From Streptomyces cathayae (GTDB taxonomy: Bacteria; Actinomycetota; Actinomycetes; Streptomycetales; Streptomycetaceae), in NCBI RefSeq assembly GCF_029760955.1, contig NZ_CP121682.1, positions 6,138,001 to 6,202,000 on the forward strand: 64,000 nt of DNA. The letters are read 5' to 3'. The position numbers were made by a program, and so were the translations under genes. Of the stretch, positions 1 to 64,000 are shown in pieces; position 1 is the stretch's first letter; the number at the start of each line of letters is the position of its first letter. The notes under the pieces are model-generated. The model was not told the DNA's origin and ran no database searches. It saw only the letters and a list, made by a program, of their open reading frames with translations.

Positions 1-911
1 GCAACCCCAGCGGACCGCTGTTCTTCCCGGTCACCGCCTACGGAACCGACGGCGCCATCGACCTCGACACCTACCGGCTCCATGTACGGCGCGGGGTCGA
101 GGCCGGGGCCGCCGCCGTCTTCGCCTGCTGTGGGACCGGGGAGTTCCACGCCCTGACGCCCGAGGAGTTCGAGGTCTGTGTGCGGGCCGCCGTCGAAGCG
201 GCCGAGGGACGCGTCCCGGTCGTCGCGGGCGCCGGCTACGGCACCGGGCTCGCGGTGCACTGGGCCGGACTCGCCGAACGCGCCGGGGCGGACGGGCTGC
301 TCGCCATGCCGCCCTACCTGGTACGGGCCGGCCAGGAGGGGCTGCTGCGGCACTACCGGGAGCTCGCCGCGGCGACCACCCTGCCGGTGATCGTCTACCA
401 GCGCGACAACGCCGTGTTCACCCCCGCGAGCGTCGTCGGACTGTCCCGCACCGACGGGATCATCGGCCTCAAGGACGGCCACGGCGACCTCGACCTCCTG
501 CAGCGGACCCTCAGCGCCGTACGCACCGAGGCTCCCGGCGACTTCCTCTACTTCAACGGGCTGCCCACCGCCGAACTGACCCAGCCCGCCTACCGGGGCA
601 TCGGCGTCACCCTCTACTCGTCCGCGGTGTTCTGTTTCCTGCCCGAGGTCGCCCTCGCCTGCCATCAGGCCCTGCGCACCGGCGACCGGGCCACCGTGGA
701 CCGCCTGCTGGACGGCTTCTACCGGCCCTTCGTCGAACTGCGCGACCAGGGCCCCGGGTACGCCGTCTCCCTGGTCAAGGCCGGGGTGCGGCTGCGCGGG
801 CTCGACGTGGGCGAGGTGCGGCCGCCGCTGGACGAACCGTCCGGGGATCATGTCGAACAACTCGCCCGGCTGATCGAGCGAGGGCTCGCGCTGCTCGAGG
901 AGGCCAAGTGA
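1..911 (+). CDS. kdgD: 5-dehydro-4-deoxyglucarate dehydratase (5' end cut by window edge)
   Basis: DHDPS-family TIM-barrel enzyme that dehydrates and decarboxylates 5-keto-4-deoxyglucarate to 2,5-dioxovalerate. About 302 residues are visible (frame starts at base 3), so only a few N-terminal residues are missing. It opens with GPLFFPVTAYGTDG, followed by the GTGEFHALTPEE substrate loop, the PVIVYQRDN tyrosine and the Schiff-base lysine in IIGLKDGHG (codon 471-473). This signature fits KdgD better than DapA or NanA. The 2,5-dioxovalerate dehydrogenase that would take its product lies at 23250-24779. The stop overlaps the next GTG start by 4 bp, so the two are translationally coupled. Confidence 0.88.
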   Translation, partial: NPSGPLFFPVTAYGTDGAIDLDTYRLHVRRGVEAGAAAVFACCGTGEFHALTPEEFEVCVRAAVEAAEGRVPVVAGAGYGTGLAVHWAGLAERAGADGLLAMPPYLVRAGQEGLLRHYRELAAATTLPVIVYQRDNAVFTPASVVGLSRTDGIIGLKDGHGDLDLLQRTLSAVRTEAPGDFLYFNGLPTAELTQPAYRGIGVTLYSSAVFCFLPEVALACHQALRTGDRATVDRLLDGFYRPFVELRDQGPGYAVSLVKAGVRLRGLDVGEVRPPLDEPSGDHVEQLARLIERGLALLEEAK

Positions 912-2071
912 AGGCATCGGCGTTCGTCTACCCCTGGGACGTCAACGGGGACCCGGAGGCTCCCGCGCGGATCGCCGCGCTCGGCGTGGCGCAGGTGACG
1001 CTCGCCTCCGCCTACCACTCCACCCGTGCGCTGACCCCCCGCCACCCGCGCCACCGCGTGGTCACCGCCGAGTACGCGGCCGTGCTCTACCCGCCCGGCG
1101 CCCACTGGACGGGCCGCACCCCGCGCCCCCACCCGGCGGGGGACTGGGCCCCCGGCGACGCCTTCGGCGAGGCCGCGACGGCGCTCGCACAGGCGGGCCT
1201 GGAGGTGCACACCTGGGTCGTGCTCGCGCACAACTCCCGGCTCGGCGCCGAACACCCCGCCACCTCGGTCGTCAACGCCTACGGCGACCGCTACCCCTGG
1301 GCGCCGTGCATCGCGCAGCCCGCCACGCGCGCGTACCTGACCGACCTGGCCGCCGAGGCGGCGGTGCGGCCCGGAGCGCGCGGCACCGAACTGGAGTCCC
1401 TCGGCTGGTACGGGCTGGCCCACCTGCACGCCCACGACAAGACCGCCGGGGTCGGCCTCGGGGACGCGGGGCAGTACCTGATGTCCCTGTGCTTCTGCCC
1501 GTCCTGCCACGAGGGCTACGGGGCCCAGGGCCTGGACGCCGGTGAACTGGCCGCCTCCGTGCGGACCGCGCTGGAGCCGGTGTGGCGGGGGGCGCCCTCC
1601 GGCGGAGGCTGGACGGGCGTCGAGAAGCTCCTCGGCGCGAAGCCGGCGGCCGCCGCGCGCGCGTGGCGCGAGGAAACGGCCCGCACGCTCCAGGAGACGG
1701 CGGTCCGGGCGGTACGCGACGCGGCGCCCGAGGGCTTCCAGGTCCTGCTGCACGCGGACCCGGTGCCGTACCACTGCGGCGCCAACGCCGGCGTCGACCC
1801 CGGGCACATCCTCTCCGTCGCCGACGGTGTGGTCGTCCCCTGCACCGGGGACCCCGGCCCGCTGACGCCGTTCGCCCGGGAGAACCACCCGGGCAGCGTC
1901 CTCGCCGCCAACTTCACCGTGGTCTCCGGCATGGGCGGCAGCCCCGGCACCCTCACCGCGGACGCCACCGAGGCCCGCCGCCTCGGCGCCACGGAACTAC
2001 GCCTCTACCACGCCGGCTTGGCATCGGACGACGACCTGGAGTCGGTACGCTCGGCGCTCGCCGCGCTCTGA
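908..2071 (+). CDS. uncharacterised protein coupled to kdgD
   Basis: 387 residues, no signal peptide or membrane segment, so probably cytosolic. I do not recognise a characterised family. Visible features are an N-terminal strand (SAFVYPWDV), a YHSTRALTPRHPRH stretch, many conserved-looking aromatic and His residues, a CFCPSCHEGY Cys pair that could bind metal, and alternating strand/helix character suggesting a TIM-barrel, possibly glycosidase-like, fold. It begins at a GTG overlapping the kdgD stop by 4 bp, which ties it to sugar-acid catabolism. Its 3' end overlaps the convergent MFS gene by 67 bp. Function is unknown; a carbohydrate-active role is inference from context only. Confidence 0.7.
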   Translation: MKASAFVYPWDVNGDPEAPARIAALGVAQVTLASAYHSTRALTPRHPRHRVVTAEYAAVLYPPGAHWTGRTPRPHPAGDWAPGDAFGEAATALAQAGLEVHTWVVLAHNSRLGAEHPATSVVNAYGDRYPWAPCIAQPATRAYLTDLAAEAAVRPGARGTELESLGWYGLAHLHAHDKTAGVGLGDAGQYLMSLCFCPSCHEGYGAQGLDAGELAASVRTALEPVWRGAPSGGGWTGVEKLLGAKPAAAARAWREETARTLQETAVRAVRDAAPEGFQVLLHADPVPYHCGANAGVDPGHILSVADGVVVPCTGDPGPLTPFARENHPGSVLAANFTVVSGMGGSPGTLTADATEARRLGATELRLYHAGLASDDDLESVRSALAAL

Positions 2072-3273
2072 AACAGCCTTGCCGCCGGCACCAGCAGGGC
2101 GAGTCCGAGGGCGGCCAGCACGGGCCGGTGGTCGATCAGCTCCACCAGCGCCGCGCCGGCCGCCAGCCCGATCACGTTCGGGGTGAACACCAGGGTGTTG
2201 GCGGTGGCGGTGACCCGGCCCAGCAGCGGGCCCGGGGTCTCGCGCTGCACGGCGGTCAGCGCGGCGATCAGCAGGGCGGGCAGCCCCGCACCGATCGCCG
2301 CGCTGCACGCCCACGCCACCGGATCGGACGGCACCGCCCGCAGCGCCACCCCGCCGGCCAGCAGGACGATCCCGTACGCCGCGAACCGCCGCTCGCCCAG
2401 GCGGCGCAGGGCGGGCCCCGCGCACAGGCCGAGAACCACCGACCCGGCGCCCTGGACGGCGTACAGCACACCGGAGTACGCGGGGGAGTGGCCGAGGCCG
2501 TCGACGACGGCGTAGACCAGCGCACCGTTCAGTCCCGCGCACAGCATCGTGGCGCCACCCGCCAGGACCAGGGGCCGCAGGGCCGGGTGGGAGCGGAGGA
2601 AGCGGATGCCCTCGGCGGTTTGTCCACGTCGGCCGGGGGCCGGCGGTGCGGGACGCTCCTCGCGGACCTGCAGGAACAGGTACAGCACCGCCGCGCCCGC
2701 GAACGTGACCGCGTCCAGAAAGGCGACTGCCGCTCCGCCGTGGGCCGTGTAGAGGCCCGCGCCCGCCAGTGGGGCCAGCAGTTTCATGCCCTCGGTGGCG
2801 GTCATGCGCAGCCCGCCCAGGTCACCGAGGAGCGACCGGTCCACGGCGGTGGCGGCCAGCGCCGACTCGGCCGCGTCGTTCACGACGCCTGCCGCGCCGT
2901 ACACGAACAGGACGGTGAAGAGGAGCCACAGGGTCTGCGGCGAGTCGACGGTGACGAGGGTGAGCAGAAGCGCGGCCATCAGCAGACTCGTGCCGATCAG
3001 CAGGGGCTTGCGGCGGACCCTGTCGGAGAGTGTGCCCAGCAGTGGGCCGGCCAGGGTGGGCGCCCACATGGCCAGCAGGCACAGGGCGGCCAGACCGTCC
3101 GAGCCGGTGAGGTCCTTGACCCAGATCCCGGAGGCGAGCCACAGCGCGGAGGTGCCGAAGCCGGAGACCACGACCCCGGCGAGGAGGAGCCCGGCATTCG
3201 GGTCACGGAGCACGCGCACCAGCGCCCACGTCGGGCCGTCCGGCGTCCCGCCTGTCGTCCTGTTCGTCGTCAT
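2005..3273 (-). CDS. MFS transporter (DHA3-like)
   Basis: 422-residue membrane protein with about 12 hydrophobic segments and an MFS loop-2/3 motif (GPLLGTLSDRVRRKPLLIG). The layout resembles the DHA3 macrolide-efflux/enterobactin-exporter branch: two six-helix halves separated by a charged loop near residue 195 (REERPAPPAPGRRG). The substrate cannot be read from sequence. It is monocistronic, on the strand opposite its neighbours, and its last 67 bp overlap the end of the 908-2071 gene, so antisense transcripts are expected there. Placement inside the sugar cluster may be incidental. Confidence 0.85.
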   Translation of the reverse strand: MTTNRTTGGTPDGPTWALVRVLRDPNAGLLLAGVVVSGFGTSALWLASGIWVKDLTGSDGLAALCLLAMWAPTLAGPLLGTLSDRVRRKPLLIGTSLLMAALLLTLVTVDSPQTLWLLFTVLFVYGAAGVVNDAAESALAATAVDRSLLGDLGGLRMTATEGMKLLAPLAGAGLYTAHGGAAVAFLDAVTFAGAAVLYLFLQVREERPAPPAPGRRGQTAEGIRFLRSHPALRPLVLAGGATMLCAGLNGALVYAVVDGLGHSPAYSGVLYAVQGAGSVVLGLCAGPALRRLGERRFAAYGIVLLAGGVALRAVPSDPVAWACSAAIGAGLPALLIAALTAVQRETPGPLLGRVTATANTLVFTPNVIGLAAGAALVELIDHRPVLAALGLALLVPAARLFQSAASAERTDSRSSSDAKPAW

Positions 3274-3416
3274 ACCCGGTCATCGTGGGGCTAAGGACCG
3301 GACGTGGGGATCGGGCAGACGCCGTAGAGGACACAGGAAGGAGCGATGAGTTCCGGGTGCGGCATAGGTCCACCTCCCAGGAAGCACATCCCTGCACGGC
3401 CACGGAGGAGCAGCCC

Positions 3417-4016
3417 ATGACCGACTCGATTCTCGACCTCGGGCCGCAGGTGCGGGTCGTGGCGCGGCTTGCCGAGGGGGTCGCCGACGTGCAGCTCGTG
3501 GACGGGACGCCCTGCCCGCGGTACGCGGTGCGCGACATCCTGGGCCACCTCGTGGGGCTGTCCGCCGCCTTTCGCGACGCCGGGCGCAAGGACCTCGGCG
3601 CCACCACCGACACCAGCCCGGACACCGCCCTGCCGGACCTCGGGCCCGGCTGGCGCGAGGAGCTGCCCCGAGTGCTCGGCGAACTCGCCGACGCCTGGCG
3701 GGACCCCGGGGCCTGGACCGGCATGACCAGGGCCGGGGGAGTGGACCTGCCGGGCGAGGTGGCCGGAGCCGTGGCCGCCGACGAACTGGTGATCCACGGC
3801 TGGGACCTGGCCCGCGCCACCGGCCAGGACTACGCGCCCGACCCCGCCGCCCTCGAGGCCGCGCACGCCTTCCTCCGCGCCGCCGCGGCGGAACCCGGCC
3901 GGGACGGCGGCGAGGGCATCTTCGGCCCCGTGGTGCCGGTGCCGTCCGACGCCCCGCTGCTGGACCGGACCGTGGGGCTGGGCGGCCGCGATCCGGGGTG
4001 GACGCGAAAGGCCTGA
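3417..4016 (+). CDS. TIGR03086/MDMPI-family metal-binding protein
   Basis: 199 residues of the DinB-like mycothiol-dependent maleylpyruvate isomerase superfamily. The N-terminal domain carries a putative metal histidine in DILGHLVG and a second in ADELVIHGWDLARATG, the two signature blocks of TIGR03086. Members are presumed mycothiol-linked enzymes; the substrate here is unknown. The start at 3417 is chosen for the GGAGGAG Shine-Dalgarno 8 bp upstream; in-frame codons extend to 3285 but lack an RBS. It is a single-gene unit followed by a strong hairpin terminator. Confidence 0.82.
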   Translation: MTDSILDLGPQVRVVARLAEGVADVQLVDGTPCPRYAVRDILGHLVGLSAAFRDAGRKDLGATTDTSPDTALPDLGPGWREELPRVLGELADAWRDPGAWTGMTRAGGVDLPGEVAGAVAADELVIHGWDLARATGQDYAPDPAALEAAHAFLRAAAAEPGRDGGEGIFGPVVPVPSDAPLLDRTVGLGGRDPGWTRKA

Positions 4017-4031
4017 CCAGGAGTTCTCCCG

Positions 4032-4070
4032 GACGGCCGGGCACCCGGACGAGACGGGTGCCCGGCCGTC
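4032..4070 (+). terminator. rho-independent-type hairpin
   Basis: Perfect 16-bp inverted repeat (arms 4032-4047 and 4055-4070, 7-nt loop), beginning 16 bp after the stop of the MDMPI-like gene. There is no U-tract, as is usual in Streptomyces. Confidence 0.85.
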
Positions 4071-4106
4071 GCGTGCGCGGCCCCGGAACTTCCTTTGTCA
4101 GAAGCA

Positions 4107-4180
4107 TTGACGAAACCCCGGGCCGCTTCTAGTTTCATCGCGTCGTACTTCGTACGTCATATATGAGACGCGATATGTGA
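4107..4180 (+). promoter_or_regulatory. promoter and candidate GntR operators
   Basis: A TTGACG hexamer (4107-4112) is followed after exactly 17 bp by TAGTTT (4130-4135). Just downstream lie two inverted repeats: CGTAC-TTC-GTACG (4144-4156) and CATAT-n10-ATATG (about 4158-4177). Both are between the presumed transcription start and the gntR start codon. FadR-subfamily regulators typically bind short dyads like these, so autorepression of the gntR-aldolase-dehydratase unit is likely. The hexamers and dyads are seen; binding is inferred. Confidence 0.55.
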
Positions 4181-4196
4181 GATCCGAGAGGCGCGC

Positions 4197-4910
4197 ATGA
4201 CCTCTGTGCCCCTGCCGATCCCCTCCCGCACGCAGTACGTGCTGGAGGAGATCAAACGACGCATCCTCACCGGCCGGCTGACACCGGGCCAGGCCCTGGT
4301 CGAGGCCGACCTCGCCGCGCAGTTCGGGGTGTCCAAGACCCCGGTGCGCGAGGCCCTCAAGACCCTGGCCGGTACCGGGCTGGTCGTGATGAGCCAGTAC
4401 AAGGGCGTCACGGTGCGCATGGTCGACGCGGACATGGCGCGCGAGGTCCAGGACGTGCGGCTCCTCCTCGAACCCGAGGCGCTCCGGCGCACCGTCCGGC
4501 GCGGTGCCTCCCTGGACGCCGCGCGCGACGCGCTGACCCGGGCCGACGAGGCCACCGACACCGCCGAACGCTCCCTGAGCAACCGCGAGTTCCACCGCGC
4601 GCTGTACATGCCGTGCGGCAACCCGCTGCTCGGCCGGATGCTCGACGAGGTCCGCGACCAGGCGGCACTCGTCTCCGCCGTGGCCTGGGCCGCCGACCCC
4701 TCCTGGGAGCGGGAGGCGAGCGAGCACCGCGAGATCCTGCGGCTCGCCCTCGACAAGGACGCGGACGGCGCGGCACGCGCCCTGCACGCGCACATCGCCT
4801 CCTTCGTGCGCCGGGCCTTTCCCGACGCGGACCTCGAGACCCGGGCACCCCGGGCGGCCCAGGAAGCACCGGAAGCCCCGAACCAGAAGAGCGAGGACGG
4901 TCAGGCATGA
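4197..4910 (+). CDS. GntR (FadR/FCD-type) transcriptional regulator
   Basis: 237 residues. An N-terminal winged helix-turn-helix (residues about 10-70, including ILTGRLTPGQALVEADLAAQFGVSKTPVREAL) is followed by an all-helical FCD effector domain with the usual metal-site pattern: an early Asp/Arg helix (REVQDVRLLLEPEALR), FHRALYM, and HREILRLAL near the C-terminus. The ATG at 4197 has a GAGAGG RBS. It heads an operon with two sugar-acid dehydratases (4-bp overlap with the next gene), so the effector is probably a sugar acid or keto-deoxy acid intermediate. Confidence 0.9.
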   Translation: MTSVPLPIPSRTQYVLEEIKRRILTGRLTPGQALVEADLAAQFGVSKTPVREALKTLAGTGLVVMSQYKGVTVRMVDADMAREVQDVRLLLEPEALRRTVRRGASLDAARDALTRADEATDTAERSLSNREFHRALYMPCGNPLLGRMLDEVRDQAALVSAVAWAADPSWEREASEHREILRLALDKDADGAARALHAHIASFVRRAFPDADLETRAPRAAQEAPEAPNQKSEDGQA

Positions 4911-5815
4911 CGACGACGTTCGAGACCCAGCGGGCGGCCCTGGCCGACGTGGTGGCGATCCCGGTGACCCCGTTCGCCGAGGACGGCTCCGTCGACCAGG
5001 CCGGCTACCGGGCCCTGCTGCGCCGCCTCCTCGACGCCGGCGTCACCACCCTGACCCCCAACGGCAACACCGGCGAGTTCTACGCCCTGACGCCCGAGGA
5101 GCGGCGCACCGTCGCCGAGCTGACCATGAAGGAGACCGGTGACGGCTCGTCCGTCCTGGTCGGCGTGGGCCACGACATACCGACCGCGGTCGCCTCCGCC
5201 CGGCACGCCCGTGACCTCGGCGCACGGATGGTGATGGTGCACCAGCCCGTCCACCCCTACGTCTCCCAGAGCGGCTGGGTCGACTACCACCGCGCCGTCG
5301 CCGAGGCCGTGCCGGAACTGGGTGTCGTCCCCTACATCCGCAACGCCCGGCTCACCGGCTCCCGCCTCGCCGAACTCGCCGACACCTGCCCCAACGTCAT
5401 CGGTGTGAAGTACTCCGTACCGGACGCGGCGAAGTTCGCCGCCTTCGCGCGGGACGCCGGCATCGAGCGGTTCGTGTGGGTCGCCGGGCTGGCCGAGCCG
5501 TACGCCCCCTCCTACTTCTCGGCGGGTGCCACCGGCTTCACCTCCGGCCTGGTCAACGTCGCCCCGTCGGTGTCGCTGAACATGATCGGGGCGCTCCGGT
5601 CGGGCGACTACGCGACCGCCATGAAGGTCTGGGAGCAGATCCGCCGTTTCGAGGAACTGCGCGGTGCCGACGGTTCCGCCGACAACGTCACCGTCGTCAA
5701 GGAGGCCCTCGCCTCCCTCGGCCTGTGCCGCCGCGAGGTCCGCCCGCCGAGCAGGCAACTGGCCGAGCACGAGCGGGCCGAGGTCGCCGCGATAGCCGCG
5801 GGGTGGTCCGTATGA
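4907..5815 (+). CDS. dihydrodipicolinate synthase-family aldolase/dehydratase
   Basis: 302 residues. TIM-barrel DHDPS/NAL family with the Schiff-base lysine K168 in IGVKYS, the tyrosine in VVPYIRN and the TPNGNTGEFYALTPEE loop. The close loop match to KdgD suggests a keto-deoxy sugar acid substrate rather than lysine biosynthesis. It sits between gntR and an IlvD/Edd dehydratase with 4-bp overlaps on both sides. Together these look like an L-arabinonate- or galactonate-type oxidative branch (IlvD-like acid dehydratase followed by 2-keto-3-deoxy acid aldolase or dehydratase). The exact substrate is inferred from context. Confidence 0.8.
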   Translation: MTTTFETQRAALADVVAIPVTPFAEDGSVDQAGYRALLRRLLDAGVTTLTPNGNTGEFYALTPEERRTVAELTMKETGDGSSVLVGVGHDIPTAVASARHARDLGARMVMVHQPVHPYVSQSGWVDYHRAVAEAVPELGVVPYIRNARLTGSRLAELADTCPNVIGVKYSVPDAAKFAAFARDAGIERFVWVAGLAEPYAPSYFSAGATGFTSGLVNVAPSVSLNMIGALRSGDYATAMKVWEQIRRFEELRGADGSADNVTVVKEALASLGLCRREVRPPSRQLAEHERAEVAAIAAGWSV

Positions 5816-7593
5816 GCACACCGGTGAACACCCCGGTGAACGCCTCGACGAATGTCTCGACGGACGTCCCGAGGAAGCGGCCCGAGGAGCTGCGCAGCCA
5901 CCAGTGGTACGGCACGGACGGGCTGCGCTCCTTCAGCCACCGCGCCCGCACCCGCCAGCTCGGCTACCTGCCCGAGGAGCACCTGGGCAAGCCCGTCATC
6001 GCCGTGCTCAACACCTGGTCCGACATCAACCCCTGCCACAGTCACCTGCGCGACCGCGCGCAGGCGGTCAAGCGGGGCGTCTGGCAGGCAGGCGGCTTCC
6101 CGCTCGAGTTCCCGGTCTCCACGCTCAGCGAGACCTTCCAGAAGCCGACCCCGATGCTCTACCGCAACCTCCTCGCCCTGGAGACCGAGGAACTGCTGCG
6201 CTCCTACCCGGTCGACGGCGCCGTGCTGATGGGCGGCTGCGACAAGTCCACGCCCGCCCTGCTCATGGGCGCGGCCAGCGCCGACCTGCCGGCGGTCTTC
6301 GTCCCGGCCGGGCCCATGCTGCCGGGCCACTGGCGGGGCGAGGTGCTCGGTTCCGGCACCGACATGTGGAAGTACTGGGACGACAAGCGGGCCGGCGTCA
6401 TCGGCGACTGCGAGATGCAGGAGATCGAGAGCGGCCTGGCCCGCTCGCCCGGCCACTGCATGACCATGGGGACGGCCTCCACGCTGACCGCCGCCGCCGA
6501 GGCCCTCGGCGTCACGGTCCCGGGCGCCTCCAGCATCCCCGCCGTCGACTCCGGGCACGACAGGATGGCCGCCGCGGCCGGCCTGCGCATCGTCGAACTG
6601 GTCCACCGGGACCGGAAACTGAGCGACATCCTCACCGCGGAGGCCTTCGAGGACGCGGTGACCACCGTCCTGGGCCTGGGCGGCTCCACCAACGCCGTGA
6701 TCCATCTGATCGCGATGGCCGGCCGCGCGGGCGTCGGACTCACCCTCGACGACTTCGACCGCATCGCCCGCACCGTCCCGGTGCTGGCCAACGTACGGCC
6801 CGGCGGACAGACGTACCTGATGGAGGACTTCCACTTCGCGGGCGGTCTGCCCGGCTTCCTCTCCCGGATACCGGACCTGCTCCACCTGGACCGGCCCACC
6901 GTCTGCCACGACACCCTGCGCGAACAGATCGCCGGCGCGCGGGTGCACCACGACGACGTCATCCGGCCCCGGGACAAGCCGGTCGCCGACGAGGGCGGGC
7001 TCGCCGTACTGCGCGGCAACCTCTGTCCGGACGGCGCCGTCATCAAGCACATCGCCGCCGAACCGCACCTGCTGCGGCACACCGGACCCGCGGTCGTCTT
7101 CGACGACTACCGGACCATGCAGCGCACCATCAACGACCCGGCGCTGAACATCACCGCCGACCATGTGCTGGTGCTGCGCAACTCCGGCCCCAAGGGCGGG
7201 CCCGGGATGCCCGAGTACGGGATGCTGCCCCTGCCCGACCACCTGCTCAAGCAGGGGGTGCGGGACATGGTGCGGATCTCCGACGCCCGGATGAGCGGCA
7301 CGAGTTACGGCACCTGCGTGCTGCACGTCGCCCCCGAGTCGTACGTCGGCGGGCCGCTGGCGCTGGTACGCACCGGCGACTCGATCACCCTCGACGTCGA
7401 GCAGCGGAAACTGCAACTCAACGTGGACGACGAGGAGCTGGCGCGCCGCAGGGCCGAGTGGACGCCGCCGCCCGTGCGCTACGAGCGCGGCTACGGCGCG
7501 CTCTACAACGAGCAGATCACCCAGGCCGACACCGGCTGCGACTTCGAGTTCCTCGCCCGGCCGGGCGCGGTGCAGGACCCCTACGCGGGCTGA
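5812..7593 (+). CDS. IlvD/Edd-family sugar-acid dehydratase (L-arabinonate dehydratase-like)
   Basis: 593 residues. Iron-sulphur dehydratase with the three cluster cysteines visible: C75 (NPCHSH), C143 (MGGCDKSTP) and C216 (PGHCMTMGTAS). The C-terminal GPKGGPGMPEYG and ARMSGTSYGT motifs are also present. The NTWSDINPCHSHLRDRA context and the length match pentonate/hexonate dehydratases (such as arabinonate or galactonate dehydratase) more closely than valine-pathway IlvD. The low-complexity start (MSTPVNTPVNAS) is unlikely to matter catalytically. It ends the gntR operon and should feed the neighbouring DHDPS-family enzyme and then the 2,5-dioxovalerate dehydrogenase. Confidence 0.85.
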   Translation: MSTPVNTPVNASTNVSTDVPRKRPEELRSHQWYGTDGLRSFSHRARTRQLGYLPEEHLGKPVIAVLNTWSDINPCHSHLRDRAQAVKRGVWQAGGFPLEFPVSTLSETFQKPTPMLYRNLLALETEELLRSYPVDGAVLMGGCDKSTPALLMGAASADLPAVFVPAGPMLPGHWRGEVLGSGTDMWKYWDDKRAGVIGDCEMQEIESGLARSPGHCMTMGTASTLTAAAEALGVTVPGASSIPAVDSGHDRMAAAAGLRIVELVHRDRKLSDILTAEAFEDAVTTVLGLGGSTNAVIHLIAMAGRAGVGLTLDDFDRIARTVPVLANVRPGGQTYLMEDFHFAGGLPGFLSRIPDLLHLDRPTVCHDTLREQIAGARVHHDDVIRPRDKPVADEGGLAVLRGNLCPDGAVIKHIAAEPHLLRHTGPAVVFDDYRTMQRTINDPALNITADHVLVLRNSGPKGGPGMPEYGMLPLPDHLLKQGVRDMVRISDARMSGTSYGTCVLHVAPESYVGGPLALVRTGDSITLDVEQRKLQLNVDDEELARRRAEWTPPPVRYERGYGALYNEQITQADTGCDFEFLARPGAVQDPYAG

Positions 7594-7629
7594 CCCACCG
7601 GGCTGCCGGCCTGTCCGCACACCCATGTA

Positions 7630-7641
7630 GAAAGCGCTTCA
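7630..7641 (+). promoter_or_regulatory. LacI-family-type operator (AAGCGCTT core)
   Basis: Palindromic core AAGCGCTT at 7632-7639 within GAAAGCGCTTCA, about 90 bp upstream of the first permease gene. The same core recurs at 13213-13220 before the solute-binding protein gene. GAAAGCGCTTTC-like palindromes are classic LacI/GalR-family operators. No LacI gene is in the window, so the regulator would be encoded elsewhere. Confidence 0.5.
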
Positions 7642-7645
7642 CCCC

Positions 7646-7718
7646 GTACCGGGAACGCCCTGTACCGGGAACGTCCCGTACCGGGAACGCACCGCACAGC
7701 ACGACGTACCGAGAAACG
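7646..7718 (+). repeat. 16-bp tandem repeat upstream of permease gene
   Basis: GTACCGGGAACG occurs at 7646, 7662 and 7678 with a strict 16-bp period. A degenerate fourth copy (GTACCGAGAAACG) lies at 7706-7718 next to the RBS of the permease gene. It lies between the AAGCGCTT palindrome and the start codon, so it is in the 5' untranslated or promoter region. Confidence 0.85.
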
Positions 7719-7728
7719 GAGAACAGTC

Positions 7729-8664
7729 ATGGCCCAAGCCGCAGCCGTGGCGAAACCGCCCACGCCACCGAGGCGGCGCCGTGCCTCCGCCACGCCGCGC
7801 AGACTGCCGTACCTGCTGATCGCCCCGGCGGGACTGCTCATGCTGGGCTTCATCGCCTACCCCGTCATCAGCGTCTTCTACTACAGCCTGCAGCACTACA
7901 ACCCCACCAAGCCGTGGCGGAACGGATTCGCGGGCTTCGACAACTTCGTCCACCTCTTCACCGAGGACCCGCTGTTCTGGGACACCCTGGTCTTCAGCGC
8001 CAAGTGGGTCTTCGTCGAGGTCGGCCTGCAGCTGATGTTCGGGCTCGCGCTGGCGCTCATCGTCAACCAGACCTTCGTCGGCCGGGGCATCGGCCGCGCC
8101 CTGGTCTTCTCCCCGTGGGCCGTCTCCGGCGTACTGACCTCGGCGATCTGGGTGCTCCTCTACAACTCCCAGACCGGCATCACGCGTTACCTCGCCGACA
8201 TGGGCATCGGCGACTACGGCACCAGCTGGCTGTCGGACACCTCCACCGTCTTCTCGGCGGTGGTCGTCGCCGACCTGTGGCGCGGCGTCCCCTTCTTCGC
8301 CATCCTCATCCTGGCCGACCTCCAGTCCGTCTCCAAGGACCTGTACGAGGCCGCAGAGGTCGACGGGGCCAGCCGCTTCCAGCAGTTCACGCACATCACC
8401 CTGCCCCACCTCAAGGACGCCATCATCCTGTCCACACTGCTGCGCGCGGTGTGGGAGTTCAACAACGTCGACCTGCTCTACACCCTGACCGGCGGCGGAC
8501 CGGCCGGCGTGACCACGACGCTCCCCCTCTACATCGCCAACACCAGCGTCGACGCCCACAACTTCGGTTACGCCTCGGCGCTCACCACGGTCGCGTTCGT
8601 GATTCTGCTCTTCTGCTCGATCGTCTACCTGCGGCTGAGCAAGTTCGGAGGCGAAAGCAAGTGA
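7729..8664 (+). CDS. carbohydrate ABC transporter permease (MalF/LacF type)
   Basis: 311 residues with six predicted transmembrane helices after a short Arg-rich cytoplasmic tail. The EAA loop that docks the ATPase is visible (EAAEVDGASRFQQFTHITLP). It is the first gene after the AAGCGCTT palindrome, with GGAG as RBS. It overlaps the second permease by 4 bp. No ATPase gene lies nearby; in Streptomyces such CUT1 importers commonly share the MsiK ATPase encoded elsewhere. The likely substrates are pectin or arabinan oligosaccharides, from context. Confidence 0.92.
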   Translation: MAQAAAVAKPPTPPRRRRASATPRRLPYLLIAPAGLLMLGFIAYPVISVFYYSLQHYNPTKPWRNGFAGFDNFVHLFTEDPLFWDTLVFSAKWVFVEVGLQLMFGLALALIVNQTFVGRGIGRALVFSPWAVSGVLTSAIWVLLYNSQTGITRYLADMGIGDYGTSWLSDTSTVFSAVVVADLWRGVPFFAILILADLQSVSKDLYEAAEVDGASRFQQFTHITLPHLKDAIILSTLLRAVWEFNNVDLLYTLTGGGPAGVTTTLPLYIANTSVDAHNFGYASALTTVAFVILLFCSIVYLRLSKFGGESK

Positions 8665-9563
8665 TCACCAAAGAGGCGGCTCCGGCCGCCCCCGCCCCCG
8701 CGCGCTCCGCCGCCGAGCCGCCGAGCCGCCCCGCGAGGAAGAGGCACCGCGCCTGGGACGAGGTGCCCCGCTGGCACATCTACCTCCCGCTGGGCATCTA
8801 CCTGCTGTTCACGCTCATCCCCTTCTACTGGATCCTGCTCTTCGCGCTGCGCCCGGCCGGCTCGACCTCGCTGGTGCCCTGGCCGATGACCACGGTCCAC
8901 TTCGAGAAGGTCTGGACGGACCGCGCCTTCGGCACCTTCTTCCAGAACAGCGTGCTCGTGGGCGTCGCCACCCTGCTCGCGACGACGCTCGTCGCGCTGG
9001 CCGGCGGCTACGCGCTCGCCCGGTTCGACTTCCGCGTCAAGCGGGTCTTCATGCTCGCCCTGCTGTGCTCCCAGTTCGTGCCCGGCGCGCTGCTCCTGGT
9101 CCCGCTGTTCGAGATCTTCGCCGGGCTGCAGATGATCAACTCGCTGGGCAGCGTCATCATCGCCGAGACGGTCTTCCAGCTGCCGCTGTCGATCATCCTC
9201 ATCAGCAACTTCATCAAGAACGTGCCGTACTCCCTGGAGGAGGCCGCCTGGGTCGACGGATGCAGCAGGATGCGGGCGTTCCGGGTGATCGTCCTGCCGC
9301 TGCTGCGGCCCGGTCTGATCGCCGTCGGCTCGTTCGCCTTCGTCCACTCCTGGAACCACTTCCTGTTCGCCCTGATGTTCCTCAACAACCAGGAGAAGCA
9401 GACCATCCCGGTCGGCCTCAACACCCTGATGAGCGCGGACAGCGTCGACCTCGGCGCCCTCGCCGCGGGCGGCATCATCGCGGCCGTGCCCGTCGTGATC
9501 GTGTTCGCCTTCATCCAGAAGTGGCTGATCACCGGTTTCAGCGCGGGGGCGGTGAAGGGATGA
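8661..9563 (+). CDS. carbohydrate ABC transporter permease (MalG type)
   Basis: 300 residues from a GTG overlapping the previous stop by 4 bp. An N-terminal Ala/Pro-rich cytoplasmic extension precedes six helices. The EAA motif reads EEAAWVDGCSRMRAFRVIVLP, followed by RPGLIAVGSFAFVHSWNHFLFAL as typical of MalG-type permeases. It pairs with the upstream MalF-type subunit and the lipoprotein at 13327 to form a CUT1 importer that lacks its own ATPase. Confidence 0.92.
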   Translation: MITKEAAPAAPAPARSAAEPPSRPARKRHRAWDEVPRWHIYLPLGIYLLFTLIPFYWILLFALRPAGSTSLVPWPMTTVHFEKVWTDRAFGTFFQNSVLVGVATLLATTLVALAGGYALARFDFRVKRVFMLALLCSQFVPGALLLVPLFEIFAGLQMINSLGSVIIAETVFQLPLSIILISNFIKNVPYSLEEAAWVDGCSRMRAFRVIVLPLLRPGLIAVGSFAFVHSWNHFLFALMFLNNQEKQTIPVGLNTLMSADSVDLGALAAGGIIAAVPVVIVFAFIQKWLITGFSAGAVKG

Positions 9564-10786
9564 CCGTGCCTCAGTCCACGTTCCGGTCCGCGCCCCGGCC
9601 CGTGTCCCGCCCGATCCCCGTCGTGCTCGCCGGTGCCCGCGGCCACGGCCGCTGGCACCTGGAGAACATCCGCCGGCTCCAGGAGGCGGGACTCGTCCGG
9701 CTGGCCGGCGTCTGCGAGCTCACCCCGCTCACCGAGGACGAGTTGGAGGGCGGGCCCGGCGGCGAACTTCCCGAGCAGTCCGCCGACTTCGGCGCCCTGC
9801 TGGAGTCCACCGGAGCCGGGATCGCCGTCGTCTGCACCCCGATCCCCACCCACACCGACCTCGCCCTCGCCGCCGCCGAACGGGGCGTGCACATCCTGCT
9901 GGAGAAGCCGCCCGCGCCGTCCTACGCCGAGTTCCGCCGGATGGCCGACGGGGTCGCCGCGGCCGGTGCCGCCTGCCAGATCGGTTTTCAGTCGCTGGGC
10001 TCGCACGCCGTGCCCGCGATCCGCGAACTGGTCGCCGAGGGCGCGATCGGCCGGGTCACCGGGATCGGCGGCGCCGGGGCCTGGGTGCGCGCCGAGGACT
10101 ACTTCCGGCGGGCTCCCTGGGCGGGCCGGCGCCGGATGGACGGCGTCGACGTGGTCGACGGGGCGCTGACCAACCCGCTCGCCCACGCCGTCGCCACCGC
10201 GCTGGCGCTGGGCGGCAGCACCCGCGCCGAGGACGTCACCGGCATCGAGACCGAACTGCTGCGCGCCAACGACATCGAGTCCGACGACACCTCCTGCGTC
10301 CGGATCACCACCGCACAGGGCCGGCCGGTCACCGTCGCCGCGACCCTGTGCGCGGAGCGGTCCGGCGAACCGTACGTCCTGGTGCACGGCACCAGCGGCC
10401 GCATCACCTTCTGGTACAAGCAGGACCGCGTCCTGGTCCAGCGCGCGGGCCACGGTCCCGAGGAACTCCACTTCGACCGCACCGATCTGCTGGAGAACCT
10501 CGTCGCGCACCTCACCACCGGCGCCCCCCTGCTGGTCCCCCCGGACGCGACCGGCGCCTTCATGAAGGTCGTCGAGGCGATCCGGCGGGCCCCCGACCCC
10601 GCCCCGCTGCCCGACGGCGCCTGGCACCGCGTCCCCGGCGAGAACCGCCGGGTCGTGCCCGGCGTCGACCGGCTCGTCGAGGCCGCCGCCGACACCCTGT
10701 CCCTCTACTCCGAACTCGGCGCCCCCTGGGCGCCGCCCGCCCAGCGCCCCGCACAGCACCCGCCGAAAGAGGTGAACACCCGATGA
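9560..10786 (+). CDS. Gfo/Idh/MocA-family NAD(P)-dependent oxidoreductase
   Basis: 408 residues. N-terminal Rossmann fold with the dinucleotide motif AGARGHGRWH, the conserved VCTPIPTHTDLALAAAERG segment and the EKPPAPS signature with its catalytic-region lysine. A C-terminal alpha/beta substrate domain follows (VDVVDGALTNPLAHAV). It overlaps its neighbours by 4 bp on both sides. Placement with PmoA- and GH43-family genes suggests oxidation or epimerisation of a pectin-derived sugar; the specific sugar is unknown. Confidence 0.87.
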   Translation: MTVPQSTFRSAPRPVSRPIPVVLAGARGHGRWHLENIRRLQEAGLVRLAGVCELTPLTEDELEGGPGGELPEQSADFGALLESTGAGIAVVCTPIPTHTDLALAAAERGVHILLEKPPAPSYAEFRRMADGVAAAGAACQIGFQSLGSHAVPAIRELVAEGAIGRVTGIGGAGAWVRAEDYFRRAPWAGRRRMDGVDVVDGALTNPLAHAVATALALGGSTRAEDVTGIETELLRANDIESDDTSCVRITTAQGRPVTVAATLCAERSGEPYVLVHGTSGRITFWYKQDRVLVQRAGHGPEELHFDRTDLLENLVAHLTTGAPLLVPPDATGAFMKVVEAIRRAPDPAPLPDGAWHRVPGENRRVVPGVDRLVEAAADTLSLYSELGAPWAPPAQRPAQHPPKEVNTR

Positions 10787-11628
10787 CCAGCAACGACTCC
10801 ACGGTCCTGCGCGTCGCCGGGCGGCCGGTCGGCCGGTACGTCTCCCGGCCCGAGCTGCCCCGCAGGCTCTCCCCGCGCCCCTATCTGCACCCCGTCACCA
10901 CCCTGGCCGGCACGGCGGTCACCGAACTGTCCCCCGCGGACCACACCCACCACCTCGGCGTCGGTGTCGCCGTTCCCGACGTCGAGGGGCACAACTTCTG
11001 GGGCGGACGCACCTACGTCCGCGACCGGGGTCCGACCGAACTGGACAACCACGGCGCCCAGCGGCACACCTCCTTCCAGCTGCGGGACCCCGACGGCTTC
11101 GTCGAGGAACTGCGCTGGATCGCCGCACCGGGCGAACTGCTGCGGGAGCGCCGTACGGTCACCGCCACCGAACTCACCGACACCGCCTGGGCGCTGGACT
11201 TCACCTTCTCCCTCACCAACGCCACCGGGCTCCCGCTCTCCATCGGCAGCCCGGCCACCAACGGCCGCCCCGGCGCGGCCTACGGCGGCTTCTTCTGGCG
11301 GGCCCGCAAGGAGGCGACGGCACCGGACGTCTTCACCGCCTCCACCGAGGGCGAGGCCGCGGTGCACGGCCACCGGGCCGACTGGCTCGCCCTGGCCGGC
11401 ACCCGCTGGACGCTGGTCTTCGCCGGGGCCACCGCACCGACCCGCCGCGACCCCTGGTTCGTGCGCACCGCGGAGTACCCCGGCGTCGGCTCCTCCCTCG
11501 CCCACGACGAACGGCTGCCGATCCCGCCCGGGGAGACGGTGGTCCGCCGCGTCGTCACCGTCGTCGCCGACGGACGGCTCGGCCGGGACGACGCCGCCGC
11601 CCTGGTCCGCAAGGCGGTGAGCCCATGA
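10783..11628 (+). CDS. PmoA-family protein (DUF6807)
   Basis: 281 residues, start overlapping the preceding stop by 4 bp. The sequence matches what I know of the PmoA/DUF6807 family: an early PYLHPV motif, DHTHHLGVGVAVPDVEGHNFWGG, and a later AYGGFFWRARKE block. The family name is historical and is not evidence of methane oxidation. Members recur beside Gfo/Idh/MocA oxidoreductases in sugar clusters, as here, and have a galactose-mutarotase-like beta-sandwich appearance. A role in sugar modification is inferred; the activity is not established. Confidence 0.75.
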   Translation: MTSNDSTVLRVAGRPVGRYVSRPELPRRLSPRPYLHPVTTLAGTAVTELSPADHTHHLGVGVAVPDVEGHNFWGGRTYVRDRGPTELDNHGAQRHTSFQLRDPDGFVEELRWIAAPGELLRERRTVTATELTDTAWALDFTFSLTNATGLPLSIGSPATNGRPGAAYGGFFWRARKEATAPDVFTASTEGEAAVHGHRADWLALAGTRWTLVFAGATAPTRRDPWFVRTAEYPGVGSSLAHDERLPIPPGETVVRRVVTVVADGRLGRDDAAALVRKAVSP

Positions 11629-13148
11629 GTGCCGCGCCGACGGACGCCACCTACCGGAACCCGGTCCTGAACGCCGACTGGTCCGACCCCGACGTGATCC
11701 GCGTCGGCGACGACTTCTACCTCACCGCCTCCAGCTTCGGCCGTGTCCCCGGACTGCCGCTGCTGCACTCCCGCGACCTGGTCAACTGGACGCTCGTCGG
11801 CCATGCCCTCGAACGGCTGGAACCCGAGAGCGAGTTCACGGCTCCCCGGCACGACTGCGGGGTCTGGGCGCCGGCCCTGCGCCACCACGACGACCGGTTC
11901 TGGATCTTCTGGGGCGACCCCGACCAGGGCATCTTCCAGGTCAACGCCCCCGAGATCCGGGGCCCCTGGACCCGCCCCCACCTGGTGAAGGCCGGCAAGG
12001 GCCTGATCGACCCGTGCCCGCTGTGGGACGAGGAGAGCGGCGAGGCGTATCTCGTGCACGCCTGGGCGAAGTCCCGCTCCGGTGTCAAGAACCGGCTCAC
12101 CGGCCACCGCATGCATCCCCACGGCACCGAACTCCTCGACGAGGGCAAGGTGATCGTCGACGGCGACCGCATCCCCGGCTGGTTCACCCTGGAGGGCCCC
12201 AAGCTCTACCGGCACGACGGCTGGTTCTGGATCCTGGCGCCCGCCGGGGGAGTGGAGACCGGCTGGCAGGGCGCCTTCCGGTCACGCGGGTTCTTCGGGC
12301 CGTACGAGGAGAAGGTCGTCCTGGAGCAGCGGGACACCGACGTCAACGGCCCCCACCAGGGCGGCTGGGTGCGCACCCCGTCAGGCGAGGACTGGTTCCT
12401 GCACTTCCAGCAGCGCGGGGCGTACGGCAGGGTCGTGCACCTCCAGCCGATGCACTGGGAGTCCGCGGGAGGCTGGCCGGTGCTGGGGGACGCCGGCGCG
12501 CCGGTCGCCGGGCACCACAGGCCGGACCTGCCCGCGCAGCCGGCCGCGGCACCCGCCACCGACGACGACTTCCCCGGAGGCCGTCACGGCCGCCAGTGGC
12601 AGTGGACCGCGAACCCCCAGGAAGGCTGGGCCACCCAGCACTCCGCCGACGGGCTGCGGCTGACCTGCGTGCGCACCGCCGACGCGCACGACCTGCGCGG
12701 ACTGGCGAACGTGCTCACCCAGCGGCTGCCCGGCACCCCGTGCACCGTCGAGGTGGAACTGCGGCTCGACAGCCGGGAGCCCGGGGCACGGGCCGGCCTC
12801 GCGGTCCTCGGCGACGCCTACCGCTGGATCGGGCTCCAGCGGGGACCGGACGGCACCGCGCACCTGGTGCACCGGTTCGCCGAGACGGTGGCGGAGAGGG
12901 AACGCGACGCCGACCATCCGCGGCTCGTCCCCGAGGGCCGGGCGAGGCTGCGGATCGAGGCCGGGGCCGGTGCCCGCTGCCGCTTCTCGTACGACACCGG
13001 GGACGGCTTCCGCCCCTCCGGGCAGACCTTCGCCGCCACCCCGTGGCGCTGGGTCGGCGCCCTGCTCGGCCTGGTCGCCCTCGCCCCGACGGGCCAGGGG
13101 CACGCCGGGACGGCGACCTTCACGCAGTTCAGGATCAGCGCCGCATAA
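11625..13148 (+). CDS. glycoside hydrolase family 43
   Basis: 507 residues, no signal peptide, so intracellular. Five-bladed beta-propeller catalytic domain with the GH43 triad visible: general base D21 (WSDPDVI), pKa modulator D129 (IDPCPLWDEE) and general acid E190 (TLEGPKLY). Residues about 310-507 form a concanavalin-like C-terminal beta-sandwich seen in beta-xylosidase/arabinofuranosidase-type GH43 enzymes. It probably trims imported arabino- or xylo-oligosaccharides from pectin side chains. It is the last gene of the transporter operon, 4-bp overlapped with the PmoA-family gene. Confidence 0.9.
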   Translation: MSAAPTDATYRNPVLNADWSDPDVIRVGDDFYLTASSFGRVPGLPLLHSRDLVNWTLVGHALERLEPESEFTAPRHDCGVWAPALRHHDDRFWIFWGDPDQGIFQVNAPEIRGPWTRPHLVKAGKGLIDPCPLWDEESGEAYLVHAWAKSRSGVKNRLTGHRMHPHGTELLDEGKVIVDGDRIPGWFTLEGPKLYRHDGWFWILAPAGGVETGWQGAFRSRGFFGPYEEKVVLEQRDTDVNGPHQGGWVRTPSGEDWFLHFQQRGAYGRVVHLQPMHWESAGGWPVLGDAGAPVAGHHRPDLPAQPAAAPATDDDFPGGRHGRQWQWTANPQEGWATQHSADGLRLTCVRTADAHDLRGLANVLTQRLPGTPCTVEVELRLDSREPGARAGLAVLGDAYRWIGLQRGPDGTAHLVHRFAETVAERERDADHPRLVPEGRARLRIEAGAGARCRFSYDTGDGFRPSGQTFAATPWRWVGALLGLVALAPTGQGHAGTATFTQFRISAA

Positions 13149-13210
13149 CCACCCTTCATAACTACCCCTCCCCGTGAGCCTGCCGGGAGCCGCAACGACG
13201 CACCTCCACG

Positions 13211-13222
13211 GCAAGCGCTTAC
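13211..13222 (+). promoter_or_regulatory. LacI-family-type operator (second AAGCGCTT copy)
   Basis: CGGCAAGCGCTTACCG (13209-13224) is a 16-bp palindrome with one mismatched pair around the AAGCGCTT core. It lies about 105 bp upstream of the solute-binding protein gene. It matches the core at 7632-7639, suggesting that one regulator controls both transcription units of the importer. Confidence 0.55.
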
Positions 13223-13326
13223 CGACGCCGCCCCACGTGGCTGAGCACCACCGGACGACCGCGAGACGCCCCCCACCCGCACACCCCGTCGGAACCAGAA
13301 GCGAACCAGAAGAAGAGAGCCGACCA

Positions 13327-14688
13327 ATGAAGATCAGCAATCGCAGAAGCAGCACGGGCCGGCGCCGGACGTCGGCCGCCGTCGCCCTGGGCGCCGTGCT
13401 CGCGCTGACCGTCACCGCCTGCGGCGACGACGGCAGCGGAGCCGGCGGCGACAAGGGTGCCGAGGGCAGCGGCACGGGCAAGATCACCTTCTGGGACAAC
13501 AACGGCGGTGTCCGCACCGCGATCTGGAAGGAGATCATCGCCGACTTCGAGAAGGCCAACCCGGAGATCGACGTCGAGTACGTCGGGATCGCCGCCACCG
13601 AGTACCAGTCCAAGGTCGACACCGCCCTCCAGGGCGGCGGCCTGCCGGACGTCGGCGGGATCGGCGCGTCGATGCTCGCGGGCTTCTCCGCCCAGAAGGC
13701 GCTCGCCCCGCTGGACGACCGGCTGGGCAAGTCGCCCCTCGACGGCAAGCTCAACAAGGACATGATCGAGTCGCTGCGCGCCGCCGGCGGCGGTGACGAC
13801 AAGCTGTACTCGGTCCCGACCTCCGCGAACAACGGCGTCCTCTACTACCGCACCGACCTGTTCGAGAAGGCGGGCCTGGAGGAACCGACCAGCTGGGAGC
13901 GCTTCTTCAAGGCCGCGGAGAAGCTCAGCAACAAGGGCAAGAACGAGTTCGGCTACACCATCCGCGGCGGCGCCGGCTCCATCGCCCAGGCCCTGGACGC
14001 GATGTACGGCCAGTCCGGCATCACCACGTTCTGGGACTCCACCGGAGAGAAGAGCACGGTCAACGACCCGAAGAACGTCGAGGCCCTGGAGAAGTACGCG
14101 GCCCTGTTCAAGAAGGTCACTCCCGCCGCCGACCTGAACAACGACTTCACCAAGATGGTCGCGCAGTGGGACTCCGGCACGATCGGGATGCTCCACCACA
14201 ACCTCGGTTCGTACCAGGACCACGTGAAGGCGCTCGGCGACGACGCGTTCCGGGGCATCCCGCAGCCCACCGGCCCCGACGGCGCCCGGGTCCAGGTCTC
14301 CAACCCGGTCGACGGTCTCGGCGTGTTCCAGAGCTCCAAGAACAAGGACGCCGCCTGGAAGTTCATCGAGTACGCCGTCTCGGCCGAGGCGAACTCGAAG
14401 TTCAACGAGTCCGCCGGACAGGTGCCGGCCAACCTCGACGCCGCCAAGGACGACTGGATCCAGAAGGCGGAGCCGACCAAGCTGGCCGCGGACGCGCTGA
14501 GCGACGGGTCGACGACCATCGTCCAGCTGCCGTACTACCTGCCGGACTGGAACACCATCTCCAAGGCCGACAACGAGCCGAACTTCCAGAAGGTGCTGCT
14601 CGGGGACATGAGCGCGAAGGACTTCCTCGACAACCTGGCCGAGCAGCTGAACGAGGCCCAGGCCGAGTGGCAGGAGCAGATGGCCTGA
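13327..14688 (+). CDS. ABC transporter substrate-binding lipoprotein
   Basis: 453 residues. Arg-rich n-region and hydrophobic core end in a lipobox with lipidated Cys at C32 (LTVTAC). The mature part is a CUT1 extracellular sugar-binding protein: KITFWDNNGGVRTAIWKE start, hinge-region AQWDSGTIGMLHHN, and DAAWKFIEYA near the C-terminus. It should deliver oligosaccharides to the permeases at 7729-9563. It has its own promoter region with an AAGCGCTT palindrome. The ATG at 13327 follows an AAGAGAG RBS. Confidence 0.93.
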   Translation: MKISNRRSSTGRRRTSAAVALGAVLALTVTACGDDGSGAGGDKGAEGSGTGKITFWDNNGGVRTAIWKEIIADFEKANPEIDVEYVGIAATEYQSKVDTALQGGGLPDVGGIGASMLAGFSAQKALAPLDDRLGKSPLDGKLNKDMIESLRAAGGGDDKLYSVPTSANNGVLYYRTDLFEKAGLEEPTSWERFFKAAEKLSNKGKNEFGYTIRGGAGSIAQALDAMYGQSGITTFWDSTGEKSTVNDPKNVEALEKYAALFKKVTPAADLNNDFTKMVAQWDSGTIGMLHHNLGSYQDHVKALGDDAFRGIPQPTGPDGARVQVSNPVDGLGVFQSSKNKDAAWKFIEYAVSAEANSKFNESAGQVPANLDAAKDDWIQKAEPTKLAADALSDGSTTIVQLPYYLPDWNTISKADNEPNFQKVLLGDMSAKDFLDNLAEQLNEAQAEWQEQMA

Positions 14689-14755
14689 GCGGTTCCGGGT
14701 GTCACCGCGGGGCGGCCGCCGGCCCGTTCGCCGAGGGCCGCGGCCGTCCCCGCAC

Positions 14756-14782
14756 CCGGCCGCGCCCCCGCGGCGCGGCCGG
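14756..14782 (+). terminator. hairpin after solute-binding protein gene
   Basis: Perfect 11-bp stem (14756-14766 / 14772-14782) with a 5-nt loop in the gap between the lipoprotein gene and the acetylesterase gene. Confidence 0.6.
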
Positions 14783-14851
14783 CCCGCACACAGGTACAGT
14801 CCCGCGCCCCGAGAGGCGCTCTTTTGGACCCTTGCTGAAAGGCACAGGCTT

Positions 14852-15925
14852 GTGTCGCTCACCCGCCGACAGGTTTCCGCCGCCGGACTCGGCCTCCCCC
14901 TCGCCCTCACCGTGACCGGCACCGCCCAGGCCGCGCCCCGACGGCCCCGGCCCCGCACCCTCCACATCGCCGGGGACTCCACCGCGGCCCAGAAGTACGC
15001 CGACGCGGCACCGGAGACCGGATGGGGCACGGCGCTCCCCTTCCTGCTCCGCCATGACCTCGTGGTCGCCAACCACGCGGTGAACGGACGGAGTGCGAAG
15101 AGCTTCGTCGACGAGGGGCGGCTCGACGCCGTCCTCGACGCCATCCGGCCCGATGACCTCCTGCTGATCCAGTTCGCGCACAACGACGAGAAGGCCACCG
15201 ACCCGAGCCGCTACCGAACACTTGCCCAGTGCTCCACCCTTCAGGGTGGAGGTGTAGGGCATCCTGCCCGTAGTGGCCCGAAGGGGCGCGGCGGCATGGC
15301 TAAGATCGCCTTGTCCGACGACGGAGTTGTCGGACCTACCGCCGGACGGGCGGGAAGTCAGGCCTGCGGAGGCCGTGTAAGACCGACCCTCACCGGTCGG
15401 CAGTGGCCTGTGAAACAGGAACCCGAGGTGGTACCGCGAAGCGGTACCGACCGGAATCTCCTGCCCTCGGGCAGGAGAGGGCGTCAAACCGAGCCCTGGA
15501 CGACGTACCGGGAGCACCTGCGGCTGTACGTCGCCGGGGCAAGGGCCCGCGGGGCGCGGCCCGTACTGGCCACCCCCGTGGAGCGCCGGAGGTTCGGCCC
15601 GGCCGGCGACGCCGTGCCGAGCCACGGCGCGTACCCGGCGGCGATGCGGGCGCTGGCCGACGAGGAGCGGGTCGCGCTGCTCGACGTCCAGGCCCTGTCG
15701 CTGGCGCTGTGGCAGGAGCTGGGCGTCGAGGAGACCAAGAAGTACTTCAACTGGACGGCGACCGAGCAGGACAACACGCACTTCAACCCGCCCGGCGCGA
15801 TCGCCGTGGCCCGGCTGGTCGCCCGGGAGTTGCTGCGCACCCGGGTGCTTGCTCCGCGGGACGTGCGCCGGCTGGACGAGACGATCCCCGAGTCCTGGAT
15901 CACCTGGCCGGACGCCGCCGCCTGA
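14852..15925 (+). CDS. rhamnogalacturonan acetylesterase (CE12/SGNH) carrying a 91-codon in-frame insertion
   Basis: Secreted SGNH hydrolase. It starts at GTG 14852 (GAAAGG RBS) with a twin-arginine-like signal (MSLTRRQVSAAG...). Block I (AGDSTAAQ), block III (QFAHNDE) and block V (DNTHFNPPG, the Asp-His dyad) are all present. A 273-bp mobile element (15215-15487) lies after residue Y121, between blocks III and V. Its length is a multiple of three and it has no stop in this frame, so one open frame of 357 residues remains. Removing it restores SRY-TEPWTTY, matching the family, and a normal 266-residue protein. Whether the inserted form folds is unknown. Confidence 0.82.
   Translation: MSLTRRQVSAAGLGLPLALTVTGTAQAAPRRPRPRTLHIAGDSTAAQKYADAAPETGWGTALPFLLRHDLVVANHAVNGRSAKSFVDEGRLDAVLDAIRPDDLLLIQFAHNDEKATDPSRYRTLAQCSTLQGGGVGHPARSGPKGRGGMAKIALSDDGVVGPTAGRAGSQACGGRVRPTLTGRQWPVKQEPEVVPRSGTDRNLLPSGRRGRQTEPWTTYREHLRLYVAGARARGARPVLATPVERRRFGPAGDAVPSHGAYPAAMRALADEERVALLDVQALSLALWQELGVEETKKYFNWTATEQDNTHFNPPGAIAVARLVARELLRTRVLAPRDVRRLDETIPESWITWPDAAA
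15215..15487 (+). mobile_element. transposase-less IS200/IS605 (IS608-like) element, 273 bp
   Basis: Ends were set by restoring the host reading frame. The left flank is CTAC and the right terminus is TCAA, like the TTAC/TCAA cleavage sites of IS608. A subterminal left hairpin (arms 15232-15240 / 15243-15251, TC loop) and right hairpin (15458-15466 / 15469-15477, TC loop) lie 17 and 10 nt from the ends. GAAT, the IS608 right guide tetranucleotide, sits just 5' of the right hairpin. There is no target duplication and no tnpA or tnpB. Further internal stems lie near 15313-15335 and 15430-15448. It is a MITE/PATE-type derivative that would need transposase in trans. Confidence 0.82.
15285..15487 (+). 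ncRNA. candidate omega RNA (TnpB guide-RNA scaffold) of the IS605 derivative
   Basis: In IS605/TnpB systems the omega RNA is encoded by the element's right end, and its guide is the host sequence just past TCAA. Here that stretch holds consecutive stems, including GGTACCGC-GAA-GCGGTACC (15430-15448) and the right-end hairpin. The 5' boundary is uncertain. The guide would begin at 15488 (ACCGAGCCC...). Expression and any partner TnpB are unproven; no tnpB is in the window. Confidence 0.35.
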
Positions 15926-16005
15926 CGCCTTCACCACAGACACACCGGCACCGGACACACAGGCACCACAGACACGCGAGGAATGAGAAAAGGGAGAGTC
16001 ACACC

Positions 16006-17346
16006 ATGAACAGACCGACATGGCAGGGGCATGCCATAGTGAGAGCCGCCTCGCTGGCCGGCTGCACCGCCCTCGTGCTGGCCCTGGCCGGCACCGGCGC
16101 CCAGGCCCATTCCGGCCACCACCCCGGCCACCCCCGCGACGCCGCCCGGCAGACGCTCGGCGCGAACGACGGCTGGGCGTCCCACGGAACCGGCACCACC
16201 GGAGGTGCCGCGGCCACCGCCGAGAGCGTTCACACCGTCAGCGACTGGGCCGGATTCAAGGCCGCCCTGGCGGCCGGCGGCAGCGCCCCGAAGATCATCA
16301 AGGTGCGGGGGACGATCGACGCGGTCTCCGACGGCTGCGACGCACTCGCCGCCCCCGGCTACGACTTCGACGACTACCTCGGGGCGTACGCGCCCGAGAC
16401 CTGGGGCCTGGAACAGGACCTGGCCGACGAGCCCGACGACAGCCCCGAGGGCCTGCGCAGGGCCTCGGCCGCCCGCCAGGACACCGCCATCAAGGCGAAC
16501 ATCCCGGCCAACACCACGATCATCGGCGTCGGCCGGAACGCCGGGTTCAAGGGCGCCAGCCTGCAGATCAAGGGCGTGGACAACGTCATCGTCCGCAACC
16601 TCACCCTCGAGAGCCCGGTGGACTGCTTCCCGCAGTGGGACCCGACCGACGGCGACCGGGGCAACTGGAACTCCGAGTACGACACCGCCGTCGTGTACGG
16701 CTCCACCCACGTCTGGCTGGACCACAACACCTTCACCGACGGCGACCACCCCGACAGCGAGGCCCCCACCCACTTCGGGATGCTGTACCAGCAGCACGAC
16801 GGAGAGCTGGACATCGTCCGGGGCGCCGACTACGTCACCGCCTCCTGGAACGTCTTCACCGAGCACGACAAGACGATCCTGATCGGCAACAGCGACGGCG
16901 AGTCCACGGCCGTCGGCGACCGGGGCAGGCTGAAGGTGACCTTCCACCACAACCTGTTCTCGAAGCTGGTCGAGCGCGCGCCACGGGTCCGCTTCGGACA
17001 GGTCGACGTCTACAACAACCACTTCGTGGCCGGCCAGGGCTACGGCTACAGCTTCGGCGTCGGCAAGGAGTCCCAGCTCGTCGCCGAGCACAACGCGTTC
17101 ACGCTGGCCGAGGGCGTCAGCCCGGCGAAGATCCTCAAGCGGTGGAACGACTCGCCGCTCACCGACCGGAACAACCGCGTCAACGGCAAGCGGGCCGACC
17201 TGATCGGCCTGCACAACGCGGAGAACCCCGGGACGCCCCTGCGCTCCGGCGCCGGCTGGACCCCCACCCTGCGCACCGCCGTCCACCCGGCGCAGGCGGT
17301 CCCGGCGCTGGTCAAGCTCGGCGCGGGAGCGGGCCGCATCGGCTGA
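16006..17346 (+). CDS. secreted pectate lyase, PL1 family
   Basis: 446 residues with a Sec signal peptide (hydrophobic core LAGCTALVLALAG, cleavage after AQA). Parallel beta-helix pectate lyase: VIVRNLTLESPVD, the Ca-binding/active-site WLDHNTFTDGDHPD, and the catalytic arginine in RAPRVRFGQVDVYNNHF. It cleaves polygalacturonate by beta-elimination outside the cell, supplying unsaturated oligogalacturonides. The start ATG has a purine-rich GGGAGAG upstream. The gap before it carries a 12-bp direct repeat (CACCACAGACAC at 15932 and 15964). Confidence 0.93.
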   Translation: MNRPTWQGHAIVRAASLAGCTALVLALAGTGAQAHSGHHPGHPRDAARQTLGANDGWASHGTGTTGGAAATAESVHTVSDWAGFKAALAAGGSAPKIIKVRGTIDAVSDGCDALAAPGYDFDDYLGAYAPETWGLEQDLADEPDDSPEGLRRASAARQDTAIKANIPANTTIIGVGRNAGFKGASLQIKGVDNVIVRNLTLESPVDCFPQWDPTDGDRGNWNSEYDTAVVYGSTHVWLDHNTFTDGDHPDSEAPTHFGMLYQQHDGELDIVRGADYVTASWNVFTEHDKTILIGNSDGESTAVGDRGRLKVTFHHNLFSKLVERAPRVRFGQVDVYNNHFVAGQGYGYSFGVGKESQLVAEHNAFTLAEGVSPAKILKRWNDSPLTDRNNRVNGKRADLIGLHNAENPGTPLRSGAGWTPTLRTAVHPAQAVPALVKLGAGAGRIG

Positions 17347-17372
17347 CACCCCCTGACACCCCCTGACACCCC
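17343..17372 (+). repeat. 10-bp tandem repeat with stops in all three frames
   Basis: Three copies of CTGACACCCC begin at 17343. The first TGA is the pectate lyase stop and the next two fall in the other two forward frames, because 10 is not a multiple of 3. Confidence 0.8.
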
Positions 17373-17459
17373 CGCACCCCCATTCGCCGGGGCGGGCGCG
17401 CTCCACCCCCACTGTGGCGCGCGCCCGCCCCGGTCCTCCCCGTACCGAAGGAGCCCCGC

Positions 17460-18587
17460 ATGCCCTCCTCGCTGCCCGTGTCCCGGAGGGGTCTGCTGCT
17501 GGCCGGCGCGGTGGCCGCCACCGCGCCGGCCCTGGCGGCCGAGGCACCCGCCCGGGCGGCCTCCCACCCGCGCCGCCCGTTCGGCCGGTACGGTTCGCCG
17601 GCCGACCGCCTGACCCCCCGAACCCTGTACGTCCACCCCGGCGGCGCCGGTGACTTCACCTCCGTCCAGGCGGCCGTGACCGCCGCGACCGGCACCGGCC
17701 GCGTCCTCGTCCTGGCCCCGGGCACCTACCGGGAGACGGTGTCCGTGGCCGCCGACCGCACCGACATGACCTGGATCGGCGCCTCGCAAAGCCCCCGTGA
17801 CGTCGTGATCGTGTACGACAACGCGGCGGGCACCCCGAAACCGGACGGCTCCGGAAACCACGGAACCTCCGGCTCCGCCACCACCACCGTGCGCCCCGAC
17901 GGCTTCACCGCCCGCTGGATCACCTTCGCCAACGACTGGCTGCGCGCCGACCATCCCGGCACAAGCGGCACCCAGGCCGTCGCCCTGAAGGTGCAGGGCG
18001 ACCGCAGCGCCTTCGCGCACTGCCGTTTCCTCGGCCACCAGGACACCCTGTACGCGGACTCCGCGGCGCTCGGCACCTTCGCCCGCCAGTACTTCTCCCA
18101 CTGCTACGCCGAGGGCGACGTCGACTTCGTGTTCGGCCGGGCGACCGCCGTCTTCGCGCACTGCCACTTCCGCGCCCTGATCCGCCCGGACCTGGCCGGG
18201 GCCCCGCACGGCTTCGTCTTCGCGCCCTCCACGGCCGGCGCCAACCCGCGCGGCTACCTCGTCACACGGAGCAGGATCAGCAGCGATGCACCCGACGGCC
18301 ACTACAAACTGGCCCGCCCCTGGGTGCCCAGCTCCGACCCCACCGCCCGCCCGATGCTCACCGTCCGCGACACCCACCTCGGCCCCGGCATCGACGCCGT
18401 CGCGCCGTACACCGACATGGCGAGCGGTCACCCCTGGCAGGACCAGCGCTTCGCCGAGTACCGCAACTCCGGTCCCGGCGCCGTGGTCACCGTCCCCGAG
18501 AACCGGCCCCAGCTCACCCGCGCCCAGGCCGCCGCCCACACCCGCGAGAGCCACCTCGGCGACTGGCACCCCCGGACCGGCACATGA
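17460..18587 (+). CDS. secreted pectinesterase, CE8
   Basis: 375 residues with a twin-arginine signal (VSRRGLLLAGAVAATAPALA). CE8 right-handed beta-helix motifs appear in order: GTYRETV, the oxyanion Gln in TQAVALKVQGDR, the catalytic Asp region GHQDTLYAD, the second Asp in GDVDFVFGRA, and the LARPW substrate-binding Arg/Trp. It demethylates homogalacturonan so that pectate lyases can act. The RBS is AAGGAG. Its stop overlaps the next esterase gene by 4 bp. Confidence 0.92.
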   Translation: MPSSLPVSRRGLLLAGAVAATAPALAAEAPARAASHPRRPFGRYGSPADRLTPRTLYVHPGGAGDFTSVQAAVTAATGTGRVLVLAPGTYRETVSVAADRTDMTWIGASQSPRDVVIVYDNAAGTPKPDGSGNHGTSGSATTTVRPDGFTARWITFANDWLRADHPGTSGTQAVALKVQGDRSAFAHCRFLGHQDTLYADSAALGTFARQYFSHCYAEGDVDFVFGRATAVFAHCHFRALIRPDLAGAPHGFVFAPSTAGANPRGYLVTRSRISSDAPDGHYKLARPWVPSSDPTARPMLTVRDTHLGPGIDAVAPYTDMASGHPWQDQRFAEYRNSGPGAVVTVPENRPQLTRAQAAAHTRESHLGDWHPRTGT

Positions 18588-19651
18588 CCCCCGCCCCGCC
18601 CGGCCCGCCCGGCCTCCATCCGGCGCTCAAGGACGACCTGACGTTCCCGCTGGCCTGGGGCACCTCACCCGTCCGGGACTTCCCGGCGTGGCGGCGGGCG
18701 GCCCGGGACAAGGTCGGGGAACTGCTCGTCGTGGCGGACCAGGACGGCACACCGTACGCGCCCGAGTTCACCGCGGGCCCGGACGGGGACGGCTGCACCC
18801 GCCAGTGCGTGGAGCTCTCGCTCACCCGGTACGGCAGGGTCCGCGGCGCCCTGCTCACCCCGCGGGGCGCCGGGCCCTTCCCGGCCGTGCTGCTCCTGCA
18901 CGACCACGGTTCCCGCTTCGACATCGGCAAGGAGAAGGGCGTGAGGCCCTGGTACGACGACACCCGGCTCGCCTCCGCCGAACAGTGGGCCGAGCGGTAC
19001 TTCGCCGGGCGCTTCGTCGGCGACGAACTCGCCCGGCGCGGCCATGTGGTGCTCTGCCTGGACGCCCTCGGCTGGGGGGAGCGGGGGCCGCTGGTCTACG
19101 AGCGGCAGCAGGAACTGGCGAGCAACCTCTTCCACCTCGGCTCCTCGCTCGCTGGACTCCACGCCCGCGAGGACCAGCGGGCCGCCGCCTTCCTGGCCGG
19201 CCTCGACCGGGTGGACGCGCGCCGGGTAGCCGCCCTCGGCTTCTCCATGGGCGGCTACCGGGCCTGGCAGGTGGCCGCGCTCAGCGACCACGTCGCGGCG
19301 GCGGCGAGCGTGTGCTGGATGACCGGGCTGAAGGAGATGATGGTGCCCGGGAACAACACGCTGCGCGGGCAGTCGGCGTTCCACATGCTCCACCCCGGGC
19401 TCGCCCGGCACCTGGACATCCCCGACGTGGCGAGCATCGCCGCACCCCGGCCGATGCTCTTCTTCCACGGCGGGCTCGACGCCCTGTTCCCCGCCGACGG
19501 GGTGCGCACCGCCTACGACAGGCTGCGTGCCGTCTGGCGCTCCCAGGGCGCCGAGGACCGGCTGCGGCTGAAGACGTGGCCGGACAGGGGCCACGTCTTC
19601 GACGACGCGATGCAGGACGAGGTGTACGCCTGGCTCGACTCCGTCCTGTGA
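18584..19651 (+). CDS. alpha/beta hydrolase, probable pectin-side-chain esterase
   Basis: 355 residues without a clear signal peptide. Alpha/beta hydrolase fold with the nucleophile in GFSMGGYRA, the acid in GGLDALFP and the histidine in DRGHVFDDAM, preceded by an oxyanion-loop region (LLHDHGSRFDIGKEKG). It resembles the abhydrolase_7/acetylxylan esterase-like group. Translational coupling (4-bp overlap) with the pectinesterase suggests deacetylation or deesterification of pectin fragments, possibly after uptake. The substrate is inferred. Confidence 0.75.
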   Translation: MTPAPPGPPGLHPALKDDLTFPLAWGTSPVRDFPAWRRAARDKVGELLVVADQDGTPYAPEFTAGPDGDGCTRQCVELSLTRYGRVRGALLTPRGAGPFPAVLLLHDHGSRFDIGKEKGVRPWYDDTRLASAEQWAERYFAGRFVGDELARRGHVVLCLDALGWGERGPLVYERQQELASNLFHLGSSLAGLHAREDQRAAAFLAGLDRVDARRVAALGFSMGGYRAWQVAALSDHVAAAASVCWMTGLKEMMVPGNNTLRGQSAFHMLHPGLARHLDIPDVASIAAPRPMLFFHGGLDALFPADGVRTAYDRLRAVWRSQGAEDRLRLKTWPDRGHVFDDAMQDEVYAWLDSVL

Positions 19652-19687
19652 GGACCGCCGCCCGGACCGGTCAGGTGCCCGGCCGGG

Positions 19688-20518
19688 TCACTTGTAGGTG
19701 ATGTCCGAGTCCGAGAACTTGCAGTACTTCCCGTCGGCGCCGGAGCCGAGGTCCTTCGGCTCCTTGCCCGTGTTGTTGCCCTGGTAGCGGGTGCAGGTCT
19801 TCATCTTCTTCTTGCTGTCCCCGTGGATGCGGATCTGCGACAGCGTGGCGGTGTCCCCGTAGTTGGTGTTGATGCCGACGATCGACTTGCCGGGGACCGT
19901 CAGGTCGATGTCCTTCAGCACGATCGTGCGCTTGTACTGCGTCTTGCAGTTGCCGCAGGAGCGCACCAGCTTGCCGAAGTCCTCGACCTGGAAGCCGCTC
20001 ACCGTCAGCGTCCCGGCGCCGTTGAACTGCAGCACCTTGTCCTCGGCCTTCCTCGCGCCGCCGCCGATCACCTTGTACTGCGCCGACGACGACTTGCCCT
20101 TGAAGCTGGCGGCGTCCTCGCCGACATCCAGCCACCACACGTTCTGCAGTGTGCAACTGCCCTTGCAGTGCACGCCGTCGGCGGCCGGGGTGCCGATGAC
20201 GACGTTCTTGAGCGTGGCACCGTCGGCCAGCTCGAAGATCGGGTCCTGGCCCTCGTCCTGGCTGTCGCCGCCCAGATCACCGGTGCCGTAGTACTTCTTC
20301 ATGCCGCCGTCGAGGACCCCGGAGACCGGGACGGTCTTCGACACCGGCTTGCCGCCGGTGTCCTTGGGCCACGAGGAGGCGGCGCTCGCGGTGGACAGCA
20401 TCGTCGAGGTGACGACCGCCGCCCCCGTGATGCCGAGCGCGGAGACTCCGGCGATCACCGCCCGCCTTCTGCCGGTCCGGCGGCGGTGGGAGACGCGCTG
20501 TTCGGCTCGTGCAGTCAT
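19688..20518 (-). CDS. secreted pectate lyase, PL3 family
   Basis: 276 residues with a long Arg-rich n-region and hydrophobic core (AVIAGVSALGITGAAVVTS), cleaved near ASA. The mature domain of about 230 residues has PL3 features: GDGGSQ-like GGDSQDEGQDPIFELADGATLKNVVIG, VHCKGSCTLQNVWWLDVGEDA, and Cys-rich RSCGNCKTQYKRTIVLKD. It is a Ca-dependent endo-acting pectate lyase outside the cell. Start 20518 has an AAGGAA RBS. It is transcribed convergently with the CE8-esterase unit, and the promoter carries paired GGTTGCCGC repeats. Confidence 0.9.
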   Translation of the reverse strand: MTARAEQRVSHRRRTGRRRAVIAGVSALGITGAAVVTSTMLSTASAASSWPKDTGGKPVSKTVPVSGVLDGGMKKYYGTGDLGGDSQDEGQDPIFELADGATLKNVVIGTPAADGVHCKGSCTLQNVWWLDVGEDAASFKGKSSSAQYKVIGGGARKAEDKVLQFNGAGTLTVSGFQVEDFGKLVRSCGNCKTQYKRTIVLKDIDLTVPGKSIVGINTNYGDTATLSQIRIHGDSKKKMKTCTRYQGNNTGKEPKDLGSGADGKYCKFSDSDITYK

Positions 20519-20555
20519 GCTCGTTCCTTGCAAGAGGGGAATCGTTTCGCCTCTT

Positions 20556-20585
20556 GGTTGCCGCAGGACGGGAAAGGGTTGCCGC
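20556..20585 (-). promoter_or_regulatory. 21-bp-spaced direct repeat upstream of PL3 lyase
   Basis: GGTTGCCGC occurs at 20556-20564 and 20577-20585, exactly 21 bp apart (two helical turns), 38-67 bp upstream of the lyase start. Read on the gene's strand it is GCGGCAACC twice. It is a candidate activator site or promoter element; the cognate factor is unknown. Confidence 0.5.
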
Positions 20586-20671
20586 GACCGGGAGGTTTTT
20601 TCCGGCTTCCCGTCGGCCACCCGCGGCCCGTCGTCCGCCCCGCGGGCGAACGGCGGGAACCGCACCGCGCG

Positions 20672-21529
20672 TCAGTCGTCCCGGGCCGCGAAGTCGCCGC
20701 CCACCAGAAGCCGTTCGGAGCCGGTGGCGGCCGTCGCGGTGTACGTGTCGCCCCCGGCGTCCCGGCCGCCGCGCGCGTGGTCGTACTGCCCCGCGAAGAC
20801 CCACTCGCCCGGCGTGACGGTGCGCCCCTTTTTGAGGGTCCAGGTGTGGACGAGGAAGCCGTCCCGCTCGTCGGTGGTCAGCAGGAAGTCCTCCTCGGGC
20901 AGGGAACGCCAGGCGCCCGTGGAGGAGACCCCGCCGGTCTGCGCGATCCGCAGCTCCACGGTGAGCGCGGTCAGCGGCTCGGTGGTCTTCAGGGTGATGT
21001 TGCTCTGCGCCCAGAACTCGTTGCTGTGCCGGTCCACCGAGCCGTCCGACCACAGCGGCCCGTCCTCGACGCCTCGGGGCTGAGGCGTGGTCCCCGGTGC
21101 CTTCGTCGTGGGCGTCTCCGTCCCCGGGGTCCGGGCCGGTGCCGAGCCCGGCTCGCCGGTCTCCTTCGGGGGGCCCGTCGACGGCTGCGCCGGCGGCAGG
21201 GGCGCCCGGCTCGTCGCGTCCGGCGACGGTGTGGGCTCCGGTGCCGGCGAGACCGCCACCTTTCGCTGTGCGGGAGGCTCCTCGCCCGTCACCACGGACG
21301 CGACCGCGAAGCCGCCCGCCGCGAGCACTCCGGCGACCGCGGCCGTCGTGCCCGCCACCCGGATCCACCCGAGCACCGGAGGGCGGGTGGCCCGGCGGCC
21401 GGGCCGGGCCGGCCGGGCCATGCCGCGTTCGACCCGGGCCAGGATGCGCTCCCGGTCGGGCTCGTGCTCCCCGGCCGTCTCGTGCAGCCGGGCGCGCAGC
21501 TCCTCGTGCACGTCCCGCCGCATCGTCAT
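20672..21529 (-). CDS. membrane protein paired with ECF sigma factor (putative anti-sigma-like)
   Basis: 285 residues. A short cytoplasmic N-terminal part (about 55 residues, Arg/Glu-rich) is followed by one transmembrane helix (VAGTTAAVAGVLAAGGFAVASVV). A Pro/Thr-rich linker then leads to an extracellular beta-rich domain (residues about 175-285: WAQSNITLKTTEPLTALTVELRIAQTGG...). The ATG overlaps the sigma-factor stop by 4 bp. The topology and coupling resemble a transmembrane anti-sigma, but no zinc HxxxCxxC motif is visible, so the role is inferred from position. The extracellular domain could sense a polysaccharide or cell-envelope ligand. Confidence 0.6.
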   Translation of the reverse strand: MTMRRDVHEELRARLHETAGEHEPDRERILARVERGMARPARPGRRATRPPVLGWIRVAGTTAAVAGVLAAGGFAVASVVTGEEPPAQRKVAVSPAPEPTPSPDATSRAPLPPAQPSTGPPKETGEPGSAPARTPGTETPTTKAPGTTPQPRGVEDGPLWSDGSVDRHSNEFWAQSNITLKTTEPLTALTVELRIAQTGGVSSTGAWRSLPEEDFLLTTDERDGFLVHTWTLKKGRTVTPGEWVFAGQYDHARGGRDAGGDTYTATAATGSERLLVGGDFAARDD

Positions 21530-22104
21530 CGGTCCCTTCCCGTGTCCTCGCCGGCGGGCTTCCCCGGGTGCCCCGCCGCGGCGTGCACCCTTCGGGGCAC
21601 CTCCGCCGTGCCCAGCAGCCGCTGCAGTTCGGCCATCCCCTTCGAGGTCTGGCTCTTCACCGTACCCACCGAGACGCCCAGGGCCAGCGCGGTGTCCTTC
21701 TCCGACAGGTCGAAGGCGTGCCGCAGCACCACACACGCCCGCTTGCGGAACGGCAGTCTGCGCAACGCCTCCCGCACATCCAGCACGCCCGCGACGTCCG
21801 GATTCTCGACCCGCTCCTCACGCTGCGGCCAGAACAGGGCGATCCGGCGCCGCTCGCGCACCGCGCCGCGGATGCGGGTACGCGCCATGTTGGCGACCAC
21901 GCCCCGCGCGTACGCCACCGGATGCTCGGCGGCGCGCACCCGGTCCCAGCGGTGCCACAGGGCCAGCAGCGCGTCCGCGGCCAGGTCGTCGGCGGCGTCC
22001 GCCTCGCCCGTCAGCAGCCAGGCCAGACGGGACAGTTCGGCGTAGTGACGCTCGAAGAAGGCGTGGAACTCCACGGAGGCGGCGTCGTCGACGAGCGCAC
22101 CCAC
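21526..22104 (-). CDS. RNA polymerase sigma factor, SigE-type ECF subfamily
   Basis: 192 residues. Region 2 spans about residues 10-85 (HYAELSRLAWLLTGEADAADDLAADALLALWHRW) and region 4 about 110-165, with the -35-binding helix-turn-helix DLSEKDTALALGVSVGTVKSQTSKGM. The GTG start at 22104 is chosen for its GGGAGG RBS; earlier in-frame codons lack one. The coupled downstream membrane protein likely controls it. Pectin genes flank both sides, so it may activate the convergent or divergent lyase promoters, but that is conjecture. Confidence 0.87.
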   Translation of the reverse strand: MGALVDDAASVEFHAFFERHYAELSRLAWLLTGEADAADDLAADALLALWHRWDRVRAAEHPVAYARGVVANMARTRIRGAVRERRRIALFWPQREERVENPDVAGVLDVREALRRLPFRKRACVVLRHAFDLSEKDTALALGVSVGTVKSQTSKGMAELQRLLGTAEVPRRVHAAAGHPGKPAGEDTGRDR

Positions 22105-22294
22105 GGGCCACCTCCCCTCGCAGCGGTGTCGAATGCCGGGCGAGCCCACGGATGTGACGGTGCGTGCCCTGTGGACGACACGCGCATGTCAGGGGTCGGC
22201 CGTGCGGGTTCCGGAGCGTAGCAGTGATCATCCAGGGGACTGTGTGACGGGTCGAACGGTGGACGGCCCGTCGTCACCGGAATCCGTACCCCGC

Positions 22295-22318
22295 GGCGGC
22301 CCCGCGCGCGGGGCCGCC
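22295..22318 (-). terminator. hairpin after iclR gene
   Basis: GGCGGCCCCG / CGGGGCCGCC inverted repeat (22295-22304 / 22309-22318) just past the stop of the minus-strand IclR gene. Confidence 0.65.
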
Positions 22319-22325
22319 CGTGCGG

Positions 22326-23099
22326 TCAGAGCCTCCGGGTGGCCAGGGTCAGCCGGTCGCGCGCGTCGAACAGGGCGTCCTTGACCATCTGTTCGTGTGC
22401 GGGGGTGAGCCGGGCGACCGGCACCGAGCAGCTGATCGCGTCCCGCGCGGGCGTGCGGTAGGGGATCGCCACCCCGAAGCAGCGCAGCCCGAGCGTGTTC
22501 TCCTCGCGGTCCACGGCGAAGCCCTGCTCGCGCACCTGGTGCAGCTCCTCGATGAGCTTCTCCCGGTCCGTGATGGTGTTCTCGGTGAGGGCGGGCAGCG
22601 TCTGCGGGAGCATCTTGCGCACCTGCTCGTCCGGGTACGTGCTCAGCAGCGCCTTGCCGAGCGACGTCGAGTGCGCGGGCAGCCGGCGGCCGACCCGGGT
22701 GAAGGGGCGCAGGTAGTGCTGCGACTGCCGGGTGGCCAGATAGACGACGTTGGTGCCGTCGAGCCGGGCCAGGTGGATGGTCTCCGTGGTGTCGTCCGAG
22801 AGCCGGTCCAGGGTGGGACGGGCCGCCGCCACCACCTCGTCGCCGTCGATGTAGGACGTGCCCACGAGCAGCGCCCGCACGCCGATGCCGTACCGGGTGC
22901 CCGTCGCGTCCGTCTCCACCCAGCCGAGGTCGACGAGGGTGCGCAGCAGCATGTAGAGGCTGGACTTGGGGTAGCCGACGGCCTCCTGGACCGCCGCCAG
23001 GGAGTGCATACCGGGGCGTCCGGCGAAGTACTCGAGCAGTTCAACGGTCCGCACCGCGGACTTGACCTGTGCGCCGCCGCCCGTCTCGCCAGCCGACAT
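22326..23099 (-). CDS. IclR-family transcriptional regulator
   Basis: 257 residues. An N-terminal winged HTH (residues about 10-75: VKSAVRTVELLEYFAGRPGMHSLAAVQEAVGYPKSSLYMLLRTL) precedes the IclR effector domain, with GVRALLVGTSYIDGDEVVAAA and a C-terminal FGVAIPYRTPARDAISCSVPVARL. It is divergent from the 2,5-dioxovalerate dehydrogenase gene across a 150-bp gap with a good dyad. IclR proteins with this arrangement (KdgR-like) usually respond to keto-deoxy sugar acids, so control of galacturonate or glucarate catabolism is likely. Confidence 0.9.
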   Translation of the reverse strand: MSAGETGGGAQVKSAVRTVELLEYFAGRPGMHSLAAVQEAVGYPKSSLYMLLRTLVDLGWVETDATGTRYGIGVRALLVGTSYIDGDEVVAAARPTLDRLSDDTTETIHLARLDGTNVVYLATRQSQHYLRPFTRVGRRLPAHSTSLGKALLSTYPDEQVRKMLPQTLPALTENTITDREKLIEELHQVREQGFAVDREENTLGLRCFGVAIPYRTPARDAISCSVPVARLTPAHEQMVKDALFDARDRLTLATRRL

Positions 23100-23170
23100 G
23101 CCCTTGACCCTTCGTTCGACGAGAAGCTGAAGTTATAGTCTCCAGCAGCACATTCATCATCAGAGACAGT

Positions 23171-23186
23171 GTTCAGTATATCGAAC
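23171..23186. promoter_or_regulatory. candidate IclR operator
   Basis: GTTCAGTATATCGAAC is a 16-bp imperfect palindrome (12 of 16 positions symmetric, GTTC...GAAC arms) in the divergent iclR/dehydrogenase promoter region. The spacing and AT-rich centre suit an IclR-family dimer site. Confidence 0.5.
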
Positions 23187-23249
23187 GCCGCCGATGGGTG
23201 ACGTACATACTCCGGCATTGTGGGCGGCAGTCAAGTGGAGGGACTCGCG

Positions 23250-24779
23250 GTGGCAGCAGCACCAGTCTGGAGCGTCGACCCCCGTACCGGGAAACAGCGG
23301 GAACAGGTCGCGGTGGAGGCCACGGTTCAGGAGGTGGACGCCGCCGTCCGGGCCGCGCACGACGCGCGGGGCGCCCTGGCCGACCGCATCGTCCGCGCGG
23401 CCTTCCTGCGCAGTGCCGCCGACGAACTCGAGGCGGCCAGGGACCGGCTCGTCGAGGCCGCCGACGCCGAGACCGCCCTCGGCCCGGTCCGGCTGACCGG
23501 CGAACTCGCCCGCACCTGCTACCAGTTGCGGGCCTTCGCCGGCATCGTCGAGGAGGGCGCCTTCCTCGACGTCGTCATCGACCACCCCGACGACACCGCG
23601 ACCCCGCCCGTCCCGGACCTGCGCCGCTACAAGGTCCCGCTGGGGGTCGTCGCCGTCTACTCGGCCTCCAACTTCCCCTTCGCCTTCTCCGTCCCCGGCG
23701 GCGACACCGCGAGCGCGCTCGCGGCCGGCTGCCCGGTGGTCGTCAAGGCCCACCCCGACCACCCGGGCCTGTCCGAGCTGGTCGCCAGGGTGCTGCGCCG
23801 CGCGGCGGCCCGGCACGACATCCCCGAGAGCGTGCTCGGCCTGGTGCACGGCTTCGAGGCCGGCGTCGAACTGGTCCGGCACCCGCTGGTCGCGGCGGCC
23901 GGCTTCACCGGCTCGGTGCGCGGCGGACGCGCCCTCTTCGACGCGGCGGCCGCCCGCCCGGTCCCGATCCCGTTCCACGGCGAGCTGGGCTCCCTGAACC
24001 CGGTCCTGGTCACCGAGGCCGCCGCCGCCGAGCGCGCCGAGGCGATCGGGGCCGGTCTCGCCGGTTCGATGACGCTGGGCGTCGGCCAGTTCTGCGTCAA
24101 GCCGGGCCTCGTCCTGGCCCCGGCGGGCGCGGCCGGCGACCGCCTCGTCACGTCCCTGACCGACGCCGTCAGCGCCGCCGACGCCGGCGTCCTGCTCGAC
24201 CACCGGATGCGCGACAACTTCGTCGCCGGGGTCGCCGAGCGCGCCCAACTGCCCGACGTGGAGTCCCCGGTGACCCCGGGCGCGGGCGGCGAGCACACGG
24301 TCAGCGCCGGGTTCCTCACCGTCCCGGCGAGCAGGCTCGCCACGGAGGGCGAGCACGACCTGCTGCTGGAGGAGTGCTTCGGACCGGTCACCGTCGTGGT
24401 CCGCTACGAGGACGACACCGAGGTCCGCTCCGTCCTGACCCGCCTCCCCGGCAACCTCACCGCCACCGTCCACCTGTCCGAGGAGGAGGGCGCCGGACAG
24501 GGCCGGGGCGCGGAGATCCTCGCCGAACTGACCCCGCTCGCCGGCCGGGTGCTCGTCAACGCCTGGCCGACCGGTGTCGCGGTCGCCCCGGCCCAGCACC
24601 ACGGCGGCCCGTACCCGGCGACCACCTCCACCTCCACCTCGGTCGGCGGCACCGCCATCGAGCGCTGGCTGCGTCCCGTCGCCTACCAGAACAGCCCGGC
24701 CGCCCTCCTGCCGCCGGAACTGCGCGACGACAACCCGCAGAAACTGCCCCGCCGCTTCAACGGCGGCCTGGAGCGCTGA
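23250..24779 (+). CDS. 2,5-dioxovalerate (alpha-ketoglutarate semialdehyde) dehydrogenase
   Basis: 509 residues. ALDH-superfamily enzyme of the KGSADH type: VYSASNFPFAFSVPGGDTASALAAGCPVVVKAHP for cofactor binding, FTGSVRGGRAL, the catalytic glutamate in FHGELGSLNP and the catalytic cysteine in VGQFCVKPG. The C-terminal AYQNSPAALLPPELRDDNP is typical of this subgroup. It oxidises 2,5-dioxovalerate, the KdgD product, to 2-oxoglutarate, closing the sugar-acid pathway. The GTG at 23250 is preferred over 23220 because GGAGGG lies 7 bp upstream. Confidence 0.9.
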   Translation: MAAAPVWSVDPRTGKQREQVAVEATVQEVDAAVRAAHDARGALADRIVRAAFLRSAADELEAARDRLVEAADAETALGPVRLTGELARTCYQLRAFAGIVEEGAFLDVVIDHPDDTATPPVPDLRRYKVPLGVVAVYSASNFPFAFSVPGGDTASALAAGCPVVVKAHPDHPGLSELVARVLRRAAARHDIPESVLGLVHGFEAGVELVRHPLVAAAGFTGSVRGGRALFDAAAARPVPIPFHGELGSLNPVLVTEAAAAERAEAIGAGLAGSMTLGVGQFCVKPGLVLAPAGAAGDRLVTSLTDAVSAADAGVLLDHRMRDNFVAGVAERAQLPDVESPVTPGAGGEHTVSAGFLTVPASRLATEGEHDLLLEECFGPVTVVVRYEDDTEVRSVLTRLPGNLTATVHLSEEEGAGQGRGAEILAELTPLAGRVLVNAWPTGVAVAPAQHHGGPYPATTSTSTSVGGTAIERWLRPVAYQNSPAALLPPELRDDNPQKLPRRFNGGLER

Positions 24780-24807
24780 GCGCGCACCCGGCACGGCACG
24801 GTACGCA

Positions 24808-24840
24808 GGGCCCGTCCGGCAGGATCCGCCGGACGGGCCC
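24808..24840 (+). terminator. hairpin after 2,5-dioxovalerate dehydrogenase gene
   Basis: Perfect 13-bp stem GGGCCCGTCCGGC / GCCGGACGGGCCC (24808-24820 / 24828-24840) with a 7-nt loop. Confidence 0.85.
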
Positions 24841-24908
24841 CCGCGACGGAACGCGGCGGAGGCCGGCCCACCGGGAACCACCGCCCGCCGGGGAACGTCC
24901 TGCAGTGC

Positions 24909-25415
24909 ATGATCGAATCGCACCGGACCGTGGACTCCTTGGTGATCAGGACGGCCCTGGCGGCCGAGGCCGCGGACATCGCCGCGCTGCACCTGCGCGC
25001 CCGGTCCACGTACTACCCGGACGGCCTCCCCGAGGACGGCACCGACTGGCCGGCGCGCTGGCGGGAGGCCGTCGAGCACCCCGACGGGCAGGTGCTGTGC
25101 GCGGTGCGGGACGGCCACCTGGCCGGCATCGCCTCGTTCCGCACCCCGCCGGGCGCTCCCGCCGACACGGTCAAGCTGTTCCAGTTCCACGTCGACCCGG
25201 GCCAGTGGCGCGCCGGCATCGGCACGGCCCTGCACACCGCCTGCGTCGAGGAGTGGCGGGCGAACGGACGGCGGACCGCCGTGCTCGAGGTGCACGCCGA
25301 CAACCGGCGGGCCCAGGCCTTCTACACCCGCCGGGGCTGGATCCCGGACCCGGGGCGTCCGCCCGCCGAGGACGACCACCACCTCCACCTGTGCTTCGCC
25401 GTGCCGGGGGAATGA
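24909..25415 (+). CDS. GNAT-family N-acetyltransferase
   Basis: 168 residues. GNAT fold with the acetyl-CoA binding motif A region QWRAGIGTALHTACVEEWRANG and the C-terminal AVLEVHADNRRAQAFYTRRGWI. The substrate is not predictable. It is a stand-alone gene between a terminator and the FrnE-like gene. The start is uncertain because no strong RBS precedes ATG 24909. Confidence 0.85.
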   Translation: MIESHRTVDSLVIRTALAAEAADIAALHLRARSTYYPDGLPEDGTDWPARWREAVEHPDGQVLCAVRDGHLAGIASFRTPPGAPADTVKLFQFHVDPGQWRAGIGTALHTACVEEWRANGRRTAVLEVHADNRRAQAFYTRRGWIPDPGRPPAEDDHHLHLCFAVPGE

Positions 25416-25426
25416 ACCCCACTGGT

Positions 25427-25436
25427 TGAACGTTCA
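25427..25436. promoter_or_regulatory. TGAACGTTCA palindrome
   Basis: Perfect 10-bp palindrome 55 bp upstream of the DsbA/FrnE-like gene, in its likely promoter. The binding protein is unknown. Confidence 0.35.
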
Positions 25437-25490
25437 CGCAGGCAGCGGAGGGAGTCTCCGTGTCCCCACGACCGGGAGAGTGCCTGAACG

Positions 25491-26201
25491 ATGCGTGTCG
25501 AAATCTGGTCGGACATCGCGTGCCCCTGGTGTTATGTCGGCAAGGCGCGGTTCGAGAAGGCGCTCGGCGAGTTCCCGCACCGTGACGACGTCGAGGTGGT
25601 GCACCGCTCCTTCGAGCTGGACCCCGGCCGGGCCAAGGACGACATCCAGCCCGTGCTCACGATGCTGACCAAGAAGTACGGCATGAGCCAGGCACAGGCC
25701 GAGGCCGGTGAGGACAACCTCGGCGCGCAGGCCGAGGCCGAGGGACTGCCGTACCGCACCCGGGGCCGCGACCACGGAGCCACCTTCGACATGCACCGCC
25801 TGCTGCACTTCGCCCGCACCCAGGGCCGCCAGGTGGAACTGCTCGACCTCCTCTACCGGGCGAACTTCGCCGAGGAGCGGTCCGTCTTCGGCGACGACGC
25901 ACGCCTCCTCGAACTCGCCACCACCGCCGGCCTCGACACCGACGCCGCCCGCGCGGTCCTCGCCGACCCGGACGCGTACGCCGCCGAGGTGCGCGAGGAC
26001 CAGCGGGAAGCCGCGGAACTCGGTGCGCGGGGCGTGCCCTTCTTCGTCCTCGACCGCACGTACGGCGTCTCCGGCGCCCAGCCCGCCGAGGTGTTCACCC
26101 AGGCGCTGACCCAGGCGTGGGGCGAGCGGTCGCCGCTGAAGATCGTCGACGGCGACGCGGAGGCCTGCGGCCCCGACGGCTGCGCGGTCCCGCAGAGCTG
26201 A
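25491..26201 (+). CDS. DsbA-family (FrnE-like) thiol oxidoreductase
   Basis: 236 residues, no signal peptide, so cytosolic. Thioredoxin fold with the redox pair C11-P-W-C14 in IWSDIACPWCYVGK, a helical insertion and the cis-Pro loop GVPFFVLDRTYGVSGAQP. It is close to the FrnE group of DsbA-like proteins found in polyketide clusters and stress responses. It ends with a second pair of cysteines (EACGPDGCAVPQS) that may be redox active. It is a single-gene unit with a GGGAGAG RBS. Confidence 0.87.
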   Translation: MRVEIWSDIACPWCYVGKARFEKALGEFPHRDDVEVVHRSFELDPGRAKDDIQPVLTMLTKKYGMSQAQAEAGEDNLGAQAEAEGLPYRTRGRDHGATFDMHRLLHFARTQGRQVELLDLLYRANFAEERSVFGDDARLLELATTAGLDTDAARAVLADPDAYAAEVREDQREAAELGARGVPFFVLDRTYGVSGAQPAEVFTQALTQAWGERSPLKIVDGDAEACGPDGCAVPQS

Positions 26202-26262
26202 CCGCGCCGGACGGGCCCGAAAGCCGGTGGACGGGGAGGATCCGGGACCGCAGAGTGGGCCC

Positions 26263-27315
26263 ATGGAGACCTTCGCGAACCTCGTCCGTGCCGAGTTCAC
26301 CCCGAAGAACACCTTCCTGAACACCGCGAGCAGCGGCCTGCTGCCCGCGCGTACGGTGACCGCCCTCGAGGAGGCCGTGCGGCTGAGGGCCGAGGGCGGC
26401 CCGCTGGATCCGCTGTTCGACGACGTCGAGGCGTGCCGGGCCGCCTACGCCCGGCTGGCCGGCGTCCCCGTCGAGCGCGTGGCGGCCGGCGCCACCGCCG
26501 CTCTCTGCACCGGGCTGATCGCGGCCGCACTGCCGCCGGGCGCCGAAGTCCTCACCGTCGAAGGCGACTTCGCCTCGGTGCTCAATCCGTTCCACGTACG
26601 CGGGGACCTCAAGGTGCGGGCCGTCCCCCTGGAGCGGCTCGCCGGGTCCGTCCGTCCGGACACCGCCCTGGTCGCGGTGAGTGCCGTGCAGTCCGCCGAC
26701 GGCCGGATCGCCGATCTGCCGGCGCTGCGGGAGGCGGCCGGGGAGCACGGCGCGCGCACCTACGTCGACTTCTCCCAGGCGGCCGGCTGGCTGCCGGTCG
26801 AGGCCGGCGCCCACGACTACTCCGTCTCCATCGTCCACAAGTGGCTGCTCGGCCCGCACGGGGCGGCCTTCCTCGTCGTGCCGGAGGACTTCGGTGGGCT
26901 GACCCCGGTGCAGGCGGGGTGGGTCGCGGCGGAGAGGCCCTGGGACAGCTGCTACGGGCCCGTCACCGAACTCGCCTGCTCGGCCCGCCGGTTCGACGTG
27001 AGCCCGGCCCTGTTCACCTACGCGGGACTGCGCGCCTCCCTCGAACTCGTCGAGGAGATCGGTGTGGAGACGATCCACGCCCATGACCTCGCCCTCGCCG
27101 ACCGCTTCCGGGCGGGGCTCGCCGCGCTGGGCCACGAGCCCGTGCCTGCACCCGGCTCGGCCATCGTCTCCGTGCCGGAACTGGGCCGTCTCGAGCCCGA
27201 GTTGGACCGGGCCGGCCTCACTCTGTCCGACCGGGCCGGCCATCTGCGGGCGTCCTTCCACCTCTACAACACCCCGTCCGACGTGGACCGGCTGCTGGAC
27301 GTCCTGTCCGGCTGA
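26263..27315 (+). CDS. class V aminotransferase-fold PLP enzyme
   Basis: 350 residues. Fold type I, class V, with the PLP lysine K193 in SIVHKWLLGPHG and the PLP-phosphate region TYVDFSQAAGW. The NTASSGLLPARTV N-terminus resembles cysteine desulfurase/isopenicillin epimerase-like proteins. The reaction cannot be assigned. The ATG at 26263 is taken as start; a GTG at 26227 is possible. It is convergent with ectD. Confidence 0.8.
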   Translation: METFANLVRAEFTPKNTFLNTASSGLLPARTVTALEEAVRLRAEGGPLDPLFDDVEACRAAYARLAGVPVERVAAGATAALCTGLIAAALPPGAEVLTVEGDFASVLNPFHVRGDLKVRAVPLERLAGSVRPDTALVAVSAVQSADGRIADLPALREAAGEHGARTYVDFSQAAGWLPVEAGAHDYSVSIVHKWLLGPHGAAFLVVPEDFGGLTPVQAGWVAAERPWDSCYGPVTELACSARRFDVSPALFTYAGLRASLELVEEIGVETIHAHDLALADRFRAGLAALGHEPVPAPGSAIVSVPELGRLEPELDRAGLTLSDRAGHLRASFHLYNTPSDVDRLLDVLSG

Positions 27316-27343
27316 CTGTCCGGCTGAGCAGGCCGGGGCCCCG

Positions 27344-27379
27344 CACCGGCCCGGTCCCGCACACGGCAGCAGGCCGGTG
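27344..27379. terminator. possible bidirectional terminator between convergent genes
   Basis: CACCGGCC / GGCCGGTG (27344-27351 / 27372-27379) with a 20-nt loop. It is the best hairpin in the 160-bp gap between the class V enzyme and ectD. Confidence 0.35.
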
Positions 27380-27477
27380 CCTCCCCTACCGCACGAGGAG
27401 GACCGGCCCGCAGTCGCGGCGCGCACGTCACGCGTTCGCGGCACCTGTTCCAGGTCCCGCTGCTCCAGGTTCCGCGC

Positions 27478-28389
27478 TCACCTCACCGGTGTGAAGTCCC
27501 GTGCCCCGATGTACTCGGGACGCCGGATCGGCGCCGCGAACGGCTCGACGGCCGTGTTGTCGACGCTGTTGAACACGATGAACACATTGCTGCGCGGGAA
27601 CGGCGTGATGTTGTCCCCGGAGCCGTGCATGGCGTTGCAGTCGAACCACGTCGCCGAGCCGGCCGCGCCGGTGAACAGCCTGATGCCGTACTCGGACGCC
27701 AGCGCGGTCAGTCCCTCGTCGGAGGGGGTGCCCGCGTCCTGCATCTGCAGCGACTTCTTGTAGTTGTCCTTCGGTGTGGCCCCCGCACACCCGAGGAACG
27801 TCTTGTGCGACCCCGGCATGATCATGAGCCCGCCGTTGGTGTCGAAGTTCTCGGTCAGCGCGATCGACACGGACACCGTCCGCATCCGCGGCAGACCGTC
27901 CTCGGCGTGCCAGGTCTCGAAGTCCGAGTGCCAGTAGAAGCCACTGGCCCCGAAGCCCGGCTTGACGTTGATCCGGGACTGGTGGACGTACACGTCCGAG
28001 CCGAGGATCTGCCGGGCCCGGCCGACCACCCGCTCGTCGCGGACCAGCCGTGCGAACACCTCGCTGATCCGGTGGACCTCGAAGACCGAGCGGATCTCCT
28101 TGGACTGCGGTTCGACGATCGACCGCTCGTCGGCCCGGATCGCCGGGTCGGCGACCAGCCGGTTCAGCTCGTCCCGGTAGACGGCGACCTCGTCCTCGGC
28201 GATCAGCCGATCGACGGCGAGGAAGCCGTCACGCTCGAACGACCCGAGGTCGGCCGGCGTGATCGGGCCGGGCGCGTCCGGGGCGCCCCAGACGACCGGG
28301 TCCTGCCGCGGGGTGATGACCTCGGCCGAGCCGCGGGTGGGATAGAGGTCGGGGACGTGCGTCTCGGTGCTGGGGGTCACGGTGGTCAT
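27478..28389 (-). CDS. ectD: ectoine 5-hydroxylase
   Basis: 303 residues. Non-haem Fe(II)/2-oxoglutarate dioxygenase that converts ectoine to 5-hydroxyectoine. The iron ligands are visible: H154 and D156 (FYWHSDFETWH) and H255 (FDCNAMHGSG). The EctD signature FYWHSDFETWHAEDGLPRM and the HQSRINVKPGFGASGF 2-oxoglutarate/ectoine region are intact. It is the last gene of ectABCD, 6 bp after ectC. Product is cytosolic and osmo/thermoprotective. Confidence 0.96.
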   Translation of the reverse strand: MTTVTPSTETHVPDLYPTRGSAEVITPRQDPVVWGAPDAPGPITPADLGSFERDGFLAVDRLIAEDEVAVYRDELNRLVADPAIRADERSIVEPQSKEIRSVFEVHRISEVFARLVRDERVVGRARQILGSDVYVHQSRINVKPGFGASGFYWHSDFETWHAEDGLPRMRTVSVSIALTENFDTNGGLMIMPGSHKTFLGCAGATPKDNYKKSLQMQDAGTPSDEGLTALASEYGIRLFTGAAGSATWFDCNAMHGSGDNITPFPRSNVFIVFNSVDNTAVEPFAAPIRRPEYIGARDFTPVR

Positions 28390-28395
28390 GGAACC

Positions 28396-28794
28396 TCACA
28401 CCTCCTCGGTGAGCAGCGGGTATACGCCGTTCTCGTCGTGGTCCTCCCGTCCGGTCACGGGCGGATTGAAGACGCAGATGCAGCGGAAGTCCTTCTTCAC
28501 CCGCAGCGTGTGCTTCTCGTGCCCGTCGAGGAGGTACATGGTCCCGGGCGTGATCGTGTGCGTCAGCCCGGAGTCGTGGTCGGTGAGCTCTGCCTCTCCC
28601 TCCACACAGACGACGGCCTCGATGTGGTTGGCGTACCACATCGACGTCTCCGTACCGGTGTACAGGACGGTCTCGTGCAAGGAGAACCCGACGTTCTCCT
28701 TGGCGAGGACGATGCGCTTGCTCTCCCAGGTGCCCGACGCGGACTTCACGTGTCGGTCGGTGCCCTCGAGCTCCTTGAAGGAACGGACAATCAC
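28396..28794 (-). CDS. ectC: L-ectoine synthase
   Basis: 132 residues, GTG start. Cupin-fold cyclase that dehydrates N-gamma-acetyl-diaminobutyrate to ectoine. The metal-binding cupin residues are in [19 protein letters not shown] (Glu) and [13 protein letters not shown] (His). A 139-bp gap carrying 9-bp repeats separates it from ectB, unusual within this otherwise compact operon. Confidence 0.96.
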
Positions 28795-28879
28795 GGTGCT
28801 GCGATGCCTCCTTGGTCATGGTGACGGTGGTGACGGTGCCTGCGGGCCGTCCGGACCCCGGGCCGAAGCCGGGGCCCGG

Positions 28880-28945
28880 ACGGTTCGACAGGCGGTTCGG
28901 GCGGTTCAGGCGGCCCAGGCGGTTCGGGCCGGTTCAGGCGGTCTC
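28880..28945. repeat. 9-bp degenerate tandem repeats between ectB and ectC
   Basis: About seven units of the CGGTTCRGG type run from 28880 to 28945, in the ectC-ectB gap and into the last codons of ectB. GC-rich slippage-type repeat; no function evident. Confidence 0.7.
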
Positions 28946-30205
28946 GCGGACGGCGCGGGCCAGCGTCCTCAGCCCTTCGTCCAGCTCGTCCGGGGTGATG
29001 GTCAGGGCCGGGAGGAGTTTGACGACCTCGCTCTCCGGGCCGGAGGTCTCGATCAGCAGCCCGAGCTGGAAGGCCCGCGCGGCGATCCGCCCCGCGCGCT
29101 CCTTGTCGTGGAACTCCATGCCCCACACCAGCCCGCGACCGCGGTACTCCTTCACGTCGGCGCGGTTCTCCTCGGCGATGGCGACCAGTGACTGCTCGAC
29201 CTGCTCGCCGCGCGAACGGGTCTGCTTCTCCATCGCCGACCCGTCGGCCCAGTAGGCCTCCAGGGCGGCGGTCGCCGTGACGAAGGCCGGGTTGTTGCCG
29301 CGGAAGGTGCCGTTGTGCTCGCCCGGCTCCCAGACGTCCAGCTCGGGCTTGAACAGGGTCAGCGCCATGGGCAGGCCGTAGCCGCTGATCGACTTGGACA
29401 CGGTGACGATGTCCGGGGTGATGCCCGCCTCCTCGAAGGAGAAGAAGGCGCCGGTGCGGCCGCAGCCCATCTGAATGTCGTCGACGATGAGCAGCATGTC
29501 CTGGCGTGCGCACAGCTCGGACAGGGCGCGCAGCCACTGGGGCCGGGCGACGTTGATGCCGCCCTCGCCCTGCACGGTCTCGACGATCACGGCGGCCGGC
29601 TTGTTGAGGCCGGAGCCCTGGTCCTCCAGCAGCCGCTCGAACCACAGGAAGTCCTCGACCGTGCCGTCGAAGTAGTTGTCGAACGGCATGGGCGTGCCGT
29701 GCACCAGCGGGATACCGGCCCCGGCCCGCTTGAAGGCGTTGCCGGTCACGGCGAGGGAGCCCAGCGACATGCCGTGGAAGGCGTTGGTGAACGACACGAT
29801 CGACTCGCGCCCCTTCACCTTCCGGGCCAGCTTCAGTGCCGACTCGACGGCGTTGGTGCCCGTCGGGCCCGGGAACATGACCTTGTACGGCAGGTCGCGC
29901 GGGCGCAGGATCCAGTTCTGGAAGGACTCCAGGAACGCGCGTTTGGCCGTCGTCGACATGTCGAGCCCGTGGGTGACGCCGTCCCGCTCCAGATAGTCGA
30001 TCAGCGCCCGTTTCAGTACGGGGTTGTTGTGGCCGTAGTTGAGTGAACCGGCTCCGGCGAAGAAGTCGAGGTACTCGTGGCCGTCCTCGTCGTACATGTG
30101 GCTGCCGTGTGCGCGGTCGAAGACGGTGGGCCAGCCACGGCAGTAGCTGCGCACCTCGGACTCAAGGGTCTCGAAGACGCTCAGATCGGGCTGGGTGATG
30201 GTCAC
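28934..30205 (-). CDS. ectB: diaminobutyrate--2-oxoglutarate transaminase
   Basis: 423 residues, GTG start. Class III (fold type I) PLP aminotransferase that makes L-2,4-diaminobutyrate from aspartate semialdehyde. Signature features: FFAGAGSLNYGHNNP, GPTGTNAVESALKLARKVKGR, the cofactor Asp in LLIVDDIQMGCGRTGAFFSFE and the PLP lysine in TVSKSISGYGLPMA. Second gene of the operon, 85 bp after ectA. Confidence 0.96.
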   Translation of the reverse strand: MTITQPDLSVFETLESEVRSYCRGWPTVFDRAHGSHMYDEDGHEYLDFFAGAGSLNYGHNNPVLKRALIDYLERDGVTHGLDMSTTAKRAFLESFQNWILRPRDLPYKVMFPGPTGTNAVESALKLARKVKGRESIVSFTNAFHGMSLGSLAVTGNAFKRAGAGIPLVHGTPMPFDNYFDGTVEDFLWFERLLEDQGSGLNKPAAVIVETVQGEGGINVARPQWLRALSELCARQDMLLIVDDIQMGCGRTGAFFSFEEAGITPDIVTVSKSISGYGLPMALTLFKPELDVWEPGEHNGTFRGNNPAFVTATAALEAYWADGSAMEKQTRSRGEQVEQSLVAIAEENRADVKEYRGRGLVWGMEFHDKERAGRIAARAFQLGLLIETSGPESEVVKLLPALTITPDELDEGLRTLARAVRETA

Positions 30206-30290
30206 GACGAATCGCTCCTCGATGGCGTGGGAGGTCGTAGGGAGTCGGGATCGGCGGAGTGACGCACTTCTTCGTGCGCGGGGCCGGAGG

Positions 30291-30797
30291 TCAGGGGGTG
30301 AGGGGACCGATGCGGTACAGCACCTCGGGGTCGTGCGGTCCGTCGGGGAACCGGTCGGCCTCGAACAGCACCTCGCGCTCCAGCCGGGCGCCGCGGCGTT
30401 CGGCGAACGCGGTGAACAGACGCTCGGAGGCGGTGTTCCCCGGGGTGATGGTGGTCTCCACGGTGTTCACTCCGTGTTCCGTGGTGGTCCGTGCGACCAG
30501 ACCGTCGAGCAGAGCGGCGGCCAGACCACGGCCCCGGTGCGCCTCGTCCACCGCGACCTGCCAGACGAGCAGGGTGTGCGGGCTGTCCGGCCGCAGGTAG
30601 CCGGTGACGAAGCCGATCGGCTCCCCGCCGGCGTCGCGTGCGACGGCCGATGTGGCGGCGAAGTCCCGGCACCACAGGAGATAGCTGTACGACGAGTTCA
30701 GGTCGAGGGTTTTCGAGTCCCTCGCTATCCGCCACAATGCGGCTCCGTCCGCCAGGGCGGGGCGGTCGATCTGCGGGTCTGCTTGAGCGGCAGTCAT
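30291..30797 (-). CDS. ectA: L-2,4-diaminobutyrate acetyltransferase
   Basis: 168 residues. GNAT enzyme that acetylates diaminobutyrate at N-gamma. Family features: LWRIARDSKTLDLNSSYSYLLWCRDF near the N-terminus and the acetyl-CoA motif VDEAHRGRGLAAALLDGL. First gene of ectABCD. It starts at ATG 30797, 11 bp downstream (on the minus strand) of a TTACC/GGTAA dyad. Confidence 0.96.
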   Translation of the reverse strand: MTAAQADPQIDRPALADGAALWRIARDSKTLDLNSSYSYLLWCRDFAATSAVARDAGGEPIGFVTGYLRPDSPHTLLVWQVAVDEAHRGRGLAAALLDGLVARTTTEHGVNTVETTITPGNTASERLFTAFAERRGARLEREVLFEADRFPDGPHDPEVLYRIGPLTP

Positions 30798-30808
30798 GTG
30801 AATTCAAC

Positions 30809-30893
30809 TTACCCAGGTAAATTCGAAAATGCATCGGCTGCCGGGGTTACCTGGTGGCTTGAACTATGTTATCGCGCGGGCGTGAAGCCGCAA
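30809..30893 (-). promoter_or_regulatory. ectA promoter region with TTACC-CA-GGTAA dyad
   Basis: On the minus strand TTGCGG (30893-30888) and TAACAT (30871-30866), 16 bp apart, form a plausible promoter. Downstream, TTACC-CA-GGTAA (30809-30820) is a dyad 11 bp from the ectA start codon, well placed for a repressor or translational control. The motif resembles CCTGGGTAA next to the pit start codon (54601-54612). Confidence 0.4.
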
Positions 30894-31245
30894 GCGGGAC
30901 CTCGGCGAGATGCCCCGTTTTGCAGTGAATACAAGGCGCAAATCGGTCGCGCTGTGGAGCCGGTCACAAGTACGTAACTCCCGTGAGGGGGCCCCGGATG
31001 TGCCGCTTCACGCCCCGCTGAATCGGTGCGTTTAGGTTCGAGAAAAGCGGGCAGAAGAACGTGGGAAGCTGCTCTGAAAGATTGTATTGAAATAAGCGGG
31101 AGAATGCCGGGCAATAGTGCCCCTGATTACTTCCGGTAATCCTGTGGAATTCGCGATTCGGTCACCCGTGGCCGGTCGGCCGCTCATGTCCCCGTCGCGC
31201 CGCCGGCACACTCCCGCTCCGCTCCGGAGCCGTCCCGCGCGGGGC
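30894..31245. other. AT-richer non-coding gap upstream of ectABCD
   Basis: No convincing gene. The stretch is visibly less GC-rich than its surroundings (for example 31060-31150) and has two dyads: GGGCA-ATAG-TGCCC at about 31109-31122, possibly the terminator of the minus-strand aminotransferase, and GATTAC-n5-GTAATC at 31125-31141. It could hold distal ect regulatory sites. Confidence 0.5.
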
Positions 31246-32349
31246 TCACCGCCAGGCGTCGTCGGCCGCGCTCAGGGCGCCCTGCACGTCCACCGTCAGG
31301 CCCTGCCCCGCCAGCGCGGTGCCCAGCGCCGCCAGGCTCGCGCGTACCGCGCCCCGGGTCGCGTCGGAGCCGTAGTGGTTGACGCGGATCATCTCCTTGG
31401 CCAGTGCCCCGCCCCCCGCGGCCAGCGGGAGCGCCGGGTCCACGGCCAGGGCGCGGGCCACCAGCTCCGCGGCCACCGTGCCCGACGGGGCCCGCAGGGT
31501 CGTGGCGACCGGAGCCGCCTCGGACGCCTCGTGGACGTACGGCACCAGGCCGCCGCCCAGCGCGAGCGCCCCCGCCCGCGTCGCCGCGGCGGCCGCCGCA
31601 TGCCGCCCCGTCACCGTGTCCAGGCCCACCGCCTCGATGCGCTCCACGCACGCCTGAAGCGCCAGCATCTCCAACTGGGCCGGCGCGTGCGGCAGCGCCG
31701 TACGGCCCCCGTCGATCCAGCGCTCCTTCCAGTCCAGCAGCGACAGGTACGAGCGGCGCGGCGCCCGCGGGTTCGCCGCCATCCGGGCCCACGCCCGCTC
31801 GCTCACCGACACCGCCGACACGCCCGCCGGACCGCCCATCGCCTTCTGCGCCCCGATCACGCACAGGTCCACGCCCCACGCGTCCGGCAGCACCGGCTCC
31901 GCCCCGACCGACGCCACCGCGTCCAGGTAGAACAGCGCCCCGTGCTCCCGCACCGCCTCGCCGATCTCCGCGACCGGGTTGGTGTTCCCGGTGGCCGCCT
32001 CCGCGTGCACCAGGGAGACGAAGTCGATCTCCGGATGTCCGGCGAACGCCTCGCGGATCTGCCCGGCCGTCACCGCGGTGTGGAACGGCACCGCCAGGTC
32101 GATCACCGTGGCGCCGCAGTCCCGCAGCCAGTTTCCGAAGGTCTGCCCGTAGGGGCCCGTGACGACGTTCAGGGCGGTCGTGCCGGGGCCCGCGGCCGCG
32201 CGGATCGCGCCCTCCAGCGGCAGCAGCGCCTCACCCTGCATGATCACGACGTCCTGCGTGGTGCGCAGCAGCCGTGCCACGCGGTCCTCGATCGAGGCGA
32301 AGTGCGGGGCGCTCAGCGGGGCCAGACCGAGGAAGGGGTGGGTGCTCAC
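31246..32349 (-). CDS. class V aminotransferase (alanine/serine-glyoxylate type)
   Basis: 367 residues. Fold type I PLP enzyme of the alanine-glyoxylate / pyridoxamine-pyruvate aminotransferase group: IMQGEALLPLEGAIRA N-terminal motif, HAEAATGNTNPV, cofactor Asp in LFYLDAVASVGA, and PLP lysine K169 in CVIGAQKAMGGPAG. The frame is open far upstream, but the GTG at 32349 is chosen for an AGAGAG RBS and agreement with the family N-terminus. The amino donor is unknown. Confidence 0.85.
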   Translation of the reverse strand: MSTHPFLGLAPLSAPHFASIEDRVARLLRTTQDVVIMQGEALLPLEGAIRAAAGPGTTALNVVTGPYGQTFGNWLRDCGATVIDLAVPFHTAVTAGQIREAFAGHPEIDFVSLVHAEAATGNTNPVAEIGEAVREHGALFYLDAVASVGAEPVLPDAWGVDLCVIGAQKAMGGPAGVSAVSVSERAWARMAANPRAPRRSYLSLLDWKERWIDGGRTALPHAPAQLEMLALQACVERIEAVGLDTVTGRHAAAAAATRAGALALGGGLVPYVHEASEAAPVATTLRAPSGTVAAELVARALAVDPALPLAAGGGALAKEMIRVNHYGSDATRGAVRASLAALGTALAGQGLTVDVQGALSAADDAWR

Positions 32350-32525
32350 GGCGGTGCTCTCTCCAGATCGCGGCTTCACGTCCTCGTGCCGCCACGAGGG
32401 TGTGCCTGCACGAGGTCGTGGGGGTACACGTGCGAGCGTACGGGAGCCCGTCCGACGCCGGATTCCCCGGCCGGACGGGGAGGCGGAGACCCCGGACCGG
32501 GTGGGCCCGTCCGGGTGGCGGCTCA

Positions 32526-32814
32526 CTGGAAACCTCCGAGGACGCTTCCGGCTTCAGTCGGGGGATGAATCGGAGTCCTGCGGAGCAGGACAGAGAACGG
32601 GATTTCGCCCAAAAGGTGAAAGACCGCCCGGATGGCCGGGTAGGCTGAGCGCCGTGCGTTGCGAGAGCCAAGCACGCGCAACTCCTTTGTCTTGAATGGG
32701 CAACCGGGCAGGTTCCGTCCCGGCTGGTGCTGAGAGCGTCAGACTCGTTCGCTTGCTGAGTGAATGAGCTGCTTGAGCCAGGAATCCCCCTGCTTCAGCT
32801 GGGGGAGGGTTCAA
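32526..32814 (+). mobile_element. IS200/IS605 (TnpB-type) right-end remnant
   Basis: Ends with GGAATC, an imperfect hairpin (TCCCCC...GGGGGA, 32785-32806), then GAGGGT and TCAA at 32811-32814. This is the same GGAATC-hairpin-GAGGG-TCAA layout as the element at 15215-15487. Upstream sequence includes a GTCCTGC-GGA-GCAGGAC stem (32575-32591) and may include the degenerate 3' end of a tnpB frame. No left end or transposase ORF is seen, so it looks 5'-truncated; the left boundary is approximate. Confidence 0.6.
32640..32814 (+). ncRNA. candidate omega RNA from IS605 remnant
   Basis: The right-end region of a TnpB element normally encodes the omega RNA. Several stems precede the terminal hairpin. 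A guide would start at 32815 (TAGGGTGCGG...). 5' end and expression unknown. Confidence 0.3.
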
Positions 32815-32828
32815 TAGGGTGCGGTGTA
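32815..32828 (+). promoter_or_regulatory. leaderless-type -10 box abutting the IS605 remnant
   Basis: TAGGGT (32815-32820) lies exactly 7 nt before ATG 32828, the geometry of a leaderless mRNA starting at the A of ATG. The box begins at the first base after the element's TCAA terminus. A weak TTCAGC (32794-32799) could act as -35 from inside the element, 15 bp away. Confidence 0.45.
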
Positions 32829-33925
32829 TGAGCGAACGCGCGGTGCTGCACGTGAAGGGCCGGATCCTCGTCGGGCCGGACGAGAACCAGGTCCGCGACG
32901 AGCTGTGGGTGGTCGACGGGCGGATCTCCTACGACCGCCCCGGCACCGCCCGGGACGTCCGGACCGTCGAGGGCTGGGTGCTGCCCGGCCTGGTCGACGC
33001 CCACTGCCATGTGGGCCTCGACCGGCACGGTGCGGTCCCCGCCGAGGCCGCGGAGAAGCAGGCGCTCACCGACCGCGACGCCGGCGCCCTGCTGCTGCGG
33101 GACGCGGGCTCACCCTCCGACACCCGCTGGATCGACGACCGCGACGACCTCCCGAAGATCATCCGGGCCGGCCGGCACATCGCCCGCACCCGCCGCTACA
33201 TCCGCGACTACGCCTGGGAGGTCGAACCCGACGACCTCGTCGCCTACGTCGCCCAGGAGGCCCGGCAGGGCGACGGCTGGGTCAAACTCGTCGGCGACTG
33301 GATCGACCGCGACCTGGGCGACCTGTCGGCCTGCTGGCCGCGCGGCGCCGTCGAGGCGGCGATCGCCGAGGCGCACCGGCTGGGCGCCCGCGTCACCGCG
33401 CACTGCTTCGCCGAGGACTCCCTGCGGGACCTGGTCGAGGCCGGCATCGACTGCGTCGAGCACGCGACGGGCCTGACCGACGACACCATCCCGCTGTTCG
33501 CCGAACGGGGCGTGGCGATCGTCCCGACCCTCGTCAACATCGCCACCTTCCCCGGCCTGGCCGACGGCGGCGAGTCCAAGTTCCCGCGCTGGTCGGCCCA
33601 CCTCCGCCGGCTCCACGAACGCCGCTACGACACCGTGCGCTCCGCCTACGACGCCGGCATCCCGGTCTTCGTCGGCACGGACGCGGGCGGCACCCTCCCG
33701 CACGGCCTGGCGGCGGCCGAGGTCGCCGAACTGGTCACCGCCGGCATCCCGCCCGTCGACGCCCTCGCGGCCGGCACCTGGGCCGCCCGGGCCTGGCTCG
33801 GCCGCCCCGGCCTGGAGGAGGGCGCCCCGGCCGACCTCGTGGTCTACGGGTCCGACCCGCGCGCGGACGTGCGGGTGCTCGCCGACCCGCGCCGGGTGGT
33901 ACTGAACGGGCGCGTGGTCGGCTAG
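32828..33925 (+). CDS. amidohydrolase-family metal-dependent hydrolase
   Basis: 365 residues. Amidohydrolase TIM barrel with flanking beta-sandwich: metal ligands H59 and H61 (GLVDAHCHVG), a lysine in DGWVKLVGDW, histidines in VTAHCFAE and VEHATGL, and the catalytic Asp in VFVGTDAGGTLPHG. The C-terminal GAPADLVVYG closes the sandwich domain. It resembles imidazolonepropionase/prolidase-like Xaa hydrolases; the substrate is not predictable. It appears to be expressed as a leaderless message and is followed by a modest hairpin. Confidence 0.88.
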   Translation: MSERAVLHVKGRILVGPDENQVRDELWVVDGRISYDRPGTARDVRTVEGWVLPGLVDAHCHVGLDRHGAVPAEAAEKQALTDRDAGALLLRDAGSPSDTRWIDDRDDLPKIIRAGRHIARTRRYIRDYAWEVEPDDLVAYVAQEARQGDGWVKLVGDWIDRDLGDLSACWPRGAVEAAIAEAHRLGARVTAHCFAEDSLRDLVEAGIDCVEHATGLTDDTIPLFAERGVAIVPTLVNIATFPGLADGGESKFPRWSAHLRRLHERRYDTVRSAYDAGIPVFVGTDAGGTLPHGLAAAEVAELVTAGIPPVDALAAGTWAARAWLGRPGLEEGAPADLVVYGSDPRADVRVLADPRRVVLNGRVVG

Positions 33926-33937
33926 GAACCGCTGCCC

Positions 33938-33954
33938 GGCGGGCGAAACCCGCC
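33938..33954 (+). terminator. short hairpin after amidohydrolase gene
   Basis: GGCGGG-cgaaa-CCCGCC at 33938-33954, extendable by outer CCC/GGG pairs. Confidence 0.45.
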
Positions 33955-34121
33955 CACCGGGTGACGTGTGGGCGGTGGTGGGGAACAGTCGTGCCCCAGG
34001 ATTCGAATGTGTCGGCGGACCCGCCACGAAGGAGTGAAGTGTCCTCGGATCGCTGACGGTCGTCTCCCGGGACGGTCATTCTTTCCGGGTCCCACTTACG
34101 TCTCATGGGGGTCCCACCACC

Positions 34122-35210
34122 TTGAACAGCACCAACTTCCGCATGCCCGCACGCCGTTGGTCCGCCGTCGCCGCGGCCACCGTCCTCGCCGCAGGTCCCG
34201 CGGCGCTGGCCGGAGCGGGTCCCGCGCAGGCCACCGGGGAACACGGCAGCGCGAGTGCGGCCGTCCTGCGCGCCGGGTTCGACGTGGCCCTGCTCGACAA
34301 GAGCGTGAACGCCCCGCTCACCGTCTCCCTCAACGAGGTCCGTGCGCCGCAGAGCGCCCAGAAGACCCTCCTCACCGCGGACCTGGAGGGCGTCGACAAG
34401 GGCCGCCCCTTCAGCGTGCTGCGCGCGGAGGTGGCCGACGCGAAGGCGACGGTGGAGGGGAACCGGGCCGAGTCCTCCACCACCCTCGCCAAGGCCCGGG
34501 TCCATGTGCCCGGACTGCCGCTGCTGTCGCTGATCGAGCTCGAGAAGGTCACCTCCAGGGCCGTCTGCGAGACCGGCCGGACCCCGCTCGCCTCGGTCAC
34601 CCTGCCCGGCTCGGTGACCGTGCTCGGCAAACGCGTCAGGTTGACCTCCGAGGGCACCACCGAGGTCACGGTGCCGGGCGTCGGCAAGGTCCGCCTGGAC
34701 CTGTCCAGGACGGAGACCACGTCCCGCACCGCCGCCGCCACCGCGCTCCGGCTCGAGGTTGCCGTCGACCCGCTGAAGCTGAACGTCGCCGAGGTCGACG
34801 GCACCGTCACCCTGGCCGAAGCGAAGTGCGAGGCCCCCGGCGCCCCGGCCGAGCAGCCCGCAGCCCAGGCTGAGAAGCCCGGCGCCCCGGCCGGGCAGTC
34901 CGACGCCCCGGCCGGGAAGCAGGCGGCTCCGGCCGAGGTCCCCGCCGCTCCGGACGCTTCGGCCGATGAGCCCGCCGCCCCGGCCGGGAAGCAGGCGGCG
35001 CCGGCGGAGTCCGAGGAGTCCAGGACCGCCGACGTGCAGCCCCAGGGCGCGCGGGCCGGACAGGCGGCCTCCGCCGAGAAGGCGGCCGGGGCGGACCTGG
35101 CCGAGACGGGCAGCGACTCGACGACCCCGTACGTCGCGGCCGCCGCCGTCGTGCTCCTCGCGGCGGGCGGCGCGGGAGTCGCCCTCTCCCGCCGGGGCCG
35201 CCGCACCTGA
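34122..35210 (+). CDS. LAETG sortase-anchored surface protein (SCO1860-like)
   Basis: 362 residues from a TTG start (ATG at 34143 is the alternative). Signal peptide (AAATVLAAGPAALAGAGPAQA), then a secreted domain (about 40-235) with two cysteines, VCETG and AKCEAPG. A low-complexity Ala/Pro/Glu/Lys wall-spanning stretch follows (about 240-325). It ends LAETGSDSTTPYVAA + hydrophobic segment + SRRGRRT, a class E sortase sorting signal. The protein is anchored to peptidoglycan. It lies beside the cobalamin operon, but no functional link is visible. Confidence 0.85.
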   Translation: MNSTNFRMPARRWSAVAAATVLAAGPAALAGAGPAQATGEHGSASAAVLRAGFDVALLDKSVNAPLTVSLNEVRAPQSAQKTLLTADLEGVDKGRPFSVLRAEVADAKATVEGNRAESSTTLAKARVHVPGLPLLSLIELEKVTSRAVCETGRTPLASVTLPGSVTVLGKRVRLTSEGTTEVTVPGVGKVRLDLSRTETTSRTAAATALRLEVAVDPLKLNVAEVDGTVTLAEAKCEAPGAPAEQPAAQAEKPGAPAGQSDAPAGKQAAPAEVPAAPDASADEPAAPAGKQAAPAESEESRTADVQPQGARAGQAASAEKAAGADLAETGSDSTTPYVAAAAVVLLAAGGAGVALSRRGRRT

Positions 35211-35232
35211 CGCCGGACACCGGCATACCAGC

Positions 35233-35264
35233 ACACCGGTACACCGGTACATCGGTACACCGGT
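35233..35264. repeat. 8-bp tandem repeat, four copies
   Basis: ACACCGGT, ACACCGGT, ACATCGGT, ACACCGGT in strict register between two convergent genes. Confidence 0.9.
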
Positions 35265-35272
35265 ATGTCGAC

Positions 35273-35301
35273 GGGGACCGGCGCTCCCACCGCCGGTCCC
35301 C
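35273..35301. terminator. bidirectional terminator
   Basis: Perfect 10-bp stem GGGGACCGGC / GCCGGTCCCC (35273-35282 / 35292-35301), 9-nt loop, between the convergent surface-protein gene and the 3' end of the cobalamin operon. Confidence 0.75.
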
Positions 35302-35364
35302 GCCGTACCCACCGGGACACACCGACGGCCGCTCCCTCCCCGCGGGCCGCGCGGGGAGGGCAGG

Positions 35365-36444
35365 TCAGCCCGCGTCCAGCGCCCGCTCCAGGGCCCCCAG
35401 GAACGCGTCCGTGGTCCGCCGGTCGCGTACCGCGAGGCGCAGCCACCGCTCGCCCAGCCCCGGGAAGGTGTCTCCGCGGCGCACCGCGAAGCCGAGGTCG
35501 CGGAGCCGGTGGCGTACGGCACTCGCGTGCTCCAGCCGGAGCAGCACGAACGGGGCCTCGGCGGGACGCACGACACTCAGGCCGTGCGCGGCGAACTTCT
35601 CCAGCCCCGCGAGCAGATGGGACCGGTCCGCGGCGATGCGGTGGGCCGCCCCGGCCGCCTCCGCCAGCGCCCCGGCCCCCACGCACGCCTCGGCCGCCGC
35701 CAGTGCGGGGGTGGACACCGGCCACAGGGGCTGCGCCCGCTCCAGTGCCGTGACGGTCTCCGGCGCGGCCAGGACGTAACCGATGCGCAGCCCCGCCAGC
35801 CCCCACGTCTTGGTGAGGCTGCGCAGGACCACCAGGCCCGGTACGTCCGTCCGGCCGGCCAGCGCCTCCCGCTCGTCCGGCACCGCGTCCAGGAACGCCT
35901 CGTCCACGACCAACAACCGCCCGGGGCGGGCCAGTCGGGCGATCGCCGCGGCCGGGTGCAGCACCGACGTCGGGTTCGTCGGGTTGCCGATCACCACCAG
36001 GTCCGCGTCCTCGGGGACCATCGCCGGATCCAGCCGGAAACCGTCCTGCGCGCGGAGCAGCACCCGCTCGACGGTGTGCCCCGCGTCCCGCAGGGCCGCC
36101 TCCGGCTCCGTGAACTGCGGATGCACCACCACCGGCCGGCGCACCGGCACCGCCCGCGCCAGCAGCACGAACGCCTCCGCCGCCCCCGCCGTCAGCAGCA
36201 CCCGCTCCACCGGCAGCCCGTGCCGCGCCGCCACCGCCGCCCGCGCCGCCCGCCCGTCCGGGTAGGCGGCGAGACCGGTGAGCGAGGCGGCGATGCGCTC
36301 CCGCAGCCACGCCGGGGGCGTGTCCGCGCGGACGTTCACGGCGAGGTCGACCAGCGCGGCGCCGTCGTCACGGACCTCGGCGTCCCCGTGGTGCCGCAGG
36401 TCGTGCACCGCCGTCGGTGCGGCGGCCTCCGGTTCAGTGCGCAT
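35365..36444 (-). CDS. cobC: CobC-type PLP enzyme (threonine-phosphate decarboxylase-like)
   Basis: 359 residues. Class I/II aminotransferase fold of the Rv2231c/CobC type, expected to supply (R)-1-amino-2-propanol phosphate for the nucleotide-loop linker of cobalamin. Visible: cofactor Asn/Asp in VVIGNPTNPTSV and LLVVDEAFLDAVP, PLP lysine in VLRSLTKTWGLAGLRIGY. A histidinol-phosphate aminotransferase-like side activity cannot be excluded. It is the last gene of the operon and its start overlaps cbiX by 11 bp. Confidence 0.85.
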   Translation of the reverse strand: MRTEPEAAAPTAVHDLRHHGDAEVRDDGAALVDLAVNVRADTPPAWLRERIAASLTGLAAYPDGRAARAAVAARHGLPVERVLLTAGAAEAFVLLARAVPVRRPVVVHPQFTEPEAALRDAGHTVERVLLRAQDGFRLDPAMVPEDADLVVIGNPTNPTSVLHPAAAIARLARPGRLLVVDEAFLDAVPDEREALAGRTDVPGLVVLRSLTKTWGLAGLRIGYVLAAPETVTALERAQPLWPVSTPALAAAEACVGAGALAEAAGAAHRIAADRSHLLAGLEKFAAHGLSVVRPAEAPFVLLRLEHASAVRHRLRDLGFAVRRGDTFPGLGERWLRLAVRDRRTTDAFLGALERALDAG

Positions 36445-37348
36445 GGGAGTGCGCGTGACCGTGCCCGTGGTGCCCGTGATGGTGGTGGCCGTCGTCGTCC
36501 GGGTGGAAGTGCGGCTGCTGCGGCGCCCCGACCTTGTCCTCGAAGCCCGGCAGCGCGATCCGGTACACGCAGCTGTCGCAGTTCATCCGCAGATCGCCCT
36601 GCACGGCCTCCGTGTACCGCTCCATCACCAGGTCCAGCAGCTCCGGCTCCGGCCCGATGACGTCCGCCGACCGCACCTCCGTCTTCGGGTGCGCCGCCGC
36701 CCACTGCTCGGTCTGGTGCCGCACCCGGTCCGGCAGGATGCCGGTGAACAGGAAGTACGGCAGGACGACGATCCGCCGGGCGCCGAGCCGCGCGCACCGG
36801 TCGAGCCCGCTCGGCACGTCCGGCGCCGCCAGCGACACGAACGCCGTCTCCACGGCCCCGTAGCCGCGCCCCTCCCACAGCAGCCGCGCTGCCTTGAACA
36901 CCTCGGCGTTGGCGTCCGGGTCCGTCGAACCGCGCCCCACCAGCAGCACCGTCACCTCGGCGGGGTCCCAGGAGGGATCCACCGCCTGCCGAAGCCGCCG
37001 CTCCAGCACGTTCAGCAGGGCGGGGTGCGGGCCCAGCGGACGGCCGTAGCTGTACGAGATCCCGGGGTGACGCTCCTTCTCACGGGCCAGCGCCGCCGGG
37101 ATGTCGCCCTTGGCGTGCCCGGCGGACACCAGCATCAGCGGCACGGCGGCGAACCGCCGCACCCCCTGGCCGACCAGCTCGGCGACGGCCTCACCCAGCG
37201 GCGGCGGGGACAGCTCGATGAAGCCGCCCGCGACCGGCAGTTCGGGGTGACGGCGCCCCAACTCCTTCACGAAGTCGCGGAACGCCTGAGCTCCGGCGTC
37301 GTCCCGGGTGCCGTGTCCGGCGACGATCAGGGCGGGCGGGGTGGTCAC
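36434..37348 (-). CDS. cbiX: sirohydrochlorin chelatase-like protein with His-rich tail
   Basis: 304 residues, two tandem CbiX domains: the first begins LIVAGHGTRDDAG (active-site His), the second VTVLLVGRGSTDPDAN. The C-terminal region has cysteines NCDSCVYRIALPGF and ends in about 20 residues that are mostly His (HHHHGHHGHGHAHSHAH). It inserts or stores Co(II), or delivers cobalt (family knowledge). Its presence beside a CobN-type ATP-dependent chelatase is notable. GTG start overlaps the cobH stop by 4 bp. Confidence 0.87.
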   Translation of the reverse strand: MTTPPALIVAGHGTRDDAGAQAFRDFVKELGRRHPELPVAGGFIELSPPPLGEAVAELVGQGVRRFAAVPLMLVSAGHAKGDIPAALAREKERHPGISYSYGRPLGPHPALLNVLERRLRQAVDPSWDPAEVTVLLVGRGSTDPDANAEVFKAARLLWEGRGYGAVETAFVSLAAPDVPSGLDRCARLGARRIVVLPYFLFTGILPDRVRHQTEQWAAAHPKTEVRSADVIGPEPELLDLVMERYTEAVQGDLRMNCDSCVYRIALPGFEDKVGAPQQPHFHPDDDGHHHHGHHGHGHAHSHAH

Positions 37349-37932
37349 AAGGTCTCCTCAAGTGAAGTGGGGTGGTACAGCAGGGCGTTGAGCGCGGCTG
37401 CGGCGACCGCCGAACCGCCCTTCTCGGACACGTTGCTCACCGCGGGCAGTCCGCTCTCGCGCAACGCGGCCTTGGACTCGGCCGCTCCGACGAAACCGAC
37501 GGGCAGCCCGATGACGAGCGCGGGGGAGGCGTCCAGGGTCAGCAGCTCCTCCAGGGCGGTCGGCGCGCAGCCGATCACCCACAGCGCCCCGGGGCCGACC
37601 TCCTCGTACGCCAGGCGCATCGCGTGCGCCGAACGCGTGAGTTCGGGCCCGGCCTCGGCGTCCTTGAGACGGCAGACGGTCCCGCGCCGGGTGATCCCGG
37701 CCGCGACCATCTCCACGTCCACCACGACGGGCGCCCCGGCGTGCAGCACCGCGTGCGCCTTCGCCAGTTCGCCCTCGTCCATGACGAGATCGTCCGCGTA
37801 CGCCAGATCGGCCGAGGAGTGGATGACCCGCTCCACGACCGCCCGGGTCAGCGGCGGGAAGTGCCCGGTGTCCAGCCGGGCGCGCAACCGGCGGAAGGAC
37901 TCCTGCTCGATGGGATGGACCACACGCCTCAC
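37345..37932 (-). CDS. cobH: precorrin-8X methylmutase
   Basis: 195 residues. Moves the C11 methyl to C12, yielding hydrogenobyrinate/cobyrinate. The catalytic histidine is H38 in ERVIHSSADLAYADD; the substrate-binding PVVVDVEMVAAGI and GLPVGFVGAAESKAAL motifs are intact. 4-bp overlaps on both sides. Confidence 0.95.
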   Translation of the reverse strand: MRRVVHPIEQESFRRLRARLDTGHFPPLTRAVVERVIHSSADLAYADDLVMDEGELAKAHAVLHAGAPVVVDVEMVAAGITRRGTVCRLKDAEAGPELTRSAHAMRLAYEEVGPGALWVIGCAPTALEELLTLDASPALVIGLPVGFVGAAESKAALRESGLPAVSNVSEKGGSAVAAAALNALLYHPTSLEETL

Positions 37933-39620
37933 CGGGACTCCTCCTGCCAGCGGTAGCCGCGCGGGGTGACCATGCGCCCCGCGATCTCACGGGTCGCCGT
38001 GTTGCCCACGGTCACGACCGTCATCATGTCGACCGTCGCCGGGTCGAGCGCGGCGAGCGTGGTCAGGCGACTGGACTCGTCGACGCGGGACGCGTTCCGG
38101 ACGACACCCACCGGCGTCGTCGGCTCCCGGTGCCCGGCGAGGATCGCCAGCGCCTTCGGCAGCTGCCAGTCACGGCCCCGGCTGCGCGGGTTGTAGAACG
38201 TCACCACGAGGTCCGCCTCGGCCGCCGCCCGCACCCGCCGCTCGATGACCTCCCACGGCGTGTGCAGATCGGACAGACTGATCGACACGTGGTCGTGGCC
38301 CAGCGGCGCGCCCAGGATCGCCCCGGCCGCCAGCGCCGCCGTCACCCCCGGCACCCCGGCCACGTCGATGTCGTCGGACGCCTCGGCGAGCGCCGGGGAG
38401 GCCATGGCGTACACGCCCGCGTCCCCACTGCCGATCAGCGCGACCGCCTGCCCCCGGCGGGCCTCCTCGACCGCCGTGCGGGCCCGCTCCTCCTCCGCAC
38501 CGAGCCCGGACTCCAGGACCCGGGTGCCGGGCCGCAGCAGATCGCGGATCTGGTCGACGTACTGGTCGAGACCCACCAGCACGGACGCGCCCCGCAGTTC
38601 CGCCCTCGCCCGCGGGGTCAGCAGGTCCCGGGCCCCCGGCCCGAGCCCGACCACCGCGAGCCGCCCGCGCCCCGGCCGCCGTACGACGGCACAGGTCGCC
38701 ATGGCCGGCTGCCCGTCCGCACGCTCCGACTTCCGCTTGGGCACCAGGAGTTCACCCCCGCGCACCAGCGCCGCGGCCTCCGCCACCGACGGGGTGCCCA
38801 CAGCGGCGAGCGGCGCGTCGGAGGGGTTCGGCACCTCGACGCGCGCCAGCTCCCCGGCGGGGTACGCCACCAGCGGCACACCCAGCCGCCGGGCCGCCTC
38901 CACGATGCCGGGCTCCTCGGACTTCGCGTCCACGGTGGCCAGTTCGGCGAGCGACGCGGCCGACAGACCGGCCTCCCGCAGGGCGCCCTCGACCAGCGCG
39001 AGGACCTCCTCGACGGGGGCGCCCTTCGAGGCACCCACCCCGACCACCAGGGTGGGCGGCCGGAGGACCGCCTCCCGCGGCCCCGCCCCGACCAGCCGGT
39101 CCGTGAGACGGATCGTGTACGCACCCTCGTCCGCGACCGGCAGCGGGGGCAGCGGCCAGACCACGTCGGCGCGCAGCGCCACCGGCTCACCGTCCAGCAG
39201 GGCGCGCGACACGGCGGCCACGTCCCCCTCCACCGGGAAGCCCAGCGTGTCCAGGCCGGGCAGCCCCGCCGCGTCGGTCGCCGTGGTCACCACCGGCTCG
39301 GCGCCCAGCACCTCGGCGACCCCACGCGCGAGATCGTTCGCCCCGCCGCCGTGCCCGCCCACCAGGGAGACCGCGAACCGGCCGCCCTCGTCGACACAGA
39401 CCACGCCCGGGTCGCTCGCCTTGTCGTCCAGCAGCGGTGCCACCAGCCGCACCACGGCACCCGTGGCGAGAAAGCACACGAGCTGCTCGCACTGCGCGAA
39501 CGCGGCCCGTACGGCGTCCCCGACGGGACCCTCGTACACCCGCGTACGGTCCGGCCACGCGGCGGCCAGTCGGTCCCGCGCGGCGGCTCCCGCCGCGGTG
39601 GCGGAGATGAGGCCGATCAC
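37929..39620 (-). CDS. cobJ: CbiG-CobJ fusion (precorrin-3B C17-methyltransferase)
   Basis: 563 residues. Residues 1 to about 315 form a CbiG/CobE region: MIGLISATAAGAAARDRL start, VCFLATGAVVRLVAPLL, GGHGGGANDLARGVA, and a CobE-like VGVGASKGAPVEEVLALVEGAL. Residues about 318-563 are a SAM-dependent tetrapyrrole methyltransferase, CobJ/CbiH: VVGLGPGARDLLTPRA and VGLDQYVDQI, GSGDAGVYAMA, SLSDLHTPWEVIERR. The fusion couples ring contraction with C17 methylation. The GTG at 39620 overlaps the cobL stop by 4 bp with a GAAGGAG RBS. Confidence 0.92.
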   Translation of the reverse strand: MIGLISATAAGAAARDRLAAAWPDRTRVYEGPVGDAVRAAFAQCEQLVCFLATGAVVRLVAPLLDDKASDPGVVCVDEGGRFAVSLVGGHGGGANDLARGVAEVLGAEPVVTTATDAAGLPGLDTLGFPVEGDVAAVSRALLDGEPVALRADVVWPLPPLPVADEGAYTIRLTDRLVGAGPREAVLRPPTLVVGVGASKGAPVEEVLALVEGALREAGLSAASLAELATVDAKSEEPGIVEAARRLGVPLVAYPAGELARVEVPNPSDAPLAAVGTPSVAEAAALVRGGELLVPKRKSERADGQPAMATCAVVRRPGRGRLAVVGLGPGARDLLTPRARAELRGASVLVGLDQYVDQIRDLLRPGTRVLESGLGAEEERARTAVEEARRGQAVALIGSGDAGVYAMASPALAEASDDIDVAGVPGVTAALAAGAILGAPLGHDHVSISLSDLHTPWEVIERRVRAAAEADLVVTFYNPRSRGRDWQLPKALAILAGHREPTTPVGVVRNASRVDESSRLTTLAALDPATVDMMTVVTVGNTATREIAGRMVTPRGYRWQEESR

Positions 39621-40864
39621 TGAGGGGCTCCTTCGATGTCGGTACGTGCCGGGGGTCTGGAACCCCACAGCAGGAAAACGGGATTGGCCGCCGCCAGCCG
39701 GGTCACGTCCCCGGGCAGCGGCGCCAGCCGCGACGACTGCAACAGCACCCCGTCGCAGGTGAAGCCGGCACCGGCCAGCGCCTCGCGCACGGCCGGCACC
39801 CGGTCCAGGGCGGCCAGGGCGACGACGACCGTGCGCCGCGCCCGCCGCGCACACGCGGTGACGATGGCGGGCAGCTCCCGCCCGCCCCCGCCGACGAACA
39901 CGGCGTCGGGGTCCTCGAGATCGGACAGCACGGTCGGCGCCTCCCCGTGCACCACGTGTACGTCCACCCCGTGCGCGAGGGCGTTGGCACGGATCCGCCC
40001 CACCCCGTCCGCGGTCTTCTCCACCGCGGTCACGGCGGCGCCCAGCCGGGCGCACTCCACGGCCACGGACCCCGAACCCGCGCCCACGTCCCACACCAGT
40101 TCGCCGGGGCGCGGCCCGAGCCGGGCCAGCGCCAGCGCCCGCACCTCGAACTTGGTGATCATCGAGTCCCGGTGGGCGAACCCCGCCTCGTCCAGCGCCC
40201 AGCCGGCGGGCGGCGTACCGGCGCCCGCGACGGTCCGTACGGGACCGAGACCCCGCGACTCGTCCAGGCACAGCACGACGCTGACCGCCGGACCCCAGTA
40301 CCGTGCCGCCGCGGCGGCGGGCGTGACCCGCTCCACCCGCTCCCGCCCGGGATCGCCCAGCGCGGAGGCGACGACCAGCACCCGGCCCAGGGAGTGCCGG
40401 GCCAGCGCCGCCCCCAGCTCCGCCGGACCGGCCCCCGGCCCCGTCAGCACGGCGACCTTCGGGTGGGCCCGGCACAGGTTGACGGCCGTCCGCGGATCCC
40501 GGCCGTGCGCGCTGACCACCACGGCGTCGTCCCAGGGCAACCCGACCCGCGCGAAGGCGGTGGCGACGGAGGAGACACCCGGCCGCACGTCCAGCAGCTC
40601 GGACCCGAACCGCTCGGCCAGCGCCCGCACGATCCCGAAGAACCCCGGGTCACCGGAGGCCAGCACGACCACCGGACGCTCCTCGGCGACGTACTTCCCC
40701 ACGGTGTCCAGCGCGGGAGCCAGCGCCCCGAGGACGACCCGCTCGGCCCCCTCGGGCAGCCGCACGGCGTCCAGGTGCCGCCGCCCGCCCACCACGAGCT
40801 CCGCCCCGGCGAGCACGGCCTCCTCGACCGGCGCCCCGGTCCCCGTGCCGACGACCGTGATCAC
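39617..40864 (-). CDS. cobL: precorrin-6Y C5,15-methyltransferase (decarboxylating)
   Basis: 415 residues. An N-terminal CbiE methyltransferase domain (VVGTGTGAPVEEAVLAGAELVVG; GDPGFFGIV; SSVATAFARVGLPWDDAVVVSAHGRD) is fused to a C-terminal CbiT Rossmann methyltransferase (from FAHRDSMITKFEVRALALARL; SAM loop VWDVGAGSGSVAVECARLG; FVGGGG). It methylates C5 and C15 and decarboxylates the C12 acetate. GTG start overlaps the cobM stop by 4 bp. Confidence 0.94.
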   Translation of the reverse strand: MITVVGTGTGAPVEEAVLAGAELVVGGRRHLDAVRLPEGAERVVLGALAPALDTVGKYVAEERPVVVLASGDPGFFGIVRALAERFGSELLDVRPGVSSVATAFARVGLPWDDAVVVSAHGRDPRTAVNLCRAHPKVAVLTGPGAGPAELGAALARHSLGRVLVVASALGDPGRERVERVTPAAAAARYWGPAVSVVLCLDESRGLGPVRTVAGAGTPPAGWALDEAGFAHRDSMITKFEVRALALARLGPRPGELVWDVGAGSGSVAVECARLGAAVTAVEKTADGVGRIRANALAHGVDVHVVHGEAPTVLSDLEDPDAVFVGGGGRELPAIVTACARRARRTVVVALAALDRVPAVREALAGAGFTCDGVLLQSSRLAPLPGDVTRLAAANPVFLLWGSRPPARTDIEGAPQ

Positions 40865-41679
40865 GTGCTCGCACCCCGGGTGCGCAGCGCCCTGCGGGCC
40901 TCGGGGTCGGCCTTGCGGTAGCCGTGGAAGTGACCCGGGTGGTACAGGTGCGAGCGGGTGCCGCGCGCGTCGAGGGCGGGACCGACCAGGAACAGCGTGT
41001 GCTTCCAGAGCTTGTGCTCCTTGACCGTCTCCTCCAGCGTGCCGATCGTGCACTTCACGACCAGCTCCTCCGGCCAGGTCGCCTGGTACGCGACCACCAC
41101 CGGCGTGCTCGTCGGATAGCCGCCCTCCAGCAGCTCCCGCACCAGCTGCCCGCTGCGCGCGGCCGACAGGAAGATCGCCATGGTGGTGCCGTGCCGCGCG
41201 AACTCGCGGACCTCCTCCCCGGGCGGCATCGGCGTCTTGCCGCCGCCGAGCCGCGTCAGCACCACGGACTGCGCCACCTCGGGAATGGTCAACTCCCGCT
41301 GCGCCAGCGCCGCGACGGCGGAGAAGGACGACACACCCGGCACGATCTCGGTCGTGATGCCGAGCTCCACGCACCGGTCGAGCTGCTCCTGCGTGCCGCC
41401 CCAGAGCGCAGGGTCCCCGGAGTGGATCCTGGCCACCCGCAGCCCCTGAGCGCGGGCCCGCTCGTACACGGCCACGACGTCCTCCAGCGACATCGTCGCC
41501 GAGTCGAGGACCTCGGCGTCCTCCCGCGCATGCTCGAGGACCTCCGCCTGGACCAGGCTGGCGGCCCAGATCACGATGTCGGCCTCGGCGATCGCGCGCG
41601 CGGCGCGCAACGTCAGCAGATCGGCGGCGCCGGGGCCGGCACCGACGAAGGTCACCTTGCCGGTGGGGGCATCGGCCAT
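40861..41679 (-). CDS. cobM: precorrin-4 C11-methyltransferase
   Basis: 272 residues. Tetrapyrrole methyltransferase: TFVGAGPGAADLLTLRAA, HSGDPALWGGTQEQ and GVSSFSAVAALAQRELTIPEV are diagnostic of CobM/CbiF. The start at ATG 41679 matches the family and has an AGGAGAGG upstream. An in-frame GTG at 41808, overlapping the cobI stop by 4 bp, would add 43 residues including a repetitive stretch. Confidence 0.93.
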   Translation of the reverse strand: MADAPTGKVTFVGAGPGAADLLTLRAARAIAEADIVIWAASLVQAEVLEHAREDAEVLDSATMSLEDVVAVYERARAQGLRVARIHSGDPALWGGTQEQLDRCVELGITTEIVPGVSSFSAVAALAQRELTIPEVAQSVVLTRLGGGKTPMPPGEEVREFARHGTTMAIFLSAARSGQLVRELLEGGYPTSTPVVVAYQATWPEELVVKCTIGTLEETVKEHKLWKHTLFLVGPALDARGTRSHLYHPGHFHGYRKADPEARRALRTRGAST

Positions 41680-41702
41680 GGGGAAACGATCCTCTCCTGT
41701 GG

Positions 41703-41756
41703 GTTCTGCGAGTCCTGCGGGTTCTGCGGTTCGTGCGGTTCGTGTGATGTCTGCGA
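41703..41756. repeat. 9-bp tandem repeats between cobM and cobI
   Basis: Six degenerate units of the GTTCTGCGG type with a strict 9-bp period. The repeats fall in the only real gap of the cobD-cobC operon, or inside the N-terminal extension of cobM if the 41808 start is used. Confidence 0.75.
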
Positions 41757-41804
41757 AGGGACCGGCAGGACCGGCCGGCCGGCCGCCCTCGCCCGGCTGC
41801 CCGC

Positions 41805-42554
41805 TCACAGCTTGCCGCCCCGCCCGCCGTCACGCCGGGGCGGTGCGATGAGCGTCGACAGATAGGGCAGGGGCGACCCGTCCAGCTCGGCGGCCGGCCG
41901 GACGAACTCCTCCGGCAGCCCGAGCGCCGACCCCCACACGGCGTCACCGAGCCGCCCGCTCTCCCGCAACGCCTCGGCCACCTCGCCGGCCCGCCGCCCG
42001 AACTTGTAGGCGACGACGGTGCCGGGCCCGGCCAGCGCCTCCTTGAGTACGGCGGCCCCGGCGGTCACCGGCACCAGGGTGAGCGGTTCGGTCCCCTCGG
42101 TGAGCACGGCCCCGGAACGCGCCGCCAGATCCTGCATCGCGGTGATCCCCGGCACGGTCTCGACCACCGTCCCCGGCACCGACTCCGCGACGGTCTGGGC
42201 GAGATACGTGAACGTCGAGTACACGTTGGGGTCGCCGATGGTCGCGAACGCGACATGGCCCCGCTCCCGCAGCAACCCGGCCACCCGCTCACCGGCCGCG
42301 TCCCAGGCCGTCTCGCGCCGCGCCCGGTCGGTGCGCTCGTTCAGCGCGAACACCACCCGGACGACCTTCTCCCCGGACACGTAGTGCAGCACGGTCGCCT
42401 CGGCCCGCCCCGGCTCCCCGCCGTCCCTTCCGTCGGGTGCGGCCATCACCGGCACGACGACGACGTCCGCGGCGCGCAGGGCGTTGACGCCCTTGACGGT
42501 CACCAGCTCGGGGTCCCCGGGGCCCACCCCGACTCCGATCAGCCTGCTGCTCAT
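41805..42554 (-). CDS. cobI: precorrin-2 C20-methyltransferase
   Basis: 249 residues. Tetrapyrrole methyltransferase: LIGVGVGPGDPELVTVKGVNAL, ATIGDPNVYSTFTYLA and PGITAMQDLAARSG are CobI/CbiL signatures. It converts precorrin-2 to precorrin-3A. The ATG at 42554 overlaps the cobB stop by 4 bp; an alternative ATG 12 bp upstream is out of line with this coupling. Confidence 0.94.
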   Translation of the reverse strand: MSSRLIGVGVGPGDPELVTVKGVNALRAADVVVVPVMAAPDGRDGGEPGRAEATVLHYVSGEKVVRVVFALNERTDRARRETAWDAAGERVAGLLRERGHVAFATIGDPNVYSTFTYLAQTVAESVPGTVVETVPGITAMQDLAARSGAVLTEGTEPLTLVPVTAGAAVLKEALAGPGTVVAYKFGRRAGEVAEALRESGRLGDAVWGSALGLPEEFVRPAAELDGSPLPYLSTLIAPPRRDGGRGGKL

Positions 42555-43924
42555 GACGTCCGGCACCTCTCCACGAACCGACGGGCGACACCGGGTTCGG
42601 ACGCCCAGTGCGTGTGCAGATAACTCGCGTGCACACCTCGCTGTACAAAACCCTCGACGCGCGGTTCAGGGGACCGCACACCCCACGCGGGCGCGTCCCC
42701 CGCCCCCGGCTCCACGACCGTGCGGTGGAACTCGTGACCCCGCATCCGCGTCCCGGCCCCGGCCAGCGCACTGTCGGACACGGCCACGGCGTCCCGGTAG
42801 CCCAGGGCCAGCCGCTCGCTCATCCGCGCGGAGGCGTCCAGCACCCCGCACATGGGCAGCCCGTCCAGCTCCCGGCACAGATACAGCAGCCCCGCACACT
42901 CGGCGGCGACCGGCGCACCGCTCAGCGCCAGCTCGGCAACGGCCTTGCGCAACGCCTCGTTGGCGGACAGCTCCGCGGCGTACACCTCGGGAAACCCGCC
43001 ACCGATCACCAACCCGCCGGTTCCGTCGGGCAGTTCCTCGTCCCGCAGGGGATCGAAGACGACGACCTCGGCCCCGGCGGCGGCGAGCAACTCGGAGTGC
43101 TCGGCATAGGAGAACGTGAACGCGGCCCCACCGGCCACGGCGACCCGAATCAGCGGGTCCCCGGGTGCAGCCACCTGGGTCGAGGAACCCAAGACCTCGG
43201 CCGCGTCCCACGCGGCACACGGCAACGCACCCGCACCCCGCGCCAGCCCGACCAATGCCTCGAGATCGCACCCCGCCTCCACCTGCGCGGCCATCGCCGC
43301 GACCGCCCCGACCGCCGCGGCCCCCCGCTCGGCGACCGGCACCAGCCCCAGATGCCGCGACGGCGTCTCGACCTGCGCGGCCCGCCGCAGCACACCCAGC
43401 ACGGGCACGCCGACGGAGTCCAGCGCCTCCCGCAGCAACGCCTCGTGCCGGTCCGACGCGACCTTGTTCAGGATCACGCCCCCGACCCGTACCTCCGGAT
43501 CCCACGTCACGAAGCCGTGCACCAGCGCCGCCACCGACCGCGACTGCGACGACGCGTCCACGACCAGCACCACCGGCGCCCGCAGCAGCTTCGCCACCTG
43601 CGCCGTGGACGCCAGCTCCCCTTCCCCCGCGGCCCCGTCGTACAGCCCCATCACGCCCTCGACGACCGCGATGTCGCACCCGCGCGACCCGTGCGCGAGC
43701 AGGGGACCGACCAGCTCCGGACCGCACAGGTACGCGTCGAGGTTGCGCCCCGCCCGTCCCGTGGCCAGCGCGTGGTACCCGGGGTCGATGTAGTCCGGCC
43801 CGACCTTGTGCGGGGACACCGCGAGCCCCCGCGCGGTGAGCGCGGCCATCAACCCCGTGGCGACGGTGGTCTTGCCGCTGCCCGAAGAGGGCGCGGCAAT
43901 CACCAACCGGGGCACGGAGGTCAC
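42551..43924 (-). CDS. cobB: cobyrinate/hydrogenobyrinate a,c-diamide synthase
   Basis: 457 residues. N-terminal P-loop dethiobiotin-synthetase-like domain (VIAAPSSGSGKTTVATGLMAAL) and C-terminal triad/Cys glutamine amidotransferase domain (GGLVIGGGFPEVYAAELSAN; nucleophile in VAAECAGLLYLCREL; final His region HASYLHTHW). ATP- and glutamine-dependent amidation of the a and c side chains. GTG start overlaps the cobO stop by 4 bp. Confidence 0.94.
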   Translation of the reverse strand: MTSVPRLVIAAPSSGSGKTTVATGLMAALTARGLAVSPHKVGPDYIDPGYHALATGRAGRNLDAYLCGPELVGPLLAHGSRGCDIAVVEGVMGLYDGAAGEGELASTAQVAKLLRAPVVLVVDASSQSRSVAALVHGFVTWDPEVRVGGVILNKVASDRHEALLREALDSVGVPVLGVLRRAAQVETPSRHLGLVPVAERGAAAVGAVAAMAAQVEAGCDLEALVGLARGAGALPCAAWDAAEVLGSSTQVAAPGDPLIRVAVAGGAAFTFSYAEHSELLAAAGAEVVVFDPLRDEELPDGTGGLVIGGGFPEVYAAELSANEALRKAVAELALSGAPVAAECAGLLYLCRELDGLPMCGVLDASARMSERLALGYRDAVAVSDSALAGAGTRMRGHEFHRTVVEPGAGDAPAWGVRSPEPRVEGFVQRGVHASYLHTHWASEPGVARRFVERCRTS

Positions 43925-44520
43925 CACTCGATGCCCCTCTGCCCCTTCTGCCCGGCGTCCATCGGGTGCTTGACCTTGGACATGTCGGTCACCAGGTCGG
44001 CGAACTCCACGAGCTCGTCGGGCGCGTTCCGCCCGGTGATCACCACATGCTGCGTCCCCGGCCGGTCCCGCAGCACCGACACGACCTCGTCGGTGTCGAT
44101 CCACCCCCAGTGCATCGGGTACGCGAACTCGTCCAGCACGTACAGCTTGTACGTCTCGGCGGCCAGGTCGCGCCTGACCTGTTCCCAGCCCTCGCGGGCC
44201 TTCTCCTCGTTGTCCATCTGCGCGTCCCGCTGGACCCAGGACCAGCCCTCACCCATCTTGTGCCAGTCGACGGTCCCGCCCTCGCCGGAAGCACCGAGCA
44301 CCCGCAGCGCGTTCTCCTCGCCGACCTTCCACTTCGCCGACTTGACGAACTGGAACACCCCGATCGGCCACCCCTGGTTCCAGGCCCGCAGTGCCAGCCC
44401 GAACGCGGCGGTCGACTTGCCCTTGCCGATCCCCGTGTGCACCACGACCAGCGGCCGGTTGCGTCGCTGACGCGTCGTCAGCCCGTCGTCCGGCACCACA
44501 CTCGGCTGCCCCTTCGGCAT
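43921..44520 (-). CDS. cobO: cob(I)yrinic acid a,c-diamide adenosyltransferase
   Basis: 199 residues. CobA/CobO-type (not PduO): P-loop VVHTGIGKGKSTAAFGLALRAWNQ, then KLYVLDEFAYPMHWGWIDTDEVV and HVVITGRNAPDELVEFADLVTDM. It attaches the 5'-deoxyadenosyl ligand to Co(I). Start overlaps the chlID stop as TAATG. Confidence 0.95.
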   Translation of the reverse strand: MPKGQPSVVPDDGLTTRQRRNRPLVVVHTGIGKGKSTAAFGLALRAWNQGWPIGVFQFVKSAKWKVGEENALRVLGASGEGGTVDWHKMGEGWSWVQRDAQMDNEEKAREGWEQVRRDLAAETYKLYVLDEFAYPMHWGWIDTDEVVSVLRDRPGTQHVVITGRNAPDELVEFADLVTDMSKVKHPMDAGQKGQRGIEW

Positions 44521-46528
44521 TACGCGGCCCTCCTCGAAGTCCCCTGTTGTACGTCCCTGACCAGACCGGCGATCGAGTCCGCCCGCAACTCGTCCAGCGT
44601 CACCGCCGTACCGCCCAGCTCACCCGCGAGCTGCCCGGCGAGCCCCAGCCGCACCGGCCCCGACTCGCAGTCCACGACCACCGACGCGGTCCCGTCGGCG
44701 GCGAACAGCCGCGCCGCCCGCCCCGCGAGGGCGACCGGTTCCGGACCGCCGGTGGCCCGGCCATCCGTCACCACGACCACCAGCGGCCGTCGCGCCGGGT
44801 CCCGCAACCGCTCCACCCGCAGCACGTCGTGCGCCTTGAGCAGCCCCGCCGCCAGCGGCGTACGCCCACCCGTCGGCAGCGACTCCAGCCGGGCCGCCGC
44901 CGCGTCCACCGACGAGGTCGGCGGCAGCGCCACCTCGGCGGCCGATCCCCGGAAGGTGACCAGCCCCACCTTGTCCCGCCGCTGGTAGGCGTCCAGGAGC
45001 AGCGACAGCACGGCGCCCTTCACGGCGCTCATCCGCTGCCGCGCCGCCATCGACCCCGAGGCGTCCACGACGAACAACACGAGGTTCGACTCGCGTCCCT
45101 CACGCGTGGCCTGCCGCAGATCGTCCCGCCGGACCACCAGCCCGGGCCCCGACCGGCCCCGGGCCCGCTGATGCGGGGCCGCCGCCTGCACGGTCGCCGA
45201 GAGGTGCAACTTGGTCAGCGTTCCCTGCGGCCGCCGGGCCCCGGTGGTCCGCCCCTGCTCGGTCCGGGCGCGGGAACGCCGTCCGGCGGCTCCCTGACCG
45301 ATGCCCGGCACGTTCAGCACCTTCGTCCGGAACGGTTCCGCGGCCCGTACGGCGGACTGCTCCCCGGCGCCGGGTCCCGCCTGCGGCTCCCCGCTCTCAC
45401 CGGTTTCGGGCCGGGCAGCGGTGTCGCCATCGCCCTGAGGGCCCTCATCGGGCGCCGGCTGCCCACCCGGACCACCGTCCGGTCCCGGGTCGGGATCGTC
45501 GTCGCCCCCGTCCTCACCAGGCCCGCCGAACTCCTCCAGCGTCTCGTCGAGCTTGTCCTCGTCGAGTCCGGGTGCGTCGAACGGCGAACGACGCCTGCGG
45601 TGCGGCAGCGCCAGCAGCGCGGCCTGCCGCACGTCCTCGGCGAGCACATCGGTGCGCCCCGCCCAAGCCGCCAGCGCGGTCGCGGTCCGCGCCATCACGA
45701 TGTCGGCCCGCATGCCGTCCACCTCGAAAGCCGCGCAGGTCGCGGCGATCTGCCGCAGCGCCCCGTCACCGAGGTGCACCGAGGGCAGCAGCTTCCGCGC
45801 CGCCGCGATCCGCGCCCGCACGGCGGCCTCCTCGTCGGCCCAGCGTGCGGCGAAGCCGGCCGGGTCGTCGTCGTACGCCAGCCGCCGCCGGACGACCTCC
45901 ACCCGCTGATCGGGCTCCCGCGAGGCGGACACCTCCACGGTGAGCCCGAAACGGTCCAACAGCTGGGGTCGCAACTCGCCTTCTTCGGGGTTCATGGTCC
46001 CGACGAGCAGGAAACGCGCCGCGTGCCGCACGGAGACACCCTCGCGCTCGACGTACGAGGCACCCATGGCGGCGGCGTCGAGCAGGAGGTCGACGAGGTG
46101 GTCATGCAGGAGATTGACCTCGTCGACGTAGAGGATCCCGCGGTGCGCGTCGGCCAGCAGACCCGGCTCGAACGCCTTCACACCCTCCGCGAGCGCCCGC
46201 TCGATGTCGAGCGCACCCACCAGCCGGTCCTCGGAGGCACCGACGGGCAGCTCGACCATCCGCGCCGACCGCGACTCGAATGCCCCCGGCTCGTGCGGCC
46301 CGTCCGGGCACGCGGGGTCGGGGGAGCCGGGGGTGCAGGAGAAACGGCACCCGGAGACGACGTCCAGCTCCGGCAGCAGTGCGGAAAGGGCGCGCACGGC
46401 GGTGGACTTGGCGGTCCCTTTCTCCCCACGGACCAGTACGCCACCGACCTGCGGTGACACCGCGTTGAGCAGCAGCGCGAGCCGTAGGTCGTCCTGCCCG
46501 ACAACGGCCGTGAACGGGAACGGGGTGG

Positions 46529-46532
<4 letters not shown>
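44520..46532 (-). CDS. ChlI/ChlD-like AAA+/VWA chelatase subunit
   Basis: 670 residues. An N-terminal AAA+ ATPase ([36 protein letters not shown]alker [21 protein letters not shown]alker B) is followed by an acidic/Gly/Pro linker (about 360-440) and a C-terminal von Willebrand A domain with MIDAS motif [18 protein letters not shown]. It fuses BchI- and BchD-type parts and probably serves as the ATPase motor for CobN in aerobic cobalt insertion, in place of CobS/CobT. It overlaps cobN by 4 bp. Confidence 0.88.
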
Positions 46533-50196
<3,664 letters not shown>

Positions 50197-50200
<4 letters not shown>

Positions 50201-51732
50201 GCGGGTGCTCCCGGTGGAATGAAAGGCAGTCCTTGCGGCGCGCCCGACTCGATGAGCCGCCAGAGCGCGTCCGTGTCCGCGTGCTGTTCGATCAGGTCGC
50301 CGAGCCGGTCGAGCTGCTCCTCGCGCAGCGCGGCGAAGGAGGTGTCGGGGGCCGGCACGAAACGGCGCCCCGCGGCGGCGGCCACCTCGCGCAGGAAGGC
50401 CCGGCGGAAGCCGTCGGACTCCAGTGAGCCGTGCCAGTGCGTGCCCCAGGTCTGGCCGACCCGGCAGCCGTCCAGGCCGTGTCCACTGTCATCGGAGAGG
50501 AACGCCGTGCCTCCCCGTACGTCGGCGACCCCGTGGTGGATCTCGTACCCCTCGACCCGCTCGCCGAGGGCTTCCCCGGTGGGCCGGGTCAGCGTCTTCT
50601 CCCGCGCGAACCGCACCCGTACGGGCAGCAGTCCGAGCCCGTCGACGTGCCCCGCGCGGCTTTCGACCTCGTCCTCGATGTGTTCGCCGAGGATCTGGTA
50701 ACCCCCGCAGATCCCCAGCACGGGCCGCCCTTCGGCGGCCCGCCGCCGCAGGGCGGCCGCCAGCCCCCGCTCGTGCAGCCACTGAAGGGCCCGCACGGTT
50801 CCGCGGGTTCCGGGCAGGACGACGAGGTCGGCGTCGGCCAGTTCCTCGGGCCGGTCCACGAACCGCACGACGACGCCCGGTTCGGCGGCCAGCGCGTCCA
50901 CGTCCGTGAAGTTGGACATCAGCGGCACCGCGCACACGGCGACCCGCAGCACGTCCTCGCCGACCGGCGGGGCGACGGCCGACTCCCGCACGGCGCCGCG
51001 CAGGGACACCGCCAACCCGTCCTCCTCGTCGATACCGAGCCCGTGCCGGAAGGGCAGCACGCCGTACGTGTGCCGCCCGGTCAGGCCGTGCAGCATGTCG
51101 AGGCCCGGCTCCAGCAACGACACGTCGCCCCGGAACTTGTTCACCAGGAACCCGGCGACCAGCGCCTGGTCCTCGGGGGAGAGCAGGGCGACGGTGCCGA
51201 AGAAGGAGGCGAAGACGCCGCCGCGATCGATGTCGCCGACGACGAGGACGGGGAGCCCGGCGTTCCTGGCGATCCCCATGTTCACGATGTCGGTGCGCCG
51301 CAGGTTGATCTCGGCCGGGCTGCCGGCCCCCTCACAGATCACCGCGTCATACGTGCCCCGCAACTGCGCGAGGCAGTCCAGCACCGTGCCCAGCAGTTGC
51401 TGTTGCCGCCCGCCGTGGTAGCCGCGCGCGCTCATCTCGCCGACCGCCTTGCCCAGCAGCACCACCTGGCTGCTCCGCTCCCCGCCCGGCTTGAGCAGCA
51501 CGGGGTTCATCAGCGCGGTCGGCTCGACCCGGCAGGCCTGGGCCTGCATGGCCTGCGCCCGCCCGATCTCGGCGCCCTCGCGGGTCACGAACGAGTTCAG
51601 CGACATGTTCTGTGCCTTGAACGGCGCGACCTTGACGCCCTGCCGTACCAGCCACCGGCAGATCCCGGCGGTCACCACGCTCTTGCCGGCGTCCGAGGTG
51701 GTACCGGCGACCAGCAGACCCCCACCGCTCAT
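50197..51732 (-). CDS. cobQ: cobyric acid synthase
   Basis: 511 residues. An N-terminal P-loop amidoligase domain (LLVAGTTSDAGKSVVTAGICRWLVRQGVKVAPFKAQNMSLNSFV) is followed by a C-terminal glutaminase domain with nucleophile Cys in PVLGICGGYQILGEHI and a late GTHWHGSLESDGFRRAFL. It amidates the b, d, e and g side chains. The ATG at 51732 overlaps the cobD stop by 4 bp. Confidence 0.95.
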
Positions 51733-52709
51733 GACCTGTGTCCCTTCCCTGCGATCCGTGCGGCGGCGATCCGCGTACCGGCGATCCGCGCGGCGGCACC
51801 GACGCCGAGCGTCAGCCAGCCGACGCGCCGTGAGAGCCGTACCGCCCGGTCGATGTCCGCCACGGCCACGGGACGGCCGGTGCCGTTGAGGACGGGCCGG
51901 TGTTCGACCCGTCCGGCGTAGGACAGTGTTCCGCCGAGCCGCACGCCGAGCGCGCCCGCGAAGGAGGCCTCCACGGGGCCGGCGTTGGGGCTGGGGTGCT
52001 TCGCGGCATCCGCGCGCCACGCCCGCAGGGCGCCCTGCGGGTCCGGTCCGGCGACCGCGGCGAGTACGGCGGTCAGCCGCGCCCCGGGCCACCCGGCGAC
52101 GTCGTCGAGGCGGGCGGAGGCCCAGCCGTAGCGCCGGTGACGGGGCGACTTGTGGCCGACCATGGCGTCCAGGGTGTTGACGGCCCGGAACCCGAGCAGT
52201 CCCGGCACCCCGGCGACGGCGCCCCACACCAGGGCGCCCACCACGGCGTCGGAGGTGTTCTCGGCGACGGACTCCACCACCGCGCGGGCGATCCCGTCGG
52301 CGTCCAGCGCCTGCGGGTCCCGCCCGCACAGGTGCGGCAGCCGGGCCCGCGCCGCCTCGAGGCCCTCGGTGGTCCCGGTCTCCAGGGACCGTCCGATGGC
52401 ACGGGCTTCCCGGGCCAGCGACGTCCCGCCGACGACGGCCCAGGTGGCGGCGCCGGTCAGGGCGACCGAGGCGGCGGGGGAGGACCGTACGCACCGGGCG
52501 GCAAGGCTCCCCAGCGCGACGGCACCGCCGACGCAGACGGCGGTGTGCAACGCGCCCCGGCCGCGGTCGTCCCGCCACAGCATCCGTTCCACGGCAGCCG
52601 CGGCCCGCCCGAAAGCGGCGACCGGATGTCCCCGGCGGGGATCGCCGAGGAGCAGGTCGCCGAGGAGGCCGGCGGCGGCGCCGTACGCGAACTCGCGATC
52701 GGCACCCAT
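51729..52709 (-). CDS. cobD: adenosylcobinamide-phosphate synthase
   Basis: 326 residues. CbiB/CobD integral membrane protein attaching aminopropanol (phosphate) to the f side chain: FAYGAAAGLLGDLLLGDPRRGHPVAAFGR start, DADGIARAVVESVAENTSDAVVGALVWGAVAG, and VNTLDAMVGHKSPRHRRYGWASARLDD. First gene of the operon, about 130 nt downstream of the B12 riboswitch. The reading frame stays open back through the riboswitch, but ATG 52709 fits the family start. Confidence 0.93.
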   Translation of the reverse strand: MGADREFAYGAAAGLLGDLLLGDPRRGHPVAAFGRAAAAVERMLWRDDRGRGALHTAVCVGGAVALGSLAARCVRSSPAASVALTGAATWAVVGGTSLAREARAIGRSLETGTTEGLEAARARLPHLCGRDPQALDADGIARAVVESVAENTSDAVVGALVWGAVAGVPGLLGFRAVNTLDAMVGHKSPRHRRYGWASARLDDVAGWPGARLTAVLAAVAGPDPQGALRAWRADAAKHPSPNAGPVEASFAGALGVRLGGTLSYAGRVEHRPVLNGTGRPVAVADIDRAVRLSRRVGWLTLGVGAAARIAGTRIAAARIAGKGHRS

Positions 52710-52835
52710 GGGTTCAGCCGGTGGGGGATCCGGTGGACAGGTCCGCCCCGAGTCGGGGGGGAACGTCGCTGGTCGACCTCGACGGGCAGCCGGGCATGGC
52801 GATATGTCCTCACTCAGGGTGTCCACGCCCTGGTT

Positions 52836-52980
52836 CGACGAGACCGGCGGTGAGAGTTCCTGGCTCCCGGGGTGTTCACCCCGGTGACAGTGGCGGGACC
52901 GCGCCGGACTTCCACCGGCTTCCTCTCCTGCCGCCGCATTGGCATCCGGCAGTCCACCACGGTCCGGAAGAACCGTCAAC
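52836..52980 (-). ncRNA. cobalamin (AdoCbl) riboswitch
   Basis: Read on the minus strand, the leader contains the conserved core AAGCCGGTG-GAAGTCCGGC, the GCGGTCCCGCCACTGT segment (GCCACTG at 52894-52888) and the B12 box GGGAGCCAGGAACTCTC (around 52869-52853), in the right order and spacing. It lies directly upstream of cobD and should repress the 17-kb cobD-cobC operon when adenosylcobalamin is abundant. The expression platform is probably the 130 nt between the aptamer and the cobD start. Confidence 0.93.
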
Positions 52981-53047
52981 CTGCCTTTGACCTGCGAGGC
53001 TGAAGTGTGCTGAGACCCACAGAGGGGTTCGGGTGGGGGGAACGCGA

Positions 53048-53084
53048 ACGGGCGGTGCGGGGCGTGAAGCCCCGCACCGCCCGT
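53048..53084 (-). terminator. strong hairpin after the pit operon
   Basis: Perfect 16-bp stem (53048-53063 / 53069-53084), 5-nt GTGAA loop, 20 bp past the small membrane protein stop on the minus strand. Confidence 0.88.
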
Positions 53085-53103
53085 CGGACGGAGACGACCT
53101 TGA

Positions 53104-53325
53104 TCAGGCCATGATCAGATAGATCCCGTACGCCACCGCCGCCGTGCAGGCCGCGAAGCAGGCGTAGGCGCCGGCGACCGCCAGGGCCGCGGACTGGCCC
53201 TGGGCCACGGCCTGCTCATGGCGGGACAGGCCGACGATGCCGAGGGTGAACAGGGCCACCAGAGCCACGGTGACCACGAGGCTGACGCCGAAGACGGAAC
53301 CGAGGGCCGCCCAGTCGATCTGCAT
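53104..53325 (-). CDS. small membrane protein in pit operon
   Basis: 73 residues with two hydrophobic helices (SVFGVSLVVTVALVALFTLGIVGL and AALAVAGAYACFAACTAAVAYGIYLI) joined by a short polar loop SRHEQAVAQGQS. No known domain. It lies 31 bp downstream of the phosphate transporter gene and before a shared terminator, so it is co-transcribed; an accessory role in phosphate transport is inference. Confidence 0.8.
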   Translation of the reverse strand: MQIDWAALGSVFGVSLVVTVALVALFTLGIVGLSRHEQAVAQGQSAALAVAGAYACFAACTAAVAYGIYLIMA

Positions 53326-53356
53326 GGTGCTCTTCTTCCTTCGTGCCGGGGCGCGG

Positions 53357-54604
53357 TCAGACGGTGGTCTTGGCGGGCGGGTCGGCGGCGGCCGGGGCCG
53401 GGATGGTGGCCGAGAGCTCGCCGGCCGGGGGCGGGGTCACCGCGGCCATGGCGGCGGTCACCACGCCGGCCGACTCCTCGGCGGCGGCTGAACCGTCGGC
53501 CTCATCGTGGCCGTTGACGTTGGTGTGGTCGATGACCTCCCGCCGGGAGATCTTCCAGATCGCCGCGCTGGAGGCGACCAGGAAGACGGCGACGACGGCG
53601 GTGCCCCAGCTGCCGGCTCGGCAGACCAGTTCGGCGATGGCCCCGACCAGGGCCGCCGCCGGCAGCGTCAGACCCCAGGCGACGAACATCCGGGTGGCCG
53701 TCGACCAGCGGACGACACCGCCCTTGCGGCCCAGGCCCGCACCCATCACGGCACCGGAGACCGAGTGCGTGGTGGAGAGGGAGAAGCCGAGGTGGGAGGA
53801 GGCCAGGATGACCGTCGCGGCGCTGGTCTGGGCGGCGAAGCCCTGCTGCGGCTGGAGGTCCGTCAGGCCCTTGCCCATCGTGCGGATGATGCGCCAGCCG
53901 CCGAGGTAGGTGCCGAGCGCGATGGCGACGCCCGCGGAGACGATGACCCACAGGGGCGGGTCGGAGGCCGGGGCGAGGGCGCCGCCGGCGACCAGGGCCA
54001 GGGTGATGATGCCCATCGTCTTCTGCGCGTCGTTGGTGCCGTGGGCCACGGAGACGAGGCCGGCGGAGGCGATCTGACCCGCCCGGTAGCCCTTCTCGGA
54101 CGCCTTGCCGTCGGCCTTCTTGCCCAGACGGTAGGTCAGCCGCGTGGCGAACATCGCGGCGAGGCCGGCGACCAGCGGCGCGGCGATCGCGGGGATCAGC
54201 ACCTTGGTGACCAGGACGTCGCCGTGCACCGCGCCGAAGCCCGCCGAGGCGACGGTGGCACCGATCAGGCCGCCCATCAGGGCGTGCGAGGAGCTGGACG
54301 GCAGACCGACCAGCCAGGTCAGGAGGTTCCAGAGGATCGCGCCGACCAGTGCGGCGAAGATGACCTCGGGACGGATGCCGGCCTCGTCGACGAGGCCTTT
54401 GGAGATCGTGTTGGCGACCTCCACGGAGAGGAAGGCGCCCACCAGGTTCAGCACGGCGGACATGGCCACCGCGACCTTGGGCTTGAGAGCACCGGTCGAA
54501 ATGGTTGTCGCCATCGCGTTCGCGGTGTCGTGGAAACCGTTCGTGAAATCGAACGCGAGTGCGGTTACCACCACAATCGCGAGGATCAGCGAGAAGCTTT
54601 CCAT
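53357..54604 (-). CDS. pitH2: PiT-family inorganic phosphate transporter (PitH2-like)
   Basis: 415 residues with about ten transmembrane helices and the two inverted PiT signatures: FDFTNGFHDTANAMATTISTGALKP near the N-terminus and VAHGTNDAQKTMGIITLALV in the middle; VGLPSSSSHALMGGLIGA and LSTTHSVSGAVMGAG are the paired helix-bundle motifs. Proton- or cation-coupled phosphate uptake, low affinity. The C-terminus is a long Ala/Pro cytoplasmic tail. A PHO box lies upstream, matching the PhoP-controlled pitH2 of S. coelicolor (established knowledge). Confidence 0.94.
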   Translation of the reverse strand: MESFSLILAIVVVTALAFDFTNGFHDTANAMATTISTGALKPKVAVAMSAVLNLVGAFLSVEVANTISKGLVDEAGIRPEVIFAALVGAILWNLLTWLVGLPSSSSHALMGGLIGATVASAGFGAVHGDVLVTKVLIPAIAAPLVAGLAAMFATRLTYRLGKKADGKASEKGYRAGQIASAGLVSVAHGTNDAQKTMGIITLALVAGGALAPASDPPLWVIVSAGVAIALGTYLGGWRIIRTMGKGLTDLQPQQGFAAQTSAATVILASSHLGFSLSTTHSVSGAVMGAGLGRKGGVVRWSTATRMFVAWGLTLPAAALVGAIAELVCRAGSWGTAVVAVFLVASSAAIWKISRREVIDHTNVNGHDEADGSAAAEESAGVVTAAMAAVTPPPAGELSATIPAPAAADPPAKTTV

Positions 54605-54651
54605 TTACCCAGGCAATCGTTCGAAGTCATTGGCGCGTTGAACGTAGGTAA

Positions 54652-54673
54652 CCTGGGTGAACAGAAGATGAAC
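54652..54673 (-). promoter_or_regulatory. PHO box (PhoP direct-repeat units)
   Basis: On the minus strand, GTTCATCTTCT and GTTCACCCAGG are two abutting 11-nt direct-repeat units that fit the Streptomyces PhoP consensus (G/TTCAYYY). They lie 48-69 bp upstream of the pit start codon. A weaker third unit may follow at 54641-54651. Confidence 0.72.
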
Positions 54674-54846
54674 TGGGATGGGCGCGTGGATGACCGTGGT
54701 GGGTGTTCTCGTTCCATCGGGTGGCCGTACGTCCACCATGACCCATCCGCGCCGGTGCGGCTGAAGGGCTGTGACTCCGTCAGCGGGCGTTCGCGGCCGA
54801 CCGCGGAGCCGTTGAAGAGACCTTCGTCACCCGGCAGGATCACGGC

Positions 54847-55515
54847 ATGACCGAGCAGCGACGTCAGGTGAGTGACGAGGAGGCGCGCGCCTGGACCGGC
54901 CTCGTCGAGGCCGCCCGGCGGACCGTCTCCGACGGACTCGTCGTCGGTACTTCCGGAAACGTCTCGGTGCGGGTCGGTCCGACCGTGCTGGTGACACCGT
55001 CGGGAGTGCCCTACGACCGGCTGACCCCGCACGACGTGACCGGTGTCGACCTCGCCGGCCGCCAGGTCCTCGGCACCCTGGTCCCGACCAGCGAGCTGCC
55101 CATGCACCTCGCGGTGTACCGCACGACCGGCGCCCGCGCCGTGGTGCACACACACGCCGTGCACGCGACGGCGGTCTCCACGCTCGTCGACGAACTCCCG
55201 CTCGTCCACTACATGGCCGCCGCGCTCGGCGGGCCCGTCCGGGTCGCCCCGTACGCGACGTACGGCACCGACGAGCTGGCCGAGCACATGCTGCGTGCCC
55301 TCGACGGCCGCACCGGCTGCCTCCTGAGGAACCACGGCACCCTCACCCACGGCACCACCCTCGACCAGGCCTACGACCGCACCGCCCAGCTGGAGTGGAT
55401 GTGCAGGCTCTGGCTGACCGCCTCGTCCGTCCCGGGCCGCTCCCCGGCCCTCCTGTCGGCCGACCAGCTGGCAGAGGTCACGGACCGCCTGCGGGGCTAC
55501 GGGCAGCGCGGCTGA
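54847..55515 (+). CDS. class II aldolase/adducin-family protein (fuculose-phosphate aldolase-like)
   Basis: 222 residues. Zinc aldolase fold: SGNVSVRVGPTVLVTPSGVPYDRL phosphate-binding region, catalytic Glu in TSELPMHLAVY, zinc histidines in VVHTHAVHATAVS and a further His in LLRNHGTLTHGT. Probably cleaves a deoxy-sugar 1-phosphate or related phosphate to DHAP and an aldehyde; L-fuculose-1-phosphate is the usual annotation but methylthioribulose-phosphate-type substrates are possible. Confidence 0.85.
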   Translation: MTEQRRQVSDEEARAWTGLVEAARRTVSDGLVVGTSGNVSVRVGPTVLVTPSGVPYDRLTPHDVTGVDLAGRQVLGTLVPTSELPMHLAVYRTTGARAVVHTHAVHATAVSTLVDELPLVHYMAAALGGPVRVAPYATYGTDELAEHMLRALDGRTGCLLRNHGTLTHGTTLDQAYDRTAQLEWMCRLWLTASSVPGRSPALLSADQLAEVTDRLRGYGQRG

Positions 55516-55576
55516 GGCGCCGCCCGGGAGGGACGTCCACTGGCCGGGTGGCCGGTCCGCCGGGACACTGGGTTCC

Positions 55577-56704
55577 GTGCGCACTGCCAGAGCGACGGCC
55601 GCTGCCGTCACCGCCGTGATAGGTGCCGGCGCCGCCGCGGTGGCGGCCGGCCGGCTCGCCAGCGACGCGGCCCTCAAGGCGCCGCCGGGCAGGCCGCTGC
55701 CCACCGAGCCCCGGCTCACCGTGCACGCCACCGCGGCCGGCCAGGTCAGCCTCACCCGGGACCTCGCCGCGTTGCGCCCCGGCCGCTACGGCCTCACCGG
55801 TGACGACTCCCACGCGGTCGTCGGACCCGTGCTGGAAGGCGTGTCGGATTCCGCCGACACCGTCGTACGCCGTCTCGAACGCGTCGTGCGGGGCACCCTG
55901 AAGCCCGGCGACCGGGCGTGGCTCACCCCGAACCTGTACGTAGGGGACCCGGGCACCGCACTGGGCCTGGACCACACCGACATCGAGGTCCCCGGCGAAC
56001 TCGGCCCCCTTCCCGCCTGGTTCCTGCCGGGCGTCCGGGACACCTGGGTGCTCGCGGTGCACGGCCTCGGCGCCACCCGGGAACACCCCATGAACGTCAT
56101 GGAGTTCCTGCACCGCCACCACTTCCCGATACTGGTCCCCTCATACCGGGGCGATCCGGGCGCACCGCGCTCACCCGACGGCCTCAACCACTTCGGCGAG
56201 ACCGAGTGGCGCGACCTCGACGCGGCGATCCGCCACGCGCTGGACGCCGGCGCGCGGCAGGTCGTCCTGCTCGGCTGGTCCACCGGCGCGACCATGGCGC
56301 TGCGCGCCGCGGCCCGCTCCACCCTGCGCGACCGCATCGCCGGGCTCGTCCTCGACTCCCCGGTGCTCAGCTGGGAATCGACCCTGCGCGCCCTCGCCGC
56401 CGCCCGCCGCACCCCGGGCGCGCTGCTGCCGCTGGCGGTCCGCGCCGCCCAGGGCCGCACCGGCCGCTACGGCGACCACCACCCCGGCACGGCGGAGGCG
56501 GAACACATCGGCGTCCCCACCCTGATCGTCCACGGCCCCGGCGACGTGGTGGCCCCCTGGCGGCTCTCCCGCCGCCTGGCCGCCGCCCAGCCCAACACGG
56601 TCACCCTGCTCACGGTCGAGGACGCTCCGCACGGCGCCATGTGGAACGCCGACCAGGACGCCTACGAAGAGGCCCTGCGCCGCTTCCTCACCCCGCTCAT
56701 GTGA
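55577..56704 (+). CDS. alpha/beta hydrolase with N-terminal membrane anchor
   Basis: 375 residues, GTG start. The N-terminus has one hydrophobic stretch (AAAVTAVIGAGAAAVAAG), signal or anchor. The alpha/beta hydrolase domain starts near residue 135: oxyanion region LAVHGLGATREHPMNVMEFL, nucleophile in LLGWSTGATMAL, acid in LIVHGPGDVVAPW and His in EDAPHGAMWN. Probable serine esterase/lipase at the membrane; substrate unknown. Confidence 0.82.
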   Translation: MRTARATAAAVTAVIGAGAAAVAAGRLASDAALKAPPGRPLPTEPRLTVHATAAGQVSLTRDLAALRPGRYGLTGDDSHAVVGPVLEGVSDSADTVVRRLERVVRGTLKPGDRAWLTPNLYVGDPGTALGLDHTDIEVPGELGPLPAWFLPGVRDTWVLAVHGLGATREHPMNVMEFLHRHHFPILVPSYRGDPGAPRSPDGLNHFGETEWRDLDAAIRHALDAGARQVVLLGWSTGATMALRAAARSTLRDRIAGLVLDSPVLSWESTLRALAAARRTPGALLPLAVRAAQGRTGRYGDHHPGTAEAEHIGVPTLIVHGPGDVVAPWRLSRRLAAAQPNTVTLLTVEDAPHGAMWNADQDAYEEALRRFLTPLM

Positions 56705-56761
56705 CCTCCGCTCCTTCGGCATGTGACCGCCGTGCCCTCCGCGCCCGCCTCGTCCGCTCCG

Positions 56762-56811
56762 GCGGGCGGCCGGGCGGCCGGTCGGGCGGTCGGGCGGCCG
56801 GGTGGCCGGTG
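56762..56811. repeat. GC-only 8-bp tandem repeats
   Basis: Degenerate CGGGCGGC/CGGTCGGG units, about six in register, in the gap after the hydrolase gene. The only other content of the 56705-56963 gap is a possible promoter near 56920-56960. Confidence 0.7.
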
Positions 56812-56963
56812 GTGCGGGTCCTCGTCGGGATTCCGCTCCGGGCCGTGGCGCCGGCCTGCCACCGCCCCTCGACCGCCCGCGCGACCCGGTGCGTTGGCCC
56901 TCTCCGTCGCCGCCGGTGACATTCCGTTTGGGTTTTCGGACCGTCAACCGCAAGACTGCACCC

Positions 56964-58415
56964 GTGACGTCCCGTATCCCGCGCGACTCCAGGCTTCGAC
57001 TTGTCCGCCCGCGACCCCTGGCCGCCGCCCCCAGGGCGATGAACCAGCAGCGCTCGCGCCGTCCTGCGCCGCGCCCTCCGGAAGGCACACCGGCCCCCGC
57101 GGAGCTGGCCAGGACGGCACGCTCCGGTCTGGCCGGCGCGGCCCGCGTCGCCCGCTGGGCCGACGCCGCCCTCGGACCCGGCCGGAGCAGCGCCACCACC
57201 GCCGGCAAGGCCATCCTCTCCGACGCGACCGTCGCATGGGCGGCCGACGATCTGGGCCTGACCCCGGCTCAGGTCCGGGCCGACTGGGACACGGCCCGGC
57301 TCGCCGGTCTGGTCGAGGTGCACGGCGACACGGCCCGCCCCGGCTGGCGGCTGCGCGCCTGGGACCGCGACGACAGCGCCGTGCTGCGGGGCTGGGTCGC
57401 CCTCTTCGACGCCTGGTCGCTGGCCCACCCGGAACCCGAGGGCCACGAACCCGCCACCGTCGGCGAGGTCGTCTCGGCCATGCCGCAGGTGCTCTCCTTC
57501 CTCCAGCTCTCGGCCGGGCCCGTCCCCGTGCCCCAGCTCCTCGACCTCCTGCAGCAACGGGTCACCGAACTGCGCACGGAGCGCTGCGAGGTCGACTACG
57601 CGCCCCACTCCGCCGACGCCGCCCACCCCGGGCCCGGCCCCGCCCTCGCGCTCCGGTCCGCCCGGCCCGCGCCCGTCGAGCCGGGCGCCGCCGACGCCCC
57701 GCTCGCCCCGCTTCTCGAATGGGCCCTGCGCGCCCTCGCCGCGGTGGGCGCCCTCACCTACGGCGAGGGACAGGCCACGCTCACCCCGCTCGGCAGCTGG
57801 GCGGTCTGGGTCAAGCTGGAGCAGATCTGCGTCGCCGCGCAGAGCCCCGCCGGGAACATCGAGCAGAGCGCCGAGGACATGCTCCGCGGCTGCGCCCAGC
57901 TGCGCCCCAACGCGGCCCGCGCCGAGTACCGCGCCTGGCTCGCCGCCCGCCCGGTCGCCGGCGCCGTCACCGAACTGCTCGACGCCGCCCGGGGTGAGGA
58001 CGCCCTCCTGCGCGGCCTCGCCTTCGAGGCGCTGCGCGTGGTCGGCGCCCCCGCCGAACCCGAGGTCCGCGCCGTGCACGACGAGCCGACGCTGCGGCCC
58101 TACGCCCTGCTGTGGCTGGCCGAGCACGAGGGCGCCGACCCCGAGGACGCCCACCAGGTCCTCACCCGGGACGAGGCCACCTGGCTGTGGGTGGACACCG
58201 CCGCCGCGGTCGCCGACCACGGTGAGGCCCCGCTGCTGGTACGGCACCTGGAGTCCGCGGTCCAGCCGACCGTCCCCGCGCTGCTGAACGAGGTGCGCGC
58301 GGTCGGACACCCGCGCACCGTGCAGGTACTGGTCGCGCTCGCCGCCGCGCACCCCGACCCGGCTCTGGCCAAAGCGGTCCGGCGGGCGGCCTTCCAGGTG
58401 CACACCGGAGGCTGA
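56964..58415 (+). CDS. uncharacterised actinobacterial protein, HEAT-like C-terminus
   Basis: About 483 residues from GTG 56964 (alternative ATG 57039). Not recognised. The N-terminal third is Arg/Pro/Ala-rich. The middle has helical segments and possible winged-helix parts (TLTPLGSWAVWVKLEQICVAAQ). The C-terminal 150 residues carry Ala-rich helical pairs like HEAT repeats (LLRGLAFEALRVVGAPAEPEV, LRPYALLWLAEHEG, TVQVLVALAAAHPDPALAKAVRRAAF). No signal or TM. Probably a protein-interaction scaffold; function unknown. Confidence 0.75.
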   Translation: MTSRIPRDSRLRLVRPRPLAAAPRAMNQQRSRRPAPRPPEGTPAPAELARTARSGLAGAARVARWADAALGPGRSSATTAGKAILSDATVAWAADDLGLTPAQVRADWDTARLAGLVEVHGDTARPGWRLRAWDRDDSAVLRGWVALFDAWSLAHPEPEGHEPATVGEVVSAMPQVLSFLQLSAGPVPVPQLLDLLQQRVTELRTERCEVDYAPHSADAAHPGPGPALALRSARPAPVEPGAADAPLAPLLEWALRALAAVGALTYGEGQATLTPLGSWAVWVKLEQICVAAQSPAGNIEQSAEDMLRGCAQLRPNAARAEYRAWLAARPVAGAVTELLDAARGEDALLRGLAFEALRVVGAPAEPEVRAVHDEPTLRPYALLWLAEHEGADPEDAHQVLTRDEATWLWVDTAAAVADHGEAPLLVRHLESAVQPTVPALLNEVRAVGHPRTVQVLVALAAAHPDPALAKAVRRAAFQVHTGG

Positions 58416-58486
58416 CACCACCACCGCCGTCCCGCGGAGTCCCGGCGAGATCCCGCAGGCCCGCGCGGGCGACATCCCGGCTCCAC

Positions 58487-58521
58487 CGCCCGGGACCGGG
58501 CTCAGGCCCCGGTCCCGGGCG
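58487..58521. terminator. bidirectional hairpin embedded in a gene end
   Basis: Perfect 14-bp stem (58487-58500 / 58508-58521), 7-nt loop containing the stop codon of the convergent VOC gene. The right arm encodes the last residues of the VOC protein. Confidence 0.75.
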
Positions 58522-58915
58522 CGTACGTACCGAAGCTCCAGACGTTGCCCTCGAGGTCCCGGGCCGTGTAGTCCCGCGAGCCGTAGTCCTGGTCCGTCGG
58601 GGGCGTCAGGATCTCCGCGCCCTGTGCCGCCGCCCGCCGGTGGTGTGCGTCGACGTCGTCCACGACGACGTACACCCCCGCGGGCCCCGCACCCTTCATC
58701 GCCGTGTCGAACACACCGCCGCGGCCCTGGGAACCCAGCATCACCGCGCCGTTGCCCTGCACCAGTTCGGCGTGCAGCACCGAGCCGTCCTCGCCCTCGT
58801 ACACCGACAGCTCCGTGAAGCCGAAGGCCTCCGTGAGCTGCCGGATCGCCGCCTTCGCGTCCGCGTACACCAGCGTCGGGAAGACGCTCGGACGTCCGCC
58901 ACCCGTACCTGCCAT
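58502..58915 (-). CDS. VOC-superfamily (glyoxalase/bleomycin-resistance-like) protein
   Basis: 137 residues with two beta-alpha-beta-beta-beta repeats: FPTLVYADAKAAIRQLTEAFGF and GVYVVVDDVDAHHRRAAAQGAEILTPPTDQDYGSRDYTARDLEGNVWSFGTY. The C-terminal RDYTARDLEGNVWSFG is the typical VOC metal-site strand. Cytosolic; substrate unknown. Confidence 0.87.
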   Translation of the reverse strand: MAGTGGGRPSVFPTLVYADAKAAIRQLTEAFGFTELSVYEGEDGSVLHAELVQGNGAVMLGSQGRGGVFDTAMKGAGPAGVYVVVDDVDAHHRRAAAQGAEILTPPTDQDYGSRDYTARDLEGNVWSFGTYAPGTGA

Positions 58916-59080
58916 GGCCCCCGCTCCTCACCTCCCGCAGCCGGAAGCACCGCGACGGGAAAATCACCAGAAACCCGACCCGCCGACAGTCTGGCACCGG
59001 TCACTGACAACGCCCCGTGACCCGGCCGGGCGCGAGGCATCGCACACCCGCACACCGGAAAAGTGGTTGCGCGGCCCCGT

Positions 59081-59096
59081 TAGAATGGCCCGCATG
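59081..59096 (+). promoter_or_regulatory. leaderless-type promoter for the ABC-F leader
   Basis: TAGAAT (59081-59086) is followed by exactly 7 nt and ATG at 59094, the spacing expected when transcription starts at the A of ATG. No clear -35 is visible. Confidence 0.6.
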
Positions 59097-59117
59097 GCCA
59101 TTCTCCTTGTGCATTAG
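59094..59117 (+). CDS. 7-codon leader peptide upstream of ABC-F gene
   Basis: ATG GCC ATT CTC CTT GTG CAT TAG encodes MAILLVH. It sits 7 nt after a good -10 box with no room for a Shine-Dalgarno, so it would be translated from a leaderless mRNA. 85 nt separate its stop from the ABC-F start; that spacer has GCTC/GAGC and GGCTCC/GGAGTC pairings, the latter covering the ABC-F Shine-Dalgarno GGAG. This suggests a ribosome-sensing attenuator, as known for other ABC-F genes. Translation is inferred. Confidence 0.5.
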   Translation: MAILLVH

Positions 59118-59202
59118 ACGGCGGGAACGCCCTCAGCCGCCCACCGCCGACTTCCCCCGGGCTCCGTTCGAGCAGGGGACCCCACCGCCTGGAGTCTGAC
59201 CC

Positions 59203-60801
<1,599 letters not shown>

Positions 60802-60895
60802 GCTGCCCCGGGACCCTCGCCCGAGCGGCCCCGGCCCGCCGCGCGCGTGACGGCAGGCGCGACCGCGGGAGTGACTGCTGACATGACCGAGGGCG

Positions 60896-61003
60896 TGATC
60901 CACCGGGTATGGATCATTCGGCCCATCGGTGATCCATCATTCGTGTGAGATCTCCTCGTACCGAGGTGTGTTCTCACCGTGTTTCGCGGCCGAGCCCCTG
61001 ATC
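60896..61003. promoter_or_regulatory. cluster of GATC sites with TGATCCA inverted repeats
   Basis: TGATCCA (60896) and TGGATCA (60910) form a perfect inverted repeat with a 7-bp spacer; a third TGATCCA follows at 60930. Further GATC at 60949 and 61000 make five GATC in about 107 bp, 220-330 bp upstream of gbn, whose product binds GATC in S. coelicolor (published). Candidate autoregulatory region. Confidence 0.5.
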
Positions 61004-61021
61004 CACCGGGGCTCGGCCGCG
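60985..61021 (+). terminator. strong hairpin between ABC-F gene and gbn
   Basis: Perfect 14-bp stem (60985-60998 / 61008-61021) with loop TGATCCACC. It separates the ABC-F unit from gbn; the loop itself carries a GATC. Confidence 0.8.
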
Positions 61022-61221
61022 ACACCTTTCTGACCTGGGACTTCGCGGAGCAACCCGTTCGGTGGTGTCCGCGGCATCCGGCGGAATCCCTTACTCCGTT
61101 TGTGGGGATGCGCTCCTGTCGTCACCACCTTGTCGCACGGACCTTGCCGAATGGGTGGCCATCGGGCCCGAGAGGGGTGATCATGAGGAGACCAGAGCGC
61201 ACTTCCCATGAGGAGGCACGG

Positions 61222-61443
61222 GTGGCCGAGACTCTGAAGAAGGGCAGCCGGGTGACCGGCGCCGCGCGCGACAAGCTCGCGGCAGACCTGAAGAAGAAGT
61301 ACGACGCCGGTGCGAGCATCCGGGCGTTGGCCGAGGAAACCGGCCGCTCGTATGGCTTTGTGCACCGCATGCTCAGCGAGTCGGGCGTCACGCTCCGAGG
61401 GCGTGGCGGGGCGACGCGAGGCAAGAAGGCCCCTTCGGCCTGA
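61222..61443 (+). CDS. gbn: Gbn-type GATC-binding nucleoid-associated protein
   Basis: 73 residues from GTG 61222, with AGGAGG ideally placed 5 bp upstream; longer in-frame starts lack an RBS. Basic protein with one helix-turn-helix (residues about 28-58, IRALAEETGRSYGFVHRMLSESGV) and an Arg/Lys-rich tail (RGRGGATRGKKAPS). Length and sequence match my memory of SCO1839/Gbn, a Streptomyces nucleoid protein that recognises GATC and affects development and antibiotic production. Single gene between two terminators. Confidence 0.88.
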   Translation: MAETLKKGSRVTGAARDKLAADLKKKYDAGASIRALAEETGRSYGFVHRMLSESGVTLRGRGGATRGKKAPSA

Positions 61444-61475
61444 TTCCGGGCGCCGCCCCTCGATCCCGATGGTGG

Positions 61476-61507
61476 CCACCCGGTCGGCCGACTGACCGGC
61501 CGGGTGG
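61476..61507 (+). terminator. hairpin after gbn
   Basis: CCACCCGGTCGG / CCGGCCGGGTGG (61476-61487 / 61496-61507), 12-bp stem with one G-U pair, 8-nt loop, followed by TTACT. Confidence 0.75.
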
Positions 61508-61594
61508 TTACTGTGCAGTCACTCAGCTGTGCCGCAGGACGGCTCCACGCCGTCGTGCGGCGCGGAAGACGACCGCACCCATCGGAGGCGCCCC

Positions 61595-62398
61595 ATGGCT
61601 TCGCCCGCCCAGGACCTCGGTCCGGTACTCGACAAGGACGGCGTACGGCTCACCGTCGACGGCGCGATCGCCACGGTGACGCTGACCAACCCGGCCAAGC
61701 GCAACGTGCAGAGCCCCGCTCTGTGGCGCGCGCTGACCGAGGCGGGTCGGCTGCTGCCGGGCTCCGTCCGGGTCGTGGTGCTCCGGGGTGAGGGCAAGTC
61801 CTTCTCCGCCGGGCTCGACCGGCAGATGCTCACGCCCGAGGGAATCGAGGGCGAGACCTCGTTCGTCGAGCTCGCGCGCAGCGGGGAGGCCGGGCTCGAC
61901 GCGTCCATCGCCGAGTACCAGGAGGCGTTCACCTGGTGGCGGCGCAGCGACCTCGTGTCCGTCGCGGCCGTGCAGGGGCACGCCATCGGGGCCGGTTTCC
62001 AGCTGGCCCTCGCCTGTGACCTGCGGATCGTCGCGGACGACGTCCAGTTCGCCATGCGCGAGACCAGCCTGGGGCTGGTACCGGACCTGACCGGCACGCA
62101 TCCGCTGGTCGGGCTCGTCGGGTACGCCCGCGCGCTGGAGATCTGCGTGACCGGGCGGTTCGTCACGGCCGAGGAGGCCGTGAGCACCGGGCTGGCCAAC
62201 CTCGCCGTGCCGGGCGACGAACTGGACTCGGCGGTGCGCGACCTCGCGGCGGCGCTGCTGGCCGCGCCCCGCGACGCCGTGATCGAGACGAAGGCGCTGC
62301 TGCGGGGCGCCCAGGAGCGTACGTACGAGGAGCAGCGGATCGCCGAGCGCGCGGCCCAGGGCCGCAGGCTGCGGGACCTGGCCGGTCTCGGCGAGTGA
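61595..62398 (+). CDS. enoyl-CoA hydratase/isomerase family protein
   Basis: 267 residues. Crotonase fold: VVVLRGEGKSFSAGLDRQML oxyanion-hole segment, VAAVQGHAIGAGFQLALACDLRIVADDVQFAM second oxyanion Gly and acidic region, and ETSLGLVPDLTGTHPLVGLVG. The catalytic Glu pair typical of true hydratases is not clear (GETSLG position only partly conserved), so the reaction may differ. ATG 61595 has a GGAGG RBS. Confidence 0.87.
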   Translation: MASPAQDLGPVLDKDGVRLTVDGAIATVTLTNPAKRNVQSPALWRALTEAGRLLPGSVRVVVLRGEGKSFSAGLDRQMLTPEGIEGETSFVELARSGEAGLDASIAEYQEAFTWWRRSDLVSVAAVQGHAIGAGFQLALACDLRIVADDVQFAMRETSLGLVPDLTGTHPLVGLVGYARALEICVTGRFVTAEEAVSTGLANLAVPGDELDSAVRDLAAALLAAPRDAVIETKALLRGAQERTYEEQRIAERAAQGRRLRDLAGLGE

Positions 62399-62467
62399 GG
62401 GACCGGCGCCTCACCGATGAGGAACCGGTGAGGCGCGGCCGAGGCACGGGGGAGCCGGGGGAGAGCG

Positions 62468-63226
62468 TCAGTCGAGCGCCGTGACCAGTACCGCCACCGT
62501 CGGGCGGTCCGGCAGGGCGGCCGACACCGCCGAGCGGACCGCTTGGGCCACGTCCACCGCCCGGTGGTCCGCCAGGGCGGCGAGGTCCACGCGCGCGTGA
62601 CGGCGGGCCAGAGAGGCCCCACCGGGCTGCGGGTGAGCCGTCAGGTGCACCGGGTGGCCCAGGGTGCCCGTCAGCCGGGACACCCCCGGGACGGCGAGCG
62701 CCGCGGCGGCCACCCGGCTCCCGTCGGAGTCACCGGGCTCCGGCGCGCCGGCCGGTGAGGCGTCGGCCGACCCGTCCGCGGGTCCGCCCGCCGCGTCCGG
62801 CGCCGGACCCGGAGGCGGCCCGCCCCGCGGGTCCAGCAGTTCGGTCACCCGCAGGTCCACCTCCGCCACCACCAGCCCGATCCGCTCCGCCGCGGCCCGC
62901 GACAGCACCGCCCGCAGCCGGTCCGCCGTCACCGGCAGCGGCTCGGCCGCCGTGGCCGCGAACCGGACCGTCACCCGCAGCGCTCCCGGCGGCAGAGCGC
63001 TCGGCGGGGGCGGCACCACCGGCTCACCGGCGTCCCGCGGATCGGCGAGCGCGATCCGCACTTCGTCCACGCGCACGTCCGGTGAGTCCCGCACCACCGC
63101 GCGCCGCAGGGCCTGCCCGGCGGCCGCTTCGGAGATCCACGCGCCGTCCCGCGCTCCGCCCAGGGGCACAAGCCTGCCCAGTCCCAACTGCTGTCGCACT
63201 GTCCGCGTCCACCGGTCCGCCGTCAT
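62468..63226 (-). CDS. uncharacterised Asp23-cluster protein
   Basis: 252 residues. Not a recognised enzyme. The central part (about 60-125, VDEVRIALADPRDA... LRVTVRFAATAAEPLPVTADRLRAVL... VVAEVDLRVTELL) and the C-terminal part (VHLTAHPQPGGASLARRHARVDLAAL... HRAVDVAQAVRSAVSAALPDRPTVAVLV) look like two diverged Asp23-type domains separated by a Pro/Gly/Ala linker. It is divergent from the Asp23 gene at 63315. The start ATG 63226 has GGAGGA unusually close to it, so a different start is possible. Confidence 0.72.
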   Translation of the reverse strand: MTADRWTRTVRQQLGLGRLVPLGGARDGAWISEAAAGQALRRAVVRDSPDVRVDEVRIALADPRDAGEPVVPPPPSALPPGALRVTVRFAATAAEPLPVTADRLRAVLSRAAAERIGLVVAEVDLRVTELLDPRGGPPPGPAPDAAGGPADGSADASPAGAPEPGDSDGSRVAAAALAVPGVSRLTGTLGHPVHLTAHPQPGGASLARRHARVDLAALADHRAVDVAQAVRSAVSAALPDRPTVAVLVTALD

Positions 63227-63314
63227 TCCTCCAGCCTGCCGTATCCACGGCGCGCCACCACGCAACCACGCATACGGTGGGCATGTGGACGACGACCGGA
63301 AGGGACGTGCACCG

Positions 63315-63809
63315 ATGAGCGACATGACGGAGGGCGGCTCGACGAGGGCCAGCGACCTCGAGAAGAGCGCGCCGGACACCTCCGGGCGCAAGGGGCCGGG
63401 CACCCGGCGCGGCGGCGGCGACCCCGCCACCCGCGGCCGCACCACGATCGCCGACGGCGTCGTGGAGAAGATCGCCGGTCTCGCCGCGCGGGACGTGCTC
63501 GGCGTGCACACCATGGGCAGCGGCCTGTCCCGGACCTTCGGGGCCGTGCGCGACCGGGTGCCGGGCGGGGCGAAATCGGTGACGCGTGGAGTGAAGGCCG
63601 AGGTCGGCGAGGTGCAGACCGCGCTGGATCTGGAGATCGTCGTCGACTACGGCGTCTCCATCAGCGATGTCGCCAAGGCCGTGCGGGAGAACGTCGTCGC
63701 GGCGGTCGAGCGGATGACCGGTCTCGAGGTGGTCGAGGTCAACATCGCGGTGAGCGACGTGAAGCTGCCGGACGAGGAGGACGAGGAGTCGGAGAGCCGC
63801 CTCCAGTGA
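63315..63809 (+). CDS. Asp23/Gls24-family envelope stress protein
   Basis: 164 residues. An Arg/Gly-rich N-terminal tail (to about 45) precedes the Asp23 domain: TTIADGVVEKIAGLAARDVLGVHTMGSG, TRGVKAEVGEVQTALDLEIVVDYGVSISDVAKAVRENVVAAVERMTGLEVVEVNIAVSDVKLP, with an acidic tail DEEDEESES. In Gram-positives Asp23 proteins line the membrane via small membrane partners. RBS GGAAGGGA. Confidence 0.92.
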   Translation: MSDMTEGGSTRASDLEKSAPDTSGRKGPGTRRGGGDPATRGRTTIADGVVEKIAGLAARDVLGVHTMGSGLSRTFGAVRDRVPGGAKSVTRGVKAEVGEVQTALDLEIVVDYGVSISDVAKAVRENVVAAVERMTGLEVVEVNIAVSDVKLPDEEDEESESRLQ

Positions 63810-63855
63810 GGCGACCCGTGATGAGCCGAGGAGCTGAGGAACTGAGGAGAGCACC

Positions 63856-64000
63856 ATGAACATGGCCGTGGTCGGCATGATCGCCGGCATGGCGCTGGGC
63901 TTCGCCGGATACTTCGGCGGATTCGGGGCTTTCGTCCTGGTGGCCGCGTTGGGGGCCGTAGGTTTCGTCGCCGGGCGGTTCCTCCAGGGAGACCTGGAGC
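63856..64000 (+). CDS. small Asp23-associated membrane protein (3' end cut)
   Basis: 48 residues visible, ATG 63856 with GAGGAG RBS, 46 bp after asp23. Two hydrophobic, Gly-rich stretches (MNMAVVGMIAGMALGFAGYFGGFGAFVLVAALGAVGFVAGRFLQGDLE) typical of the DUF2273-like small membrane partners of Asp23. Runs off the window. Confidence 0.8.
   Translation, partial: MNMAVVGMIAGMALGFAGYFGGFGAFVLVAALGAVGFVAGRFLQGDLE

Follow-up and report, generated by a model that had tools for sequence, protein, structure and literature searches.

A probable transposase-less IS200/IS605 element with an omegaRNA-like right end interrupts an esterase gene of Streptomyces cathayae

Introduction

PATEs of Haloquadratum and Halanaerobium are described, in the passages cited here, as elements without a transposase that carry near-terminal palindromes, leave no target duplication and are related to IS605 (PMC3119063, PMC7290912). 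The Halanaerobium PATE is about 271 nt long and consists of a left hairpin, the last 58 nt of tnpB and a right end (PMC7290912). In IS608, the right cleavage tetranucleotide (CR) is TCAA, the right guide (GR) is GAAT, and the TTAC target, which stays in the left flank, is used with an AAAG left guide (GL) that pairs with it (PMC5934647). The reRNA of ISDra2, about 150 nt long, is made up of the 3' end of tnpB and the right end of the element, followed by a guide of about 16 nt taken from the flank; its TAM is the target of TnpA, and restoring the element at the empty donor site has been proposed as its role (PMC8612924). Miniature mobile elements lying in frame inside genes include the Rickettsia palindromic elements and others (PMC10969869, PMC5896051), and for a Coxiella MITE two genes are listed whose stop codon is supplied by the element (PMC5896051).

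Here we analyze a 273-bp insert in an esterase gene of Streptomyces cathayae. The gene lies within a stretch of 64,000 nucleotides (contig NZ_CP121682.1 of 7.46 Mb, positions 6,138,001 to 6,202,000, forward strand), which is called the window below; coordinates are those of the window unless a contig position is named. Like a PATE, the insert is too short for a transposase, has near-terminal palindromes and no duplication, and has ends related to an IS605 element of its host (locus L009). Two features go beyond what the cited passages on PATEs state (PMC3119063, PMC7290912): the right end is a covarying homologue of omegaRNA, and copies of the element are enriched at antisense TAG stops. With IS608 the insert shares the letters TCAA and GAAT and a target kept in the left flank; it differs in using CTAC with AGTG instead of TTAC with AAAG, and in having neither tnpA nor an intact tnpB. 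Because the left guide and the target differ from those of IS608 together, we count this difference in favor of IS608-type mobility. In contrast to ISDra2, the insert has no TnpB and would need one in trans, and unlike the Rickettsia palindromic elements its family is not biased toward lengths that keep the frame. The insert belongs, as an IS200/IS605-family PATE, to a type already described; a conserved omegaRNA without tnpB, together with landing at stop codons, was not found described in the titles, abstract openings and some passages of the literature searched.

Materials and Methods

Copies were called near-full-length when the BLAST match started no later than element base 9 and extended at least to base 240, which gave 55 copies. 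Removal of the repeated loci L065, L068, L085, L087 and L092 left 50 unique copies; the same-genus copies L022, L025, L027 and L033 have the flanks of L085, L092, L068 and L087, which come from named Streptomyces records. Of these 50, 24 were found by BLAST and 26 by a pattern scan, and the pattern-found copies contain TAC and CTTGCCCAG by construction. Alignment A1 holds 39 of the 50 copies, and covariance model R1 was built from the last 131 bp of 35 of them. Substitutions and indels were counted in 46 copies relative to the esterase copy (L001).

Model R1 was run over 40 loci of the S. cathayae genome; 30 of the 37 TnpB matches of this genome fall within them. The 357-aa ORF of the esterase gene was searched in 61 genomes and matched in 22, its own genome included. 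The TnpA comparison drew on two sets of 20 genomes: those in which a hit was near-full-length, among the 67 non-own genomes that had one at all, and 20 of the 324 genomes without a hit.

Results and Discussion

The left junction of the insert reads GCTAC (15210-15214) followed by CGAACACTTGCC, and the right junction reads GGGCGTCAA followed by ACCGAGCCC, with the element occupying 15215-15487 and host DNA resuming at 15488. The features of the locus are as follows.

14852 to 15925, forward strand: interrupted SGNH/GDSL esterase gene, 357 aa when read through the insert
15210 to 15214, forward strand: target GCTAC, retained in the left flank; CTAC is the left cleavage and target tetranucleotide and would equal the TAM of TnpB
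15215 to 15487, forward strand: transposase-less element, probably of the IS200/IS605 family (PATE), 273 bp or 91 codons, with near-identical genomic copies and with empty sites in relatives
15228 to 15231, forward strand: left guide AGTG at the 5' foot of the left hairpin, compared with the IS608 letters (PMC5934647)
15232 to 15251, forward strand: left subterminal hairpin CTCCACCC-TTCA-GGGTGGAG, element bases 18-37, from folding
15313 to 15335, forward strand: internal hairpin (helices 4-5), both-side changes in 5 of 8 pairs
15339 to 15389, forward strand: remnant of the 3' coding end of tnpB, in the host frame (frames compared by eye)
15357 to 15487, forward strand: omegaRNA/reRNA-like right end, a 131-nt scaffold recognized with covariance model R1, covarying helices 8-12
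15454 to 15457, forward strand: right guide GAAT at the 5' foot of the right hairpin, with the letters of the IS608 GR (PMC5934647)
15458 to 15477, forward strand: right subterminal hairpin, element bases 244-263; helix 12, both-side changes in 6 of 10 pairs
15484 to 15487, forward strand: right cleavage tetranucleotide TCAA, present in 49 of 50 unique copies
15488 to 15507, forward strand: host DNA, putative guide segment of the omegaRNA for the empty donor site beside CTAC, by comparison with reRNA anatomy (PMC8612924)

An earlier sequence-only reading had described a 273-bp insert with CTAC and TCAA borders, two hairpins, a GAAT guide and no target duplication, and all of these sequence claims hold. 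Its identification as a transposase-less IS608-like element is likewise borne out: the borders, guides and hairpins agree with it, homologous loci have empty sites, and the genome holds several copies along with a TnpA that shares the target. Compared by eye, the element ends (CGAAC and GTCAA) are not inverted repeats, and in none of the 50 unique copies does the left tetranucleotide recur on the right side, so that no target duplication is seen. The 273 bp contain no Y1 transposase of their own and are too short for one. Element bases 125-170 share 85% identity with the tnpB genes L006-L008 of the same genome. The predicted fold of the element beats dinucleotide shuffles both as RNA (z -6.7, 0 of 200) and, with short flanks included, as DNA (z -5.5, 0 of 200). 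The CTAC target precedes 17 of the 24 BLAST-found copies and 26 of the 26 pattern-found copies, where TAC was built into the search. The AGTG left guide is present in 19 of the 24 BLAST-found copies, and GAAT, by a simple position rule, in 42 of all 50. Guide and cleavage site pair as AGTG/CTAC and GAAT/TCAA, judged from the letters alone; in our reading of the rule, the first two bases of AGTG would be complementary to the first two of CTAC.

The host gene reads through the insert as a natural ORF of 357 aa, in agreement with the earlier observation that the insert is a multiple of 3 and has no stop in the host frame. Pfam matches to Lipase_GDSL_2 (residues 41-119) and Lipase_GDSL (residues 208-322) flank the insert on both sides. 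We take the esterase to be of CE12 type. By sequence, the closest relatives of solved structure are YxiM (2O14) and rhamnogalacturonan acetylesterase (1DEO); in YxiM, four residues separate the two aligned blocks at the insert point. Neighboring genes encode a GH43 protein, a solute-binding protein, two pectate lyases and a pectinesterase, which suggests a role of the gene neighborhood in pectin use.

Alignment to homologues, proposed earlier as a check, gave a clean empty site in 19 of 19 homologous loci (L133-L151) from related species, not the same species, with the flanking blocks directly adjoining or 1 residue apart and the 91 residues natively carried by none; this count excludes two genomes with weaker esterase-like matches (L152, L153). 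Sixteen of the 19 loci were aligned as proteins with the window esterase, with L139, L149 and L151 left out. Since the 91 residues enter shortly after the HND block, the esterase has probably lost its normal activity.

The S. cathayae genome contains four copies that are 98-100% identical over 273 bp, each located after GCTAC and ending in GTCAA, and a fifth, diverged copy (L005). In addition to the esterase copy, L004 interrupts a GT2 glycosyltransferase gene and L002 a small ORF lacking any Pfam match, three codons short of its end, both in sense frame 0; L003 is antisense to an ORF and coincides with its stop codon. The diverged relative, about 215 bp long, lies between two convergent reading frames (L005 positions ~1408-1621; contig near 6410132-6410252). 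By eye, the P450-like frame on its left stops at a TGA in the opening bases of the element, and an opposite-strand frame, open over 355 codons, runs as far as the right end of the element; both stops may be element-derived.

Across the genus, some match to the element was found in 68 of 392 genomes, own included, many of them short tnpB stretches only. The pattern scan of the genome collection returned 56 stretches, of which 35 match the element by BLAST; all 35 are titled Streptomyces. Streptomyces colonosanans carries a second subfamily of 276 bp, with six near-full-length copies (L049, L058, L059, L062, L079, L088); its length is divisible by 3 and its frame 0 is open, and none of the six has a called gene around it in sense frame 0. 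Gains and losses within the element are seen in L020, L034 and L094 (310, 306 and 179 bp), the last of which misses its middle part and yet still sits at a TAG stop.

Y1 transposase has eight matches in the S. cathayae genome, one of them partial. At L009, an intact TnpA (Y1_Tnp, E 3e-44) adjoins an intact TnpB, the left flank is GGCTAC, the left guide AGTG, the right guide GAAT and the right end TCAA. A search of the genome for a matching tnpA had been suggested from the sequence, and L009, with the same GCTAC target and AGTG guide, answers to it. The right end of L009 matches model R1 at E 5e-15, while its plain BLAST similarity to the element is weak. Within the same genome, L010 has an AAAG guide with a TTAC target, and L009 an AGTG guide with a CTAC target; judged from these letters, the two pairs agree as a guide code would predict. 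No autonomous element with ends closely similar over their length was found in the S. cathayae genome, so the partner was assigned from its target, its guides and omegaRNA homology.

At E<1e-50, the L009 TnpA has matches in 16 of 20 copy-bearing genomes and in 0 of 20 without copies, counts that are uncorrected for genome size and element load and that use an unspecific cut-off, which the TTAC-type TnpA of L010 also passes (1.5e-54). At E<=0.001 the numbers are 18 of 20 and 3 of 20, and a match of at least 76% identity is present in 10 of the 20 copy-bearing genomes. The L009 TnpB had no match in the fetched stretches of the partial-match loci of other genomes (L036, L038-L045). We infer that the element was very probably moved in trans by a TnpA of the L009 type. 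Scarless reversion by excision is plausible by analogy with IS608 chemistry, and the omegaRNA-like right end suggests that a TnpB acting in trans could counteract such reversion.

TnpB-type genes outnumber Y1 transposases in the S. cathayae genome, with 37 matches to PF07282 versus only eight to Y1 TnpA. One of them (L006/L110, contig near 5680800) is a tnpB element without tnpA in the fetched stretch. It has a GGCTAC left flank, an AGTG guide and a GAAT/TCAA right end, and apparently lies in sense frame after a Tyr codon; it is a possible TnpB partner of the miniature element.

We conclude, with good confidence, that the insert is a recent non-autonomous IS200/IS605 (PATE) insertion that was moved by a Y1 TnpA encoded elsewhere, and that its open frame is incidental. 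The element would have kept its two ends and, between them, the tail of tnpB, which would also serve as a scaffold of omegaRNA type, and would have lost tnpA and nearly all of tnpB. A Y1 transposase from elsewhere in the genome, for which L009 is the candidate with the same CTAC target and AGTG guide, would excise the element as single-stranded DNA, and insertion 3' of CTAC in the esterase gene would follow without duplication. Coding GCTAC is mostly read NGC-TAC in this genome, so sense insertions would fall after a Tyr codon. That the length of the 273-bp subtype is divisible by 3 would be chance, and its open frame would come in part from tnpB. Copies elsewhere are mostly in harmless places, either intergenic or antisense at a TAG that the TTGA end turns into TGA.

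Model R1 finds a full-length match at the 3' end of 15 of the 30 TnpB loci (E 3.7e-20 to 1.5e-11; 17 rows, two loci being shown in two search windows) and matches four further TnpB loci at E 1.3e-7 to 3e-4; at 11 of the 30 there is no match below E 0.01. In a control of 40 stretches of 20 kb (800 kb), two matches fell below E 0.1 and the next was at E 0.14. Both control matches are known TnpB loci (L173 covers L016, and L169 covers L104). The consensus structure has 66 pairs with both-side changes in 25 of them, a number reached by 0 of 500 shuffles, which do not remove kinship, and slid structures give 5-12. A search of Rfam with four loci containing TnpB or the element returned nothing at gathering scores. 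In the tree of the omegaRNA part, 36 non-autonomous rows group together, with three TnpB rows nested on a long branch and two label changes, making a single origin of the non-autonomous elements likely.

From the covariance-model matches and the covarying helices, we conclude that the last 131 bp of the element are homologous to the omegaRNA/reRNA of TnpB 3' ends. By ISDra2 anatomy, an RNA made from this copy would carry the sequence from 15488 onward, which would be a guide against the empty esterase site beside CTAC. That such an RNA is actually used with TnpB in trans is suggested by the homology, and we regard it as doubtful. We found no description of omegaRNA-bearing elements without tnpB in literature titles and abstract openings.

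The right end might instead be purely structural, either a fossil or kept as the right hairpin for TnpA. Such a reading denies the guide function alone and is compatible with a TnpA-mobilized PATE. The 271-nt Halanaerobium PATE is composed of a left hairpin, a tnpB tail and a full right end (PMC7290912), and IS608 TnpA binds both subterminal hairpins (PMC5934647), both of which fit a structural role. Against it, both-side changes also occur in helices other than the end hairpins (4, 5, 8, 9, 10 and 11), as counted with a shuffle control that retains relatedness. We hold a purely structural right end to be possible, while leaning somewhat against it.

Insertion sites were assigned to classes with a codon-usage gene caller written for the purpose; its training set was a single genome, and short genes may escape it. 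By this caller, 800 kb of the S. cathayae genome offer 665 GCTAC sites, of which 509 are in sense frame 0, 99 are intergenic, 20 are at antisense TAG stops and 37 are other, and the 50 copies divide into 19 intergenic, 17 at antisense TAG stops, 9 in sense frame 0 and 5 other. Antisense TAG stops thus hold 17 of 50 copies, compared with 3% of available GCTAC sites (P 8e-12 versus all sites; P 0.0006 versus intergenic sites alone). Restricting the comparison to copies at GCTAC gave 15 of 42 at TAG stops (P 4e-11 and 0.0006, respectively), and with the fetched loci as background (12 stop and 55 intergenic of 265 sites) the P versus intergenic sites was 0.003. Both ways of retrieval give a similar share at TAG stops: 7 of the 24 copies found by BLAST and 10 of the 26 found by pattern. 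A simpler stop heuristic assigned 18 copies to this class, 16 of them in common with the 17 of the caller.

All 17 host genes now end in a TGA provided by the reverse-complemented right end of the element (TTGA, or GTGA in one). The last host codon is synonymous in 10 of the 17, and the other 7 are altered in their last residue only. Ten of the 17 host proteins were scanned against Pfam, and 9 of these have a family match. Because TAG-stop sites are almost neutral among those that the CTAC target offers, survival is a rather likely cause of the excess, in preference to targeting. Most insertions into genes have presumably since been lost, given that sense frame 0 accounts for 509 of 665 sites and only 9 of 50 copies. 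A four-base target and a fixed right end can, in combination, make insertion at a stop codon nearly harmless. We found no statement on stop-codon landing of IS605 elements in literature titles and abstract openings.

L009 itself was considered as a further stop-codon insertion, as suggested by its 198-base flank, and was set aside; by eye, its left flank is also a sense ORF that ends there. The right flanks of L102 and L111 can also be read as antisense frames that end at the element.

The sequence-only reading had raised the prospect of a natural translated mobile element. A translated product stands as possible for the esterase copy and for the GT2 copy L004, but translation is not a property of the family, in which 6 of the 9 sense frame-0 copies are not multiples of 3 (271, 272, 272, 275, 275 and 278 bp) and only the three from S. 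cathayae are. Those three (L001, L002 and L004, of the four copies in that genome) are read through, as would suit an element whose open frame is maintained so that insertions after Tyr codons are tolerated, and the Rickettsia palindromic elements offer a precedent (PMC10969869). Sixteen of the 50 unique copies are both open and a multiple of 3 (16 of the 20 multiples of 3), much of which is explained by common descent. Over all 50 copies, however, lengths modulo 3 are distributed 20/8/22 for 0/1/2, and only 18 of 100 indels relative to L001 have a length divisible by 3, some indels being counted several times through shared ancestry.

Substitutions relative to L001 favor the third codon position in element bases 125-273 (216/198/381 at positions 1/2/3), and column entropy peaks at that position in bases 125-225; the signal is absent from bases 1-124 (249/243/243) and, by column entropy, from bases 226-273. 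Part of the 3' half of the element lies in the old tnpB frame, which helps keep the read-through frame open, and we read the third-position excess in bases 125-225 as tnpB inheritance plus shared ancestry. A frame open over 91 codons also arises in 291 of 5000 dinucleotide shuffles, which makes it uncommon, not rare, at this composition. Codon selection on the element was rejected, as the third-position excess is limited to bases 125-225 and frame-breaking lengths are common. Together with the strong depletion of sense frame-0 sites reported above, these data make adaptation of the element for translation improbable; the 357-aa read-through protein is possible and not an evolved feature.

The insertion-sequence part of IStrons is often of the IS605 type. 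Removal of the insert at the RNA level by IStron-like self-splicing, leaving a normal host protein, would agree with the very stable RNA fold and its conserved structure, and IStrons do join a group I intron to an insertion sequence (PMC4227781). The structure is, however, largely accounted for by omegaRNA homology, no Rfam intron was found at E<=1 (the sole match, to an unrelated model of a short leader, lies outside the insert), and the 17 of 50 copies antisense to the gene they touch are placed where splicing of the host transcript cannot matter, so that self-splicing is very improbable. A native insertion domain of the esterase, for which the open frame and nothing else speaks, is negligibly probable, with the segment absent from 19 of 19 homologous loci and the same DNA present in unrelated ones.

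Conclusions

For the esterase gene itself the result is an ordinary one, in which an IS605-type miniature element interrupts an enzyme of a pectin cluster and an in-frame product is possible and incidental. The family provides a natural and repeated test of omegaRNAs acting in trans from elements without tnpB. Tentatively, and against the balance of probability, a transposase-less family spread widely across Streptomyces may, after the loss of tnpB, be keeping a working omegaRNA under selection and borrowing resident TnpB to prevent its own loss. If this is true, the guide of each copy would aim at its own empty site, and the element would be a selfish one that exploits the TnpA and TnpB of others; its CTAC target and TTGA end would then amount to a built-in safe landing, in which its own TGA replaces antisense TAG stops.
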